53,589 bases of DNA from an uncultured Planctomycetia bacterium (GTDB lineage Bacteria; Planctomycetota; Phycisphaerae; FEN-1346; JAACEH01), in NCBI GenBank assembly GCA_903929765.1, contig CAIYVX010000089.1, positions 1-53,589 of the forward strand. Reading direction: 5' to 3'. Below the pieces are notes generated by a model. The model saw nothing but the letters and a program-made list of their open reading frames with translations, made no database searches and was not told the DNA's origin. Made by a program: the position numbers and the translations under genes. Of the stretch, positions 1 to 53,589 are shown in pieces. Each line of letters starts with the position of its first letter. Position 1 is the stretch's first letter.

Positions 1-471
1 CTGCGGGCGGCCCTGGCGGCCCGGCTGAGCGGGGTGAAGTGGCAACGCTGCCAGTTCCACCTCCAGCAGAACGCCCAGCAGTATGTGCCACGGGTGGCCC
101 TGCGGCGCGAGGTGGCCGCCGATCTGCGGGACGTCTTCGAGGCCGGCGACCGGCCGGAGGCCCAGCGGCGGCTGCACCTGATGGCCCAAAAGTATCGCGA
201 CTCGGCGCCGAAGCTGGCCACCTGGATCGAGGAAAACGTACCCGATGGGCTGACGGTACTGGAACTGCCGACGGCTCACCGGAAACGGCTGCGGACGACC
301 AACATGCTGGAGAACCTGAACAAGCAGGTCAAACGCCGCACCCGTGTCGCCGGGCTGTTCCCCAACACCGAGTCGGCCCTGCGGCTGGTGACCGCCATCC
401 TGATGGAACAAAGTGAAGAATGGGAAACGGGAAAAGTTTATCTGACCATAACAGAATCGGAGAACGCCTAA
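1..471 (+). CDS. IS256/mutator-family transposase, C-terminal part (cut by window start)
   Basis: The reading frame is open from base 1, so the gene begins outside the window. The visible 156 residues match the C-terminal third of IS256-family (mutator) DDE transposases: the W-x-R-C-x-F-H motif early in the fragment, and near the end TTNMLENLNKQVKRRTRV, which contains the third catalytic acidic residue (the E of NMLEN). This enzyme family cuts and pastes its own element. The ORF stops at 471, and the element's right end should follow within about 60 bases, because the protein gene on the other strand resumes near 525. No first or second catalytic Asp is visible here, so activity cannot be judged. 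Confidence 0.9.
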   Translation: MRAALAARLSGVKWQRCQFHLQQNAQQYVPRVALRREVAADLRDVFEAGDRPEAQRRLHLMAQKYRDSAPKLATWIEENVPDGLTVLELPTAHRKRLRTTNMLENLNKQVKRRTRVAGLFPNTESALRLVTAILMEQSEEWETGKVYLTITESENA

Positions 472-530
472 GCCACTGTTACGAGAGACGGACCGGAAAT
501 GAATTTACAGAAAAAAAGTTGCTTTGCCAA
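472..530. mobile_element. Right terminal region of the IS256-type element and junction with chromosome
   Basis: Between the transposase stop and the homologous part of the neighbouring secreted-protein gene lies about 55 bases that include TTACAGAAAAAAAGTTGC, an AT-rich stretch of the kind found in IS256-family terminal inverted repeats. The left end is outside the window, so the inverted repeat and target duplication cannot be verified. The exact boundary is inferred from where the opposite-strand protein stops looking like a TolB-type repeat. Confidence 0.5.
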
Positions 531-2023
531 TTTCTGCAATCCTCCCAGGCAATTACACCATTACTTATCCGGGGGTTGAGTTGATCGCCGGAAGCACTGC
601 AAATAGTGAATTCACGACCTAACGACAGATCGTAGGCAAAGATGTCATAGTTGCCGGTTCTGTTTTCTGCCCAGACAATAATGTTCCCGCAAACGTCAAC
701 TTGGTCCCCCCATGCGGCCGCTCCGGGAATCTGGAAAGAAGGGGGCGTGTCGCTTACCAATCCCGTGATGACGACACGGTCTTCCCCGGAGTCCGCCCGC
801 CCCAGACGACCGTTGGAACTCACGATCACTGTTCGCTCGATGTTCTGGCCTTGCAACAAGTGCGTGTCGATCAGGACGTCAAAGGTCGCAGTACCGCCGG
901 CTGGAATCGTCCAGGGAACCGCCGGCGTAGGCAGCGGAGTTGTCGCGACGGTCGTGTCGGGCGCTGAAGGAGTGAGGCCGGTTACCAACATGCTTTTGCT
1001 GCCGATATTGCGTACCGTCACAGTTTTGCGAACATTCTGCGTTGTGCCCGTCACGCCGAAGTTCCACAGTAGCGGGTCTACCATCACCCACGGGTCCGGT
1101 TGGACATCAAACAAAGGAAAGCCGTGAATGACCGCCGGCGCTGCAAGGCCGTCATAGGTAATCTCGATGTCGGCCGTTACGGTGCCCGCAAAGCTTGTTG
1201 GAATACCGTTCCAAAACGAGATCTGCCCGTATAGCTGTTTCTGTTCGACGTTTTGGATGTCTGGATAGTCAAAATAGCCCGGATTCACCTGTCCGACGTT
1301 GGTCGAGAGAATGCGGACCTGGGTATTTCTAGCGAAGGCTCCGCCGCCGATGTTCTGCAGATAGAGGTCGAACTTGGGGCATTCACCGCTTTCAATGATG
1401 CCATCTCCGTCTCCATTCGGCAGCGGATCAAACGCAACCGCCCGGCTTGGGCTGACGTTGCTGTCAACGCGAGTGAAATCCTGAGTGAACGTCAAGTCCT
1501 GATAGTAAGGGGTCGTGCCAATGTTGTAGGTTACGTGAACAGTGAATGTCGCCGACGCCGGAGACGACATGTTGGCAAACAGTGCATAGTGATTGTGCCC
1601 CCAACAGTCTTGCCCGGCTGCGATGTCACCATAGGTCTCGTTCGCATCGGTGATTTGAATTTTGCCGAGTGATGACGCCAGGGTGGCGTAGACGTCGGTC
1701 AAGTTGTTGCCGCTCGTGTTGCGCAACTTCAAATCAAGAGTAAGCTGTTCGCCCGGCTCGGGAATGCTATCGTTGTCGCCGCCCGGCAGGGGATCATGCC
1801 AGGAACGTGAATTCAGTGACAAAGCAGAGCCGATTGAGCCGCAAGCGGCCCTGTGCTGGATGAGACCGTAAGACGCGGTGATGACGCTGTTATTTGCGGC
1901 ATATCCAAATCCCCAGCAGAATGGGCCATCCGAGTGGTATGGGAAGGCTCCAGGAAACGGCTGTGCCAGGACCGGCGAGGCCAGAAACACGAAGCAAAAG
2001 AGGAGGAATCCCGCAAGTCTCAT
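479..2023 (-). pseudogene. Secreted beta-repeat protein, 3' end replaced by an IS insertion
   Basis: ATG at 2023 is chosen because AAGGGGA precedes it by a few bases and the product opens with a clean signal peptide (MRLAGFLLFCFVFLASPVLAQ). The 514-residue product is rich in Gly, Asn and beta-strand patterns. It contains two segments of the form DPLPGGDNDSIPEPGE / DPLPNGDGDGIIESGE followed by beta-sandwich sequence, as in many planctomycete surface proteins, then a choice-of-anchor/ASPM-like domain (NFGVTGTTQNVRKTVTVRNIGS) and the start of TolB-type propeller repeats (IVWAENRTGNYDIFAYDL, IAWEDCRN). The second propeller repeat breaks off after about CRN, and the last about 16 residues are read through the IS end. 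The original gene was therefore probably longer. Function unknown; probably exported. Confidence 0.75.
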
Positions 2024-2325
2024 GTCAGTCCCCTTATGAATCGAGTCTTCCATGTATGATTCGTGACTACAATATACCTTCAAAATTACTGTCTTGCAAA
2101 TCAATTCCATGCCTCGCACAGGGCTTGGGGGCACCCGTCGCCAGTGTGGTATCCGTAACCCATTGTCCAGCAAGGATTTACTACGACCGCAAAATCAGAT
2201 GGAACCTCCGGAATTTCGCGCCGCCACACCCGCCGTTGACACGCCCCCCGCACACACCTATAATCAGCCCGCGTTAGCAGTTTGCCGTCCCAGAAATCTG
2301 AAGACTTTCTTTAAGGAATTCTCGC
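2024..2325. other. Divergent intergenic region
   Basis: This gap separates the leftward secreted-protein gene from rightward scpB. It holds the scpB promoter (2236-2264) and an AT-rich segment around 2070-2100 that could serve the leftward gene. No palindromic repeat of the kinds found elsewhere in the window is seen here. Confidence 0.5.
2236..2264 (+). promoter_or_regulatory. Perfect consensus sigma-70 promoter of scpB
   Basis: TTGACA at 2236-2241 and TATAAT at 2259-2264 are separated by exactly 17 bases. Transcription would start near 2271, giving a leader of about 55 bases before the TTG start of scpB. Confidence 0.85.
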
Positions 2326-3189
2326 TTGCCTCCCCGCTCTCTCGACGCCATTCTCGAAGCCGTCCTCTTTGCCTCCGAGGAAGCCCTCTCGCCCGACCGC
2401 CTCGCTGCCGCCCTCGAACGCCAGGACGCCACCCCCGCCGCCATCGCCGAGGCCGTCGCCCGCTTGAACGAAGCCTACCGCCTCGCCGAACGCTCCTTCG
2501 AAATCGTCGAGGTCGCCGGCGGCTACAAGCTCGTCACCCTGCCGGAGTTCAACAACTACATCCGCCGCGTCCTGCGCAGCCGCTCGCGCGACAAAATGAG
2601 CCAGGCGGCGCTGGAAACCCTGGCCGTCATCGCCTACCGCCAGCCCGTCTCCCGGGCCGACATCGAAAACATTCGCGGCGTCGAGGCCGGCCCGCTCCTG
2701 CGCACCCTGGTCGACCGCGGCCTGATTCGCATCGTCGGCCGCGAGGAGAGCCTGGGCCACCCCCTGCTCTACGGCACCACCAAACTCTTTCTGGAACTTT
2801 TCGGCCTCCGCGACCTCAGCGCCTTGCCGCGCGTCGAGGAACTGGCCAAGGCCGGCCAGGACGCCGAACGTCTCTTCCCCACACCCTCTCCCTCGGAAGA
2901 AGGTGGCCCGCCCGCCCCGAGCGCTGTCGGAGAGGCCGCCCCGGGTGAGGGGTCGCTTCTTCACCCCTCTCCCTCGGGAGAGGGTGGCCCCGTTTCGGGG
3001 CCGGGTGAGGGGTTGACGCCGGCAACCGCACCTTCGCCCACAGACCCCGCCGAAACTTCTCCCCAACCCGCTCCCGCCGTCGCCGACGCCCTGGCCGCCC
3101 TGGCCATGGAAGAAACCGACTCCGAATCCTCCGACGACGACCTCGCCGAAACCGAATCCGACTCTGACGAAGCATCGCCAAAATCGTAG
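2326..3189 (+). CDS. scpB: Segregation and condensation protein B (ScpB) with repeat-derived C-terminal extension
   Basis: ScpB is the winged-helix kleisin-binding subunit of the SMC-ScpAB condensin that compacts and segregates the chromosome. Residues 1-175 carry the family core: LDAILEAVLFASEEALS at the N-terminus, then ALETLAVIAYRQPVSRADIENIRG and GREESLGHPLLYGTTKLFLELFGL. The start is TTG at 2326 with AAGGA eight bases upstream; no ATG fits. After residue about 180 the protein departs from the family. Two palindromic elements (2876-3013) are translated as PSPSEEGGPP- and PSPSGEGGPVSGPGEG-type peptides, followed by a Pro/Ala stretch and a very acidic, Ser-rich tail. The stop codon TAG lies inside the GTAG head of a further hairpin. 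No scpA is adjacent, which is unusual for this pair. Confidence 0.93.
   Translation: MPPRSLDAILEAVLFASEEALSPDRLAAALERQDATPAAIAEAVARLNEAYRLAERSFEIVEVAGGYKLVTLPEFNNYIRRVLRSRSRDKMSQAALETLAVIAYRQPVSRADIENIRGVEAGPLLRTLVDRGLIRIVGREESLGHPLLYGTTKLFLELFGLRDLSALPRVEELAKAGQDAERLFPTPSPSEEGGPPAPSAVGEAAPGEGSLLHPSPSGEGGPVSGPGEGLTPATAPSPTDPAETSPQPAPAVADALAALAMEETDSESSDDDLAETESDSDEASPKS
2876..3013 (+). repeat. Two palindromic elements (CACCC-CTCTCCC family) inside scpB
   Basis: The unit runs CACCCCTCTCCC, a short turn, GGGAGAGGGTGGCCC, a second small hairpin of CCCC/GGGG, then CCGGGTGAGGGG. A diverged copy occupies 2876-2953 and a near-canonical copy 2962-3013. Both keep the reading frame open. The same family occurs between genes and in the lptC-like gene. 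Confidence 0.85.
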
Positions 3190-3254
3190 GGTGCGTGTTT
3201 ACACGCACCATCATTCTACGGTGGGTGGCATGGTTCACGCTTGCGTGGCCATGC
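3186..3254 (+). repeat. GTAG-headed REP-like hairpin plus GGGTGGCATGG hairpin between scpB and csp
   Basis: 3186-3211 is GTAGGGTGCGTG-TTTA-CACGCACC, whose GTAG overlaps the scpB stop codon. 3223-3254 begins GGGTGGCATGG and folds through the arms CCACGC/GCGTGG. They lie between two convergent genes. Confidence 0.8.
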
Positions 3255-3278
3255 TTCGCTTCTTTACGCCATCAAATA

Positions 3279-3310
3279 CAAAGGGCGCCACCTTTCGGAG
3301 ACGCCCTTCG
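3279..3310 (-). terminator. Terminator of the cold-shock gene
   Basis: AAGGGCG (3281-3287) pairs with CGCCCTT (3302-3308). Read on the - strand the hairpin ends in a short T-containing stretch (TTTGTATTT). It sits 24 bases past the csp stop codon. Confidence 0.6.
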
Positions 3311-3333
3311 CGGTTTTAATGCCGTTATTAAGA

Positions 3334-3534
3334 TTACACCTTGTGCACGTTGACGGCCTTGGGACCCTTGGGACCCTGGGTCATTTCAAACGTCACCGCT
3401 TCGCCTTCGGCCAGGCTCTTGAAGCCTTCGCCCTGGATGTCGGTGTGATGGACAAACACGTCCGTCCCATCGTCGCCCGTGATGAACCCGAAGCCCTTGG
3501 CATCGTTAAACCATTTCACCTTGCCGGTCGCCAT
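3334..3534 (-). CDS. Cold-shock protein (CspA family)
   Basis: A 66-residue single OB-fold protein that binds single-stranded RNA and DNA and acts as an RNA chaperone. The sequence is complete and canonical: [15 protein letters not shown] holds RNP1, DVFVHHTDI holds RNP2, and the protein ends [21 protein letters not shown] directly precedes the ATG. The promoter about 215 bases upstream implies a leader of roughly 210 bases, the arrangement known for cold-regulated cspA mRNAs whose leader folds differently at low temperature. The gene is monocistronic, with its own terminator. Confidence 0.97.
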
Positions 3535-3779
3535 CTCCCTGCTCCTTACAAAAAGCGGGCAACATGGATTTGAAAGGAGCTACAGGACAAGGACTTGGAT
3601 GAGCGCCCCCGCGTCCGACGATGGCTCTCACACAACGTTCCAGGAAAAAAGTCCTGGTGCAACCTTTGCAAACTAGCCCGGTTGCCCCCCGGGCTACGCC
3701 CGCCGCCCGCGAACATTTCGTAGGGCCGCACGAGCCCATCTGACCCAAAAATTATGCCCCGTCGCTCAATACTTGTAAA
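3535..3779 (-). promoter_or_regulatory. csp promoter and long 5' leader
   Basis: Read on the - strand, TTTACA (3779-3774) and CATAAT (3756-3751) are 17 bases apart. Transcription would start near 3744, leaving about 210 untranslated bases before the csp ATG. By analogy with cspA-type mRNAs the leader may be a thermosensor. No cold-box match was established. Confidence 0.6.
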
Positions 3780-3811
3780 GTAAAATTTTTCGCCAAGCCC
3801 CGCCTAATCAT

Positions 3812-3836
3812 GTGGCACAGCCACCCCCGGCTGTGA
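3812..3836. repeat. Small GGCACAGCC/GGCTGTG hairpin
   Basis: GTGGCACAGCC, CACCCCC and GGCTGTG form a short hairpin. A close relative occurs between tldD and tldE at about 50119-50145. Confidence 0.6.
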
Positions 3837-3864
3837 TAATATTTCAGCCTCGCTCTGATTCTTC

Positions 3865-3894
3865 TTGAACTTCATTCCCTTTAGCTCGTCTAAT
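3865..3894 (+). promoter_or_regulatory. Candidate promoter of the membrane-anchored protein at 3951
   Basis: TTGAAC (3865-3870) and TCTAAT (3889-3894) are separated by 18 bases, about 57 bases before the start codon. Confidence 0.45.
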
Positions 3895-3950
3895 ATTCTA
3901 TGAGAATGACGGATGGTGGTTGCGCCACCGCTAATACAGAAAGGCGAAAT

Positions 3951-4595
3951 ATGAAACTCGTCCTGGCCGCACTGGTGCTGATCCTAGTCGCCGTCGCCGT
4001 AGTCGTCTGGTCGCCGTGGAAGAAATCCCCTCCGGTGTCTTCGCCCGCTGTGCCGGTGGTCGCCGAGACTTCGCCGCCTCTTCCGACCCGCATCAGTCAC
4101 AACGTCAGGCGTCTTCCGGTCCAGAAAGACGCAGCTCCCGCGACCGCAGATCAGCCCGCCACTGCGGTTACTCCGGAACTGACCGCACCCGCTTCGACCG
4201 CCGCTCCGACTGAACCAGCGGAAAAATCCTTCCGCGAACTCTTCGACTCCGACACCACCCAGGCCCTGGCCAAGGTCACTTTGACCGGCGAACAGACCCA
4301 GGCTCTCCAGGCCTTTGAGGCCAACATTCTCCCGCTCGTCAGACTGCGACTCGACGAGAGCAAGGCCGCCGCAGCAACTGCCCATATCAAACTGAAAGCG
4401 GTCGCTGAGGCCAGAGCCGCCTCGGACCAGGCCGCCGCCCAACGCAACCTGGCCCAATTCGAGGAATACCGCCAGAAGGCTTTCCTGATCCGCCTCGAGA
4501 TCGAAAAACTCTACTACGACGGCCTCAAGAAGATTCTGACCATCGACCAACTGAACCAGATCCCCGTGCCGGGTTCGGTGCGTCGCCTCGGTTAA
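3951..4595 (+). CDS. Membrane-anchored protein with Pro/Ala linker and helical C-terminal domain, unknown function
   Basis: The ATG at 3951 is chosen over upstream starts because AAAGGCGAA precedes it and the product opens with a single hydrophobic helix (MKLVLAALVLILVAVAVVVW) used as signal anchor. Residues about 22-90 are a low-complexity Pro/Ala/Thr/Ser linker. The rest (about 95-214) is Ala/Gln/Glu-rich and strongly helical (LTGEQTQALQAFEANILPLVRLRL, HIKLKAVAEARAASDQAAAQRN), probably a coiled coil facing the periplasm. It is convergent with the U32 gene, whose stop lies 14 bases away. I do not recognise a family. Confidence 0.7.
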   Translation: MKLVLAALVLILVAVAVVVWSPWKKSPPVSSPAVPVVAETSPPLPTRISHNVRRLPVQKDAAPATADQPATAVTPELTAPASTAAPTEPAEKSFRELFDSDTTQALAKVTLTGEQTQALQAFEANILPLVRLRLDESKAAAATAHIKLKAVAEARAASDQAAAQRNLAQFEEYRQKAFLIRLEIEKLYYDGLKKILTIDQLNQIPVPGSVRRLG

Positions 4596-4609
4596 GTTGC
4601 TGAAGCTCT

Positions 4610-7372
4610 TCACCGCCGCCCGCCAAAAAACTCCAGCGCCGCTCCGGCCGCCTCGCCCGTCTCGTCGGCAAACTCAATTCGCAAATGCCCGACCCCCGCC
4701 GCCACCAGCGCCGGCAACCGACCCTCCGACGATTGTGCCCGCGCACTCAGTACCGTATTGCGGCACCCCACGTCCGTCACCACCGGATGCTCCTGTCCGT
4801 TCCGGTCGCGCAGCCGTAGCGTTTGACCCCGACACGGACCGCTGCCCTGCCGCCCCCGACATCCGCCCGGTTTTTGTGCCGCAAACAAGCAATGTTCCAA
4901 GTGGAACATCGCCGCGTGCTGGTAAACCACCGCTTCCACCCGCCCCGCCGGCACCCGCGCCAGCAGCAATTCCAACTCCGCCCACGCCAGGTCCGCGCTC
5001 GGCGTCACCCGCTCAAGCCCCGCCTCCAGCAGCAGCCCAGCCGTCAATTCATTCGCCGCATTGAGCGAAAAATCGCCCACCAATTCCAATTTTTCCGCCC
5101 GCTCCCGGAAAAATTCCAACGTTCCCAGGTTCCGCACCAGCACCGCGTCCGGCCGACACTCCAACAACGCCGCCAGCAACCCTTCCTCGCCCGGCTTCAA
5201 AATCCGCGGCCCCGCCAAACCAACCTTCACCCCCGCCCCTCGCACCTTCTCCACCCCCGCCCGCACCGCCTCCAAATTTCCAAAATCCAGATACACCAGC
5301 CCCGGTCGCTGCGCCAGCGCCGCCGCCAACTGCTCCTCCGTTCGCACCAAAACCGAAAGTTGTGTCTTTTCAGCACTTTCGGGTTCTGGGGTGCCACACC
5401 TTGGCCCCCGGTCGTTCGGGGGCAAGGTGTGAGGAATATCGCACACCTTGCCCGGCGATACAGCCCGCCGGGTCAAAGTGTGGCACCCGGATTCTCCCGA
5501 CATCTCACTTCTCAAATGTTCCAGTGCCCCCGCATCCTTAATCTCGTGCCGCCCCCGCGCCTCCCGCGCCGCCACCAACTTCTCCGCCGCCCTTCGCCGC
5601 AGATCGTTCAGCACGCTCTTGGGCGCCATCACCGCCTCGGCCCGCCCCGTGCCCTCCGCCCCGCTCAACTTCACCCCGCCCAGCGTAAACGGCGTGTCGC
5701 CCAGCCGTCCGAACTGCTCCCACACCAACGCCTCGTCCAGTGGATGCTGCCGCGCCAACTCCACCGCCGCCTCCGACTCCACCGTCGCCTCGTTCCCCAA
5801 CTCATCCCGCATCGTCACCACCAGCGGTCGCCCCGCCGCCGCCCGAATCTCCACCTCCACCAGCGCCGGCCGCCGCACCACGTCCCGCGACCACGTCGCC
5901 GCCAGCCGTCGCCGCAACTCCGGATCGTCCGTCTTCCACACCGCCGCCCCGACCGCGATCTTCGCCAACACCAGGTCGTCCCGCCCAAAAGTCAACTCCA
6001 CCCGCGTCCCCCGATGCGCCGGCGGCCGCATCCGCCCCGCCGCCCCCGCCGGGCCCCGCCCTTTCACCACCACCGGCGGCGGCGCGTCTCGGAATGGCTC
6101 GACCGAATAAATCCGCCCGCCCTGCTCTGCCGCCTCATCCGCCCCCGCCGTCGCAAACACCACCCCGTCCCCCGGCTTCACCGCTCCCGCCGCCCGGTCC
6201 AACTCCACCACCACCCCGCGTCGCGAAACCGCCGTCACCGTCCCGACGCGCACCCCGCTTTTCCCCGGCGCCCGCCCGTCAACCAACTCCTCGCCCGTGG
6301 CCCCGCCCAGAAATCCGTGCGTAAACCCGCGCGAAAAACTCTGTTCCAGATCGCGCCGCTGCTCGTCCGTCAACCGGAACGGCCGCCCCGCCTCGGCCGC
6401 ATCCAGCGCCGCCCGATAAACCCCCGTCGCCGCCGCCACATAATAAGCGTCCTTCTGCCGCCCTTCGATCTTGTACCCCGTCACCCCCGCCGCCGCCATT
6501 TCCCCCACCAGATCCCACGCCCCCAGATCGCGCGGACTCAGCGGAAACGGTTTTGCTCCACCCTTGTTTTCCTGCCCCTCCACCACCACCTCATACGGCA
6601 ACCGGCAGGCCTGCGCGCACAACCCCCGGTTCGCGCTCCGCTCAAAGAGCAACCCGCTCGCCAGACATTGCCCGCTATAGGAAATGCACAGCGCCCCATG
6701 CACAAACGCTTCCAACTCAACCGGGACATTTGTATGAACCGAGGGTGCCACACTTTGTCCCGGCGGTCGTTTGCCGGGCAAAGTGTGTTCTTCTTTGGTT
6801 GCCTTCGACACCGCCCGAATATCTTCCAGCGACAACTCCCGCGCCAGAATCACCCGCGTCACGCCCATCTGCCGCACAAACTCAATCCCGCGCGGCTCCG
6901 TCAGCGTCATCTGCGTCGAAGCGTGAATCGGCAGCCCCGGCACGAGCCGCGCGACGAGCCGCGCCAGGCCCAGATCCTGCACGATCACCGCGTCCGCCCC
7001 CGCCCGGGCAATCGCCGCCACATATTCCGCCGCCCGCTCCAACTCGCTCGGAAAAATCAGCGTGTTGAACGCGACATAAGCCTTGACGTTATGCCGATGC
7101 AGCCAGGCCACGGTCTCCGGCAATTCTTCCAGCGTGAAATTCTCCGCCCGCCGCCGCGCGTTGAACTCCGGCAGCCCGAAGTACACGGCATCCGCCCCAT
7201 TGGCCACCGCCGCCCGCAATGCCTCCCCATCCCCCGCCGGCGCCAGCAACTCCAGCCGCCGCCCCGCCGTGTAGGGTGCGTGCTTGCACGCACCATCTTG
7301 CTTTGCCTTAGACGGGTAGGTCGGGTCAACAGACCCGACATTTCCTTTTCTTTTGTCATTGTTTTTGGTCAT
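4610..7372 (-). CDS. U32-family peptidase/RlhA-like protein with several repeat-encoded insertions
   Basis: The protein matches the U32 'collagenase-like' family, whose E. coli relatives include RlhA (23S rRNA C2501 hydroxylation) and UbiU/UbiV-type Fe-S proteins. Visible marks are LELLAPAGD near residue 40, the U32 signature ELEAFVHGALCISYSGQC, and Cys229, 236, 252 and 256, the usual Fe-S ligands. A DUF3656-like C-terminal half and a U32-like tail (LVYLDFGN, VVYQHAAMFHLEHCLFA) follow. At 920 residues it is longer than relatives, partly because repeats are translated: residues about 11-19 and 27-34 (two GTAG hairpins), 194-212 (one CACACTTTG hairpin) and 628-662 (two). One insert lies just before the signature motif. 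A TATAAT eight bases upstream of the ATG suggests a near-leaderless message, but no good -35 was seen. The TSUP gene ends 40 bases upstream. The rRNA role is inference. Confidence 0.85.
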   Translation of the reverse strand: MTKNNDKRKGNVGSVDPTYPSKAKQDGACKHAPYTAGRRLELLAPAGDGEALRAAVANGADAVYFGLPEFNARRRAENFTLEELPETVAWLHRHNVKAYVAFNTLIFPSELERAAEYVAAIARAGADAVIVQDLGLARLVARLVPGLPIHASTQMTLTEPRGIEFVRQMGVTRVILARELSLEDIRAVSKATKEEHTLPGKRPPGQSVAPSVHTNVPVELEAFVHGALCISYSGQCLASGLLFERSANRGLCAQACRLPYEVVVEGQENKGGAKPFPLSPRDLGAWDLVGEMAAAGVTGYKIEGRQKDAYYVAAATGVYRAALDAAEAGRPFRLTDEQRRDLEQSFSRGFTHGFLGGATGEELVDGRAPGKSGVRVGTVTAVSRRGVVVELDRAAGAVKPGDGVVFATAGADEAAEQGGRIYSVEPFRDAPPPVVVKGRGPAGAAGRMRPPAHRGTRVELTFGRDDLVLAKIAVGAAVWKTDDPELRRRLAATWSRDVVRRPALVEVEIRAAAGRPLVVTMRDELGNEATVESEAAVELARQHPLDEALVWEQFGRLGDTPFTLGGVKLSGAEGTGRAEAVMAPKSVLNDLRRRAAEKLVAAREARGRHEIKDAGALEHLRSEMSGESGCHTLTRRAVSPGKVCDIPHTLPPNDRGPRCGTPEPESAEKTQLSVLVRTEEQLAAALAQRPGLVYLDFGNLEAVRAGVEKVRGAGVKVGLAGPRILKPGEEGLLAALLECRPDAVLVRNLGTLEFFRERAEKLELVGDFSLNAANELTAGLLLEAGLERVTPSADLAWAELELLLARVPAGRVEAVVYQHAAMFHLEHCLFAAQKPGGCRGRQGSGPCRGQTLRLRDRNGQEHPVVTDVGCRNTVLSARAQSSEGRLPALVAAGVGHLRIEFADETGEAAGAALEFFGGRR
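5389..5488 (-). repeat. Two head-to-head CACACTTTG hairpins inside the U32 gene
   Basis: 5389-5431 (+ orientation) starts GGGTGCCACACC and folds through CCCCCG/CGGGGG. 5441-5488 is an inverted copy ending GGCACCC. Together they add about 34 residues without breaking the frame. Confidence 0.85.
6743..6788 (+). repeat. CACACTTTG hairpin inside the U32 gene
   Basis: The element starts GGGTGCCACACTTTG and closes with CCGGGCAAAGTGTG. On the coding strand it is translated as about 16 residues just before the U32 signature. Confidence 0.85.
7271..7341 (+). repeat. Two GTAG-headed REP-like hairpins in the 5' end of the U32 gene
   Basis: 7271-7294 is GTAGGGTGCGTG-CTTG-CACGCACC-like, and 7316-7341 starts GTAGGTCGGGTC and ends GACCCGACAT. 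They encode part of the N-terminal 40 residues, which have no counterpart in the family. Confidence 0.8.
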
Positions 7373-7412
7373 AACCCACCATTATAGAGCGTCGCCGCGC
7401 TCAGGAGCACAA

Positions 7413-8255
7413 TTACGAAAACCACAGCGTCATCACCGCGTGCCGCAACAGGTCCGCCCCCGCCAGCGTCAGCAGCACATAAACCACGTTGGAAAACTGT
7501 TTCTGATTCACCCGGTCGTGCAGATACAGCCCCAGAAACGTCCCGACAATCGCCGCCGGCACCAGCACCACCGCCGGACCGATCACGTTCCGGTTCACCA
7601 TCCCCAGGGCCAGGTACGGCCCGATCTTGATCTGGTTCCCGATCCAGAAATAGAGCACCGTCGTGGCCACGAACTCCGTGCGCGGCAACTGTTGCGGCAA
7701 CAGGTACATCGTGATCACCGGCCCGGCCGCATGGGCCGTCATCGACGTGTACCCCGACACCGTCCCCACCAGCGTGCTCTGCCAGCCCACCGGCCGAAAC
7801 GGCAGCGGCTTCGTCCGCAGCGACCGCACCACGTGCAGCACCACAAACGCAATCGTAATCAACCCGACCGAAGCCATCACCGCCGCATCGGCCCGCGCCT
7901 TCTGCTCCGGCCCGCCGCCCCCCATCCGGGCAAAGCTCCACATCACCAGCCACGCCAGAACCGTCCCCACCACCGCCCCCGGCAGCAGCATCAGCACCGT
8001 CCGCAGGTTCCACTTCCGCCACCAGGCGATGAAGGCCACATAGTCCCCGGCAATGAGGAGCGGCAGCATAATCCCCAGCGCTTGCCGCGCGTCGCCCGCG
8101 CAGGCATAGATCATCAGCGGCACGCTCAGCAATCCCAGCCCGCCGCCGAATCCCGCCTTGGCCACCGCGAACAGCATCGTCGCCAGCGTCCCCAGCACCA
8201 GATATTGGACCGGGTCCGCCACACCGCCGATCAACCAGTGCCAAAAATCGTTCAA
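7413..8255 (-). CDS. TSUP-family (TauE/SafE) anion/sulfite exporter
   Basis: The protein has about eight hydrophobic segments and the family's glycine-rich hairpin (LATMLFAVAKAGFGGGLGLLSVPLMIY), with a second half-repeat (GTVSGYTSMTAHAAGPVITMYLL), as in TauE/SafE permeases that move sulfite, sulfonates or other organic anions across the inner membrane. The substrate is unknown. The longest frame starts at 8315, but its first residues are encoded by a GGGTGGCATGG hairpin. TTG at 8255 with AGAGG ten bases upstream gives a normal N-terminus, so I use it, with moderate confidence in the start. The U32 gene follows 40 bases downstream and may be co-transcribed. Confidence 0.88.
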   Translation of the reverse strand: MNDFWHWLIGGVADPVQYLVLGTLATMLFAVAKAGFGGGLGLLSVPLMIYACAGDARQALGIMLPLLIAGDYVAFIAWWRKWNLRTVLMLLPGAVVGTVLAWLVMWSFARMGGGGPEQKARADAAVMASVGLITIAFVVLHVVRSLRTKPLPFRPVGWQSTLVGTVSGYTSMTAHAAGPVITMYLLPQQLPRTEFVATTVLYFWIGNQIKIGPYLALGMVNRNVIGPAVVLVPAAIVGTFLGLYLHDRVNQKQFSNVVYVLLTLAGADLLRHAVMTLWFS

Positions 8256-8285
8256 AATTCTCGGACCTCTATACTTAAAGTGACA

Positions 8286-8318
8286 GGGTGGCATGGTCCA
8301 CGCTTGCGTGGCCATGCG
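8286..8318 (+). repeat. GGGTGGCATGG hairpin at the 5' edge of the TSUP gene
   Basis: The element begins GGGTGGCATGG and folds through CCACGC/GCGTGG. It is nearly identical to copies at 3223, 21368 and 40833. It provides an in-frame ATG for a longer, probably unused, start of the TSUP gene. Confidence 0.8.
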
Positions 8319-8351
8319 AAAAGATCACCCTCCCGATATTACATTTGGATT

Positions 8352-9041
8352 TCACAGCACCGGCAGCGGGCCCAGCGTCGCCCCGCCCCACATCTCGATC
8401 CGGTAAACGTCGTCCCCCAGATAGCGCAGCGTCAGACCCGACCCCGCCGCCCCGCTCACGTCCACCGCGAACCGCGTCCGCTCCGCCCGGCCCTGACCCT
8501 TCAGCGCCGCCTCCGTCACGTCCAGCAGGCCCAGGAACCGGCTCCGATACTGGTCGTTTCGCAGCGCCGCCGCGTCCGTCCATTTCGCCGTCTCGCTCTC
8601 ATGAACCTTCGCTTTCACGAAGCCCACAAAGTCCGATAGAAATTCGTTGGCGCTCTCCGGCGACTGATTCCGCAGGCTCTTGAGCAGTTCCGCCGGCAGC
8701 GGACCTTCGTAACTCACCCCCACGTTGATCGTCTGCAACACGATAAAGTGCGTCACCCGGCCCGACAGGTCGAGTTTCCACCGGGCCGCGCCGCCCGCCG
8801 GCGCCGCCACGTGTACCAGGTGAATCACCGTCGGCCACGGCTGCTGGAGATCGACGCTGTAGCCGTCGCCCGTCGCCACGGCGCTCGGCCCGAGGGCCTT
8901 GCCGACGTTCTGCGCACTCATCGTCCTCAGGGCCACGCCGTCATACGGATTAGCCATGCACCCGCCCAGGGCCACCCCGGTCGCGATGATCGCCAAAAAC
9001 GCAGTTCCCAGCCGCAATGATGAAATCCTGCTGTGCCTCAT
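8352..9041 (-). CDS. Lipoprotein of unknown function
   Basis: ATG at 9041 follows GGGAGGCGGGAAG, a strong ribosome-binding site. The product begins MRHSRISSLRLGTAFLAIIATGVALGGC, a typical signal peptide with a lipobox (LGGC) at about residue 28. The mature part of about 200 residues (ATGDGYSVDLQQPWPTVIHLVHV, THFIVLQTINVGVSY, LRYLGDDVYRIEMWGGATLGPLPVL) looks globular and mixed alpha/beta. I do not recognise a domain. It is expected to be anchored to the outer or inner membrane through its lipid. It is separated from the TSUP gene by a repeat of the GGGTGGCATGG type. Confidence 0.8.
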   Translation of the reverse strand: MRHSRISSLRLGTAFLAIIATGVALGGCMANPYDGVALRTMSAQNVGKALGPSAVATGDGYSVDLQQPWPTVIHLVHVAAPAGGAARWKLDLSGRVTHFIVLQTINVGVSYEGPLPAELLKSLRNQSPESANEFLSDFVGFVKAKVHESETAKWTDAAALRNDQYRSRFLGLLDVTEAALKGQGRAERTRFAVDVSGAAGSGLTLRYLGDDVYRIEMWGGATLGPLPVL

Positions 9042-9068
9042 CTTCCCGCCTCCCACAAGTTCACCAGC

Positions 9069-9097
9069 AGTTTGATTGACCGAGCCGCAAGTTTCAA
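9069..9097 (-). promoter_or_regulatory. Candidate promoter of the lipoprotein gene
   Basis: On the - strand TTGAAA (9097-9092) and CAAACT (9074-9069) are 17 bases apart, about 28 bases upstream of the start codon. Confidence 0.5.
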
Positions 9098-9117
9098 CTA
9101 AATTCCCGCTCCGGAAT

Positions 9118-9141
9118 GTAGGTTGGGCCCTGGCCCGACAT
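9118..9141 (+). repeat. GTAG-headed REP-like hairpin
   Basis: GTAGGTTGGGCC-CT-GGCCCGACAT. The same 24 bases recur at 21333-21356, and a close copy lies at 30275-30298. Confidence 0.8.
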
Positions 9142-9147
9142 AAAAAG

Positions 9148-9181
9148 AATGCAGGCCGAGTCGCCAGACCCGGCCTGCATT
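9148..9181 (-). terminator. Strong (possibly bidirectional) terminator
   Basis: AATGCAGGCCG (9148-9158) pairs perfectly with CGGCCTGCATT (9171-9181). On the - strand the stem is followed by CTTTTTAT, as expected for a terminator of the glycosyltransferase-membrane protein pair that ends at 9200. Confidence 0.8.
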
Positions 9182-9199
9182 TTGATTATGTCCCAAAAA

Positions 9200-9661
9200 T
9201 CAGACGTCCAGGTCGATCGTCGCCGGACGACCGGCAATCGGCGACGGAATTCTGAGGCTGCCGCGCTGCGGCGTCTCTTCCCCGCGGGCGCAGAAATACC
9301 CGATCACCCGCACCGTCACATAGACCACCGCCAGCGTGAACAAGCTGGCCACCGCCGCCAGTGCCCCCATGAGCCGGGCGTGCCGCCCCGTAAAAAACCG
9401 CCCCATGCCCGCCGATTCCAACCCGAAATCGGCATGGAAGAAGTCCTGCAAGCGCATCAGCGCCGCATTGATCAGGGCCATCTCGCCCCAGATGCTGGCG
9501 ATGATCGCCGCCACCAGGCCCAGAGTCACCGCAATGAAGCCCCAGCGCGGCCGACGCACCTTCCCGCTCAGCCAATGCCCCACTTCACGCAGCGGCAGCA
9601 ACACCGCCATCACAAAGTAAAACATCCCGCCAATACCAGTGCCAGGCAACCCAGGTGACAT
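9200..9661 (-). CDS. Small integral membrane protein, unknown function
   Basis: This 153-residue protein has three clear hydrophobic segments (GGMFYFVMAVLLPL, WGFIAVTLGLVAAIIASIW, LMGALAAVASLFTLAVVYVTV) and a polar C-terminal tail. Its start codon lies one base after the stop codon of the glycosyltransferase upstream, so the two are almost certainly co-transcribed and translationally coupled. It may be an accessory subunit of the polysaccharide synthase; this is inference from position only. A terminator follows. Confidence 0.75.
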   Translation of the reverse strand: MSPGLPGTGIGGMFYFVMAVLLPLREVGHWLSGKVRRPRWGFIAVTLGLVAAIIASIWGEMALINAALMRLQDFFHADFGLESAGMGRFFTGRHARLMGALAAVASLFTLAVVYVTVRVIGYFCARGEETPQRGSLRIPSPIAGRPATIDLDV

Positions 9662-9662
9662 T

Positions 9663-10700
9663 TCAGTGTCCTTTCTCGTAAACCTTAAGTGACTTACGCA
9701 ACACGATTTCCGACCAGATCGCCTCGAACAGATAGAAGGCGTTCACGAAACGCAACACGAAAAAACTCGGCAAACTCGCCAGCGCCCGCAGCGTCTCCCC
9801 GCGGGGAATCGCCTTGTAGAGTACCGGAATGGCAATGCAGGGAATGTCGATCGCATAGCCCAGCAGGAAAAACGGGCTGACAAAAATCGCCAGCAGCGGG
9901 ATCGCCACCAGATACACCACCGTCGCCACCACCGCGTCCCACAGCGACACCGCCACCATCATCCGCAGCACCGGGATGTTCGCCAGCGTCTTCCAGTGCA
10001 CCAACACGTTCTGAATGAACCCGTGCGACCAGCGCTTCAGTTGTTTGCCCATGAAGTTGAAATCGTGCGGCTCAATCGGGTAGCACATCGCCTCCGGCAC
10101 GAACCGCACCTTGTGGCCCGCCTCGTAATAGCTCCAGGTCAGGTCCATGTCCTCGGCCATCGTCCGCGTGTTCCACCCGCCCGCCGCCTGGAGAATCTCC
10201 GTCCGGTAAACCGAAAAACACCCCGACGAAATCATCGGCTTCCCGTAATAATCCTGGACCGGCTTATAGAAAGTGAAGGCAAAAAGGTATTCGATGTACC
10301 GCCCGCGCTCCCAGATCGTCCGCACGTAGCGCGGCAAAACGTACCCGCACGCCGCCGCCACGCCCGGTTCCTTGATGCTCGGCAGCAGTTTTTCGATGGC
10401 GTCGTGTTCCAGAGTGGTGTCCGCGTCGATGGCCATGACGTAGGGCGTCTTGACCGTAGCCAGGGCGAAGTTCTGAGCCCCCGCCTTCGTCCCCGTGTTG
10501 GCCGGAGGACGCATGACCGTGGCCCCGCAACCTCGGGCCAGGTCGCCCGTGTTGTCCTTGGAATGATCATCAATTACGATGATCTCGTCCGGCGGCACCG
10601 TCTGGTTCTGAATGCTCCGAACGGTGTCGACGATCGATTCCGCTTCGTTGTACGCCGGCACCAACACGGTTAATCCCGTGGTGCGCCCCTGCGAACTCAT
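9663..10700 (-). CDS. Processive-type family 2 glycosyltransferase (membrane polysaccharide synthase)
   Basis: Start ATG at 10700 follows AAGGAG by nine bases, and the longer frame has no ribosome-binding site. The 345-residue product shows the full GT2 set: VPAYNE at 14-19, the DD of VIDDHS at 44-45, the DAD metal site at 92-94, the ED of MAEDMD at 183-184 and QLKRW at 220-224, the last being typical of processive synthases. The C-terminal 110 residues hold two to three membrane segments. It resembles poly-N-acetylglucosamine, hyaluronan and cellulose-type synthases, but is short and lacks a PilZ domain, so the sugar cannot be named. It is coupled with the membrane protein downstream. Confidence 0.88.
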   Translation of the reverse strand: MSSQGRTTGLTVLVPAYNEAESIVDTVRSIQNQTVPPDEIIVIDDHSKDNTGDLARGCGATVMRPPANTGTKAGAQNFALATVKTPYVMAIDADTTLEHDAIEKLLPSIKEPGVAAACGYVLPRYVRTIWERGRYIEYLFAFTFYKPVQDYYGKPMISSGCFSVYRTEILQAAGGWNTRTMAEDMDLTWSYYEAGHKVRFVPEAMCYPIEPHDFNFMGKQLKRWSHGFIQNVLVHWKTLANIPVLRMMVAVSLWDAVVATVVYLVAIPLLAIFVSPFFLLGYAIDIPCIAIPVLYKAIPRGETLRALASLPSFFVLRFVNAFYLFEAIWSEIVLRKSLKVYEKGH

Positions 10701-11118
10701 GGCTACCTGCTCCTTGACGGGTTTCCAGACCGTCGCCCGAACTTCCGAACGCGATACCACTACTGAAAACCCGGCTCGCAACTGTCCCGGCTGTCCCGTT
10801 CCTGCTCCGCGACAACCACCCTGCGGCGCCTCTCTATGCTGAAATCGCTGGTCGAAATCCTGCCTGTCGGCAACCCGCTATGGGGTAAAGCGGACCATTG
10901 TATCATCACTTTCGTCAAATGAAACGAAAATCCGGCAATTTCCGCGCCCCTGTTTTACCCCCCCTCCCTCATGCCCTGAGCGTGCCGGTCGTTGCTTTTG
11001 TTTTGCCGTTCCTTAAGCCTTAAGTCTTAAGCCTTTAGCCTGCTGTTCTCCCGATTCCGCTGGACGAAGGCGGGTCAAGGCTTTAGAATTGCCCGCTGCT
11101 CTGGAGGAGACACAAACG
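10701..11118. other. Divergent intergenic region with a long leader for the glycosyltransferase
   Basis: On the - strand a TACAAT box (10902-10897) would give a leader of about 190 bases for the glycosyltransferase. It contains a small hairpin (CCGCT/AGCGG near 10873-10891). The leader does not match a cyclic-di-GMP or other riboswitch that I know. The right part holds AAGCCT-type low-complexity repeats (11011-11050). No coding sequence is supported here. Confidence 0.4.
11011..11050. repeat. AAGCCT/AAGTCTTAA low-complexity repeat
   Basis: This is a string of short, partly palindromic units of the type CTTAAGCCTTAAGTCTTAAGCC. Similar strings occur at 23538-23578, 32352-32382, 37093-37133, 38536-38574 and 51741-51770, always between genes and often beside other repeats. 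Confidence 0.7.
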
Positions 11119-12231
11119 ATGACGTGGCGAGCGATTCTGATTATGACGGTCATCCTGGCCGCCGGGGCGGTAGCTTGTGCCGCCGGGCCCGACAAGAATA
11201 CCCCGCCGACTACGGCCCTTACGCCCGCTTCCGCCGCCGCCCCGCAGCGAGCGGTCGGCGAAATCGTCACCCCCATCCGCGCCACCCCGCCCGACAAGCC
11301 GGTCAATCTCCCGGAGGCCGAAAAGAATAAGGACGTCATCAGGTCCATCCCCAACATCGTCATCGACCGCCAGAACCGCACCGTCACCGTCGCCGGCTTC
11401 GTCTGCATGCGCGAGGGCTTCCTCGAACTCTTCGCCACCGCCAACGGCATCCGCGAATGGGAATCCCTGGTCGAACTCAAGGCCACGCCCCTCAACGTCA
11501 ACGTCGCCCTCATCCTCCTCGGCCTCGCCCCGGGCAACCCCGTCACCTGGACCGATAAGGGCGAATTCCTCCCCCCCGCCGGGCCGGTCGTCCGCATCTT
11601 CATCGAATTTGACAAGGACGGCAAACAGCAGCGCGTCGAGGCCAACGAGTGGCTCATCGACAATGCCACCGACAAAATGGCCGCCCCCCAAAAGTGGGTC
11701 TATTGCGGCGGAGCCTCTCGAAACGGCGTGTTCCTCGCCGATTACGAGGGCACTGTCGTCTGCACCGTCAACTTTCCCACCGCCATCCTCGACCTCCCCT
11801 TCGAGTCCAACTCCAAGGGCAAATACCCCGAAGGACTTTCCTTCAAGTGCCGCACCGACGTCATTCCACCCGTCGGAACCCCCATCAAACTCGTCCTTCA
11901 GGCCACCGGCGACGTGATCAAAGGCCCCAAGCAGACCTGGGTTCTGATCATCGACAAGAACGGCAAAATGACCCTCGAAGGCCAGCCCTCCTCCCTCGAA
12001 GACCTCGAAGCCAAACTGGCCAAAAAGGATGCCTATCTCCGCAATGTCCAGATCCAGGCCGATCCCGATTCCGCCGTCAAATTGAGCCTCCAGGCCATGC
12101 GCCTCATCACCAAATTCGGCCTCGAACCGCAGTTGACCGAAAATGGCCCCATGGCCCCCGGATCCTCCGCCACCTCGGCCAGGTCTGCCACACCCGCCAC
12201 GTCGAGCGCTCCCGCCACGCCAGGCAAATAA
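11119..12231 (+). CDS. Exported protein with YdjY-like domain and ExbD/TolR-like C-terminal segment
   Basis: ATG at 11119 follows GGAGGAGACACAAACG. The product begins with a signal peptide or lipobox-like region (ILIMTVILAAGAVAC). Residues about 65-240 (IPNIVIDRQNRTVTVAGFVCMREGFLELFATANG, ESLVELKATPLNVNVALILLGLAPG) match the YdjY-like domain seen in many planctomycete exported proteins. Residues about 265-345 (KQTWVLIIDKNGKMTLEGQPSSLEDLEAKLA, VQIQADPDSAVKLSLQAMRLITKFGL) follow the pattern of the periplasmic ExbD/TolR fold. That domain call is by pattern only. The C-terminal 30 residues are Ser/Ala/Pro low complexity. A periplasmic location is expected; the reaction, if any, is unknown. Confidence 0.75.
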   Translation: MTWRAILIMTVILAAGAVACAAGPDKNTPPTTALTPASAAAPQRAVGEIVTPIRATPPDKPVNLPEAEKNKDVIRSIPNIVIDRQNRTVTVAGFVCMREGFLELFATANGIREWESLVELKATPLNVNVALILLGLAPGNPVTWTDKGEFLPPAGPVVRIFIEFDKDGKQQRVEANEWLIDNATDKMAAPQKWVYCGGASRNGVFLADYEGTVVCTVNFPTAILDLPFESNSKGKYPEGLSFKCRTDVIPPVGTPIKLVLQATGDVIKGPKQTWVLIIDKNGKMTLEGQPSSLEDLEAKLAKKDAYLRNVQIQADPDSAVKLSLQAMRLITKFGLEPQLTENGPMAPGSSATSARSATPATSSAPATPGK

Positions 12232-12258
12232 TGTTTTTCCCGGTGATGTTGCATTTCC

Positions 12259-12306
12259 GGGTGCCACACTTTGGCCCAGCGGGCTGTTTCGCTGGGCAAA
12301 GTGTGT
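12259..12306 (+). repeat. CACACTTTG hairpin after the YdjY-like gene
   Basis: The element starts GGGTGCCACACTTTG and closes with CTGGGCAAAGTGTG. It may also end transcription of the gene upstream, though no T-run follows. Confidence 0.8.
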
Positions 12307-12397
12307 GTTCGGCGGCACAACTTGACACCAATCAGCCGGGGGTCAAGGTGCGGCCTGCATTTTCCGACAATAACGCTCGGATCCTTTTGGGGGATGT

Positions 12398-12427
12398 TTA
12401 TGTTCTGCGCCGCAGAAACTGTATAAT
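12398..12427 (+). promoter_or_regulatory. Candidate promoter of the TPR protein gene
   Basis: TATAAT at 12422-12427 is clear; the -35 (TTATGT at 12398-12403, 18-base spacing) is weak. Transcription would start about 78 bases before the ATG. Confidence 0.4.
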
Positions 12428-12511
12428 GGGAGAAGAGGAACCAGCCCGCTTTTGCCGATGAAACCTCTGCCGACGCGGTCCGGGGCACGCGGCCGCGAAA
12501 GGAGGACGAAC

Positions 12512-14038
12512 ATGAATCGCCTTTTATCCCTGACGGCCCTCGCCATTTCCTCGCTCCTGGCCTCCGTCGCCGCCGGCCAGGGTTACGTTGATATGCGCGC
12601 CAACAACTCTGCCCTGTCCTTTTACCCCGCGGCCCCCTCGCCCTACTCCAACCAGAACTATTCCGCCACGAGCTTCTACGGCATGAACAACCTGCGCTAC
12701 GGCGCCTCCTTCCAGGGCCATCGTAATTTCCTCGAAGATTCCTACACCAATAACGGCATGACCCGGTTTTACCGCGACACCGTCAGCGCCACCGACGTGA
12801 CCAACGGCATGAGCTCGCCCGGCCCCGTCCGGCCCTACTATAATCCCAGCTCCATGGTCTCCAACGGCGCCACCATCAACACCAGCCCCGCCTTCAAACC
12901 GGCCGACCCCTTCGGCCTCTTGCCCAGCGCTTTCAACACCCAAGCCTTCGTCTCGAACACCAACTACGGCCGCCGCCTGAACCCAACCTCGCCCCTCTAC
13001 CTCGGACCCGCCACCGACGCTCAGGGCCGGCCGATTCTCCAGGGCTCCGAAAACCAGGGCCTCCTGCCTTCCACCAACGGCACGAACCAAAATCAGGATC
13101 AAACGGGACGACTCTTCGCCCCCACCCTGCCCCTCACCCTCCCGCCGCCCTCGATTTTCTCGCCTCAGATCACCTTCTATTCCGCCGCCGAGGCCGGCAT
13201 GAAGCCCCAGGCCAATCCCACCGGCCGCATCATGCCTCTCACCCCCGGAACCACCACACCGTCGCAGGAACCGGAATTCCAGAACGAACCGGAGCAGCCC
13301 GCACCCTGGATGCTGATGCCCAACGGGCAGGCCCCGAGTGGCGCCTTGCAAAACGGCAACTTTCCGACCAAAGGTTCAAACTTCGGACCGGTCCTTCCCC
13401 ATAACAATGAATATGTCCCCGACTATTTCGACCAATACCTGCCCTCAGGCAAGACACGCGCTCCCAACGGCGCCAAGCCCTCAGGTCCGGCCGCCGGCCA
13501 GCCCGCCGCGCCCGGCGGGGAAACCGCCGTTAAAGAGGCCAAAGAGCCAAAAGAGACCCAGGTCGGACCCGCCAAGCCCAAGCCCGTCGGCGAACAGTAT
13601 TATCAATTGGCCATGATCGACCTTCAGGCCGGCGCCTATCGACCGGCCGCCGAGGCCTTCGACCAGGTCGTCCAGTTCGAACCCGCCCTCAAGTTCCAGG
13701 CCGAGCGCGGCCAAGGCCTGGCCCGCATGCTCTCTTCCGACTACCATGCCGCCGCCCATCTGCTCGCCAAAAACCTCATCAATCAGCCCGACGCCACCTC
13801 GGCCTTGTTCCGCGTCGGTTCACTCGTCGACCGCCAGAAGGATTGGGACGCCGCCGACGCCGACCTGACCGCCATCCTCAAAGACTCCCCCGCCAGCGCC
13901 GACCACGCCTTCGCCCTGGCCTACCTCCGCATTTTCTCCGGTCGCCCCCAGGGCCTCGACGCCTACCTCCGGACCGCCGAGAAAAATCCCGACCTCGCCC
14001 CCGCCGTCAAAATCCTCCGCGCCAGGATTCAACAATAG
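12512..14038 (+). CDS. Exported TPR-containing protein, unknown function
   Basis: ATG at 12512 follows AAAGGAGG, and the product opens with a signal peptide (MNRLLSLTALAISSLLASVAAGQG). Residues about 25-370 are low in charge and rich in Asn, Pro, Ser and Tyr, with no recognisable domain. They look like a disordered or surface-exposed region. Residues about 385-505 are helical and TPR-like (YYQLAMIDLQAGAYRPAAEAFDQVVQFEP, FRVGSLVDRQKDWDAADADLTAILKDSP, HAFALAYLRIFSGRPQGLDAYLRTAEKNP). The protein could scaffold a periplasmic or outer-membrane complex. The next gene starts 55 bases downstream with its own promoter. Confidence 0.8.
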   Translation: MNRLLSLTALAISSLLASVAAGQGYVDMRANNSALSFYPAAPSPYSNQNYSATSFYGMNNLRYGASFQGHRNFLEDSYTNNGMTRFYRDTVSATDVTNGMSSPGPVRPYYNPSSMVSNGATINTSPAFKPADPFGLLPSAFNTQAFVSNTNYGRRLNPTSPLYLGPATDAQGRPILQGSENQGLLPSTNGTNQNQDQTGRLFAPTLPLTLPPPSIFSPQITFYSAAEAGMKPQANPTGRIMPLTPGTTTPSQEPEFQNEPEQPAPWMLMPNGQAPSGALQNGNFPTKGSNFGPVLPHNNEYVPDYFDQYLPSGKTRAPNGAKPSGPAAGQPAAPGGETAVKEAKEPKETQVGPAKPKPVGEQYYQLAMIDLQAGAYRPAAEAFDQVVQFEPALKFQAERGQGLARMLSSDYHAAAHLLAKNLINQPDATSALFRVGSLVDRQKDWDAADADLTAILKDSPASADHAFALAYLRIFSGRPQGLDAYLRTAEKNPDLAPAVKILRARIQQ

Positions 14039-14058
14039 GACACGCGAAAAAAAACCGT

Positions 14059-14087
14059 TTGACTTTCGGCCCTTCTGGCTACATAAT
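14059..14087 (+). promoter_or_regulatory. higBA promoter giving a leaderless message
   Basis: TTGACT (14059-14064) and CATAAT (14082-14087) are 17 bases apart. The ATG of higB begins six bases after the -10 box, so the expected first transcribed base is at or within a base or two of the start codon. No ribosome-binding site is possible. Confidence 0.75.
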
Positions 14088-14093
14088 GTAATC

Positions 14094-14402
14094 ATGCGGA
14101 TCATCAAGCCGGCTCGCCTTCACGAATTCGCCTCGCGGCATGCGACCGCCGCGGCATCGCTCGAGCGCTGGCTGGAGGTCGTCAGGGCCGCGCGGTGGCG
14201 GAGCCTGGCGGATGTGCGGCTGATCTTCCGCGACGCCGACGTGGTACGAGTCGGCAGCGGTCGGCCGGTGGTCATCTTCAACATCGCCGGCAATCGCTAT
14301 CGGCTCATTGCCGCAATACATTACAACCTCGGCAAGGTCTTTGTCCTGCGGTTTTTGACCCACGCCGAATACAGTAAAGAGCATTGGAAGGACGGGCTAT
14401 GA
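14094..14402 (+). CDS. higB: HigB-type toxin (mRNA interferase)
   Basis: This 102-residue protein matches the HigB_toxin family of RelE-like ribosome-dependent mRNA endonucleases: MRIIKPARLHEFASRHATAAASLERW at the N-terminus, the central FNIAGNRYRLI strand motif and YNLGKVFVLRFLTHAEYSKEHWKDGL at the end. As in that family the toxin precedes the antitoxin. Its stop overlaps the antitoxin start (ATGA). The promoter places transcription start at the ATG, so translation should be leaderless, which may lower toxin output relative to HigA. GC content is high and similar to the surroundings. Confidence 0.92.
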   Translation: MRIIKPARLHEFASRHATAAASLERWLEVVRAARWRSLADVRLIFRDADVVRVGSGRPVVIFNIAGNRYRLIAAIHYNLGKVFVLRFLTHAEYSKEHWKDGL

Positions 14403-14821
14403 AAACTGCTACGCATTCTCTCGATTTTCGCCGTCTGCCCACAGACTACGCCGGGCTGGTGAGCATGCTTCCGCTGCGTCCTATTCACGACCGGATCGAT
14501 GTGGCCAACGCCTCCGAGGTTCTCGACGCCCTCGCCGGCCACGATCTGACCGCCGACCAGGAGGACTATCTGGACGTGCTGTCTGACCTGGTCGACAAGT
14601 ACGAAACGGAACATTCGCCGTTGCGGCTGGCCGAGAGCACCCCGCTCGACCGCTTAAAATTCGTCGTCGAACAGGCCGGTCTCAGCGCCTCTGACTTGGG
14701 CCGGCTTCTTGGCAATCGCGCCCTCGGCTCGCTCCTCCTGACCGGCCGCCGCCAACTCAGCAAATCGCACATTCGCCGTCTGGCCGACCACTTTCGCCTC
14801 GACCCCGGCTACTTCTTCTGA
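14399..14821 (+). CDS. higA: HigA-type antitoxin with C-terminal HTH
   Basis: The ATG overlaps the higB stop by four bases, so the pair is translationally coupled. The 140-residue protein has an N-terminal toxin-facing segment (DYAGLVSMLPLRPIHDRIDVANASEVLDAL), the TADQEDYLDVLSDLVDKYE helix typical of this HigA subgroup, and a C-terminal helix-turn-helix (GLSASDLGRLLGNRALGSLLLTGRRQLSKSHIRRLADHF). It should bind HigB and repress the promoter at 14059-14087. A clear paralogue without a toxin lies at 51848-52264. Confidence 0.93.
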   Translation: MKTATHSLDFRRLPTDYAGLVSMLPLRPIHDRIDVANASEVLDALAGHDLTADQEDYLDVLSDLVDKYETEHSPLRLAESTPLDRLKFVVEQAGLSASDLGRLLGNRALGSLLLTGRRQLSKSHIRRLADHFRLDPGYFF

Positions 14822-14843
14822 AAACCACGTTTCCCCCCGCTCA

Positions 14844-14871
14844 TTGCACCCTAACACGTCCCCGCTATAAT
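14844..14871 (+). promoter_or_regulatory. Promoter of the PocR-GAF-PP2C gene, near-leaderless
   Basis: TTGCAC (14844-14849) and TATAAT (14866-14871) are 16 bases apart. The ATG begins nine bases after the -10 box and no Shine-Dalgarno sequence is present, so the leader should be about three bases. Confidence 0.7.
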
Positions 14872-14880
14872 GTCCGTGAC

Positions 14881-16722
14881 ATGACCGACCAAACCGTTCC
14901 AACCTCGCCCTCTCAACCCCCTGCGCCCGATCCGCGCGCCGCCGCCTCCGCGCCCGCCCGCCGACTCACCGATTTCGTCGACCGCGAGACCCTTCAGAAA
15001 CTTCAGGACGGTTTCGCCGAACTTTGTGGCGCCGCCGTCAGCATCCGCGACGCCGACGGCCACCGCATCACCCGCGCCAGTTGCCCCAACCGCTTTTGCG
15101 GCCTCATCCTCAGCGATCCCCCATCCGACGAAAAGTGCCGCCGCTCCAACGCCGAGTCCGCCGCCCGCGCCGCCCAGCACGGCCGCCCCGCCAAATACGT
15201 CTGCCACGCCGGACTGACCCAATATGCCGCCTCCATCGAGGTCAACGGCCAGGTCCTGGGCACCATCGTCCTCGGCGACCGCCCCGAACGCGCCTTCCAG
15301 CGCCACGACATCGACGCCCTCGCCGCCGACCTCCGCCTCGACGCCGACGCACTCTGGACCGCCGCACACGAAATCAAGCCCTGGTCCGACGCCGAAATGC
15401 GCGCCGCCATCAGCTTCCTCCAACTCCTCGCCAACACCCTCACCGGCATCTGCTACCAGGCCGCCCTCCTCAAGCAGCGCATCGGCGAACTCCTCGTCAT
15501 CGAGGAAACCGCCCGCCTCCTCTCCTCCGAAATCGACCTCGACACCGTCCTCACCAACACCGTCCGCACCATGGCCGAACTCATGGGCGTCAAGGCCTGC
15601 TCACTCCGCCTCCTCGACGACGCCGGCCAGGAACTGACCATGAAGGCCAGCTACGGCCTCAGCCGCGATTACCTCAAAAAAGGCCCCATCCTGCTCACCG
15701 AAAACGCCAACGACCGCAACATCCTCTCCGGCGGCATCGTCCGCATCCGCGACATGGCCGCCGATCCCAACGTCCACTACCCCGACGCCGCCCGCCGCGA
15801 GGGCCTCGTCTCCTCCCTCGGCGTCGGCCTCATCACCGGCGGCCGCGCCATCGGCACCCTCCACGTCTACACCGCCGCCCCCCACGACTTCACCGAGGAG
15901 GAAGCCCGCCTCTTCCGCGCGGTCGCCTCCCAGGCCGCCACCGCCATCGAAAAATCCAAGCTCCTCCAGGAACAGGTCGTCCAGCTCCAGACCGAACATG
16001 AACTCAAGCTCGCCGCCGAAGTCCAGGGCCGCATGTTGCCCCGGACCTTCCCCCAGATCCCCGGCCTCGACATCCACGCCCTCTCCATCTTCAGCGCCCA
16101 GGTCGGCGGCGACTTCTACGACTTCCTCGAAATGCCCCAGGGCCGCACCGGCTTCGCCATCGCCGACACCGTCGGCAAGAGCATCCCCGCCGCCATCCTC
16201 ATGGCCTCCGTCCGCTCCGCCCTCAAGGCCCAGGCCCAGAACATTTTCAAAATCAAAGACGTCGTCGGCCGCGTCAACCGCATGCTCTACGAAGATTCCC
16301 TCCCCTCCGAATTCGTCACCCTCGTCTACGCCGTCATCAACTCCAAGACCAAACGCATGGCCTATTGCAACGCCGGCCACGATCCGCCCATGCTCCTGCG
16401 CAGCGGCGAAATCATCAAACTCGAAACCGGCGGCCCGCTCCTCGGGGTCATGCCCGACGCCGTCTTCGCCCAGGAAAGCCTCCAACTGAAGCCCGGCGAC
16501 ACCCTCATGTTCTACACCGACGGCGCCATCGACGCCCTCGACTATCGCGGCGAGCGCTACGGCCGCGACCGACTCCGCGACTCCTTCATCCGCCATGCCG
16601 CCGAACCCTATTCCGCCGAAGACCTGGCCACCCAAATCCTCTGGGACCTCCGCCGCTTCGCTGGCTTCCGCATCCGCACCGACGACCTCACCCTGATGAT
16701 CATCCGCGTCAACGCCGTTTGA
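14881..16722 (+). CDS. PocR-GAF-SpoIIE-type protein phosphatase (RsbU-like regulator)
   Basis: The 613-residue protein has three modules. Residues about 30-190 form a PocR-type ligand-sensing domain (CGLILSDPPSDEKCRRSN, KYVCHAGLTQYAASIEVNGQVLGTIVLGD), with Cys residues as in other PocR domains. Residues about 205-370 are a GAF domain (ETARLLSSEIDLDTVLTNTVRTMAEL to LFRAVASQAATAIEKSKL). Residues about 385-612 are a SpoIIE/PP2C phosphatase with VGGDFYDF, IADTVGKSIPAAILMA, NAGHDPPMLLR and MFYTDGAIDALD, all with the metal-binding Asp residues. No membrane segment is present, so it is cytoplasmic. It probably dephosphorylates an anti-sigma-factor antagonist in response to a small ligand; no partner gene is nearby. 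Confidence 0.93.
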   Translation: MTDQTVPTSPSQPPAPDPRAAASAPARRLTDFVDRETLQKLQDGFAELCGAAVSIRDADGHRITRASCPNRFCGLILSDPPSDEKCRRSNAESAARAAQHGRPAKYVCHAGLTQYAASIEVNGQVLGTIVLGDRPERAFQRHDIDALAADLRLDADALWTAAHEIKPWSDAEMRAAISFLQLLANTLTGICYQAALLKQRIGELLVIEETARLLSSEIDLDTVLTNTVRTMAELMGVKACSLRLLDDAGQELTMKASYGLSRDYLKKGPILLTENANDRNILSGGIVRIRDMAADPNVHYPDAARREGLVSSLGVGLITGGRAIGTLHVYTAAPHDFTEEEARLFRAVASQAATAIEKSKLLQEQVVQLQTEHELKLAAEVQGRMLPRTFPQIPGLDIHALSIFSAQVGGDFYDFLEMPQGRTGFAIADTVGKSIPAAILMASVRSALKAQAQNIFKIKDVVGRVNRMLYEDSLPSEFVTLVYAVINSKTKRMAYCNAGHDPPMLLRSGEIIKLETGGPLLGVMPDAVFAQESLQLKPGDTLMFYTDGAIDALDYRGERYGRDRLRDSFIRHAAEPYSAEDLATQILWDLRRFAGFRIRTDDLTLMIIRVNAV

Positions 16723-16735
16723 TGGTTTGCCGTTC

Positions 16736-16809
16736 GTAGGGGCGACATATATGTCGCCCTTCTTGCTGTTTCTGCCGGGTGCCACGGTTCTGCTTGCAGA
16801 ACCGTGCTC
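16736..16809 (+). repeat. GTAG-headed hairpin and GGGTGCCACGG hairpin
   Basis: 16736-16759 is GTAGGGGCGACAT-ATGTCGCCC, an almost perfect palindrome. 16777-16809 starts GGGTGCCACGGTTCTGC and returns GCAGAACCGTG. They lie at the left edge of the lower-GC block. Confidence 0.8.
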
Positions 16810-16847
16810 ATTGCAAACAAATCTCGAAAGGCTAAAGGAGAAATGAT

Positions 16848-17681
16848 GTGGATAAGTTTCAAGAAAAAGAAATCATCAAGAAGGTTGTAAAAGCTTGGGA
16901 CGATGCGGTTAAGCCCTATGTTGACCGATACACAGTTCCAATATGGGCTGTTCATGGAAACAAGCGATTCCAACTTGGCACCGGGATCACGTTCGCTGTT
17001 GCAGATGAGCACTTTCTCGTAACTGCAAGGCATGTATCGGACAGGGTGAAGAACCGCGGCTGCCAACTCTATATAAGCGATAATTCTCCAGAAGGATCGA
17101 AAGCTTTTCTATTGGACGGCGAAGTCCATATGGCGCTCAATGATGGCTACGACGTGAGCCTTATTGTTCTTTCACCAAAACAGGCTTCGCAACTTGCGCA
17201 TTTTTCCTTCCTCAGACTATCGGACATTGACTTCGGGCAGGAGCCTCTCGAAATGGGTATTTATTACGTCAGCGGGTACCCAGGAGAATGGAATGAGGTA
17301 CCCAAAGAGGGAGGCGAACTAACTCCAGAAGGCATATTCTACAGTACTCATCTCGAACCCCCAAGTACTGACTACGATTCCCTCCAAGATTACCGTCGTG
17401 ATGTGCATATACTCCTTGTCTACTCCGAAGGTGCCCCCGACTGGCATGGCATCAGCGGCTGCGGTATCTGGCGCGCTTGGCAGCCCGAAAAGAAGAAGTA
17501 TCCCCCGGAACTGGAGCAAGTAAAGTTGGTTGCAGTAGAGACCTGTTTTTATGAGAAGAGCAAACTTATCCGAGGGACACGCTGGGCGGTGGTACTAGAA
17601 CTGCTCATTAAAACATGTCCCTATTTGAGGAGACCGATTGAAGTCCACACCGGTCCTCTAAAGATTGACTCGGCATCCTAA
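16848..17681 (+). CDS. Cytoplasmic trypsin-like serine protease
   Basis: GTG at 16848 is the start, because AAGGAG lies seven bases upstream and both nearby ATGs are out of frame. The 277-residue protein has no signal peptide. It shows the chymotrypsin-fold pattern: TGITFAV, then LVTARHV (His62), DGYDVSLIVL (Asp102), and GISGCGIW (Ser203). The GISG motif replaces the common GNSG. It is therefore probably a cytoplasmic protease; such proteins often occur in conflict or defence contexts, but no partner with a clear defence domain is attached. Base composition is clearly more AT-rich than the genes on either side, and codon use differs, suggesting acquisition from elsewhere. Confidence 0.8.
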   Translation: MDKFQEKEIIKKVVKAWDDAVKPYVDRYTVPIWAVHGNKRFQLGTGITFAVADEHFLVTARHVSDRVKNRGCQLYISDNSPEGSKAFLLDGEVHMALNDGYDVSLIVLSPKQASQLAHFSFLRLSDIDFGQEPLEMGIYYVSGYPGEWNEVPKEGGELTPEGIFYSTHLEPPSTDYDSLQDYRRDVHILLVYSEGAPDWHGISGCGIWRAWQPEKKKYPPELEQVKLVAVETCFYEKSKLIRGTRWAVVLELLIKTCPYLRRPIEVHTGPLKIDSAS

Positions 17682-17976
17682 CCCAAATGTTGCGTGCTTT
17701 CACGCACCAAGCCTTTTGTGTTAAAATGACATTTGAAAGGAAAGGTAGGTCGGACTTACGCCCGACATGCACAAAAGATGATCATGTCGTGCCAGGGACA
17801 GACCCAAACCCTCAGAGAGGAAAATACCGGCACCGTCTGACTGGATAGGTTCTGTTGAACAAACCGCTCAACAAAACCTCAACGTTGCATTCATGCGGCC
17901 CATTTTGTAGAATTTGCTGACGTTGTGCTTCTCTGTTTCAACAAGTCAAAGAACATTTTTGAAACGGGTTTGGGAC
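17682..17976. other. Intergenic region with two hairpins
   Basis: 17691-17709 carries a decayed GTGCGTG/CACGCAC hairpin and 17745-17768 a GTAGGTCGGACT-type REP-like hairpin ending GCCCGACAT. The remaining 200 bases contain stop codons in all frames and nothing recognisable. Confidence 0.5.
17745..17768 (+). repeat. GTAG-headed REP-like hairpin
   Basis: GTAGGTCGGACT followed by ACGCCCGACAT; a member of the same group as 7316-7341 and 30275-30298. Confidence 0.7.
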
Positions 17977-18495
17977 ATGGCAAATGGCCGCGATTTCTTT
18001 GTCCGCCGTCCGCACTTGATACCCGCCGTCTTAGCGGCCGCGATGTTGCTGGCGGCGCTGGGGAAATGGCCCTACGCCTATTACCAAGTCCTGCGCTGGG
18101 CCGTCTGCGCGGCGGCTGTTTTCATCGTCTACAAAGGTGTGACCTTCAAGCAAGTTTGGGCCGTCTGCGTTTTCGGAATCGTGGCCGTCCTGTTCAATCC
18201 TATTGCCCCGATCCACATGAATCAGGAAACGTGGGCTGTGATCGACGTGTCGGCGGCGGCCGTGTTCATGGTGGGCGCGGCTCTGTTGCGTCGTGGGGAT
18301 AGCCAACAGCAAGAACCATCTGCTCCGGGGGCCATACGCCACCGTTACTACTGCCTGGGTGCCCTCGCGCTTTTGATTGTTCTTGTTTTCGTTCTCTTTG
18401 TTTGGCCGAGGCCCTTCAACTTTGGCCAGTCGCAGGTATATGAGGGACATTCTGTTCGTCACCACCGAATTAAGGGGTATGGCAATGGCTTATAA
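17977..18495 (+). CDS. Small membrane protein, DUF6804-like
   Basis: I start at ATG 17977; a TTG at 17914 is possible, but the residues it adds look non-membrane and lack support. The product has four to five hydrophobic helices: LIPAVLAAAMLLAALGKWPYAYYQVLRWAVCAAAVFIVY, WAVCVFGIVAVLFNPIAPIHM, WAVIDVSAAAVFMVGAALL and LGALALLIVLVFVLFVW. The order 'YYxxLRW ... FNPIxPI ... WxxID' is that of a small bacterial inner-membrane family (DUF6804, recognised by pattern only). Its end overlaps the start of the TPR lipoprotein by 11 bases. Function unknown. Confidence 0.7.
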   Translation: MANGRDFFVRRPHLIPAVLAAAMLLAALGKWPYAYYQVLRWAVCAAAVFIVYKGVTFKQVWAVCVFGIVAVLFNPIAPIHMNQETWAVIDVSAAAVFMVGAALLRRGDSQQQEPSAPGAIRHRYYCLGALALLIVLVFVLFVWPRPFNFGQSQVYEGHSVRHHRIKGYGNGL

Positions 18496-20077
18496 TAATA
18501 ACATGAGCCGGGAGTATTTTCCGACGGGCGTGGCATGGACCGCAAAAGTAGTTGTGCTTGCTATTCTCTTGTTCGGTGTCGCTACGATGTTCCTTGGATG
18601 CAAAAAGACGGCGCAGGATTACGTCCAAAGTGGGGATACAAAACGCGACAAAGGGCAGTACGATGAAGCTATCAAGGAATACGACCAAGCCATTGCCCTC
18701 GAACCCCAGGAATCTTCGCACTATTATATTCGTGGGGACACATACGAGAAAAAGGGGCGATACGATGAGGCGATTAGGGACTACGGCCGCGCCATCGATC
18801 TCGACACTTTGCCATATAGCAAGGCTTTGTCATATAACAAACGCGGTCTGGCCTACTATAATAAAAGCCAGTACGATGATGCGATAAAAGACTTTGCTCA
18901 AGCTATTTCGCTCGAACCCCAGGAATCTCAGTATTATTGCAATCGCGGTGACGCATACGCCGACAAGGGCCAGTGCGACGAGGCTATCAGGGACTTCGAT
19001 TGGGCCTGCGCCTTTGACCAAGAAAATGCTAGCTACTATTATTACCGACGGGGAGAGATGAAATCGAACAAGGGGCAATTAGATGAGGCCATTAACGATT
19101 TTGACCTTTCAATTGCACTTAAACCCTATGATGCTGCGGTCCATTGCTATCGCGGCGAGGCATACGAGGCTAAAGGCCAACACGACCAAGCCTTCAAAGA
19201 CTATGACGAGGCAATCAAGAACTACGATAGCGCCATTGCCAGCGAACCAAAGGATGCTGCGGGCTACTATGGGCGCGGTTACGCTTACGCGTGCAAGGGC
19301 CTGTACGACCTGGCGATTAAAGACTACGATCAAGCCATTGCCCTTGACACAAAGGACGCTCTCGCCTATTACTGGCGCGGAGAGGCATACGAAGAAAAGG
19401 GACAATACGATCAGGCAATCAAAGATTTCGACCAGTCCATTGCCCTCAACCCTAAGTATTCTTTCGTCTATTGCAATCGTGGTGAAGCATACGACGAAAA
19501 AAGGGAATACGACCGGGCGCTCAAAGATTTCGACAAGTATATTGCACTCGCCCCCAAGAACGATACGGGCTACTATGGGCGTGGACGGCTGTACGGTCAC
19601 AAAGGCCAATACGACCAGGCAGTCAAGGATTTCGACCACGCCATTGCGCTCGCCCCCAAGAGTGATTGGGCCTATTTCGAGCGCGGGTGGGCTTATGCGC
19701 GCAAGGGTCAATATGATCTGTCAATTAAGGACTACGGCCAGGCCGTCGCCCTTGACCACAAGGGCGGGTACGACGATGCCATAAAGGACTACGGGCGGGC
19801 TATAACACTCGACCCCAAGGATTCTTGGGCCTACAACAAACGCGGACTGGCTTACTACAAGCAAGGACGGTACGACCTTGCCGTCATTGACTACGGCTAT
19901 GCCGTCCAACTTCTGCCCAATGACCCCGCGATCTATCTTCTCCGCGCCAGGGCTTGGGCCGCGTCAAAGCAGTACGATAAAGCTTGGGCGGACATCAATG
20001 CTTGTCGCCAGCGAAACGGCAAGCCGCCGGAGGAATTCGTCAAGGAACTGGCCGCCGCCTCTAACCGATCAGAATAA
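18485..20077 (+). CDS. TPR lipoprotein with about twelve repeats
   Basis: I choose ATG 18485 (AAGGGG seven bases upstream); ATG 18479 is nearly as good. The product opens with a lipoprotein signal (VVVLAILLFGVATMFLGC) and then consists almost wholly of tetratricopeptide repeats of 34-36 residues. The pattern is YYxRGxAYxxKGQYDxAIKDYDQAIALDPKD, repeated about twelve times to residue about 500. Such solenoids bind partner proteins; this one should sit on the periplasmic face of a membrane. The reading overlaps the DUF6804-like gene, so the two are coupled. GC content is lower than in the flanking genes. The near-identical repeats make this stretch prone to expansion and contraction. Confidence 0.85.
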   Translation: MAYNNNMSREYFPTGVAWTAKVVVLAILLFGVATMFLGCKKTAQDYVQSGDTKRDKGQYDEAIKEYDQAIALEPQESSHYYIRGDTYEKKGRYDEAIRDYGRAIDLDTLPYSKALSYNKRGLAYYNKSQYDDAIKDFAQAISLEPQESQYYCNRGDAYADKGQCDEAIRDFDWACAFDQENASYYYYRRGEMKSNKGQLDEAINDFDLSIALKPYDAAVHCYRGEAYEAKGQHDQAFKDYDEAIKNYDSAIASEPKDAAGYYGRGYAYACKGLYDLAIKDYDQAIALDTKDALAYYWRGEAYEEKGQYDQAIKDFDQSIALNPKYSFVYCNRGEAYDEKREYDRALKDFDKYIALAPKNDTGYYGRGRLYGHKGQYDQAVKDFDHAIALAPKSDWAYFERGWAYARKGQYDLSIKDYGQAVALDHKGGYDDAIKDYGRAITLDPKDSWAYNKRGLAYYKQGRYDLAVIDYGYAVQLLPNDPAIYLLRARAWAASKQYDKAWADINACRQRNGKPPEEFVKELAAASNRSE

Positions 20078-20088
20078 AGGATGTTCCC

Positions 20089-21336
20089 ATGCCCCCCAAA
20101 CCCATGACCTCCCGCGAGCGCGTCCGCGCCGCCCTCAACCACCAGCAGCCCGACCGCGTCCCCATCGACCTCGGCAGCATGAGGGCCTCCAGCATCAACG
20201 TCGCCCTCTACCAGAAAATCAAGAACCGCCTGAGCCTGGGCACCCCCACCCGCGTCATCGACCACATGAGCATGTTGCCCGAAGTCGAACCGGAAGTCCT
20301 CCAGCGCTTCCACGTCGATGTCGTCCCGCTCGAAGGCTCCTCCGCCGCCTGGTGCGAAACGCCCGCCGAGCGCGGCCAGAAATGGACCCTCTTTACCGGC
20401 GAAACCGTTTACGTCGAGCCGCAGGCCCGCCGCCGCATCGAACCTGACGGCAGTTGGGTGCTCCTCAACGCCGCCGGCGAAATCTTCGCCCGCATGCCCA
20501 AAGACGGTTTCTACTTCGACTTCGTCCGTCCCACCATGTCCGCCGTCACCATCGACCCCGCCAAGTGCCGCCCCTCGGCCACCGTCCGCGACGAGGAACT
20601 CGAAATCTTCGCCCGCCGCGCCAAAGCCCTCTACGAAAACACCGACAAGGCCATTTTCGGCTGGGGCGCCAGCATCTCCTTTTTCGGCCTCAGCGCCCTG
20701 CTGTCCGACAACATCACTCAAGGCTCGCTCGACGAGTGGCTCTGCCTCCTCATGACCGAAAAAGAAACCGCCACCGAAATGATGGGCCGCTGCACCGACG
20801 CCGCCATCGCCCGCACCAAACTCTTTCACCAGGCCGCCGGCGACCGCATCATGATCTGGGGCGTCGCCAGCGACGACGCCGGCACCCAGCGCGCCGGCCT
20901 CATCCAACCCGAACTTTTCGACGAAATGATCAAGCCCCACTACGTCCGCTTCTGCGACTGGGTCCACAAAAACACAAGCTGGAAAACCTTCCTCCACTCT
21001 TGCGGCGCCGTCCACGACTACATCCCCGGCTGGATCGACGCCGGAATTGACATCATCAACCCCGTCCAGATTTCCGCCACCAACATGGAACCCGAGCGGC
21101 TCATGGCCGACTTCGGCGGCCGCATCGTCTTCTGGGGCGGCGGCGCCGAAACCCAGCACGTCCTCCCCTCCGCCACCCCCGAGGAAGTGCGCCGCCACGT
21201 CCAGCACAACCTCTCCGTCTTCGCCGCCCGACCCGGCGGCTACGTCTTCACCCAGGTCCACAACCTCCAGCCCCACGTTCCCCCCGAAAACGTCGAAGCC
21301 ATGTTCGACGCCGCCTACGAATTCGGAAAAATGTAG
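20089..21336 (+). CDS. Uroporphyrinogen decarboxylase-family protein (methyltransferase-like subgroup)
   Basis: ATG at 20089 follows AAAGGATG. The 415-residue protein begins MTSRERVRAALNHQQPDRVPIDLGS, the usual opening of the URO-D superfamily, and carries HSCGAVHDYIPGWIDAGIDIINPVQ and the GRIVFWGGGAETQHVLP segment. The HxCG motif replaces the decarboxylase residues of HemE and is that of corrinoid-dependent methyltransferases such as MtaA or CmuA (established for the family), so the true substrate is probably a methyl donor and not a porphyrin. No corrinoid protein gene is nearby. The stop TAG is part of the GTAG head of a hairpin. A shorter relative lies at 46381-47364. Confidence 0.88.
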   Translation: MPPKPMTSRERVRAALNHQQPDRVPIDLGSMRASSINVALYQKIKNRLSLGTPTRVIDHMSMLPEVEPEVLQRFHVDVVPLEGSSAAWCETPAERGQKWTLFTGETVYVEPQARRRIEPDGSWVLLNAAGEIFARMPKDGFYFDFVRPTMSAVTIDPAKCRPSATVRDEELEIFARRAKALYENTDKAIFGWGASISFFGLSALLSDNITQGSLDEWLCLLMTEKETATEMMGRCTDAAIARTKLFHQAAGDRIMIWGVASDDAGTQRAGLIQPELFDEMIKPHYVRFCDWVHKNTSWKTFLHSCGAVHDYIPGWIDAGIDIINPVQISATNMEPERLMADFGGRIVFWGGGAETQHVLPSATPEEVRRHVQHNLSVFAARPGGYVFTQVHNLQPHVPPENVEAMFDAAYEFGKM

Positions 21337-21436
21337 GTTGGGCCCTGGCCCGACATAATAAAAACTCGGGTGGCATGGACCACGCTTGCGTGGCCATGCG
21401 AAATGGGGTGCCACGGTTCCGCTTGCAGAACCGTAC
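21333..21436 (+). repeat. Three palindromic elements in series
   Basis: 21333-21356 is GTAGGTTGGGCC-CT-GGCCCGACAT, supplying the preceding gene's stop codon. 21368-21400 is a GGGTGGCATGG hairpin with CCACGC/GCGTGG arms. 21406-21436 starts GGGTGCCACGGTTCCGC and returns GCAGAACCGT. They separate two convergent genes. Confidence 0.85.
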
Positions 21437-21454
21437 TCCTGGCTTGCAAAAAAT

Positions 21455-23467
21455 CTACTGCTTCCCTCCCCGCCCCGCCGCCAACTGGCTCTGCAACATC
21501 AGCCGCTGTTCCCCCGCCTCGCGGGCCAGATACGATTTCGGATAATCTTCCAGCAACTGTTTGTAATATTCAATCGCCTGAGCCAAATGCGCCGCCCGGT
21601 TCCCGGCCAGGTGCGTCTCCAGGTCCGCCAGCGCCAGCAGGGCCTCCGCCGCGCCGTTGCTCCCCGGATAATTCTTCACCACCTTCTCCAGCAGTTCCAG
21701 CCGCCCCGGCCCGCCCTTGCCGCCCACCGTCTCCTCCGCCGTCAGGCGCGGCTCCGTCATGGCCAGCTCGAACGCGAGGTTCCCCGACAACTTGCATTTC
21801 GGGCAGAGCTTCTGAAGTTCCACCAGCTTCGCCCGCCGCTCGTCCGCCGGCTCGAAGAGCGGAATCTTCAGCAACTCGCGCAGCACCAGATTGTGGCAAT
21901 TCGGACAATCCAGGTTCGTCGTCAGAAATTCATATTCATGCTGAGCAATGCGGTACTGTTCGTCGATCCGTTCCGCCCGTTGCCGCGCCCGCAGCCGGTC
22001 GCCCACGTCAAACAGATTCGTAAAAAGCGACAACCCCGACAGGTCTGGCAAGGGCTTATCCACCTCCGGCTTGTAGGCCCGCAGAATCCGGCCGTAGGCC
22101 GCGATGGCCTGCTCGAACTGACCCTGCCGCGCCGCAAAGTCCGCCTGTTTCGCCTCCGCCGCCGCAGAATACGGGCTGGTCGGAAAGCGCGTGAGCAAGG
22201 CCTGCCAGACGTCCGCCGAAGTGTGATACGCACTGCCGGGGAAGTCCACCGCCAGGCCGTCCAGAATCTTCTTCGAATCCTCCAGTTGCATCCGCGTCCA
22301 GTTGTACCGGATCGGCGTGTTCGTCGCCGTCGCCGACCGGAACGCCGTCGTATCCACGTCCATGTCCAGGGCCCGGGCCATGGTAAAGAGCACGTCCGCC
22401 GCCCGAGGACTCGTCGGCCACTGCCGCAAAAATTGCAGGCTCCGCCGCGCGATCGTCGTCTTCTGCTGCCGCAGGCTTTCGCGCACCTTGAACTCGAAAT
22501 CAATCCGCGTCCGCTGCAGTTCCGCCGCCTCCCGCAGCGGGTCCGGCGGCTCGTCCGGCAGCCCCAGGACGTGCAGCCCGCCCGTGGACTGCCCCCGGGC
22601 CTCCCGCTTCTTCTCGAACTCCACCTTCTTCCTCTCGACTTCCAGCCGCTTGTCGACAATCTCCTTCAGTTCCTCGGCCACCTTCGTCCCGCTCTCATCC
22701 ACAAATAGCGAACTATCCAGACCGCAATCACGGTTGAACAATGCGTACTGCACCTCCGCCGGACCGACCCAGATCTGAAACGCCGCCGCCGGCACCAGGC
22801 ACAGCGCCGCCAGCGCGATCCCCGCCACCCGCGCCCGCCATTTCGCCAGCCGCAACGGTATCAGGATGGCCAGAACGAGCGCCACGTCGAAAACGATGGC
22901 CACCAGGGCCGGCAGATAATAGGCCCCCACGAGCGGCACGTCCGCGCGCGGCTGGCTCGCCGCCAGACAGAAAATCCACGCCGGCACGCAGGCCAGCAGG
23001 CACGACGCCACCTTGCTCGACAGCCGCACCGTCCACCCGCCCGCCAGCCACGACCCCAGAATCAGCAATAATCCCAGCGGCCAACTCGGCCCCGCGATCA
23101 GCGCCACCAGCGCCAGCAGCACGCCCCCGCGCTTCCCATACAATATCGCCACCACCAGCGGCACGAGAATCACCAGCGCCAGCGCCCCGCCCAGAATCAA
23201 AATCATTTCCGGCCGCGACAGGATGTCCACCGGGAACCGCTCCCAGCCGAAAATCCAAACGCTCGGCTTCGGCCGCAGTGACAGGTTGAAACTCAGCCAG
23301 GTCGGCGTCAGCATGTTCTTCACGAACATGACGAAGGCCAGGTACACCAGGGCCAGGAGGCCCAGATAGACGTTGACCCCCGGCCGGTAGCTGCGACCGC
23401 ACGTTCCGCACCACGACTCGTCGCCGGGTGCGTTCTTGGCCGCAAAAAAACAACGCGGACATTCCAT
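21455..23467 (-). CDS. Membrane protein with zinc ribbon and TPR-like C-terminal region
   Basis: The 670-residue protein opens MECPRCFFAAKNAPGDESWCGTCG, a four-Cys zinc ribbon. It then has about seven hydrophobic helices to residue about 240 and a long soluble part with repeated helical pairs of the tetratricopeptide/BamD type (SAADVWQALLTRFPTSPYSAAAEAKQADFAARQGQFEQAIAAYGRI; YYKQLLEDYPKSYLAREAGEQRLM). A second Cys cluster, CPNCHN and CPKCK at about residues 525 and 562, probably forms another zinc site. It lies downstream of the AsmA-like gene, separated by 111 bases of repeat. Function unknown; a scaffold in the envelope is plausible. Confidence 0.75.
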   Translation of the reverse strand: MECPRCFFAAKNAPGDESWCGTCGRSYRPGVNVYLGLLALVYLAFVMFVKNMLTPTWLSFNLSLRPKPSVWIFGWERFPVDILSRPEMILILGGALALVILVPLVVAILYGKRGGVLLALVALIAGPSWPLGLLLILGSWLAGGWTVRLSSKVASCLLACVPAWIFCLAASQPRADVPLVGAYYLPALVAIVFDVALVLAILIPLRLAKWRARVAGIALAALCLVPAAAFQIWVGPAEVQYALFNRDCGLDSSLFVDESGTKVAEELKEIVDKRLEVERKKVEFEKKREARGQSTGGLHVLGLPDEPPDPLREAAELQRTRIDFEFKVRESLRQQKTTIARRSLQFLRQWPTSPRAADVLFTMARALDMDVDTTAFRSATATNTPIRYNWTRMQLEDSKKILDGLAVDFPGSAYHTSADVWQALLTRFPTSPYSAAAEAKQADFAARQGQFEQAIAAYGRILRAYKPEVDKPLPDLSGLSLFTNLFDVGDRLRARQRAERIDEQYRIAQHEYEFLTTNLDCPNCHNLVLRELLKIPLFEPADERRAKLVELQKLCPKCKLSGNLAFELAMTEPRLTAEETVGGKGGPGRLELLEKVVKNYPGSNGAAEALLALADLETHLAGNRAAHLAQAIEYYKQLLEDYPKSYLAREAGEQRLMLQSQLAAGRGGKQ

Positions 23468-23537
23468 GTCTTTGCCCCGCCTCCCCTGTGCCCCTCTGCC
23501 CCGCCGAAGTGCGTCTTTGTTTTTTTGCCTTTTGCCT

Positions 23538-23578
23538 TTGCCTTTAGCCTATAGCCTGAAGCCTATAGCCTGCTGTTC
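23538..23578. repeat. AAGCCT low-complexity repeat
   Basis: This is a series of TTTGCCTTTAGCCTATAGCC-like units between the AsmA-like gene and the zinc-ribbon membrane protein. It belongs to the same family as 11011-11050. Confidence 0.6.
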
Positions 23579-26500
23579 TCACTTCGGCGGCGGCGGCTTG
23601 GTCATGTCATACGGACTGAAATCCGGCCGCCGCGACTCCCCGCGCTGCTCCAGCAACTGGTAGAGCAGATTCCGCTTCAGAAACACCTCGTACGCCACCT
23701 CGTGCGGCAGAAGGAATTCGATGTCCATGTCCTTCCACTCGCCTTTCTGTATCCACCCCGTATACCGCAGAATCGGCACGATCCCCTGTTGCAGATCACG
23801 CGACAGCGTCGCATGCTGCACCCCATTGAACAGATCCACCGCCAGCAGGTACTCCGTCCGACCGTCCGCCTTCGACTTGCCCATGATCCGCAGGCAGTAC
23901 GGCGTGCCGTCGAAGAGCATGTCGTTCTCCGTTGAGCCGTCCGCCTTCAGCGACGAGTAGCTCTTGATCCGGCCGAACTTGTAGATCGACAGCTTGAGGC
24001 CCGGCAGCAGGTTCGTCAGCCAGTCCGGCGCCGCCGGCCCCGAGATCGTCCCTTCCGTCGCCTCGAAATAGCTCGTCCCCACCGTGAAGCTCGGCTGCCC
24101 CGCCACCTGGAACAGATGCTCAAGGCCCCGGTAGGTCTGCGCCCCGTGGCCATTTATGGTCATATTTGGAAATAATTGCACCACCAGCGCTTCCAGACCC
24201 GGCCCGCCCTTCAGGTCGTGACCCTCATACTCCACCAGCGCCGACGGATTCGTCTCCCGCAGGTTGATCTTCGCCCGCCCTTCGACCACCCCCTCCAGCA
24301 TCCCCGCCCGCCACTGCTTGATCTCGAACCGCCCGTCCCCGATCGCCGCACTGCTCGCGAACGACGTCCAATCGTAGTGGATGTTGTCGTCATCAGACCA
24401 GACGAACCGGTCCAGGGCCACCTGGAGTTGAACGTCAGCGCCGCCCATGAACGCCGCAATCTTCGGCCAGTCCGCCGGAATCCCACCCGCCTTTTCCGTG
24501 GCCCCCCCGGAAGTCGTCGCCGCAGGTTTCGCCGACGACGACCCGAACGTCGCCAGCAACTCGTCCAGGTCCAGCTTCCGGCCCGTCACCTGAATCCGCC
24601 CGCGCGGCGCCACCAGCGGCTCCGCCAGATCCGCCGTCACCGTAACCGCCGATTCCCCCACCCCCACGGCCAGATTCTCCGCCTGGAGCCGCTGCCGCGT
24701 CAGCGTCGCCGCGCCGTCCAGAGAAATCGCCGTCCCCGCGTATTTGGCCCGAAACAGGGCGAACTGGAAAGCCGCCCGATCCACCTCTATCCCGTAAGCA
24801 TCGCCCGCCACGTCCAGGGAAAACTTGAACCCGCCACGAGGATCCGCCGAACGCAGCCAGCCCGCCGGCAACAGCCGCACCAACCGCGCCGCCTGTTCCG
24901 TCTGACCTTCCGCGTGCAGCGAAAATCCGCTGAAATCCGCCGCCCGCGACGGCAACTCCCCGCGCCAGTACAGCGAACCCGTACACGCCGCCCGCGTCTC
25001 CCCCACGTTCAACTCAAATTTCTCGATCACGCCCTCGCCCACCACCGCTCCGGTCCCGAGCGCCGCCTCAATCCGCGCCGCCGTCCCCACCGGCTTGCCC
25101 GTCCCCTCGCCGTACTGGAAACCCGCCCCCGTCGCGTCCAGCTTCACGCCGAGCCGCCCGCCCGCCCGCGTCCCCGCCGCACTCACTTCCCCCGTCGCCC
25201 GACCCGTAAAATTATTCGCCTCCGAAAATTCCCGCCACCGCCGGCAATAGCTCTTCAGCCGCTCCTCCTGCACCAACTCCGCCCGCGCCGAAATATCGAT
25301 GCGCCGCAACGCTCGCAAAATCTCCCCCGGATCCGCCTCCGCCAGACGCAGCTCATCCAGATCGATCCCCAGCCGCCCCGCGCACCGCATCGTCGTCGAT
25401 CCCGTCGTCACTACGCACTGCTCGATCCGGCACTCCGTCTCCCCGCCGCCCAGCCGCCGCGGCAGCCCCAGGCTCAACTCCACCTTTTGCGGCAGACCCG
25501 CCGGCTTCACCAGTTCCCCCGGAACTTCGTACCCCGTCGAACTCAAGTCGAGCGACGCCGTCACCGCTATCCGATCGCTCACCGTGATCCGGGCCTGACC
25601 CTCGATCCCGCCCGACGGATGCAGCCCCGCCGCCCGAACCTCCAGCGCCGGCGAATATCGCAACAACGATTCTACGTTCGTCGATTTTACTCCCAGCCGC
25701 ACCGACAGGTACCGCGGCCCAACCTGATCCCCTCCCCCGCTGGCCGTTGCCACCGCCTCGCCCGCCCCCTTCGCCGCCGCCGCAAAATTGATCGTCGTCT
25801 CCTCCAGCGCCGTCTCCGACCGCACACTCAGAGAATCCGCCGAACGCGAGTAGCTCACCACCGTCCGACCTTCGGCCGTCTGGCCCAGCGGCTTGATGAA
25901 CAGCCGGTCCGCCGCGCTCGCCCGACCCGCCGCCGGCTGAACCTCCACGCTCATCCGCGTCGCATCCACCTGGGCGTCAAGCCCGAAACCCTCATCGCCC
26001 ACCCACCCGCTCAGGTCGCAATTCACGTTACCCAGCAGCGCCGCATACGGTTCCCCCGGCAGAAACGGCCGCGCCAACCGCAACCATTCCTGCACCGCCT
26101 GGCCCTCGACCCGCCCGTCAAACCGCACCGCCGGCCAATGCCCCTCTTTCGGCAGCGCCGCCTCGCCACCCAGACTCCCGTCAAACGTAATCAACCCGCC
26201 TCCCAGCGCCGTTTCGATATGATTGCACTCAACAACCACCGCCGGCCCGCTCAGGCCCCCGCAACACAGCCGCCCCGTCGCCGCCAGGTTAAACGGCGCC
26301 CCCGCCGCCTTGACCACCCCCGGCGCCACCTCAAAACTTAGGCCCTGGCCCTCCAGCCGCACCACCCCCGCCAGACTCGCCGCCTGTGGATCGACCGACC
26401 CCGTCAACGTTATCGCCGCCGACCCCGACAGGTGCAACTCATCCACCAATTCCCGCGCCGCCGGAACCTCCTCCGTTAGCGCCCGCACCTCCGCCACCGA

Positions 26501-27973
26501 AACCTTGATTTCCCCCGCCCGCGACCACGGCCGCAAACTCCCGTCCGCATTCTTCTTCTGTTCCCCGCGAGTCGCCACCGCGATCCGTAGCGGCGCCTCC
26601 GCCGCCGTCCGCCCCTCCACCCCGGCTTCCGCCCGGCCCACCACGAGCGACGCCTCCGCCAACTCGAAATCCGCTTTCGACCCGTCCAGCCGCCCCTTCA
26701 CCACCAGCACCGCCTCGCGATCCGCCGGCTTCACGAACCACGGTTTCCAATCAATCTCCGTCCGCCGCAAATCAATCCGCGAATCCACCACTGCCAGCGC
26801 CTCGCCCGACATGCTCAGGTCCAGCTTATCGATCCCCACCAGACCCGTCACCGCCGACGCCCCGCCCGCCGCCTCGCCCAGCGCCGGCACGTTATGCCGC
26901 AACGGACCCAGGGCCACCGTCCCCGAAACATGCAACTCCCCGGCCGGCTTCTCCCCACTCATCCAGCCGCGCGTCATCTCGCCCGAAATCGTCAGCGAAC
27001 TCCCCGCCCCCGACAACTGCGTCGGCGCCAGCTTGACCGCCCCCGTCGTCTTGTTCAACGTCGCCTTGAATCCTGCCGTCAGCCGCTCCAACTCCACCTG
27101 CGGCATCTCGCGCGGCCGCCCGATCTCCAGCCGCGTCAGGTCCAACCGCCCTTCCACGCCGACCAGTTCCGACTCGTCGAACGAAATCTTCGCCTGACCT
27201 TCCGTCGGTGCCGACAACAACCGGGCCTCCTCCACGCTCTCCAGCGGCGGCAGAAAATACGCCAGGTCCACTCCCGACCAGACCACCTCGCAACCGCCCG
27301 TCGTCGTCTCCGGACGATTCAGGTCGAAATGATTCAACAGCCCGTTCACACTGACCAGACCCGTGCTCGCCGAACCTTGCACGTCCGGCAATATCAGCCG
27401 CCCGCTCGCCGTCACATAAGCTTTGTCCGACCCGCGCAGCCGACCCAGCGTCAGACGCAGTTCCGTCACCTTCCGATGCGTCCTCGCCGCCGGCTCGTCC
27501 AGCAGCACTTCGCCGTCCTGCACCAGAATCGACTCGAACCCCGGCGCCGGCCCCGACGATACCGCCGTCTCCAAATACTCCTGCCACGCCGGCAGCCGCA
27601 CCGTCACCCGACCTACCGTCACCCGGCCCAGGTTCGGCGCGTCTCCATCCGTCAGCCGCCACCATTCCCACGGCTCCAGCTTGATCTTCAGCCCTTCGAC
27701 GTGCAGCATCCAGTCCTCGGGGTTCTTCGACGCCGCCACCCACATCTCGCCGACGCGCAGCCCCCTGATCCACCCGAACCGGCAATGTTCCACCCGCACC
27801 GGCCGCCCCAGCGCCGCCTCTACCCGCTCGCGCACCAGACCGCTCAGCACGAAAGACGGCACCAGCGCCGGACCGAAAACCACCAGCACGGCCGCCAGCA
27901 AGCCCAGCGCCACCAACGCGCGCCGCACCTTCCGCCACCCCTTGCGCCGCAGTTTTTCCTTTTCCTCGACCAA
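23579..27973 (-). CDS. Giant AsmA/TamB-like envelope protein
   Basis: The start is TTG at 27973, preceded by GAGGAGCGGAC. A positively charged N-terminus (EEKEKLRRKGWRKVRR) is followed by one membrane helix (ALVALGLLAAVLVVFGPALVP) and VRERVEAALGRPVRVEHCRFGWIRGLRV, the family's conserved N-terminal motif. The remaining roughly 1,400 residues are mainly beta-strand with recurring DLSxxxG/VEGRAxxxL patterns. They end in a segment (WKDMDIEFLLPHEVAYEVFLKRNL) preceded by the AsmA-C-like LKADGSTENDMLFDGTPYCLRIMGKSKADG. AsmA-family proteins form hydrophobic grooves that move phospholipids between the two membranes (known for TamB, YhdP and relatives). It is anchored in the inner membrane with its bulk in the periplasm. 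Confidence 0.88.
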   Translation of the reverse strand: MVEEKEKLRRKGWRKVRRALVALGLLAAVLVVFGPALVPSFVLSGLVRERVEAALGRPVRVEHCRFGWIRGLRVGEMWVAASKNPEDWMLHVEGLKIKLEPWEWWRLTDGDAPNLGRVTVGRVTVRLPAWQEYLETAVSSGPAPGFESILVQDGEVLLDEPAARTHRKVTELRLTLGRLRGSDKAYVTASGRLILPDVQGSASTGLVSVNGLLNHFDLNRPETTTGGCEVVWSGVDLAYFLPPLESVEEARLLSAPTEGQAKISFDESELVGVEGRLDLTRLEIGRPREMPQVELERLTAGFKATLNKTTGAVKLAPTQLSGAGSSLTISGEMTRGWMSGEKPAGELHVSGTVALGPLRHNVPALGEAAGGASAVTGLVGIDKLDLSMSGEALAVVDSRIDLRRTEIDWKPWFVKPADREAVLVVKGRLDGSKADFELAEASLVVGRAEAGVEGRTAAEAPLRIAVATRGEQKKNADGSLRPWSRAGEIKVSVAEVRALTEEVPAARELVDELHLSGSAAITLTGSVDPQAASLAGVVRLEGQGLSFEVAPGVVKAAGAPFNLAATGRLCCGGLSGPAVVVECNHIETALGGGLITFDGSLGGEAALPKEGHWPAVRFDGRVEGQAVQEWLRLARPFLPGEPYAALLGNVNCDLSGWVGDEGFGLDAQVDATRMSVEVQPAAGRASAADRLFIKPLGQTAEGRTVVSYSRSADSLSVRSETALEETTINFAAAAKGAGEAVATASGGGDQVGPRYLSVRLGVKSTNVESLLRYSPALEVRAAGLHPSGGIEGQARITVSDRIAVTASLDLSSTGYEVPGELVKPAGLPQKVELSLGLPRRLGGGETECRIEQCVVTTGSTTMRCAGRLGIDLDELRLAEADPGEILRALRRIDISARAELVQEERLKSYCRRWREFSEANNFTGRATGEVSAAGTRAGGRLGVKLDATGAGFQYGEGTGKPVGTAARIEAALGTGAVVGEGVIEKFELNVGETRAACTGSLYWRGELPSRAADFSGFSLHAEGQTEQAARLVRLLPAGWLRSADPRGGFKFSLDVAGDAYGIEVDRAAFQFALFRAKYAGTAISLDGAATLTRQRLQAENLAVGVGESAVTVTADLAEPLVAPRGRIQVTGRKLDLDELLATFGSSSAKPAATTSGGATEKAGGIPADWPKIAAFMGGADVQLQVALDRFVWSDDDNIHYDWTSFASSAAIGDGRFEIKQWRAGMLEGVVEGRAKINLRETNPSALVEYEGHDLKGGPGLEALVVQLFPNMTINGHGAQTYRGLEHLFQVAGQPSFTVGTSYFEATEGTISGPAAPDWLTNLLPGLKLSIYKFGRIKSYSSLKADGSTENDMLFDGTPYCLRIMGKSKADGRTEYLLAVDLFNGVQHATLSRDLQQGIVPILRYTGWIQKGEWKDMDIEFLLPHEVAYEVFLKRNLLYQLLEQRGESRRPDFSPYDMTKPPPPK

Positions 27974-28043
27974 GTCCGCTCCTCGAAAGAGAATTTATTC
28001 TGGGGAAATCATAGCATCCCCGCCCCGCCATAGCAATCAAGAC

Positions 28044-28142
28044 GGGTGGCATGGCGGCGTTGTCTGCCGCCATGTTTCGCCCTCGCCCGCCTCCACACCA
28101 AGACCGGGTGGCATGGCGGCCGCCGTCCGCCGCCATGTTTCG
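28044..28142 (+). repeat. Two GGGTGGCATGGCGGC hairpins downstream of the RAYT gene
   Basis: 28044-28081 folds through CATGGCGGC/GCCGCCATG and 28106-28142 through CATGGCGGC/GCCGCCATG with a different loop. Both end GTTTCGCC. They lie in the opposite orientation to the copy upstream of the transposase (28761-28791). Confidence 0.9.
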
Positions 28143-28146
28143 CCAA

Positions 28147-28731
28147 TCACCTCTTCTTCAGCAGCGGCAACGTCCCGCGATCTATCCGTATCGGCTCATC
28201 CACACCCAAATGCCAAGCCCGCCAACTCGACCACGGCCAATCCCCGGGTTTCTCGATCAGCCCGCGCCTCACCGGGTTCTGGTGTATGTACCCGATCTTC
28301 TCGTGAACGTCGGCAATGGATCGCAAATTCCGATCATGCCCGCCGCCGCGCTGCCATACTCGGTAATGCTCGTCGCCATTGGGCTGCCGGTCAAGCATGC
28401 GCGGCAAAAATGAGGGGCTGTTTTTTCTGATCCAGCCCAGCGCCCGGTTCGTAACTGGTTTCTTGATCTGGTAGAGGATCGAACTGATCTTCACGCCCTC
28501 GTGCGGCCAGAGCAGCAAATGAGCGTGTTCGGGCATGATTACGAAGGCCCAGAGATCAAAGGGGCACTTGGTCCGGGCCTGACCAACGGCGTCGAGAAAC
28601 CAGCAGGGCAAATGTTCGCCGGAAAAGAATGGCTGTCCGTCAATACAGGAGAACGTGAGGAAATGAGCATCGCCGGGAAAGTCCCAACGTTCACACAACT
28701 TATGTTTCTCTTCTCGGCCATTGGTTTTCAC
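28147..28731 (-). CDS. REP-associated tyrosine transposase (RAYT, HUH/Y1 family)
   Basis: This is a Y1 single-strand transposase of the IS200-like RAYT group, which cuts REP hairpins. The motifs are visible: FPGDAHFLTFSC at the N-terminus, HAH (His69, His71) in FVIMPEHAHLLLWP as the HUH metal site, and Tyr148 in EKIGYIHQNPVRRGLIEKPGDWPWSS as the nucleophile. I use GTG 28731, since the longer frame runs back through a hairpin. The ribosome-binding site is weak, so the start is uncertain. Inverted GGGTGGCATGGCGGC hairpins flank the gene, as expected of a domesticated REP-RAYT unit. Copies of this hairpin occur at 40873 and 44551, so the enzyme may have spread them; this is inference. Confidence 0.9.
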   Translation of the reverse strand: MKTNGREEKHKLCERWDFPGDAHFLTFSCIDGQPFFSGEHLPCWFLDAVGQARTKCPFDLWAFVIMPEHAHLLLWPHEGVKISSILYQIKKPVTNRALGWIRKNSPSFLPRMLDRQPNGDEHYRVWQRGGGHDRNLRSIADVHEKIGYIHQNPVRRGLIEKPGDWPWSSWRAWHLGVDEPIRIDRGTLPLLKKR

Positions 28732-28760
28732 AGGCGTTGAGTTCTCTGGCGTGCCGACCA

Positions 28761-28791
28761 CATGGCGGCAAACACCGCCGCCATGCCACCC
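28761..28791 (-). repeat. GGGTGGCATGGCGGC hairpin upstream of the RAYT gene
   Basis: On the - strand this is GGGTGGCATGGCGGCGGTG and returns GCCGCCATG. Its orientation is that of the transposase, and opposite to the two copies downstream. Confidence 0.9.
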
Positions 28792-28825
28792 AATTTCCAC
28801 GGCAAAGGATAGGTCCGACCGGACC

Positions 28826-29290
28826 TTACGACTTCACGCGCACCGTCTTCAAGGCCGCCTCGATCTTTGCCCGGTCCGCCGCGAACTTCTCTTTCGGCCC
28901 GCCGGCTTCGACGATGATGATCGCCTTGCCCTCGACCCAAACCGCGACCAGGTAGGCCATGTCGCGGCCCTGAAGATTGGCCGTGAAGTCCATTCGTTTC
29001 CCGGCCACGCCGTCGGCGCTGGCCGCCGCCGATTCCCCGCGCAGCGTGTAGCCGCGCGCCCCCACCAACTGATTCTTCAACGCCGCAGCCCAGAACTCCA
29101 CCGTCCCGCCTTCGGGATTGTCTTCCTGCCGCATCGCCAGCGACACACCTTCCGCCGAAACCGCTTTGTAATAATACGGATACGGCGGTTTCGCCAGCCG
29201 CACATAGTCCGCCGGTGTCGTCAGAGCCGACGGCACGCACCCGCCCGCCACCGCCAGACCCGCCACCAGCACTATCATCCCAATCCTCAT
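28826..29290 (-). CDS. Small lipoprotein, unknown function
   Basis: ATG at 29290 follows AAAGGAACGGGCC. The 154-residue product starts MRIGMIVLVAGLAVAGGC, a lipoprotein signal with lipobox AGGC. The mature part contains EGVSLAMRQEDNPEGGTVEFWAAALKNQLVGARGYTL and a strand-rich segment (YLVAVWVEGKAIIIVEAGGPKEKFAADRAKIEAALKTVRV) resembling the PsbP/LpqN-like fold in its shape. That resemblance is only suggestive. It lies 38 bases after the DUF4349 gene and is probably co-transcribed with it. Confidence 0.75.
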   Translation of the reverse strand: MRIGMIVLVAGLAVAGGCVPSALTTPADYVRLAKPPYPYYYKAVSAEGVSLAMRQEDNPEGGTVEFWAAALKNQLVGARGYTLRGESAAASADGVAGKRMDFTANLQGRDMAYLVAVWVEGKAIIIVEAGGPKEKFAADRAKIEAALKTVRVKS

Positions 29291-29328
29291 GGCCCGTTCC
29301 TTTCCGCTTGCCGTTGCCGTCCGTTCGT

Positions 29329-30111
29329 TTAGTATTGTGACGTCAACTGTTCCAGCCCGACGCTCAGAAGCCAGGAGAACGGCAGCACCACATGCCGTTG
29401 CTGCGCCGCCACCGCCGTCGATCGTTCAAATCGGACCGCGATGCGGCTCATGGCTATCTGGCTCTTCATCAGCCGCAACTTGCCCTCAAGCTGTTCGATC
29501 TCGATCGTCAGCCGCGACACCTCCGACTCGATCTTCAGAATGTCTTCCACCTTCTCCGCTTTCTTCAGAATTTCCTGGAACCGGGCCAATGTCGCCTGTT
29601 TGCCCTTGAGCTGAATCTCCAGGTCCGTGTACGCCTCCGTCACGTCCAACACCTCGACCCGCCGGCTCACCTCCGGCCCCAGCTTGGCCAGTTCCTCCAG
29701 CGCCTCGTCGAACCGCGCCGCCGGAACCCGCAGCACCGCCTCGCGCAGCGACTCCGACTGAGCGTACCCGCCCAGCTTCTCCGCCAACGCCTCGGCCCGC
29801 CGCACGCTTTCCTCCGGGTTGGCCACCGCGATAACCAGTACGGCCTCGCGAATCAGCGACCGCTTATCCACCGCCGCACCCGCGTCGCTAACCGGCGTCG
29901 CCGACCGACCAGCCGCCGCATCCAATTTCAGCGCCGCCCTGTCGTCCGCCCCTGCCGCTCCCGTCTCCGACGGTAGCGCCTCGTCCGGCGCCATCGCCAC
30001 CAGCGCTTCGTGCGCCCCTCTATAATTCTTTGAGTCCGGCGCCTCGCAACACCCACCCGCCGCCAGCGACGCCAACATCAGCCACGCCACTACCAGTCGC
30101 CCGTCTCGCAC
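29329..30111 (-). CDS. DUF4349-domain lipoprotein
   Basis: The start is GTG at 30111: AAAGGAGGTGGATC directly precedes it and the product opens VVAWLMLASLAAGGC, a lipoprotein signal. Residues about 80-235 match DUF4349 (LIREAVLVIAVANPEESVRRAEALAEKLGGYAQSES, VPAARFDEALEELAKLG, RVEVLDVTEAYTDLEIQLKGKQ), including the long coiled coil (QEILKKAEKVEDILKIESEVSRLTIEIEQLEGKLRLMKSQIAMSRI). Family members usually end in a membrane helix. Here the C-terminus (WLLSVGLEQLTSQY) is short, so a full membrane anchor is missing. Function unknown; envelope. Confidence 0.85.
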   Translation of the reverse strand: MRDGRLVVAWLMLASLAAGGCCEAPDSKNYRGAHEALVAMAPDEALPSETGAAGADDRAALKLDAAAGRSATPVSDAGAAVDKRSLIREAVLVIAVANPEESVRRAEALAEKLGGYAQSESLREAVLRVPAARFDEALEELAKLGPEVSRRVEVLDVTEAYTDLEIQLKGKQATLARFQEILKKAEKVEDILKIESEVSRLTIEIEQLEGKLRLMKSQIAMSRIAVRFERSTAVAAQQRHVVLPFSWLLSVGLEQLTSQY

Positions 30112-30274
30112 GATCCACCTCCTTTTACTGTGGAGCGTTGGCTCCCCGAACATGATGACACAATCCACCCGCCATGGCACCCGGCTCTTGATATGCGTAA
30201 TCCTTGAACAAAAGATTACGAACGCGGTGACAGAGATGCAAGTGTTTTCCGCGTGGGACGGGGTGGAGAAGCAT

Positions 30275-30298
30275 GTAGGTCGGGCCCTGGCCCGACAC
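30275..30298 (+). repeat. GTAG-headed REP-like hairpin
   Basis: GTAGGTCGGGCC-CT-GGCCCGACAC; a near copy of those at 9118 and 21333. Confidence 0.8.
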
Positions 30299-30335
30299 CA
30301 AAAAACTGCGGCGCAACCGCTTCCGGCTGCGCCGC
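30299..30335 (-). terminator. Terminator of the etfBA-acyl-CoA dehydrogenase cluster
   Basis: GCGGCGCA (30308-30315) pairs with TGCGCCGC (30328-30335). On the - strand the stem is followed by AGTTTTTTGG. It lies 27 bases beyond the dehydrogenase stop. Confidence 0.8.
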
Positions 30336-30361
30336 TTCACAATTTCTCTTTTTCTTAAATC

Positions 30362-32107
30362 TTACCCCTCTTCTTCCACCATCGCCCCCACTATCTCCGC
30401 ATAAGAATCCAGCGTCGAACGTTCCTGGCTCATCACCAGTTCCATCCGCGCCTTCGCTCGCGGCAGGGCCTGACGGATAAACCGTTTGGCCACCACCTTC
30501 TTATGCTCGCTCTGCGTCGCCTGTTCCAGGAACAGGTAGCCCACCAGAATGTCAATCGCCACGTCCACCATCGCCCGGGCCGACAGTTCCAGGTAATCCG
30601 CCCCGCCCTTCTTCACAAACTCCACCGCCTCCTGCAACTTGCCCCGCATCGTCCCCAGCGCCTCGCGCAGGTGCTGCTCTTCCTGGTCCGCCGTCTCCCG
30701 ATTGTCGAACTCCGCGAACATCTTTTCCGCCGTCCCGCTCGTCACGCCGCGAATCGCCGCCACCACCTGCAACTGGCTCGTCCCCTCGTAAATCGTCGTG
30801 ATCCGCGCATCGCGGAACAACTGCTCCGCGTGATAATCCCGCATGTACCCCGACCCGCCCATCACACTGATCGCGTCGTTGGCGCACTTCTGCGACAGCT
30901 CCGAGCAATAATATTTCGACATCGGCGTCAAGAGCGCCGCCAGCCGCTTGTACTGTTTCTGCGCCTTGTTGTCCGCCGACTTCGCCTCCGGCGTCGCATA
31001 CTTATCCTCATCCAGCCGCCGCTGCAAATTGATGTCCCGGTCCACCACCGTGCAGGTGTAATAGAGCAGCGACCGCCCCGCCTCGATACAAGTTTTCATA
31101 TCCACCAGCAAATCCGCCACCGGCGCCAACTGTTCGATGCGCTTCCCGAACTGTTGCCGATGATACGCATACGCCCGCCCCTCGCGATACGCCGCCTCGG
31201 CAATCCCCAGCCCCTGCGCCGCTATCCCGATTCGCGCCCCGTTCATCAGGGCCATGACGTACGTCACCAGCCCCCGCCGCCGTTCCCCCACCAGTTCGCA
31301 CGGCACGTCGTTGAACTGCATCTCGCACGTCGGCGACCCGTGAATCCCCAGCTTGTCCTCGATCCGCCGGATTCGCACCTGCTCATTATTTTCCAGCACA
31401 AAGAGCGACAACCCCATCCCCCCCTGCTCGTCCGTCTCGCTCCGCGCCAGCACCAGCAGCACCTCGCCGCACCCGTTCGTGATGAACCGCTTCACGCCGC
31501 GCAGCCGCCACTGTCCCGCCGCGTCCTGGAACGCCCGCAGTTGCACGTTCTGCAAATCGCTCCCCGCGTCCGGCTCGGTCAGCACCATCGCCCCGGTCAC
31601 CGCCCCGGTCGAAAAACGCGGCAGGAACCGTTGTTTCTGATCTTCGTTGGCAAAGGCGTTGATCGTCTCCGCGATGCCCTGCAACCCGAACACGTTCATC
31701 AGCGCCGCATCGGCCCGCGACACCATCTCCGTCGCCGCCGCATAAACCGTCGATGGGCAATTCAGCCCGCCGAACTTGCGCGGCAGCGTGAAGCCCATCA
31801 TGTCCGCCTTGGCCAGGAGGTCCAGCGACCGCCGAATCCCCGGCGCGTAAGTCACCACGCCGTCGCACCAGGTCGAACCTTCCCGGTCGATCTCTTCCGA
31901 CAGCGGCGCGATCTGGTTCCCCGCGATGTCGCCCACCAGTTCCAGCACGCGCCGGTAATTCTCCGCCGCCTCGGCCGCATTCGCCGGCGCGTAATCAAAC
32001 GTCGCCGCGTCCCGGAACCCATCCTCCTGAATCGCCGCCAACTCCTCCAGCGGCAGCGTCTTCAGATGGAACTGAATATCTTCATTATCTAACAAAAAGT
32101 TCGACAT
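30362..32107 (-). CDS. Acyl-CoA dehydrogenase (long form with extra C-terminal domain)
   Basis: ATG at 32107 follows GAGAGGAAAG. The 581-residue FAD enzyme oxidises an acyl-CoA to the 2-enoyl-CoA and passes electrons to ETF. Seen in the sequence: the N-terminal helical domain, then ALMNVFGLQGIAETINAFANEDQKQRFLP, GAMVLTEPDAGSDLQNVQLRA in the middle domain, ITNGCGEV, and the catalytic Glu in RITTIYEGTSQLQ. About 130 residues beyond that point mark the longer subgroup that carries an AcylCoA_DH_C-type domain. The substrate chain length is unknown. etfA and etfB lie upstream on the same strand, which fits a beta-oxidation or branched-chain catabolic unit. A terminator follows directly. Confidence 0.95.
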   Translation of the reverse strand: MSNFLLDNEDIQFHLKTLPLEELAAIQEDGFRDAATFDYAPANAAEAAENYRRVLELVGDIAGNQIAPLSEEIDREGSTWCDGVVTYAPGIRRSLDLLAKADMMGFTLPRKFGGLNCPSTVYAAATEMVSRADAALMNVFGLQGIAETINAFANEDQKQRFLPRFSTGAVTGAMVLTEPDAGSDLQNVQLRAFQDAAGQWRLRGVKRFITNGCGEVLLVLARSETDEQGGMGLSLFVLENNEQVRIRRIEDKLGIHGSPTCEMQFNDVPCELVGERRRGLVTYVMALMNGARIGIAAQGLGIAEAAYREGRAYAYHRQQFGKRIEQLAPVADLLVDMKTCIEAGRSLLYYTCTVVDRDINLQRRLDEDKYATPEAKSADNKAQKQYKRLAALLTPMSKYYCSELSQKCANDAISVMGGSGYMRDYHAEQLFRDARITTIYEGTSQLQVVAAIRGVTSGTAEKMFAEFDNRETADQEEQHLREALGTMRGKLQEAVEFVKKGGADYLELSARAMVDVAIDILVGYLFLEQATQSEHKKVVAKRFIRQALPRAKARMELVMSQERSTLDSYAEIVGAMVEEEG

Positions 32108-32144
32108 TATCTTTCCTCTCCGCCGTTTCTTTTTCTTTTGCCGT

Positions 32145-32382
32145 TGCTTCTTCTTCACCCCTCCCCCTTGACGGGGGAGGGTGGCCCTTTAGGGCCGGGT
32201 GAGGGTGCACCTGTTGCTCCCACATCGCCCTGTGCTGCCGTTGCTTCTTCTTCTCCCCTCCCCCTTGACGGGGGAGGGTGGCCCTTTAGGGCCGGGTGAG
32301 GGTGCACGTGTTGCTCCCACATCGCCCTGTGCTGCCGTTGCTTCTTCTTCTCCTTAAGCCTAAGGTCTTAAGCCTGCCGTCA
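32145..32382. repeat. Tandem duplication carrying CTCCCCC/GGGGGAG elements, and AAGCCT repeat
   Basis: Two nearly identical units of 96 and 97 bases (32145-32240 and 32241-32337) each contain one element of the CACCC-CTCCCCC ... GGGTGAGGG family and a CACATCGCCCTGTGCTGCCG tail. They are followed by an AAGCCT-type string (32352-32382). The region separates acyl-CoA dehydrogenase from etfA. Confidence 0.85.
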
Positions 32383-33408
32383 CTGCTTCGCCTTAATCGC
32401 CTGAATCAACTTCGGTATCACCTCGTTCATATCCCCCACGATTCCGTAATGCGCCACCCCGAAAATCGGCGCCTGCGGATCGCTGTTAATCGCCAGAATC
32501 TTCGCCGAATCGGTCATCCCCGCCCGGTGCTGCACCGCCCCGGAAATCCCCACCGCAATATACAAGGCCGGCCGCACCGTCGTCCCCGTCTGACCCACCT
32601 GATGATCCTTGTCGATCCAGCCGTTGTCCACCGCCGCCCGCGACGCACCAGCCGCAGCGCCCAGCGCGTTGGCCAAGTCCCAGATCAGCCGGAAATTCTC
32701 TTTGCTCCCCACACCCGCCCCGCCCGCCACGATCACCCGCGCCTTCTTCAGGTCCACCCGCTTCGCCGCCCGGTGCCGCTCCAGAATCTCCAGCGGCAGG
32801 TCCAGCGCCGTCAGCTTCACCGGCACCTTCACCACCTCGCCCTTGCGCCCCTTCTGCACCTCCGGCATCACCATCACGCCTTCGCGCACCGTCGCCATCT
32901 GCGGCCAACGCTCCGGGTTCACAATCGTCGCAATGATGTTCCCGCCGAACGCCGGCCGCACTTGCAGCAGCAGATTCTTATATTCCTGTTTGCTCGCCGG
33001 CTCGACATGATCGCCGATCTCCAGGTCCGTGCAATCCGCCGTCAGCCCCGCCTTCAGCGTCGAAGCCACGCGCGGCGCCAGATCCCGACCCACCGCCGTC
33101 GCCCCGAACACCACGATCTGCGGCACCCGTTCCTCGACCAGCCCCGCGATCACCTTCGAATACGACGTCGCCTGGTACTGGGCCAGCAGCTTGTCATCGG
33201 CCGCATAGACCTTGTCCGCCCCGTGCTCGATCAGCGTTTGCGGCAGCTTGGCCAGCCCGCTCCCCAGCAGGCACGACGCCAGCGGCACGCCCAGCCGGTC
33301 GGCGATCTGCCGCCCCTTCGACAGCAGTTCAAGGCTCACCTCATGAAGGTGGCCCTCTTCCTGCTCCGCGAAAACCCACACTTCACCCTTCGGATTTACC
33401 CTGCTCAT
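32380..33408 (-). CDS. etfA: Electron transfer flavoprotein subunit alpha
   Basis: ATG at 33408 follows AAGAGGAAAACG. The 342-residue protein has an N-terminal ETF domain (VWVFAEQEEGHLHEVSLELLSKGRQIADRLGV, PQIVVFGATAVGRDLAPRVASTL). Its C-terminal FAD domain carries ARVIVAGGAGVGS, GASRAAVDNGWIDKDHQVGQTGTTVRPALYIAVGISGAVQHRAGM and AINSDPQAPIF. With EtfB it accepts electrons from the neighbouring acyl-CoA dehydrogenase. It is located in the cytoplasm. Repeat-filled gaps separate it from etfB (109 bases) and from the dehydrogenase (272 bases); one transcript is still likely, since all three share direction and only one terminator is seen after the last. Confidence 0.96.
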   Translation of the reverse strand: MSRVNPKGEVWVFAEQEEGHLHEVSLELLSKGRQIADRLGVPLASCLLGSGLAKLPQTLIEHGADKVYAADDKLLAQYQATSYSKVIAGLVEERVPQIVVFGATAVGRDLAPRVASTLKAGLTADCTDLEIGDHVEPASKQEYKNLLLQVRPAFGGNIIATIVNPERWPQMATVREGVMVMPEVQKGRKGEVVKVPVKLTALDLPLEILERHRAAKRVDLKKARVIVAGGAGVGSKENFRLIWDLANALGAAAGASRAAVDNGWIDKDHQVGQTGTTVRPALYIAVGISGAVQHRAGMTDSAKILAINSDPQAPIFGVAHYGIVGDMNEVIPKLIQAIKAKQ

Positions 33409-33428
33409 CGTTTTCCTCTTCTTCTTTT

Positions 33429-33457
33429 GAAGCCCCCAGCACTGCTGGGGGATGCCG
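33429..33457 (+). repeat. GAAGCCCCCAGCA hairpin
   Basis: GAAGCCCCCAGCAC-TGCTGGGGG with a following ATGCCG. The same unit occurs in reverse at 53497-53527 and in diverged form at 36711-36739. Confidence 0.75.
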
Positions 33458-33517
33458 TTTCTTCTTCTGTTGTTGCCGTTAATTTTTAATTTTTCATTTT
33501 TAATTTTTAATTCGCTT

Positions 33518-34432
33518 CTATCCAATCGTATGATCATCAATCAACTGATGCACCAGTTTCGTAATATCCGCCTCGGTGTTCTTGTACTCCACGTACCCCG
33601 AACCCTTCAGCACCACGCTCTGAATCCGCTTCACCTTCGTCGGCGACCCGTCGCGGCCACACCACGCCAGGTCCGCCTTGATGTCGTCCAGCGTCCACTG
33701 TCCGATCAGCAGCTTCTTCGCCTCCAGCGCCGCCGCCCGCTTCGCCACTTCCGCCGCCTTGGCCTTATCATCCGCCCCCGGCAGCGCCGCCGCCACTTCC
33801 TTCTCCAACTCCAGCTTCGCCCGCGCGTGTTTCGACCGCATCAGCGCCTTCGCCGAAAACGGCCGCGGCTCCTGGAACGTGTCCGTCACCGTCAACAATG
33901 CCGGCATCTTGCACCGCACCACCTCATACCCGTTCCCCACGTCGCGCCGCACCGTAATCGTCTTGCCCTTCAATTCCACCAACTCCTCGACGTAGCTGAT
34001 CTGCGGCAACCCCAGCTTCTCCGCACACTGTGGCCCCACCTGCGCCGTGTCGCCGTCAATCGCCTGCCGCCCGCAAAACACCAGATCATAATTCCCCACC
34101 GTCCGCACCGCGCACGCCAGAATATAGCTCGTCGCCAACGTGTCCGACGCCGCCGCCCGACGGTCCGTTATCAGAATCACCCGGTCCGTCCCCATATACA
34201 GCGCCTCGCGCAGCAACTCGCACGCCGCCGGCGGGCCCATCGTCACCGCCGTCACTGTCCCGCCGTGCCGCTCTTTCACCTCCAGCGCCGCCTCCAGCGC
34301 ATACCGATCCTCCGGGTTGAAAATCGCCGGCAATGCCGAGCGATTCACCGTCCCGTCGTCGTTCATCGCCCTCACCGTGATCTTCTTCGTGTCCGGCACC
34401 TGTTTAATCAGCACCACCGAATTGTAAGCCAT
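33518..34432 (-). CDS. etfB: Electron transfer flavoprotein subunit beta
   Basis: ATG at 34432 follows AAGGAGTACGAG; the longer frame runs through repeats and is discarded. The 304-residue product shows VVLIKQVPDTKKI, NPEDRYALEAALEVKERHGGTVTAVTMGP and FCGRQAIDGDTAQVGPQCAEKLGLPQISYVEELVELKG. This resembles EtfB of the bifurcating/Bcd-associated type more than the mitochondrial type. Whether this pair bifurcates electrons cannot be told from the sequence alone. It is the first gene of the etfB-etfA-acyl-CoA dehydrogenase cluster. Confidence 0.95.
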   Translation of the reverse strand: MAYNSVVLIKQVPDTKKITVRAMNDDGTVNRSALPAIFNPEDRYALEAALEVKERHGGTVTAVTMGPPAACELLREALYMGTDRVILITDRRAAASDTLATSYILACAVRTVGNYDLVFCGRQAIDGDTAQVGPQCAEKLGLPQISYVEELVELKGKTITVRRDVGNGYEVVRCKMPALLTVTDTFQEPRPFSAKALMRSKHARAKLELEKEVAAALPGADDKAKAAEVAKRAAALEAKKLLIGQWTLDDIKADLAWCGRDGSPTKVKRIQSVVLKGSGYVEYKNTEADITKLVHQLIDDHTIG

Positions 34433-34830
34433 CTCGTACTCCTTGCAGTTGTTGTTCGTAGGGACAGGGCTCTGCCCTGTCCGGCTTTTGCTTCTGCCGT
34501 TGCTGTCATGCTGGGCGGATGCGCTGTTTGCAGCCGCCACAATAAAACGCTCTTCTTCCGCTTGCCGTTGCCGCTTCTTCATCACCCCTCTCCCTTGGGA
34601 GAGGGTGGCCCAACGGGCCGGGCGAGGGGTTACTTCATAACCTTCCCCTCGCGTGGGCGTAAGATAGTTACCCACCCCCCGCCAGTCAAGCGAAATGCTC
34701 CGCCCTCTTCAAGCCCTCTTCGCTTGTTGCGGAATCCTGCTTCTGCCGATATACTGTTGTCGCAGACGCCGCCCGCGCCGCTGGGGGGCGTTGTTGCCGC
34801 TATTATTTATGGCCGTAGATGGAAAATTGA
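34433..34830. other. Repeat-filled intergenic region upstream of etfB
   Basis: It contains a GTAGGGACAGGGC/GCCCTGTCC hairpin (34458-34482), a segment GCAGCCGCC...CTCTTCTTCCGCTTGCCG (about 34500-34570) that recurs after 45030 and 46250, and a CACCCCTCTCCC...GGGCGAGGGG element (34580-34630). No promoter of either flanking gene could be assigned with confidence. Confidence 0.6.
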
Positions 34831-35706
34831 ATGGTACCGAACAAGATCCAAGATCCAATTTCCAATCATCAAGTCCGGATTCCGTTTTTTCTGACTTGGA
34901 GATTGGATATTGGGCGTTGGTTATTGGATATTCGCTGTTTCTCTTTATTGTGCGGCATCTTCCTCCTTGCAATAACAGCCGGTTGTTCCCCCGCCTCCTC
35001 TTACGCCGCCTCCGACCGTCTCGAGCGCGGCCTGGTCGTCGTCCTCGACGGCGCCGGCGGCATCACCGACACCTTTAATTACATCGCCAAGGGCCTCAAC
35101 GACGCCGGTATCAACCAGGCCTTTGAACCCTACGTATGGTCCGCCCACGACGTCTTCCAGGACCAGATCGACCTCCGACGCAACCGCGAAATCGCCGCCG
35201 ATCTCGCCAACTTCATCCTCTCCTACCACCAGGAATATCCCGACCGGCCCATCCACCTCGTCGGCCTCAGCGCCGGCTCCGGCATTGTCATCTTCGCCGC
35301 CGAAGCCCTGCCCCCCGGTGTCAAGGTCGACGGCATCTTCCTCCTCGGCTCCAGCCTCAGTTCCGCCTACGACCTCGCCCCCGCCCTGCACCACGTCCGA
35401 AACCAAATCACCAACTTCTCTTCCCTCGCCGACGTCGCCATCCTCGGCGCCGGCGTCGCCGTCACCGGAACCGTCGACCGCACTCACCGCCTCCCCGCCG
35501 GGATCGCCGGTTTCAAACTTCCCGCCGACGCCTCGACTGCCACCCGACAACTTTACCAGGCCAAACTCGTCGAAGTCCCCTGGAAACCAACCTTTGTCAT
35601 CTACGGCGACCTCGGCAACCACCTCGGCGCCACCACCCCGGCCTTCGCCCAACACATGATCGCTCCCGTCATCCTCGCCGATTCCGCTGGAAAGGCGCCA
35701 AAATAA
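34831..35706 (+). CDS. Lipobox-bearing alpha/beta-hydrolase-like protein
   Basis: From residue about 65 the protein is clear: GLVVVLDGAGGITDTFNYIAKGL, then HLVGLSAGSGIVIFAAEAL, where GLSAGS matches the GxSxG nucleophile elbow of alpha/beta hydrolases. A late segment PTFVIYGDLGNHLG could hold the catalytic His. A hydrophobic stretch ending CGIFLLAITAGC is a lipobox. The start is unsure: ATG 34831 lies in a CCAATATCC repeat, so the N-terminus seems built from repeat sequence, and a TTG nearer the signal sequence is possible. Substrate unknown; periplasmic or membrane-attached. The gene ends eight bases before the next. Confidence 0.7.
   Translation: MVPNKIQDPISNHQVRIPFFLTWRLDIGRWLLDIRCFSLLCGIFLLAITAGCSPASSYAASDRLERGLVVVLDGAGGITDTFNYIAKGLNDAGINQAFEPYVWSAHDVFQDQIDLRRNREIAADLANFILSYHQEYPDRPIHLVGLSAGSGIVIFAAEALPPGVKVDGIFLLGSSLSSAYDLAPALHHVRNQITNFSSLADVAILGAGVAVTGTVDRTHRLPAGIAGFKLPADASTATRQLYQAKLVEVPWKPTFVIYGDLGNHLGATTPAFAQHMIAPVILADSAGKAPK
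34847..34935. repeat. CCAATATCC inverted repeat at the 5' end of the lipobox hydrolase gene
   Basis: It begins GATCCAATTTCCAATCATC, has AAGTCCGGATTCCG in the middle and ends GATTGGATATTGGGCG...TTGGATATTCGC. It is a diverged copy of the longer inverted repeat at 41456-41562. The first about 35 codons of the frame at 34831 lie in it. Confidence 0.75.
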
Positions 35707-35714
35707 GGATTCCC

Positions 35715-36182
35715 ATGACCACCCCGCGAACTAAATCTCCACCCTCGCCCCCCGACGGCTACTGGGCCTTGGCCGTCGTCTTGGCCTGGACCGTCCCCGG
35801 ACTCGGCCACTGGTACCTCGGCCGCCCCGGCAAGGCCGCCGTCTACGCCCTTTCCATCATCGGCCTCTTCCTGGCCGGCCTCGTCCTCGGCCACTGGCGG
35901 GCCGTCAGCTACGCCGACACTCTCCCCTTCATCGGCCAGTCCCTCGCCGGCCTCCCCGCCTTCATCGCCGGCTACGTCGGCAAAAATCTACCCGCCCTCC
36001 GACCCGGCCAGCTCCTCCCGCTCCACGCCGAAATGGCTTCCCTTTACACCCTCATTGCCGGATTTCTCAACCTCCTGGTCGTCATCGACGCCTTCATGGT
36101 CGCCAACAACATCCCCCGCGCCCACCAGGAAGAAGAACGCCGGCGCGAGGATCAGCAAAAGGAGGGCCGCGCCGGTGTCTGA
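35715..36182 (+). CDS. Polytopic membrane protein, TM2/DUF6677-like
   Basis: ATG at 35715 follows AAGGATT. The 155-residue protein has LAVVLAWTVPGLGHWYLGRPGKAAVYALSIIGLFLAGLVLG, the 'PGLGHxYLG' pattern of TM2-like small membrane proteins, and one further membrane helix (LIAGFLNLLVVIDAFMVA), with a charged C-terminus (HQEEERRREDQQKEG). Its end overlaps the next start by eight bases. Planctomycete genomes often carry this type with a DUF name; function unknown. Confidence 0.7.
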   Translation: MTTPRTKSPPSPPDGYWALAVVLAWTVPGLGHWYLGRPGKAAVYALSIIGLFLAGLVLGHWRAVSYADTLPFIGQSLAGLPAFIAGYVGKNLPALRPGQLLPLHAEMASLYTLIAGFLNLLVVIDAFMVANNIPRAHQEEERRREDQQKEGRAGV

Positions 36183-36384
36183 CTTCTTCGCCCATCTTTT
36201 CGCCCCCTCCAACCCGCTCTGGTTCTACTACCCCCTGGCCCTGGTCATCGGCCTGGTCTACAAAACAACCCTGTTCGACACCCCCGCCGCCGTTCTGCGC
36301 GGTCTCGGCCAATTCCTCCTCCACGTCACCCTCTTCATGATCGCCCTGGCCGTCGTCCTCTACGCCGTCGCCCGTTTTTTGTAG
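36175..36384 (+). CDS. Small two-helix membrane protein
   Basis: The start is GTG 36175, preceded by AAAGGAGGG nine bases upstream, inside the end of the previous gene. The 69-residue product is VSDFFAHLFAPSN followed by two membrane helices (LWFYYPLALVIGLVYKTTL and GLGQFLLHVTLFMIALAVVLYAV). The eight-base overlap and strong ribosome-binding site suggest translational coupling and a shared complex with the protein upstream. Function unknown. Confidence 0.7.
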   Translation: MSDFFAHLFAPSNPLWFYYPLALVIGLVYKTTLFDTPAAVLRGLGQFLLHVTLFMIALAVVLYAVARFL

Positions 36385-37177
36385 CCGTTCGTAGGGGCAG
36401 AGTTTATCTCTGCCCTGCCGTTTCTTCTTCAGTTTCTTCTTCCGTAAGGCGCACCCCTCGTCCCGGCCGCCTCCCGCCCATCCAAATCATCTACGCAAAG
36501 CCGCGAAGCGGCGGAAGTTTTTAGCCGGGGGTGAAACCCCCGGTACGAAACCACACGAATAATATTCTTCTTCTTTTTCTTCTTCTTCACCCCTCCCCCT
36601 TGAGGGGGAGGGTGGCCGCTTTAGCGGCCGGGTGAGGGTGCGCCTGTTTCTCTCATTCCGCGAGTGTCCCTGCCGTTTTTGCCGTTTCTTTCGCCGTTTC
36701 TTTTTCTTTTGAAGCCCCTGGCACTGCCGGGTGACGCCGTTTTTGTTGCTTCTTATGTCGCTTTTTTTGTTGTCAGCCGCGGAGCGGCGATTGATAATAG
36801 CCACGCGGCGCAAGCCCGTGGTTGCCCAAAAAAACAAACGATTCTTTTCTTTTTTTCTTCTCAGCCCCGGAGGGGCGACTGAACCTTTATCGGTTCCCTC
36901 TCTTTCCTGCCACGTACCGCTCACCACCCCAACCCACTTCTTTTTCTTCTTCGCCCTTCAACCAGCTTTTTTCTTCTCTTTTCGCTGGACAACTCCCTTT
37001 TTTTGGCTTACTATACCATTGTCCGTTTAACTCTCGGCCCCCTCCCCGTCCGCCACCCCGCTTCTTGGCCGCTTTTGCTTCTTTTTCTTCTGCGCCTGAA
37101 GCCTGAGGCCTGAAGCCTGAAGTCTGCCGTTATAATTCTTCTCATTCTTCTCATTCCTTTTTTTAGGAGGACGTACC
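36385..37177. other. About 790-base gene-free region packed with different repeats
   Basis: In order: GTAGGGGCAGAG/CTCTGCCC hairpin (36391-36416); CCGCGAAGCGG and CCGGGGGTGAAACCCCCGG hairpins (36499-36554); CACCCCTCCCCC...GGGTGAGGG element (36589-36640); GAAGCCCCTGGCA hairpin (36711-36739); AGCCGCGGAGCGGCG and AGCCCCGGAGGGGCG units (36773-36884); and AAGCCT string (37093-37133). Long T/C tracts fill the spaces. No supported gene; small ORFs here follow repeat sequence. Confidence 0.7.
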
Positions 37178-38224
37178 ATGAACCGCTTGAGACACAAGAA
37201 GAGGTCTGCGTTCACCCTCATCGAGTTGCTCCTGGTCATCACCATCATCGGCATCCTGATGAGCATTCTGCTCCCCGCGCTGGTCGGGGCCATGGACGCT
37301 GCCAACCGCATCTCCTGCGGCGCCAACCTCAAGAGCATCGGCCAGGCCATCGCCACCTACTGCACCAAGTCCAACGGACACTTCCCCACCGTCTATCAGT
37401 ACTCCACACCGCTGGCCGGCAGCAAACCAGGCGACATGACCAAGACCCAGCAGTGGACCGATTCCGCGCAGGGCTATGAAGACACCATGACCACCAATCT
37501 GGCAGACTGGACAGCCAATCCCCAGAACACCTTGCCTACCGCGCTGTCTGCATTCAAGTGCAATCTGTCCTGCCTCTTCCTCCTGGTCCGCTCCGGCGAT
37601 GCCGCCAGCGAAGGCATCTTCCAATGCAAGGGCGACGGCGGCTGGCAGCCTGATCCCGATGCCCAGGCCGGCCCCCAGAACTACTGGTCCTTCAGCTTCA
37701 TCACCAACTGCTCCTACAGCTTCCAGAATCAGATGTACGACTCTTCCGGTACCACCGGCCTCAACGGCGGCAGCCGCAACACCAGCCAGAACAACATTGA
37801 TCCCAACGTCATCGTCGCCGCCGATATGAACCCCAGCCGCTACTACAGCCAGGCCCATCCGCCGACAGAATTAAACGATGCGATTATCAAACAGGGCGTC
37901 TGCACCTGGAGCAGCCCGAACCATAAGTACAAGGGCCAGAATTGCCTCTACGGCGACGGACACGTCCAATTTAACGACACCCCGTTCTGCGGCTACGGCA
38001 ACAGCAACATCTGGACGCGCGGCACTTACACCGCCGGCACCGGCACTGGCGCCTCCTCGACCGGAACCTGGTCCAACGCCGACCCCAACGCCACAACAGG
38101 CGGCTCAGGCGGTAGCAGTGGAACTGGACCCACCTGGACAGACCCTTATGGAAGCAGCAACATCTGCGGCGGAACAGCAGACAGCGGCACCGGCGACAAG
38201 TACAACTCCTGGCTCGTTCCGTAA
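37178..38224 (+). CDS. Type II secretion/pilin-like prepilin (DUF1559-like, H-x10-DG)
   Basis: TAGGAGGACGTACC precedes the ATG. The N-terminus [25 protein letters not shown] is a prepilin leader with the cleavage site A|FTLIE (Ala instead of the usual Gly). A pilin helix follows, with [30 protein letters not shown]. The end has [18 protein letters not shown], an H-x10-DG form of the motif seen in DUF1559-type planctomycete pseudopilins. Several Cys pairs may form disulfides. Such proteins are exported and assembled or surface exposed; the role here is unknown. A strong terminator follows and a paralogue begins 365 bases on. Confidence 0.9.
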
Positions 38225-38273
38225 CTCCGCCCTCGCCGCGCAGCACGCCACAGTAATCTTCGTTTGAACCAAG

Positions 38274-38308
38274 CAGGGCAGCCCACAAGGGCTGCCCTGT
38301 TTCTTTTC
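38274..38308 (+). terminator. Terminator of the first prepilin gene
   Basis: CAGGGCAGCCC (38274-38284) pairs perfectly with GGGCTGCCCTG (38289-38299) around an ACAA loop and is followed by TTTCTTTT. Confidence 0.9.
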
Positions 38309-38589
38309 CCGAATCAGCATATTCGCCGCTCTTCGCCGGACAATTCCCTTTATCCGCCCACCTTGCCACCGTACAATAACACCGTACAATAGCGTTGCTG
38401 CTTCCGTTGCTGCCGCTTCTTCTTCACCCCTCTCCCTCAAGGGAGAGGGTGGCCCCGTTTCGGGGCCGGGTGAGGGTGCACCGGTTGCACCCATACCGCT
38501 ACGGGCTGCTGTTGTTTTTTCTGTTTCTTTTGCTGCGCCTGAAGTCTGAAGCCTGAGGCCTGAAGCCTGTTTTTATCGGAGACCGTCCC
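38300..38589. repeat. Repeat-filled gap before the second prepilin gene
   Basis: It holds a CACCCCTCTCCC...CCGGGTGAGGG element (38424-38480) and an AAGCCTG string (38536-38574) that ends in the ribosome-binding region of the next gene. No additional gene is seen. Confidence 0.7.
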
Positions 38590-39597
38590 ATGACCCGCCG
38601 CCCGCACCAAAAATCTTCCGCCTTCACCCTCATCGAACTCCTCCTGGTCATCACCATCATCGCCATCCTCGTCGGCATGCTGCTCCCCGCTCTCGTCGGG
38701 GCCACCGACGCCGCCAACCGCATGGCCTGCGGCGCCAACCTCAAAGCCATCGGCCAGGCCATCGCCAACTATGCCGCCAGATACCAGGGCCACTACCCCA
38801 CCGTCTACAACTACCCCAACAATCCTCCAAACCCCAACCTCGCCTCCCAGCAATGGCAAGACGACGGCGACGGCTACTCCGACGACCCCCACAAATTTCA
38901 CGACTCCAGTTCCATTCCCGCCGGCACCCAGGCCGCCAATCTCGGCCCCTTTTTCTGCAATATTTCCTGCCTTTTCCTCCTGGTCCGCTCCGGCGACGTC
39001 GGCAGCGAAAACATCTTCCTCTGCAAAGCCGACCCCAACGCCGAAAACGACCAGGCCGTCTCGCCCCGCAACAACTGGTCCTTCTCCTACATCACCAACT
39101 GCTCCTACAGCTACCAGAACCAGTTGCCGGACATTCAGGGCACTGGTCCCGCGGCCAACCTCGACGGCGGCAGCCGAAACTCCTGCCAGGCCACCCTCGA
39201 TCCCTCCATGATCGTCGCCGCCGACGCCAACCCCAACCGCTACTACAGCTCCGGATCCGTTGATCCGGCCATCAACTCCGCCCTCGCCAGCCTCCCCGGA
39301 AGGTGGAACAGCCCCAACCACAAGTTCCGGGGCCAGAATTGTCTCTACGCTGACGGACGAGTCGCCTTTAAAGACAACCCCTTCTGCGGCTATGGCGGCA
39401 GCAACATCTGGACGCGCGGAACTTTCACCCCGCCCGTCTTCACCGTCACCACCATCACCACGCCGGCCGTCTGGTCCAACGCCGACTTATCTGCCAATGA
39501 CTCCCTTTTTGGTCCCGGCTACGGCGGCGCCCAATTTTGCAGCGCTACCGCCGGCTGCGGCACCGGCGACAAGTTCAACTCCTGGCTCGTGCCGTAA
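38590..39597 (+). CDS. Second prepilin (paralogue of 37178-38224)
   Basis: The 335-residue product opens [43 protein letters not shown], again with A|FTLIE, and contains [44 protein letters not shown] and [37 protein letters not shown]. All of these have close counterparts in the neighbour upstream. The pair arose by tandem duplication. The paralogue is more C-rich in third positions than its neighbour, so it may be the older or better adapted copy; this is inference. It is expected to be exported by a type II/type IV pilus-like machinery not present here. Confidence 0.9.
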
Positions 39598-39639
39598 GTC
39601 CCGCCAAATTTAAGAACATCTATGAAAACCCTCGTCTGT

Positions 39640-39687
39640 GGGTGCCACACCTTGTCCCGGCGGGCTGTATCGCCGGGCAAGGTGTGT
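39640..39687 (+). repeat. CACACCTTG hairpin
   Basis: It starts GGGTGCCACACCTTG, has CCCGGCGGG/CGCCGGGC arms and closes with AAGGTGTG; same family as 12259. Confidence 0.8.
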
Positions 39688-39714
39688 CTTCGGAAGCGCT
39701 GTCCACGGAAACCC

Positions 39715-39743
39715 TTGCCATTGCCTCTCCCGACGGATAAACT
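39715..39743 (+). promoter_or_regulatory. kdsD promoter, near-leaderless
   Basis: TTGCCA (39715-39720) and TAAACT (39738-39743) are 17 bases apart. The ATG lies 11 bases after the -10 box and no Shine-Dalgarno sequence is present, so the leader should be about five bases. Confidence 0.6.
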
Positions 39744-39754
39744 GATTACCCGAA

Positions 39755-40801
39755 ATGAAAACGAAACCCAAAAAACCCTCTCCCCATAAGAGCGGTCCTT
39801 CCAAACCCGCCCGCCCGGGCCGCCAGGGCGCCGTCGATATGCCCTACGCCCGCAGCGTCATCGAGGCCGAGGCCGCCGCCGTCCTGGGCCTGGCCGCGCG
39901 GCTCGGAACCGAGTTCGAACAGGCCGCCCGCATGATCTACGGCTGCGGACGCGGCTCCGTCGTCCTCTCCGGCATCGGCAAGGCCGGCATCATCGCCGAA
40001 AAAATCTCCGCCACCTTCTGCTCCACCGGCACCCACAGCATTTTCCTCCATGCCGCCGAGGCCATTCACGGCGACCTCGGCCGCGTCCGACCCGGCGACC
40101 TCGCCGTCGTCCTCAGCTACGGCGGCGAAACCGACGAGGTCAGCCGACTCGTCCAACAACTCAAAAAACTCGGCGTCGTCATCATCGCCCTGACCGGCCG
40201 TAAAAAATCCACCCTCGGCCGCTACGCCGACGTCGTCCTCGACCTGGGCGAAATCGAAGAGGCCTGCCCCCTCGGACTCGCCCCCAGCGCCACCACCACC
40301 GCCATGCTCGCCCTCGGCGACGCCCTGGCCCTGACCGTCCTCAAAATGCGCCGCTTCGGCCGCGAGGAATTCGCCCTCTACCATCCCGGCGGCAGCCTCG
40401 GTCGCAAGCTCCTCAAGGTCGAAGAAGTGATGCGCAGCGGCGAAAATTTCCCCGTCGCCCGCGACCACCTCTCCGTCCGCCAGGTCCTCCTCTCCCTGAC
40501 CCAGATCAAGCGCCGCAGCGGCGCCGCCGTCCTGGTCGACGCCGCCGGCAACCTGAGCGGCATCTTCGTCGACGCCGACCTGCGCCGCCTCCTGACCGCC
40601 GGCGACGGCGCCTTGCTGGACCGCCCCGTGGCCGAGGTCATGACGCGCAAGCCCCTCTGCATCGAAACCGGACGTCTGGCCTCCGAGGCCCTTCACATTA
40701 TCAATCAACATCATATCGACGAATTGCCCGTCGTCGATGCCGAGGGCCGGGCCGTCGGCCTGATCGACATCCAGGATTTGCTTTCGGTCGGCTTAGCTTA
40801 G
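39755..40801 (+). CDS. kdsD: Arabinose-5-phosphate isomerase (KpsF/GutQ/KdsD family)
   Basis: The 348-residue protein has a SIS domain (ARMIYGCGRGSVVLSGIGKAGIIAEKISATFCSTGTHSIFLHAAEAIHGDLG, with LSYGGETDEVSRL) followed by two CBS domains (VMRSGENFPVARDHLSVRQVLLSL and VMTRKPLCIETGRLASEALHIINQHHIDELPVVD). It interconverts ribulose-5-phosphate and arabinose-5-phosphate, the first step to Kdo for lipopolysaccharide. The Lys/Pro-rich first 30 residues are extra. kdsC follows 118 bases downstream, across two hairpins, and the lptC-like gene next, as in the kdsD-kdsC-lptC clusters of Gram-negative bacteria. Confidence 0.94.
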   Translation: MKTKPKKPSPHKSGPSKPARPGRQGAVDMPYARSVIEAEAAAVLGLAARLGTEFEQAARMIYGCGRGSVVLSGIGKAGIIAEKISATFCSTGTHSIFLHAAEAIHGDLGRVRPGDLAVVLSYGGETDEVSRLVQQLKKLGVVIIALTGRKKSTLGRYADVVLDLGEIEEACPLGLAPSATTTAMLALGDALALTVLKMRRFGREEFALYHPGGSLGRKLLKVEEVMRSGENFPVARDHLSVRQVLLSLTQIKRRSGAAVLVDAAGNLSGIFVDADLRRLLTAGDGALLDRPVAEVMTRKPLCIETGRLASEALHIINQHHIDELPVVDAEGRAVGLIDIQDLLSVGLA

Positions 40802-40832
40802 TGTCGTGCTGCTGAATTGCCGCACATTATTC

Positions 40833-40904
40833 GGGTGGCCTGGTCCACGCTTGCGTGGCCATGCAGAGGAAAGGGTGGCATGGCGGCGTTGTTTGCCGCC
40901 ATGT
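40833..40904 (+). repeat. Two GGGTGGC hairpins between kdsD and kdsC
   Basis: 40833-40864 starts GGGTGGCCTGGTCCACGC and returns GCGTGGCCATGC. 40873-40904 starts GGGTGGCATGGCGGC and returns GCCGCCATG, the form that flanks the RAYT gene. Confidence 0.85.
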
Positions 40905-40919
40905 TCAGGGGAGTCGGCT

Positions 40920-41429
40920 TTGAAAGACCTGTCCAAAATCCGCTTGCTGATCTGCGACGTCGACGGCGTCCTCACCGACGGCCGCATCATTTTTGACGCC
41001 TCGGGCGTCGAGTGTAAAGAGTTCCACGTCCGCGATGGCGCGGGCCTGCGCTACTGGATTCGCGCCGGCCACCAGGTCGCCCTCCTGACCGGCCGCGAGA
41101 CGGCCGCGACCGCCCGCCGCGCCGCCGAACTCGGCATCGTTCTCGTCGAGCAAGGCGCCACCGACAAACTCCCCGCCCTGGCCCGCCTCCTGGCCGCCGC
41201 CGGCTGCGCCGCTTCGGAGGCCGCCTACGTCGGAGACGATCTCCCCGACCTCCCGGTCATGCGGAAGGTTATCTTTGCCGCCGCCCCGGCCGATGCCGCC
41301 GATGAAGTCCGCGCCGCCGCCGATTACGTGACCGCCGCCCCCGGCGGCGCCGGCGCCGTCCGCGAGGTCGTCGAACTCCTCCTCAAGGCCCAGAACCGCT
41401 GGGCGGGAATCATGGAGCGGTATTTATGA
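40920..41429 (+). CDS. kdsC: Kdo-8-phosphate phosphatase (KdsC, HAD family)
   Basis: The start is TTG at 40920, with AGGGGAG six bases upstream; the longer frame runs through a hairpin. The 169-residue protein has the HAD motifs: DVDGVLTDG (Asp13 and Asp15), LLTGRETAATARRAAELGI, and the late VGDDLPDLPVM with metal-binding Asp residues. As a small tetrameric phosphatase without a cap domain it converts Kdo-8-phosphate to Kdo. The downstream gap holds the long CCAATATCC inverted repeat. Confidence 0.94.
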   Translation: MKDLSKIRLLICDVDGVLTDGRIIFDASGVECKEFHVRDGAGLRYWIRAGHQVALLTGRETAATARRAAELGIVLVEQGATDKLPALARLLAAAGCAASEAAYVGDDLPDLPVMRKVIFAAAPADAADEVRAAADYVTAAPGGAGAVREVVELLLKAQNRWAGIMERYL

Positions 41430-41455
41430 TTTTTGAGAGGCGAAAAACAAAACAG

Positions 41456-41562
41456 CCAATATCCAACACTCAACAACCAATATCCAATCATGAAGTGCGG
41501 ATTCCGAATCGGGAGCTTTTCCCTTGATGATTGGATATTGAGTGTTGGATATTGGATATTCG
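41456..41562. repeat. Large CCAATATCC inverted repeat
   Basis: Left arm: CCAATATCCAACACTCAA and CCAATATCCAATCATGAA. Right arm: TTGATGATTGGATATTGAG and TGTTGGATATTGGATATTCGC. The arms of about 35-40 bases pair around TGCGGATTCCGAATCGGG. A diverged copy is at 34847-34935. It has the form of a small non-coding element. Confidence 0.85.
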
Positions 41563-41641
41563 CCGTTTATTATTGCGGCGTGTAATTCAAAGATGTGCCG
41601 GAAAAACCAGAAGCACGGTGCCAGCCCCCACGGTGAAATGA

Positions 41642-44600
41642 ATGTTCAAAAAAGTCATGATGGTCCTCATCAGCATCCTCGCCATGATCGTCGTGGCCCT
41701 CCTCCTGGCCCGCGTCGGCGGCCTGGACGCCAAGAAGATCCTCAATCTCCTCCCCATCAGCCCCCAGCAGGTCACCGGCACCGGCAACACCTCGCTGCGG
41801 GTGGGCGTGGGCAACCAGGGCCCCGGCGCCGGCCGCTTCGAACTCATCGTCCGCGACAAGACCGGACGCCTCAAAAAAGTCATCCGCGCCGAAATGCACC
41901 CCGAAGCCTCCGGCCGCGCCAACCTCGTCAACCCCGTCATTCTCCTCTACGACGAAAAGGGCCAACAAACTTCCATTGCCGCCCCCAACGGCTTTTTCGA
42001 CAGCGACGGCATTATCGGCGACCTTGACGACATCAAACGCGGCGCCCTCACCGGCGGCGTCACCATTCGCCATAATCACGCCTCGCCCGACGACCCCGCC
42101 GACGACCTCGTCGCCACCATGGACCACATCGACTACGATCAGAAGTCCTCCCTGCTCTCCACCGACGACGCCGTCAAAATCCGCAGCCCCGAAAACGACG
42201 TCGACGCCATCGGCCTGCGCATTTTCCTCGTCCCGGAGAAAGAAAAAAAGAACGCCGCCCCTGAGAATAAGAACACGATCAAAGAAATTCAGTTCCTCAA
42301 GGAAGTCCACATCGTCATGCGCCGCCAGAGCGGCAAGTTTTCCCTCGGCCTGGGAACCGAAACCGGTCCGGCGGCCCCGCCGACGGCTACGGTCCCGGCT
42401 GACACGGCGACGGCCAAAACATCGCCGGCCCCGGCCTCGGCTGCGGTCGCCAAAGCCGCCGGCCCGCAACCGTATAAGTTCACCCTCAAGGGCCACGTCA
42501 AGGCCGTCCAGGAAGGCAGCAGCCTGACCGGCGCCGACGAACTGGTCCTGGTCGTCCGCTCCAAGAGCGGCGCCGGCGGTCTCGGCGGCAGCGACCGCAG
42601 CGGGGCCGTTCGCTCCGACTCCAGACCCGCCGGCGTTCATTCCGCGACCACCCCCCTCCGTGCCCCGCCCGCCGGCAGCCCCGCGACCAAACCGGCCCCG
42701 AAAGCCGCCGGGACGACCATGGATATCGTCTGCGACGGGCCGCTGGTCATCAATCCCCTCACCGACCCCGCAGCTCCGGAAATGAGCCTTGCCGCCAAAG
42801 CCGCCGACGGCCGGGAAGTCGTCCTGGTGAACAACGACCTGCGGACCCGCAGCGCCACGCTCGATTATGACGGCGGCACCGGCGCGGGCCTCCTGACCCG
42901 GACCGAAAAGTCGCCCGTCGATATCGTCCAGGGAGCCACCAAGATCGTCGGCGACAAGGTCCGCTTCAACCGCGCCGCCGGAACGGTCCACGTCGATGGC
43001 CCCGGCCGGCTCGATTCGGTCAGTGGTGCCGGCGGCATGGACCTGGGCGGCCCGGTTTCCACCACCTCCTCCAAGGAACCCTTCGTGGCCATCTGGAAAA
43101 CCGGGATGCAGGCCGGCCTGGGCCAGCGGACGGTCCATCGCGGCGAAGCGAAGCCGGCCGAGCCTGCGAAGACGACCATTCAGTGGGCCAGGTTCGCCGG
43201 CGACGCCGTACTCCGCCAGGGTGCCCAGTCGCTCTCGGGCCAGGAACTCGGCGTGGACCTCTTTGACGCGACGGATGAGGGTAAGCAGGCGATTCGCCGC
43301 GTGACCGGCCAGGGCCAGGTCGCCGCCTCGCAGCCGGGGTCGGGCCAGCAGGCCATGGTCGGCGATCTGGCCTGCGAAAACATGCGTTTGGATTTCGTCC
43401 GCAACGCCGACGGCACCAGCCGCCCGGAAACCCTTTTCGCCAAAGGCAAGGTCGTGGGCACCCAGGCCGACGGCGGCATCGAGGCCGGCGAAATGAAAAT
43501 CATCTTCGCCCCGGACCCCAAAGCCCCGACCAAGAGCAAGGCCGTGGGCCTCGTCGCCGACCACAACGTCCGCGTGCGCCAGAAGGCCATGTACGCCGAG
43601 GCCGAGCACCTGGAGACCGACGAAACCGGCGACAATCTCCTCCTCGTCGGCGCCGAGGCCCCCTACTGGGCCATGGCCCAGCAAGGGCCGAACAAAATTC
43701 GCGGCCCGAAAATCGCCATGTCCAAATCAAAGCAATACGTCGATGTCGCCGGCGCGGGCGACATGGAAATCTCCGTCGACCGCGACATGGAAGGCCGCAA
43801 GCTCAAGGAACCCTCCCCCCTCCACCTCGACTGGAAGCGCCACATGACCTTCGACGGGCCGAAGAACGTCGCCCATTTCAGCGGCGCCGCCCGGACCCGC
43901 ATGCCCACCGCCTCGGTCGACTCCGAAGATTTGTGGGTCTTCTTCACGGCCGCGCCGGCCAAATCCCCCTCTCCCTTGGGAGAGGGTGCCCCGTCAGGGG
44001 CGGGTGAGGGGTTGAGGCCGAGAACCGTCGGCCATGCTGACTCCCCCCCGACCGACCAGATGTTCAAGAACAAATCCTTGAGCCGCCTCGTCGCCCTGGA
44101 AAAGGTGACGGCCCGCAGCATCGATACGCCGCCTGACCCCAAGGACGACCTTGAAGCGGCCACGATCCGCTGCGAGCGGCTCGAATATTCCGCCGACGAC
44201 GCGAAAGCCTACGTTCCTGTGCCGGGGACGCTGGAAATTCTCTCCGTCGGCCGCGACCCGGAGACGACCTCGCCGTTCCAGCGAGCGCCGCACAGCACGG
44301 TCAACGTGGCCTGGAAAAAAGAAATGATTTTCGATCGCGGCAAGACGGCGCTCGGCTACTTCTCCGGCGACGTGGCCTGTGAAATCAAGGATACCGCCGG
44401 AAAGTTTTCCGGCAAGACCGGCTCAAAATCCGCGGCCGCAGGCGGCTCCAGCGGCCTGACCACCCTCTATTGCCAGGACCTGCGCCTCTATTTCCAGAAC
44501 GAACTTGCCGCCCTCGACGCCGCTTCTTCTTCTCACCCCTCTCCCGGGTCGGGTGGCATGGCGGCCGATGTTGGCCGCCATGAATCCAAGACGCCCGATG

Positions 44601-45007
44601 GGACATCTTCGCTTCTTCACCCCTCTCCCTTGGGAGAGGGTGGCCCCGCTTCGGGGCCGGGTGAGGGGTTGAGGCCGGCAACCGCTCCAAGTTCTGGGAA
44701 TCACGGCCTGACCCTGACCCAACTCGTAGCCTCCGTCAACGTTTCTTTCCGCGACGGCGACCGGCAGGCCCGCGCCGCCCGGGCCACTTACGACCGCAGC
44801 CGCGACCTGGTCGACCTGGTCGGCACGCGCGACCGTCCCGCCGACATCTGGAGCGCCAAGGAACAGACCTTCGATCCAACCAAAACCTCGAAGGACAACT
44901 CGCAACAATTCAACCGCGTCACCGGCGAGCGCGTCCGCTACTGGCGCACCAGCGGCGCCGCCGAAATCATCAACCCCGGCGCCATCACGATCACCCCGGG
45001 GAAGTAG
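41642..45007 (+). CDS. Giant LptC/OstA-like lipopolysaccharide-transport protein with translated repeats
   Basis: ATG at 41642 follows GGTGAA. Residues 1-26 form a signal anchor (MFKKVMMVLISILAMIVVALLL). Residues about 60-220 match the LptC fold (IVRDKTGRLKKVIRAEMHPEASG, DNAAPNGF-like 'PNGFFDSDG', GGVTIRHNHA). Later parts repeat the OstA/LptA-like theme (VICDGPLVI, RNADGTSRPETLFAKGKVVG, LDWKRHMTFDGPKNVAHFSG, VNVAWKKEMIFDRGKTALGYFSGDV). It should bridge inner and outer membrane in lipopolysaccharide export. At 1,121 residues it is several times larger than LptC or LptA. Residues about 774-790 and 964-1009 are translated repeat elements (PSPLGEGAPSGAGEG; HPSPLGEGGPASGPGEG). It lies next to kdsC, as lptC often does. 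Confidence 0.82.
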   Translation: MFKKVMMVLISILAMIVVALLLARVGGLDAKKILNLLPISPQQVTGTGNTSLRVGVGNQGPGAGRFELIVRDKTGRLKKVIRAEMHPEASGRANLVNPVILLYDEKGQQTSIAAPNGFFDSDGIIGDLDDIKRGALTGGVTIRHNHASPDDPADDLVATMDHIDYDQKSSLLSTDDAVKIRSPENDVDAIGLRIFLVPEKEKKNAAPENKNTIKEIQFLKEVHIVMRRQSGKFSLGLGTETGPAAPPTATVPADTATAKTSPAPASAAVAKAAGPQPYKFTLKGHVKAVQEGSSLTGADELVLVVRSKSGAGGLGGSDRSGAVRSDSRPAGVHSATTPLRAPPAGSPATKPAPKAAGTTMDIVCDGPLVINPLTDPAAPEMSLAAKAADGREVVLVNNDLRTRSATLDYDGGTGAGLLTRTEKSPVDIVQGATKIVGDKVRFNRAAGTVHVDGPGRLDSVSGAGGMDLGGPVSTTSSKEPFVAIWKTGMQAGLGQRTVHRGEAKPAEPAKTTIQWARFAGDAVLRQGAQSLSGQELGVDLFDATDEGKQAIRRVTGQGQVAASQPGSGQQAMVGDLACENMRLDFVRNADGTSRPETLFAKGKVVGTQADGGIEAGEMKIIFAPDPKAPTKSKAVGLVADHNVRVRQKAMYAEAEHLETDETGDNLLLVGAEAPYWAMAQQGPNKIRGPKIAMSKSKQYVDVAGAGDMEISVDRDMEGRKLKEPSPLHLDWKRHMTFDGPKNVAHFSGAARTRMPTASVDSEDLWVFFTAAPAKSPSPLGEGAPSGAGEGLRPRTVGHADSPPTDQMFKNKSLSRLVALEKVTARSIDTPPDPKDDLEAATIRCERLEYSADDAKAYVPVPGTLEILSVGRDPETTSPFQRAPHSTVNVAWKKEMIFDRGKTALGYFSGDVACEIKDTAGKFSGKTGSKSAAAGGSSGLTTLYCQDLRLYFQNELAALDAASSSHPSPGSGGMAADVGRHESKTPDGTSSLLHPSPLGEGGPASGPGEGLRPATAPSSGNHGLTLTQLVASVNVSFRDGDRQARAARATYDRSRDLVDLVGTRDRPADIWSAKEQTFDPTKTSKDNSQQFNRVTGERVRYWRTSGAAEIINPGAITITPGK
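43965..44012 (+). repeat. CTCTCCC/GGGAGAGGG element inside the lptC-like gene
   Basis: It runs CCCCTCTCCC, TTGGGAGAGGG, CCCCGTCAGGGG and ends GGGTGAGGGG; it is translated in frame. Confidence 0.85.
44534..44669 (+). repeat. Composite of a CACCC element with a GGGTGGCATGG hairpin inside the lptC-like gene
   Basis: 44534-44549 is the left end of a CACCCCTCTCCC element. It is broken off by a GGGTGGCATGGCGGC/GGCCGCCATG hairpin (44551-44582), and a complete CACCCCTCTCCC...GGGTGAGGGG element follows at 44618-44669. All is read in frame as about 45 residues. Confidence 0.85.
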
Positions 45008-45011
45008 TTAT

Positions 45012-45126
45012 GTAGGGCGGTTGCGCCGTTTGCAGCCGCCATAATCAAAGGCTCTTCTTCCGCTCGCCGTTGCCGTCTCCGGGTGCCACACTTTGAAGCC
45101 CCGGCTGTATCGGGGCCAAAGTGTGT
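45012..45126 (+). repeat. GTAG-headed unit and CACACTTTG hairpin after the lptC-like gene
   Basis: 45012-45040 is GTAGGGCGGTTGCGCCG...GCAGCCGCC, followed by the CTCTTCTTCCGCTCGCCG segment also found near 34540 and 46270. 45081-45126 starts GGGTGCCACACTTTG and closes with GGGGCCAAAGTGTG. Confidence 0.8.
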
Positions 45127-45208
45127 TCTTTGTCTCAGCCTGTGCGCTCAACGCATTGGCACTATTCATGCGAGAATAAGTATAATCTTGAGCATTGAGG
45201 GGCGAGGC

Positions 45209-46222
45209 ATGACCAACTGGTCGAAAGTGGTCGCGGTGGTGCCCGGCGGGTCGAACACCGACCTGGTGGCCGGGCCGGTCAAACTGGTCGGACCGGGCGA
45301 GTTGGCCCTCGGCGGGCGGCTGATGATCGGGCCGGGCGGAAAAAGTCGAAACGTGGCCCAGATGATGGCGGCCTGGCTCGGACCGGGCCGCGTCGCCTTT
45401 TTGGGGCGCACCCTGGCCGCGGAAAAGTTTGGGGAATTGGACGGGCGTCCGGCGGGAGCGGAATTAGACAAATACGTTTACTCGCTCCTGGCCCAGGTGC
45501 CGATGGCAGCCCTGGAGCGGGCGGGCGTGGTGACAGATTTCGTGCGTCGCGTCTCCTTTGCCGGGACCGCCGGCGGTGCGGCAGCTATCCTGGTCAACGC
45601 GGAAGGCGAAAACACGATCTACGTTTTGCCGGGCGTCAACGCCGAGTTTTCGGCGGCCGACGTGGAAGCTGCTGCCGAGATTTTTGCCGCGGCTGGCCGC
45701 ACCGGGCGCGGCGTGTTGCCGCTGGCCCTGGAGATTCCCCCGGCGACGGCCCTAACGGCGGCGCGGCTGGCCCGCCGTTACGGGCTGAAGGTCGTGCTCG
45801 ACCCCGGCGGCTTGAGCCAGGGCCAGGAGTGCGGCGAACTCTTGCGGCTCGTCGACGTCCTGAAGCCCAACGAGCACGAGGCCCAAATGCTGACCGGCAT
45901 GGCCGTGACGGATGAGCGTTCGGCGCTCGAAGCGGCCCGAATTTTGCGCGAGCGCCACGGCCTGGACCAACTGGTGACCACTTGCGGCCCTCGCGGCGTC
46001 TGGGTGGTTGACCGACGCGGGGCCAGATTCCACGCCGCCCTACCTTTGGCTCGCGTGGTCGACACCACCGGCTGCGGCGATCAGTTCATGGCCGTTCTCT
46101 GCGCCGGTCTGGCCGAGGGACTTTCGCTGGACGAGGCGATCCCCCAGGCCGTCCGCGCCGCCGGGCTTCAAGCCGGCCGTCCTGGGATTCAGCCGGTGAC
46201 ACGCGCCGAGGCCGGGGTATAG
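45209..46222 (+). CDS. PfkB-family carbohydrate kinase (ribokinase-like)
   Basis: ATG at 45209 follows GAGGGGCGAGG. The 337-residue protein has the PfkB fold: VPGGSNTDLV near the start, GGRLMIGPGGKSRNVAQMMAAW (the glycine pair of PfkB signature 1), KVVLDPGG and LKPNEHEAQMLTG. The ATP/anion-hole loop is VVDTTGCGDQFMAVLCAGLAEG. TGCGDQF differs from the usual GAGDxF by Cys for Ala; the catalytic Asp is present. It phosphorylates a sugar, nucleoside or related metabolite, which cannot be named. It is the first gene after the compositional switch at about 45.1 kb. Confidence 0.9.
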   Translation: MTNWSKVVAVVPGGSNTDLVAGPVKLVGPGELALGGRLMIGPGGKSRNVAQMMAAWLGPGRVAFLGRTLAAEKFGELDGRPAGAELDKYVYSLLAQVPMAALERAGVVTDFVRRVSFAGTAGGAAAILVNAEGENTIYVLPGVNAEFSAADVEAAAEIFAAAGRTGRGVLPLALEIPPATALTAARLARRYGLKVVLDPGGLSQGQECGELLRLVDVLKPNEHEAQMLTGMAVTDERSALEAARILRERHGLDQLVTTCGPRGVWVVDRRGARFHAALPLARVVDTTGCGDQFMAVLCAGLAEGLSLDEAIPQAVRAAGLQAGRPGIQPVTRAEAGV

Positions 46223-46234
46223 CGGACGAGTTAT

Positions 46235-46292
46235 GTAGGGTGGCTGCTTGCAGCCACGCGGCAATAAAACGCTCTTCTTCCGCTTGCCGCGG
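46235..46292 (+). repeat. GTAG-headed hairpin with CTCTTCTTCCGC tail
   Basis: 46235-46260 is GTAGGGTGGCTGC-TT-GCAGCCACGC; the 30 bases after it match those after the unit at 45012. Confidence 0.8.
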
Positions 46293-46380
46293 CTGTCTCC
46301 AGGTGCTATATTTTGAAGGTCTGACGAACAGGGGTTTATCTCGCCCTGACCGGTGAGTTATATACGGAGAAGAATAGGTA

Positions 46381-47364
46381 ATGACGGACAAGGAAAACGC
46401 CCTGCGGATCATCCGTTTCAACAACCCTGAGCGAATTGTCGGCGGCTTGCCCGCCCACTGCCTCGCTTATCATGGCTGCAACCACGAAGGCTACCTTGGC
46501 GGCGGGCACCACCTGCCTGTCGGCTCCACGTGGGTCGACATCTGGGGCACCACCTGGCATAGAGAGCATGAGGGCGTCATGGGTTTCCCACGTGGCCACC
46601 CCCTGGCGGAAGTCGCTGCGCTGAAAAACTACGTTTGGCCGAATCCCGATGACGAGCGGATCTCGAACGCCCTCTATGAAGGCCGCCGCCAGTTCCCCGG
46701 CGGCGATCTCTTCCTGGCCGGGTTCCATCGCGACACGCTTTGGGAAAAGGCCTACATGCTCGTGGGCATGGAAAACATGATGATCTACTTTCACACCGAG
46801 CCAGACTTTGTTCGTGAGGTGCTGCGCGGCATTATGGACTTCCAGCTCGCCATCGCCCGTCACTACCTCTCCTGTGGTATTGAGGTGGCCATGTGCAGCG
46901 ACGACCTGGGCACGCAGCGTGGGCCGCTCCTGGGTCCGCGCATCCTGCGGGAATTCCTCGTGCCGGAGTATCGCCGGCTCTTCGACCTGTATCGGTCAAA
47001 GAACGTTCTGATCAGCTTCCACTCCTGTGGTTGTGTTGAAGAGATCGTCGGCGACCTGATGGAACTCGGGGTTAACGTGCTCAACCCGGTGCAGGCGACG
47101 GCTAACGATCAGGTCAAGGTGCGGCGGCTGACACAGGGGCGGATGGCCCTCCAGGGCGGCGTCAGCACGGCCACGATCATGGACGGCCCGGTCGAGCGGA
47201 TCGTGCTGGAAACGCGGCGGGCCATGTGGCGGCTGGGCCGCGAGGGCGGCTACTTCTGTGGTCCGGACCAGGACCTGCCGTTTCCCCAGGCCCACCTCGA
47301 CGCCGTGCATCAGACCATCGAAGCCCAAGGCCGCTATCCCCTGAACGACCCAGATGCTTCTTGA
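46381..47364 (+). CDS. Second URO-D-family protein (methyltransferase-like)
   Basis: The 327-residue protein shares FHSCGCVEEIVGDLMELGVNVLNPVQATAN with the HxCG/NPVQ block of the protein at 20089-21336, and ends with an active-site-like MALQGGVSTATIMDGPVERIVLETRRAM. It lacks the typical start (the region corresponding to ERVRAALNHQQPDRVP is shortened to ENALRIIRFNNPERI). The HxCG motif again points to a corrinoid-type methyltransferase or an unassigned URO-D enzyme, not to HemE. It is preceded 158 bases upstream by the PfkB kinase; shared transcription is possible. Confidence 0.85.
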   Translation: MTDKENALRIIRFNNPERIVGGLPAHCLAYHGCNHEGYLGGGHHLPVGSTWVDIWGTTWHREHEGVMGFPRGHPLAEVAALKNYVWPNPDDERISNALYEGRRQFPGGDLFLAGFHRDTLWEKAYMLVGMENMMIYFHTEPDFVREVLRGIMDFQLAIARHYLSCGIEVAMCSDDLGTQRGPLLGPRILREFLVPEYRRLFDLYRSKNVLISFHSCGCVEEIVGDLMELGVNVLNPVQATANDQVKVRRLTQGRMALQGGVSTATIMDGPVERIVLETRRAMWRLGREGGYFCGPDQDLPFPQAHLDAVHQTIEAQGRYPLNDPDAS

Positions 47365-47718
47365 GGGGTAAAAAACAAAAAGGGGACGGAGCACTTTTTA
47401 GACCGTCATAACCCAACCGCGCCACCAATCAACCCACTTTTTATATCTTATAGTACGCTCAATAATCTTCCAAACGCCGTCGCCGAATTTCCTACAGGGA
47501 AATTGTTTTCAACTTAATTTCCCTATAGGACAGTTTCTGCCCTTAAGACCAGTTCGCCCGCTCGCCCCAAACCACCGCAATTTCGCGCCTAACTCCAATC
47601 CCCGCCGAGTTTTATCGGCGCTCGATCCCGCCCGCCAGGCCGTTCGCCCCGCGCCGACATCTCAAAAACTCAGAATCTATACAAATCCTAAACCTGGGAT
47701 ATCCTCAAATCAATCCGG
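47365..47718. other. Intergenic region with an isolated long hairpin
   Basis: This is one of the most AT-rich stretches of the window near 47430-47530. TCCTACAGGGAAATT (47490-47504) and AATTTCCCTATAGGA (47516-47530) form a 15-base stem with one mismatch around an 11-base loop, with no T-run. It belongs to none of the repeat families listed. It may be an operator or an RNA hairpin. No promoter or gene could be assigned. Confidence 0.6.
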
Positions 47719-48750
47719 TTACAGTTCAATCACCGCTTTGAGCACGCCGTCCTTGTACCCGTCGACCAGGAGAAACGCTTCGGTCACGCGGTCGAGCGGG
47801 AAACGGTGGGTGATCCAGGGTTTGACGTCCACCTTGCCCTGAGCCACCAGTTCCAGCGCCTGGCGGGCGCTGTGGGCGCTGCGGCGGATGAATTGGACGG
47901 TGAGCTGCTTGCGGCGCGGGTGGCTGGCCGGGATGGTGATCTGGTCCACCGGCGGAATGCCGATGGCGGCGACGCGACCGCCGATGGCCGCCAGCGTGAG
48001 GGCCTGCGGCAGGCCGTCGACGGAGTTGGTCGCTTCGTAAACCACGTCGGCCCCTAGACGATCGGTCAGTTTGAGCACGGCGGCCAGCGGTTCTTCCTTG
48101 GTGACGTTGACGGTGTGGGTGGCCCCGCGGCGGCGGGCCAGGTCGAGGCGGTAGTCAAGCTTGTCGGTAACGATGATCCGCGTGGCCCCGGCCGTGCGGA
48201 CCATTTCGAGAACCGCCTGGCCGATGCTCCCCGCGCCGACGATGACGACCCAGTCGCCGGGGCGGCAGGGCACGAGGTTGTAGGCGTGGATGCCGACCTG
48301 GAGCGGTTCGAGCATCGCGGCTTCGGCGAAGCTCATCGAGTCGGGAATGGCGATGCACTGTTCCTCGCGGACCAGGACGAATTCCTGGAGGCAGCCGTCC
48401 ACCGGCGGCGTGCCGAAGAAGACGACATTGGGGCAGCAGTTGGGCCGGCCGGCCAGGCACTGGCGGCAGACCTTGCAGGAGACGCCGGGCTCAATGGCCA
48501 CGCGCTGGCCGACGCGGACGCAGCGGACCTCGTCGCCCAGGGCGACGACCTCGCCGGCGAACTCGTGGCCCACCGGCTGCGGGGCCTCGATGATCTGGTG
48601 GCCGATGCACATGTCGTTGAAATAGTGGACGTCGGAGCCGCAAACGCCGACGGCCCGGACACGGATCAAACATTGATCGCCGCGCGGCGTGGGCTTGGGA
48701 CGGTCTTCCAGACGCATGTCACGTTTGGCGTGGAGAACGGCGCATTTCAT
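47719..48750 (-). CDS. Zinc-dependent alcohol/polyol dehydrogenase (MDR family)
   Basis: The 343-residue protein has the medium-chain dehydrogenase/reductase layout: catalytic zinc ligands Cys37 and His62-Glu63, structural-zinc Cys92, 95, 98 and 105/106, and Glu148. The Rossmann motif VGAGSIGQAVL lies at 171-181, and TDKLDYRLDLARRRGATHTVN follows. VCGSDVHYFNDMCIGHQIIEAPQPVGHEFAG resembles sorbitol/xylitol dehydrogenases. It oxidises a polyol or secondary alcohol with NAD, substrate unknown. It starts 13 bases after tldE ends, so it belongs to the tldD-tldE transcript. Confidence 0.93.
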   Translation of the reverse strand: MKCAVLHAKRDMRLEDRPKPTPRGDQCLIRVRAVGVCGSDVHYFNDMCIGHQIIEAPQPVGHEFAGEVVALGDEVRCVRVGQRVAIEPGVSCKVCRQCLAGRPNCCPNVVFFGTPPVDGCLQEFVLVREEQCIAIPDSMSFAEAAMLEPLQVGIHAYNLVPCRPGDWVVIVGAGSIGQAVLEMVRTAGATRIIVTDKLDYRLDLARRRGATHTVNVTKEEPLAAVLKLTDRLGADVVYEATNSVDGLPQALTLAAIGGRVAAIGIPPVDQITIPASHPRRKQLTVQFIRRSAHSARQALELVAQGKVDVKPWITHRFPLDRVTEAFLLVDGYKDGVLKAVIEL

Positions 48751-48763
48751 GGGTTTTTCCTTA

Positions 48764-50107
48764 TCAGAAGCCGGTGGTACCGGTAAAGCGGAAACCGCGA
48801 ATTTTCATGGCCGGGCAGAGAACGCCCTCTTCGACCAGCCGCCGGGCGCGGGTCAGGCCGGCCGTGCGGGCGAAGGCCTCGAGGACGGCCTCGGTGAACC
48901 GGAGGTTCGTGATCGGGCCGACGATTTTGCCATTTTCAATGAGGAACGTGCCGTCGCGGGTCATGCCGGTGAGAACGGCTTTCATCTGCTCGACGACGTT
49001 GACGTAGTGGAAGCGCGTGACCAGCAACCCGCGCTTGGTGCCCGCGACGAGGCCGGCCAGCGATTCGCTGCCGCCGTCCATGACGAGGTTCACCGGCATG
49101 GCGCCGTAGGAAGAATATTTCGGCGGCAGGGCGTGGCCGGTGGAGGCGTGGCGGCCTGGTTCGCGTCCGGCCAGGTACGAGTCGTAGACGACGCCGACGG
49201 CCACTCCGCGCTCGATCAGTTTCACGCGTTTTCGCGGCACGCCCTCGAAGTCGAAGGGGAAGCCGCGCAGGCGCGCGTGGCGGGCGTTGTCGATGATGGT
49301 GATGGCCTCGCCGGTGATTTTCTGGCCGATCTTGCCGACCATGAAGCTCTGGCCTTCCTGGAGGGCTTTGGCCCCGAAACCGAGGAATCCGAGCATGGCC
49401 ACCAGCGATCCGACGGCGGCGGGTTCGAGGACGACGTCAATTTCGCCGGCATCGATGGGCTGCGGCTTGCGGCTGCGGACGGCTTTGCCGACGGAGTCGC
49501 GGATGACGCGGCGCGAGTCGAGACGGTCGAGTGAGAAGGCCTGGTCTTCGGCGAAACCCGACCCGTCGCCGCAAGTGACGACGGATTGGAACTGGGCGCC
49601 GGTGGACGAGTGGTAGGCCCGCACGCCGCGCGAGTTGGCGACGAGGATTTCGGCGGTCTGAGTCTGGACGAGTCCGGCGGCCTCGGCTTTTTTGCGGCGG
49701 GCGGCGGCGGCGAGTTGGGCGACGAGTTCGGCGCGGCGTTCCGGGGTGCAGTCGGCCGTGGCGGGGTCGAAGGCGGCGATGGGGCTGATTTTGCCGGGTT
49801 TGGGCAGGTGCTTGAAATCGTCGAGGCGCGGCCGCACGGCGGAAATTTCCTGGGCCTTGGCCAGGGTGGCCGCGATGGTGGCCTCGTCGAGAGCCTCGGC
49901 CTCGGCGACGCCGATGCGGCGGTCGGTCACGGTTCGGACACAGATCGAGGCGTGGCGCGAGCCGACGTTCTGGTGGATGACGTTTTTGGCGAAACGGGTG
50001 AGGTAGTCCTCGGCGGTCATCAGGACGACCTCGGTTTCCTCGGCCCGAGAGGCGGCCAGGACGGTTTCGGCGAGGCGGAGAAGTTCGTCTTTACCCTGGA
50101 GGTTCAT
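48764..50107 (-). CDS. tldE: TldE/PmbA metalloprotease partner subunit
   Basis: ATG at 50107 gives MNLQGKDELLRLAETVLAASRAEETEVVLM, the family start; the longer frame is repeat-derived. The 447-residue protein has TRFAKNVIHQNV, FEGVPRKRVKLIERGVAVGVVYDSYLAGREPGRHASTGHA and TRDGTFLIENGKIVGPITNLRFTEAVLEAF. TldE carries no metal site and pairs with TldD to form a barrel protease that trims unfolded peptides (known for TldDE in E. coli). It lies downstream of tldD, with 114 bases of hairpins between them. Confidence 0.94.
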   Translation of the reverse strand: MNLQGKDELLRLAETVLAASRAEETEVVLMTAEDYLTRFAKNVIHQNVGSRHASICVRTVTDRRIGVAEAEALDEATIAATLAKAQEISAVRPRLDDFKHLPKPGKISPIAAFDPATADCTPERRAELVAQLAAAARRKKAEAAGLVQTQTAEILVANSRGVRAYHSSTGAQFQSVVTCGDGSGFAEDQAFSLDRLDSRRVIRDSVGKAVRSRKPQPIDAGEIDVVLEPAAVGSLVAMLGFLGFGAKALQEGQSFMVGKIGQKITGEAITIIDNARHARLRGFPFDFEGVPRKRVKLIERGVAVGVVYDSYLAGREPGRHASTGHALPPKYSSYGAMPVNLVMDGGSESLAGLVAGTKRGLLVTRFHYVNVVEQMKAVLTGMTRDGTFLIENGKIVGPITNLRFTEAVLEAFARTAGLTRARRLVEEGVLCPAMKIRGFRFTGTTGF

Positions 50108-50118
50108 GATTATCTCTC

Positions 50119-50218
50119 GTGGCACAGCCGCCCTCGGCTGTGGACTTTTTTCTGTTTTCGCCCCAGCCGGGGGCGGCTGGGCCACATGTTTTACCGCGTG
50201 GCTGCAAGCAGCCACCCA
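50119..50218. repeat. Hairpins between tldD and tldE
   Basis: 50119-50145 is GTGGCACAGCC...GGCTGTGG; a second CCAGCCG...CGGCTGG follows; and 50196-50218 is the reverse of a GTAG-type GGTGGCTGC-TT-GCAGCCACG unit. Confidence 0.7.
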
Positions 50219-50221
50219 TCA

Positions 50222-51667
50222 TCAGGACTGTTTCATCACTCCGACTTCGACGTTGCGGAACCGGGCCGGGGCGACGCCGTGGCCGACGTGGGCTGTCTGG
50301 CCGGGCTGGCCCTTGCCGCAATTTGGCGTGCCGTAAAGTTTCCATTCCGACGGGCCGCAGACGGCGTCGCAGGAGTTCCAGAACTCGGGCGTGACGCCGG
50401 TGTAGGTGGGGTTGCGGAAAATTTGCCCGAGCTTGCCGGCCTTGATTTCCCAGGCGATTTCGGTGCCGAACTGGAAGTTCAGTCGCTTGTTGTCGATGGA
50501 CCAGGAATGGTTCGTGGCCAGGAACAATCCGTCGGCGGTGTCGGCGATCAGTTCGGCCAGCGTGCCCTGGTGCGGGAGGAGATTCACGTTGGTCATGCGG
50601 ATGAGCGGAATGCGCGACCAGGAACTGGCCCGCATCGAACCGGTGCTGGTGCGGCCGATGACGGGGGCGGTTTCGCGGCTCGACATGTAGCCGACGAAGC
50701 GGCCGGCGGTGATGATGGCGGTGCGCTCGGCGGGCACGCCCTCGTCGTCCCAGGCGAAGGTGCCCAGGCCGCCGGGAGCGGTGGCGTCAGCGACGACGTT
50801 GATCAGTTTCGAGCCGTATTGGAGATTATCGAGTTTTTCAAGCGTCAGGAACGAATCGCCGGCGTAGGCCGATTCCATGCCGATGACGCGGTCGAGTTCG
50901 ATGGGGTGGCCGATGGATTCGTGGACCTGGAGGGCGAGTTGGCCGCCGTCGAGAATGATGGTTCGCCGGCCGGAGGGGCACGGCGGGGCTTTGAGGAGTT
51001 CGGCGGCCTCGGCCTTGACGCGGGCGGCGTGGGCCAGGATGTCGAGCGACTCGAAATATTCGTAGCCGGCGGTGGCGAAGTTGCCACGAAAGCTGTTGGG
51101 GTAGGAACGGACCTGGATTTCGCCGTCGCCGACGGCCGTGGCCGCGATGCCGCCGCCGGTTTCGATGATGGTCTGGTCGGTCAGGGCGCCTTCGGTCGAG
51201 GCGAAGATTTTGCGGGTTTCGTAGGCGGCGAAGAAAGATTGCGAGACGCCGATGGGTTCACCCATCATCAGTTCGCTGGCCTTCACCAGCAGCGCGAGCT
51301 TGTCGGCCAGCGGCACGGCGAAGGGGTCTTTGGTGTGCGGCGTGACGTAAGAGCCGCGCGCCGGGGCGACGGGGGCGAGGGTCACGGGCTTGTCGGCCAC
51401 GAGCCCCGAGGCCCGGGCGATCTGGCAGGCCACGTCGACGACGCGGGCGATTTCGGCCTCGGTGACGATGTAGGACGAATGAAAGCCCCAGGAACCGTTG
51501 ATGAGGACTCGGACGCCGAAGCCGCGCGACCGCTCTTCGCTGGCCGATTCGACGACGGCGTTGTTGACGGCGAGGTCCTGTTCGCGCGTTTCGACGAAAC
51601 GGACATCGCCGTAAGCGACGCCGGCGCGGCGCATGAGTTCGACGGCATGTTGGGCTAGTTGGTTCAC
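50222..51667 (-). CDS. tldD: TldD metalloprotease
   Basis: The 481-residue protein has the HESIGH metal-binding motif in LQVHESIGHPIELDR (His249, Glu250, His254) and the family's STGSMRASSWSRIPLIRMTNVNLLPHQGT and GTEIAWEIKAGKLGQIFRNPTYTGVTPEFWNSCDAVCGPSEWKLYG. With TldE it forms a two-chain metalloprotease that degrades peptides and processes some modified ones. No signal peptide is present, so it is cytoplasmic. The ATG at 51667 is the first residue of the family's MNQLAQHAVELMRRAG. Both chains are present, so the complex should be functional. Confidence 0.96.
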   Translation of the reverse strand: MNQLAQHAVELMRRAGVAYGDVRFVETREQDLAVNNAVVESASEERSRGFGVRVLINGSWGFHSSYIVTEAEIARVVDVACQIARASGLVADKPVTLAPVAPARGSYVTPHTKDPFAVPLADKLALLVKASELMMGEPIGVSQSFFAAYETRKIFASTEGALTDQTIIETGGGIAATAVGDGEIQVRSYPNSFRGNFATAGYEYFESLDILAHAARVKAEAAELLKAPPCPSGRRTIILDGGQLALQVHESIGHPIELDRVIGMESAYAGDSFLTLEKLDNLQYGSKLINVVADATAPGGLGTFAWDDEGVPAERTAIITAGRFVGYMSSRETAPVIGRTSTGSMRASSWSRIPLIRMTNVNLLPHQGTLAELIADTADGLFLATNHSWSIDNKRLNFQFGTEIAWEIKAGKLGQIFRNPTYTGVTPEFWNSCDAVCGPSEWKLYGTPNCGKGQPGQTAHVGHGVAPARFRNVEVGVMKQS

Positions 51668-51740
51668 TTTCTTTCTCCAGAACTTCTGACGGATAGTATA
51701 GGTGAGGATGGGCGGGGGGACAAGACGTTTTCGGAGAGAG

Positions 51741-51770
51741 GCTTAAGACCTAAGGCTTAAGACTTAAGGC
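51741..51770. repeat. AAGCCT low-complexity repeat (reverse)
   Basis: GCTTAAGACCTAAGGCTTAAG and related units; same family as 11011-11050. Confidence 0.6.
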
Positions 51771-51791
51771 GCAGCAACGGCAGCAACAACG

Positions 51792-51831
51792 GTTTTTGCG
51801 TTGCGAAGAAGGCGCGGGGCGGTAAACTTGA
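51792..51831 (+). promoter_or_regulatory. Promoter region of the orphan HigA gene, duplicated at 53361
   Basis: TTGCGA (51801-51806) and TAAACT (51823-51828) are 16 bases apart, 20 bases before the ATG. A 40-base block around them recurs at 53361-53401 with about 36 matches. Confidence 0.6.
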
Positions 51832-51847
51832 GTGAGGTGGAACGGCC

Positions 51848-52264
51848 ATGAAAAGAAAGACTCTGAAACACGAAAATATTCCGGCGAGCTACGCGGAACT
51901 GGTGGGGCTGTTCATGCCGCGCCCGCTGCACGATGACGTGGATTATCGCAATGCCCTGGGCGTGCTGGACGCCATGGCGGGTTTCGAGATGAACTCCGAT
52001 CAGGAGGACTATTTCGACGCCATCGCGACATTCGTCGAGAAATACGAGGCCGAACATCACGCCATCGCAGGGGCGAAAATGACGCCGGTGGAACTGATTC
52101 GTTCGCTGATGGAAGAGCACGGGATGAGCGAGTCGGACCTGGGGCGGCTGTTGGGCGACCGGAGCCTGGGTCACCGCATCCTGAGCGGCGAGCGGGAACT
52201 GAGCAAGGCGCATATCCGCGTGCTGGCGGAACATTTCAGTTTGAATGCGGCGAAGCTGCTGTAG
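51848..52264 (+). CDS. Orphan HigA-type antitoxin
   Basis: The 138-residue protein parallels HigA at 14399-14821 along its whole length: IPASYAELVGLFMPRPLHDDVDYRNALGVLDAM, NSDQEDYFDAIATFVEKYEAEHH and a C-terminal HTH (GMSESDLGRLLGDRSLGHRILSGERELSKAHIRVLAEHF). No HigB-like toxin frame is found within 200 bases on either side. It is either an antitoxin left after loss of its toxin or a stand-alone regulator or neutraliser. GAGGTGG precedes the ATG. The PD-(D/E)XK gene converges on it with five bases between. Confidence 0.88.
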   Translation: MKRKTLKHENIPASYAELVGLFMPRPLHDDVDYRNALGVLDAMAGFEMNSDQEDYFDAIATFVEKYEAEHHAIAGAKMTPVELIRSLMEEHGMSESDLGRLLGDRSLGHRILSGERELSKAHIRVLAEHFSLNAAKLL

Positions 52265-52269
52265 GCGGC

Positions 52270-53292
52270 TCAGGAGTTGGGTGTAACGGCCAGTTTATTG
52301 AGTTCCTCGATGGTGAACTTGGCGAGAACCTCCGCCTGTTTGTCGCCGGGGAGGTTCAGAAAACCCTCTATGGCCGAGAGGCTTGTCGGCAGTGTCTTGC
52401 CGATTGGCCATTCATCAGACCAATGCAGTTTCCAATCAGGTCCCGTCGCCCTTTCATATTGCGGGAAGCGTGAGCCGATTTGAACGGCCCACGTCAAGGT
52501 GTCGGTTTGCCAGCATAAACCGAGACAAATCCAGTCACCATCTTCACCGTCGACGCGGTTGCCGCGAAAGAACTCGTGCGAATAGGATCGGCGATAAAGG
52601 CAGCTCCGATTGTGCTTCTTGTAATCGGAACCATCTTTGCGGAGCCTTCGTGCTACGATGTCAACAGCCAAGTCCACAACATCGAACACCGCCCGCAGCG
52701 TTTCGGTTTTTCCCTCTCGAATTGCGCTGGTCTGCATGTCGTTTCTCCTCATGTAATACAAAAGACCTTGTACCAGAGGGCAACTCGCGAGGCGCTCACC
52801 AGTAGAGGACTTTTCCGCGATGGCATCCCTGATTGTTTTGTTAATCTGGTACCAGGTGAAACACCTGTCGTGAAGTTGGGTGAAGTCTGGATCGTAGCGG
52901 CCGACGAAAGCGACGGCGCTGGAGTCTCGGTATTTCGCGGGAATGCTATTGAGATAATCGCACACCTGATCCTCGCGGGCCTCGCTGTCTACCTTGAACT
53001 CGATGCAGGCGATAGGTTCGGCGTTGCTGTCAAGCACTGTAAAGTCAGGAATCATGGAGTCATTCAGGTGGCGCTGGATCTCCACGCGCGCGTCTGCGAA
53101 GCTGGCCTTTTCGGGATGGTCCGGAAAGAGCTTCTCCAGAAACCTGGTTTTTAGTTCCGGGTGAGAGTTCAGAGTCCAAGCCAGTGTCGTGGTCAGGAAG
53201 TTTTCGGTTTGGGAAACGTTGGGCGTGTCGCGGTACTTCTGCAATTCGCTCAGCCAACAGATTGTGTTCGCCTGGTTTTCTGACGTATTCAT
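52270..53292 (-). CDS. PD-(D/E)XK nuclease-fold protein, unknown role
   Basis: Residues about 78-100 (DSMIPDFTVLDSNAEPIACIEFKVDSE) hold the PD and E-x-K pattern of the PD-(D/E)XK nuclease fold, with the usual hydrophobic strands around them. Residues about 100-145 continue the fold (QVCDYLNSIPAKYRDSSAVAFVGRYDP). The C-terminal half (DGDWICLGLCWQTDTLTWAVQIGSR) is a separate domain that I do not recognise. No helicase, methylase or toxin is attached. Base composition is less GC-rich than the neighbours, and promoter-like duplicates flank the gene, which suggests acquisition. It may be a restriction- or defence-related nuclease; this is inference. Confidence 0.75.
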   Translation of the reverse strand: MNTSENQANTICWLSELQKYRDTPNVSQTENFLTTTLAWTLNSHPELKTRFLEKLFPDHPEKASFADARVEIQRHLNDSMIPDFTVLDSNAEPIACIEFKVDSEAREDQVCDYLNSIPAKYRDSSAVAFVGRYDPDFTQLHDRCFTWYQINKTIRDAIAEKSSTGERLASCPLVQGLLYYMRRNDMQTSAIREGKTETLRAVFDVVDLAVDIVARRLRKDGSDYKKHNRSCLYRRSYSHEFFRGNRVDGEDGDWICLGLCWQTDTLTWAVQIGSRFPQYERATGPDWKLHWSDEWPIGKTLPTSLSAIEGFLNLPGDKQAEVLAKFTIEELNKLAVTPNS

Positions 53293-53360
53293 CGCGGACC
53301 TCTTTCTTGTCGGCTCTTGTGATTAGATATTGTGACATTTTGCCGGGGAGTTGCAAGTCT

Positions 53361-53401
53361 GTTTTTGCGTTGCGAAGAAAGGGCGGGGCGGTACACTTGT
53401 C
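53361..53401 (+). promoter_or_regulatory. Second copy of the orphan HigA promoter block
   Basis: TTGCGA and TACACT are 16 bases apart in a block matching 51792-51831. No gene follows in the window; the downstream sequence is repeats. Confidence 0.6.
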
Positions 53402-53427
53402 AACTGGTGGGGGACGCGCAACCGAAA

Positions 53428-53578
53428 CCCCTCACCCGGCCCTGAAGGGCCGACCTCTCCCACGGGAGAGGGGTGAAGAAACAACGGCAGAAGAAACGGC
53501 ATCCCCCAGCAGTGCTGGGGGCTTCAAAAGAAAAAGAAGCAGCAACAACGGCAGGGCAGAGATAAACTCTGCCCCTAC
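53428..53578 (-). repeat. Three palindromic elements in reverse orientation at the window end
   Basis: 53428-53478 is a reversed CACCCCTCTCCC...GGGTGAGGGG element, 53497-53527 a reversed GAAGCCCCCAGCA hairpin, and 53553-53578 a reversed GTAGGGGCAGAG hairpin (CTAC at 53575-53578). The remaining bases are polypurine spacers. Confidence 0.85.
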
Positions 53579-53589
53579 GAAAAGAAGAA

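Follow-up and report, generated by a model that had tools for sequence, protein, structure and literature searches.

A small gene framed by inverted hairpins in the genome of an uncultured Planctomycetia bacterium raises the question of whether gene and hairpins together form a REPtron, that is, a domesticated transposase of the Y1/HuH kind (RAYT), present in single copy and lying between inverted copies of its own recognised REP. It also raises the question of which of the many similar hairpins scattered around the genome are to be ascribed to this enzyme. Both are considered here for the window, the whole 53,589-nucleotide stretch of DNA that was analysed, in the setting of its host genome and of related genomes.

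The RAYT gene and its hairpins

The RAYT (TnpA-REP) coding sequence (28147..28731, minus strand) has a GTG start and encodes a protein of 194 amino acids, with an HAH motif at residues 69-71, the W126-Q-R-GGG loop (WQRGGG at 126) and the catalytic Tyr148 within the motif YIHQNP. The sequence-only reading had named His69, His71 and Tyr148 as marks of a RAYT-type gene, and the residue numbering is identical in this coding sequence. The NCBIfam model for REP-associated tyrosine transposases, NF047646, matches the protein at 95.1 bits against a cut-off of 80 (E = 3.4e-27) and also matches 48 of 48 relatives; the Pfam model Y1_Tnp reaches only 17.7 bits, under its cut-off of 23, and so misses it at threshold. 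A PDB sequence search led to 4er8, the E. coli TnpA-REP in complex with a REP hairpin, which is also the top structural match (E = 1.7e-9) of an AlphaFold2 model with a pLDDT of 92. The predicted Y1 fold combines a HuH motif (H69-A-H71) with a single catalytic tyrosine (Y148), and the transposases of IS608 and ISDra2 are among its structural matches too. The gene is present in a single copy, as the sequence-only reading had expected of a RAYT, with the next paralogue just 54% identical, and its GC3 of 0.69 is below the 0.81-0.83 of its neighbours. Plasmid records searched for relatives of the protein returned distant ones only (<30%).

One hairpin lies upstream of the gene and in its orientation (28761..28791, minus strand, head GG-GTGG) and two lie downstream and inverted relative to it, the nearer at 28106..28137 and the second at 28044..28074 (both plus strand), an arrangement that had been described correctly at the outset. 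All three belong to one family, F1, which consists of GGGTGG followed by CATGGCGGC-loop-GCCGCCATG, and in each the foot, GTGG, sits directly 5' of the stem. The three copies fold as DNA hairpins of 10-11 bp at -11.6 to -12.7 kcal/mol, with z-scores against shuffled sequences of -4.3, -5.3 and -2.3. Two dispersed F1 copies also lie in the window, at 40873..40903, directly after a REP of another family (F3), and at 44551..44582 (both plus strand).

In its general plan the unit resembles the E. coli TnpA-REP/REPtron (group 2, subclass 2.2; 4er8; PMC8266576, PMC6006769), with which it shares the HuH/Y1 fold, the position of the gene between inverted REPs, the dispersed extragenic REPs and a four-nucleotide foot at the base of the stem. 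It differs in that the foot is GTGG (GTGC in some of its kin) rather than GTAG, and in that the F1 stem has no internal bulge, unlike E. coli REPs. The window unit is itself an ordinary, if very clean, REPtron. Its head had at first been judged unlike the classical one, with the suggestion of a new specificity, but GGGTGG is GG plus a published foot, since GTGG lies within the GT[AG]G rule given in PMC6006769, and a new head for this unit is rejected.

The flanking REP is dispersed in high copy number and mainly outside genes. The F1 hairpin occurs 73 times (about 75) in the host genome against none for the reversed control, the GTGG foot of the 73 dispersed copies, and partly the preceding GG, being fixed by the search pattern. 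Most of these copies are single hairpins, and 57 of 72 are extragenic against 26% of random positions, an approximate count that rests on a simple codon-usage gene finder. F1 is absent from the 149 other genomes of the class that were searched (seven of the same order and 142 more), of which the nearest to the host belongs to another genus. It had been proposed that copy number should track the RAYT, and that equal hairpin numbers in genomes lacking it would speak against the connection; the F1 counts, 73 here and none in 149 genomes, follow the first expectation, and four further family-specific searches behave alike.

Some F1 copies lie 13-15 nt before a same-orientation REP of family F6, which has a GTGC foot, and others adjoin F3, inverted F7 or GTAG REPs (window 40833-40903; L082, L089, L095, L073). 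The outcome is a mosaic of BIME-like arrays in which the families do not all have the same foot. At two loci (L087, L096) several F1 copies, spaced at about 0.7-1 kb, fall in stretches that the simple gene finder takes to be long open frames and have common tails, AATCCCAGACGCCCGA..CTTCGCTTCTTCACCC; here they are perhaps REPs within a larger tandem repeat.

REP families in the window and the host genome

The motif GGGTGGCATGG, with at most one mismatch, has 13 occurrences in the window, where shuffled sequences give 2.4 +/- 1.4, and all hairpins that carry it had been taken for a single family made by the window enzyme. That view does not hold, because alignment by the head gives GG-GTG[GC] followed by differing stems: hairpins with the GGGTGGCATGG head split into F1, F2, F3 and F4, at least three of these stem families (F1, F2, F3) have the same head, and F2 belongs to another RAYT of the same genome (on contig C33), not to the window RAYT. 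Accordingly, of the six recurrences that had been listed, those at 40873 and 44551 are indeed of the F1 family, but those at 3223, 8286, 21368 and 40833 are of family F3. The F3 hairpin, CATGG(T)CCACGC..GCGTGGCCATG, is like F1 in the head and first stem bases and differs from it in the stem (T/A-CCACGC-TTG-CGTGGCC). Its representatives, all on the plus strand, are a REP with a GG-GTGG head at 3223..3253, a second at 8286..8316, the 29-nt core of which recurs unchanged in the hairpin beside a RAYT of a different Phycisphaerae genome (L125), and F3-like REPs at 21368..21398 and 40833..40863 (GGGTGGCCTGGTCC...).

Feet other than GTGG are present in the window as well, again on the plus strand. 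Family F9, GTGCCACACTTTG..CAAAGTGTG, has the foot GTGC and is represented at 6743..6787, at 12259..12305 and, by an F9-like REP, at 45081..45125; this family flanks a RAYT paralogue of the host (G000:C82:54722). A further REP with a GTGC foot, of family F8 (GTGCCACGGTTCTGC..), lies at 16777..16806. Classical GTAG-foot REPs are found at 45012..45040, of a family that flanks an E. coli-like RAYT paralogue (G000:C22:20889), and at 46235..46255. A separate element of the window, at 36499-36543 on the minus strand, is an Acido-Lenti-1 RNA (RF01687) scoring above the gathering threshold.

Such hairpins are abundant genome-wide: the general form GTGSCAYGG..CCRTG occurs 386 times in the host against three in reversed controls, and the wider form GTGSCAYGS..SCRTG occurs 107-1253 times in each of the order's eight genomes, where the control gives 7-66. 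Multiple REP families in a single genome have also been described for the GTAG super-family REPs of Planctomycetes and Verrucomicrobia, the same phylum group (PMC3733652). No RAYT with matching flanks was found for F3-F8 in the 96%-complete host assembly, and F6 matches the flanks of a RAYT in another genome, G001 (L041). The existence of families without a cognate RAYT indicates that REPs can persist after their RAYT is gone, or be mobilised in trans.

Correspondence between RAYTs and the hairpins that flank them

Four RAYTs of the host genome have flanking REPs, and each has its own type of inverted hairpin: F1, F2, F9 and a GTAG family. The C33 paralogue, 54% identical to the window RAYT, is flanked by F2 (GTGGCATGGTCCGGCG..); the C82 paralogue, 41% identical, is flanked by F9; and the E. 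coli-like C22 paralogue is flanked by GTAGGGCGGTTGCGC.., with a GTAG foot. F2 is present in 59 copies in the host and F9 in 20, against none of either in seven other genomes of the order. The same holds, less sharply, when the starting point is a RAYT of another genome: the hairpin of the G001 RAYT is found 98 times in G001, once in the host genome and in none of six others of the order, and that of the G003 RAYT 119 times in G003 and 10 and 7 times in two other genomes. Thus in five order-wide searches the dispersed family is the one expected from the flanking hairpin, flank and dispersal going together with some leakage. For a sixth family, GTGCCACTGCTC..GAGCAGTG, six genomes have it beside a RAYT, and all six also score as carrying it, compared with three of the 39 remaining genomes (hypergeometric p 1e-5), although these six RAYTs are related, and the genomes therefore not fully independent; one of the three others, G157, has 45 GTGCCACTGCTC REPs though the RAYT sampled from it is flanked by another hairpin.

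The F2 stems, counted by eye from the search listing, have C:G in 50 copies, T:A in nine and a mixed pair in none, covariation which implies that hairpin formation is selected or templated. Many copies of the G003 hairpin occur as inverted pairs with constant spacing, the REPIN form. G001 has composite pairs of another kind (L188-L227, e.g., L199, L207, L213), in which a GTGC-foot REP is followed by an inverted GTAG-foot REP, usually across a 23-nt linker, so that REPs of two RAYT groups are joined; this was seen in 11 of the 36 copies whose flanks were long enough. Several contig ends of G001 (contigs C17, C19, C25, C26, C47, C51, C66, C73 and C82) coincide with the G001 REP family, from which REPs seem to break metagenome assemblies.

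The reading that best accounts for the window unit, and that we hold to be very probably correct, is that it is a REPtron whose RAYT has, over time, dispersed F1. Under this reading an F1 REP on single-stranded DNA would fold into a hairpin, of which the enzyme would recognise the four-base foot (GTGG) together with the stem; it would then cut near the hairpin by means of Tyr148, and repeated mobilisation would have spread F1, mostly as single hairpins, to about 75 mainly intergenic places. Binding, cleavage, mobility and the making of the F1 copies by this particular enzyme are here inferred from the identity of the gene, its inverted flanks, its single copy and the agreement between hairpin number and RAYT.

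The alternative that comes closest is that F1 was dispersed in trans by another RAYT, for example the C33 paralogue, and that the window RAYT stands between REPs by chance. The resemblance of the two enzymes, the GGGTGGCATGG head that the F2 REP has in common with F1 and the families F3-F8 that exist without a cognate RAYT all lend it some plausibility. It is nonetheless unlikely, given that each RAYT is bracketed on both sides by inverted hairpins of the stem type peculiar to it, and that five order-wide searches link the flanking to the dispersed stems. Another alternative would make the F1 hairpins ordinary regulatory or terminator elements of the lineage, unrelated to the transposase. Their stability and mostly intergenic position would suit such a role, but the conserved 5' foot (GG-GTGG) is asymmetric, none of the listed copies has a uridine tract after the stem, the dispersed copies are identical to the RAYT flanks and the family has no copy at all in 149 related genomes, in which other families do occur, all of which makes this a very improbable explanation. 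Slightly less credence still is due to the idea that the gene is an active insertion sequence of the IS200/IS605 type with the hairpins as transposon ends. Such elements do have the same HuH/Y1 fold, as the matches to IS608 and ISDra2 indicate, but multiple near-identical full-length copies, the mark of an insertion sequence, are replaced here by one gene with a paralogue at 54%, the hairpins are inverted rather than arranged as in an insertion sequence and are dispersed alone, the RAYT-specific model NF047646 is matched, and 4er8 is a much better structural match than ISDra2.

The foot of the window RAYT's clade

A scan of the genome collection, with query motifs that favour the window RAYT's own clade, yielded at least 80 relatives, most of them Planctomycetota (Phycisphaerae, Pirellulales and others) and a few from Zixibacteria, Armatimonadota and other groups. 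Among those listed, the closest to the window RAYT are planctomycete, and on this ground the host is taken to be a planctomycete too. A search blind to the foot found a hairpin common to both flanks in 67 of 91 RAYT loci against 37 of 300 (12%) mismatched locus pairs, and nearly all of these shared hairpins line up on a GTG[GC] foot with a C after it. The foot of this clade is GTG[GC], not GTAG: across about 90 related RAYTs GTGC is commoner than GTGG, the labels, some of them assigned by hand from hairpin listings, being 38 GTGC, 25 GTGG, three mixed and three GTAG. The foot is preceded by GG in 78% (GTGG) or 51% (GTGC) of cases, and position -3 is usually a pyrimidine.

The published rule is GT[AG]G, with GTGG in some groups (PMC6006769), and GTGG is the majority foot of the O. 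terrae GTAG-20 REPs, whose super-family is described as degenerate at foot positions 2 and 3 alone, position 4 staying G (PMC3733652); here position 4 is often C. The GTGC feet of paralogues and kin of the window RAYT therefore depart from that rule, and among the papers covered this looks new. RAYTs near subclass 2.2 ('arcs a-c'), described as enriched in GTGG feet, are, like the window clade, marginal to the named subclasses, a likeness drawn from their description, and the main text on them makes no mention of GTGC (PMC6006769). These two papers were the only ones on GTGC feet or planctomycete REPs that a search of the openly accessible main texts yielded.

The foot-reading segment of the E. 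coli enzyme is W94-Q95..E100-H101..R104. The clade instead has the loop W-x-x-GGG-[YFH]-D-R-N (W-Q-x-GGG-[YFH]-D-R-N when set against E. coli), and in an HMM alignment W-Q and D-R are kept, the D-R of its GGGYDRN loop replacing E100-H101, whereas the position of R104 is variable (Arg in 11 of 78). Group 3, or subclass 2.5, of Stenotrophomonas and Marinomonas (PMC8266576) has the same perfect-stem REPs and the same W-Q and D-R near this segment; the GGG loop, the YIHxNP motif, a C-terminal DWxWSS motif and the GTG[GC] foot set the clade apart from it. The protein tree places the three GTAG RAYTs of E. coli type separately (SH-aLRT 100) and needs 12 changes at the fourth foot base (G or C), a number that rises to 20 when the labels are shuffled.

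The upstream flanks were inspected for the pairing that a guide model predicts, GTGG with CC/CA sites and GTGC with GC/GA. In G001, 26 of 33 GTGC copies have the predicted GC at -5/-4, but across species GC is equally common there for GTGC (18%) and GTGG (19%), and F2 has CG instead, so that as a general rule the model is not supported by upstream flanks. In its full form, the proposal is that a planctomycete-centred clade reads GTG[GC] with a glycine loop, that its fourth foot base has changed from G to C or back on a dozen or more occasions and that GTGC enzymes would cut at GC/GA and GTGG enzymes at CC/CA, as naturally recoded guide tetranucleotides; the chances for and against this appear to us evenly balanced.

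Which part of a RAYT recognises the foot, and whether the foot determines the cutting site, has been tested in the literature covered on just three enzymes, each of which has a GTAG foot (PMC8266576). The clade supplies dozens of natural foot switches with the matching hairpins in hand, and GTGG, GTGC and GTAG RAYTs are sometimes side by side in one genome, so that the guide model for transposases acting on single strands can be put to a direct test. A candidate reader of the fourth foot base, offered as a lead only from residue conservation, is the arginine at position 25, near the end of strand beta-1. With only three independent pairs on well-supported branches, it tracks that base, being present in 34 of 38 GTGC against 9 of 24 GTGG enzymes (p = 3e-5 over 554 tests).
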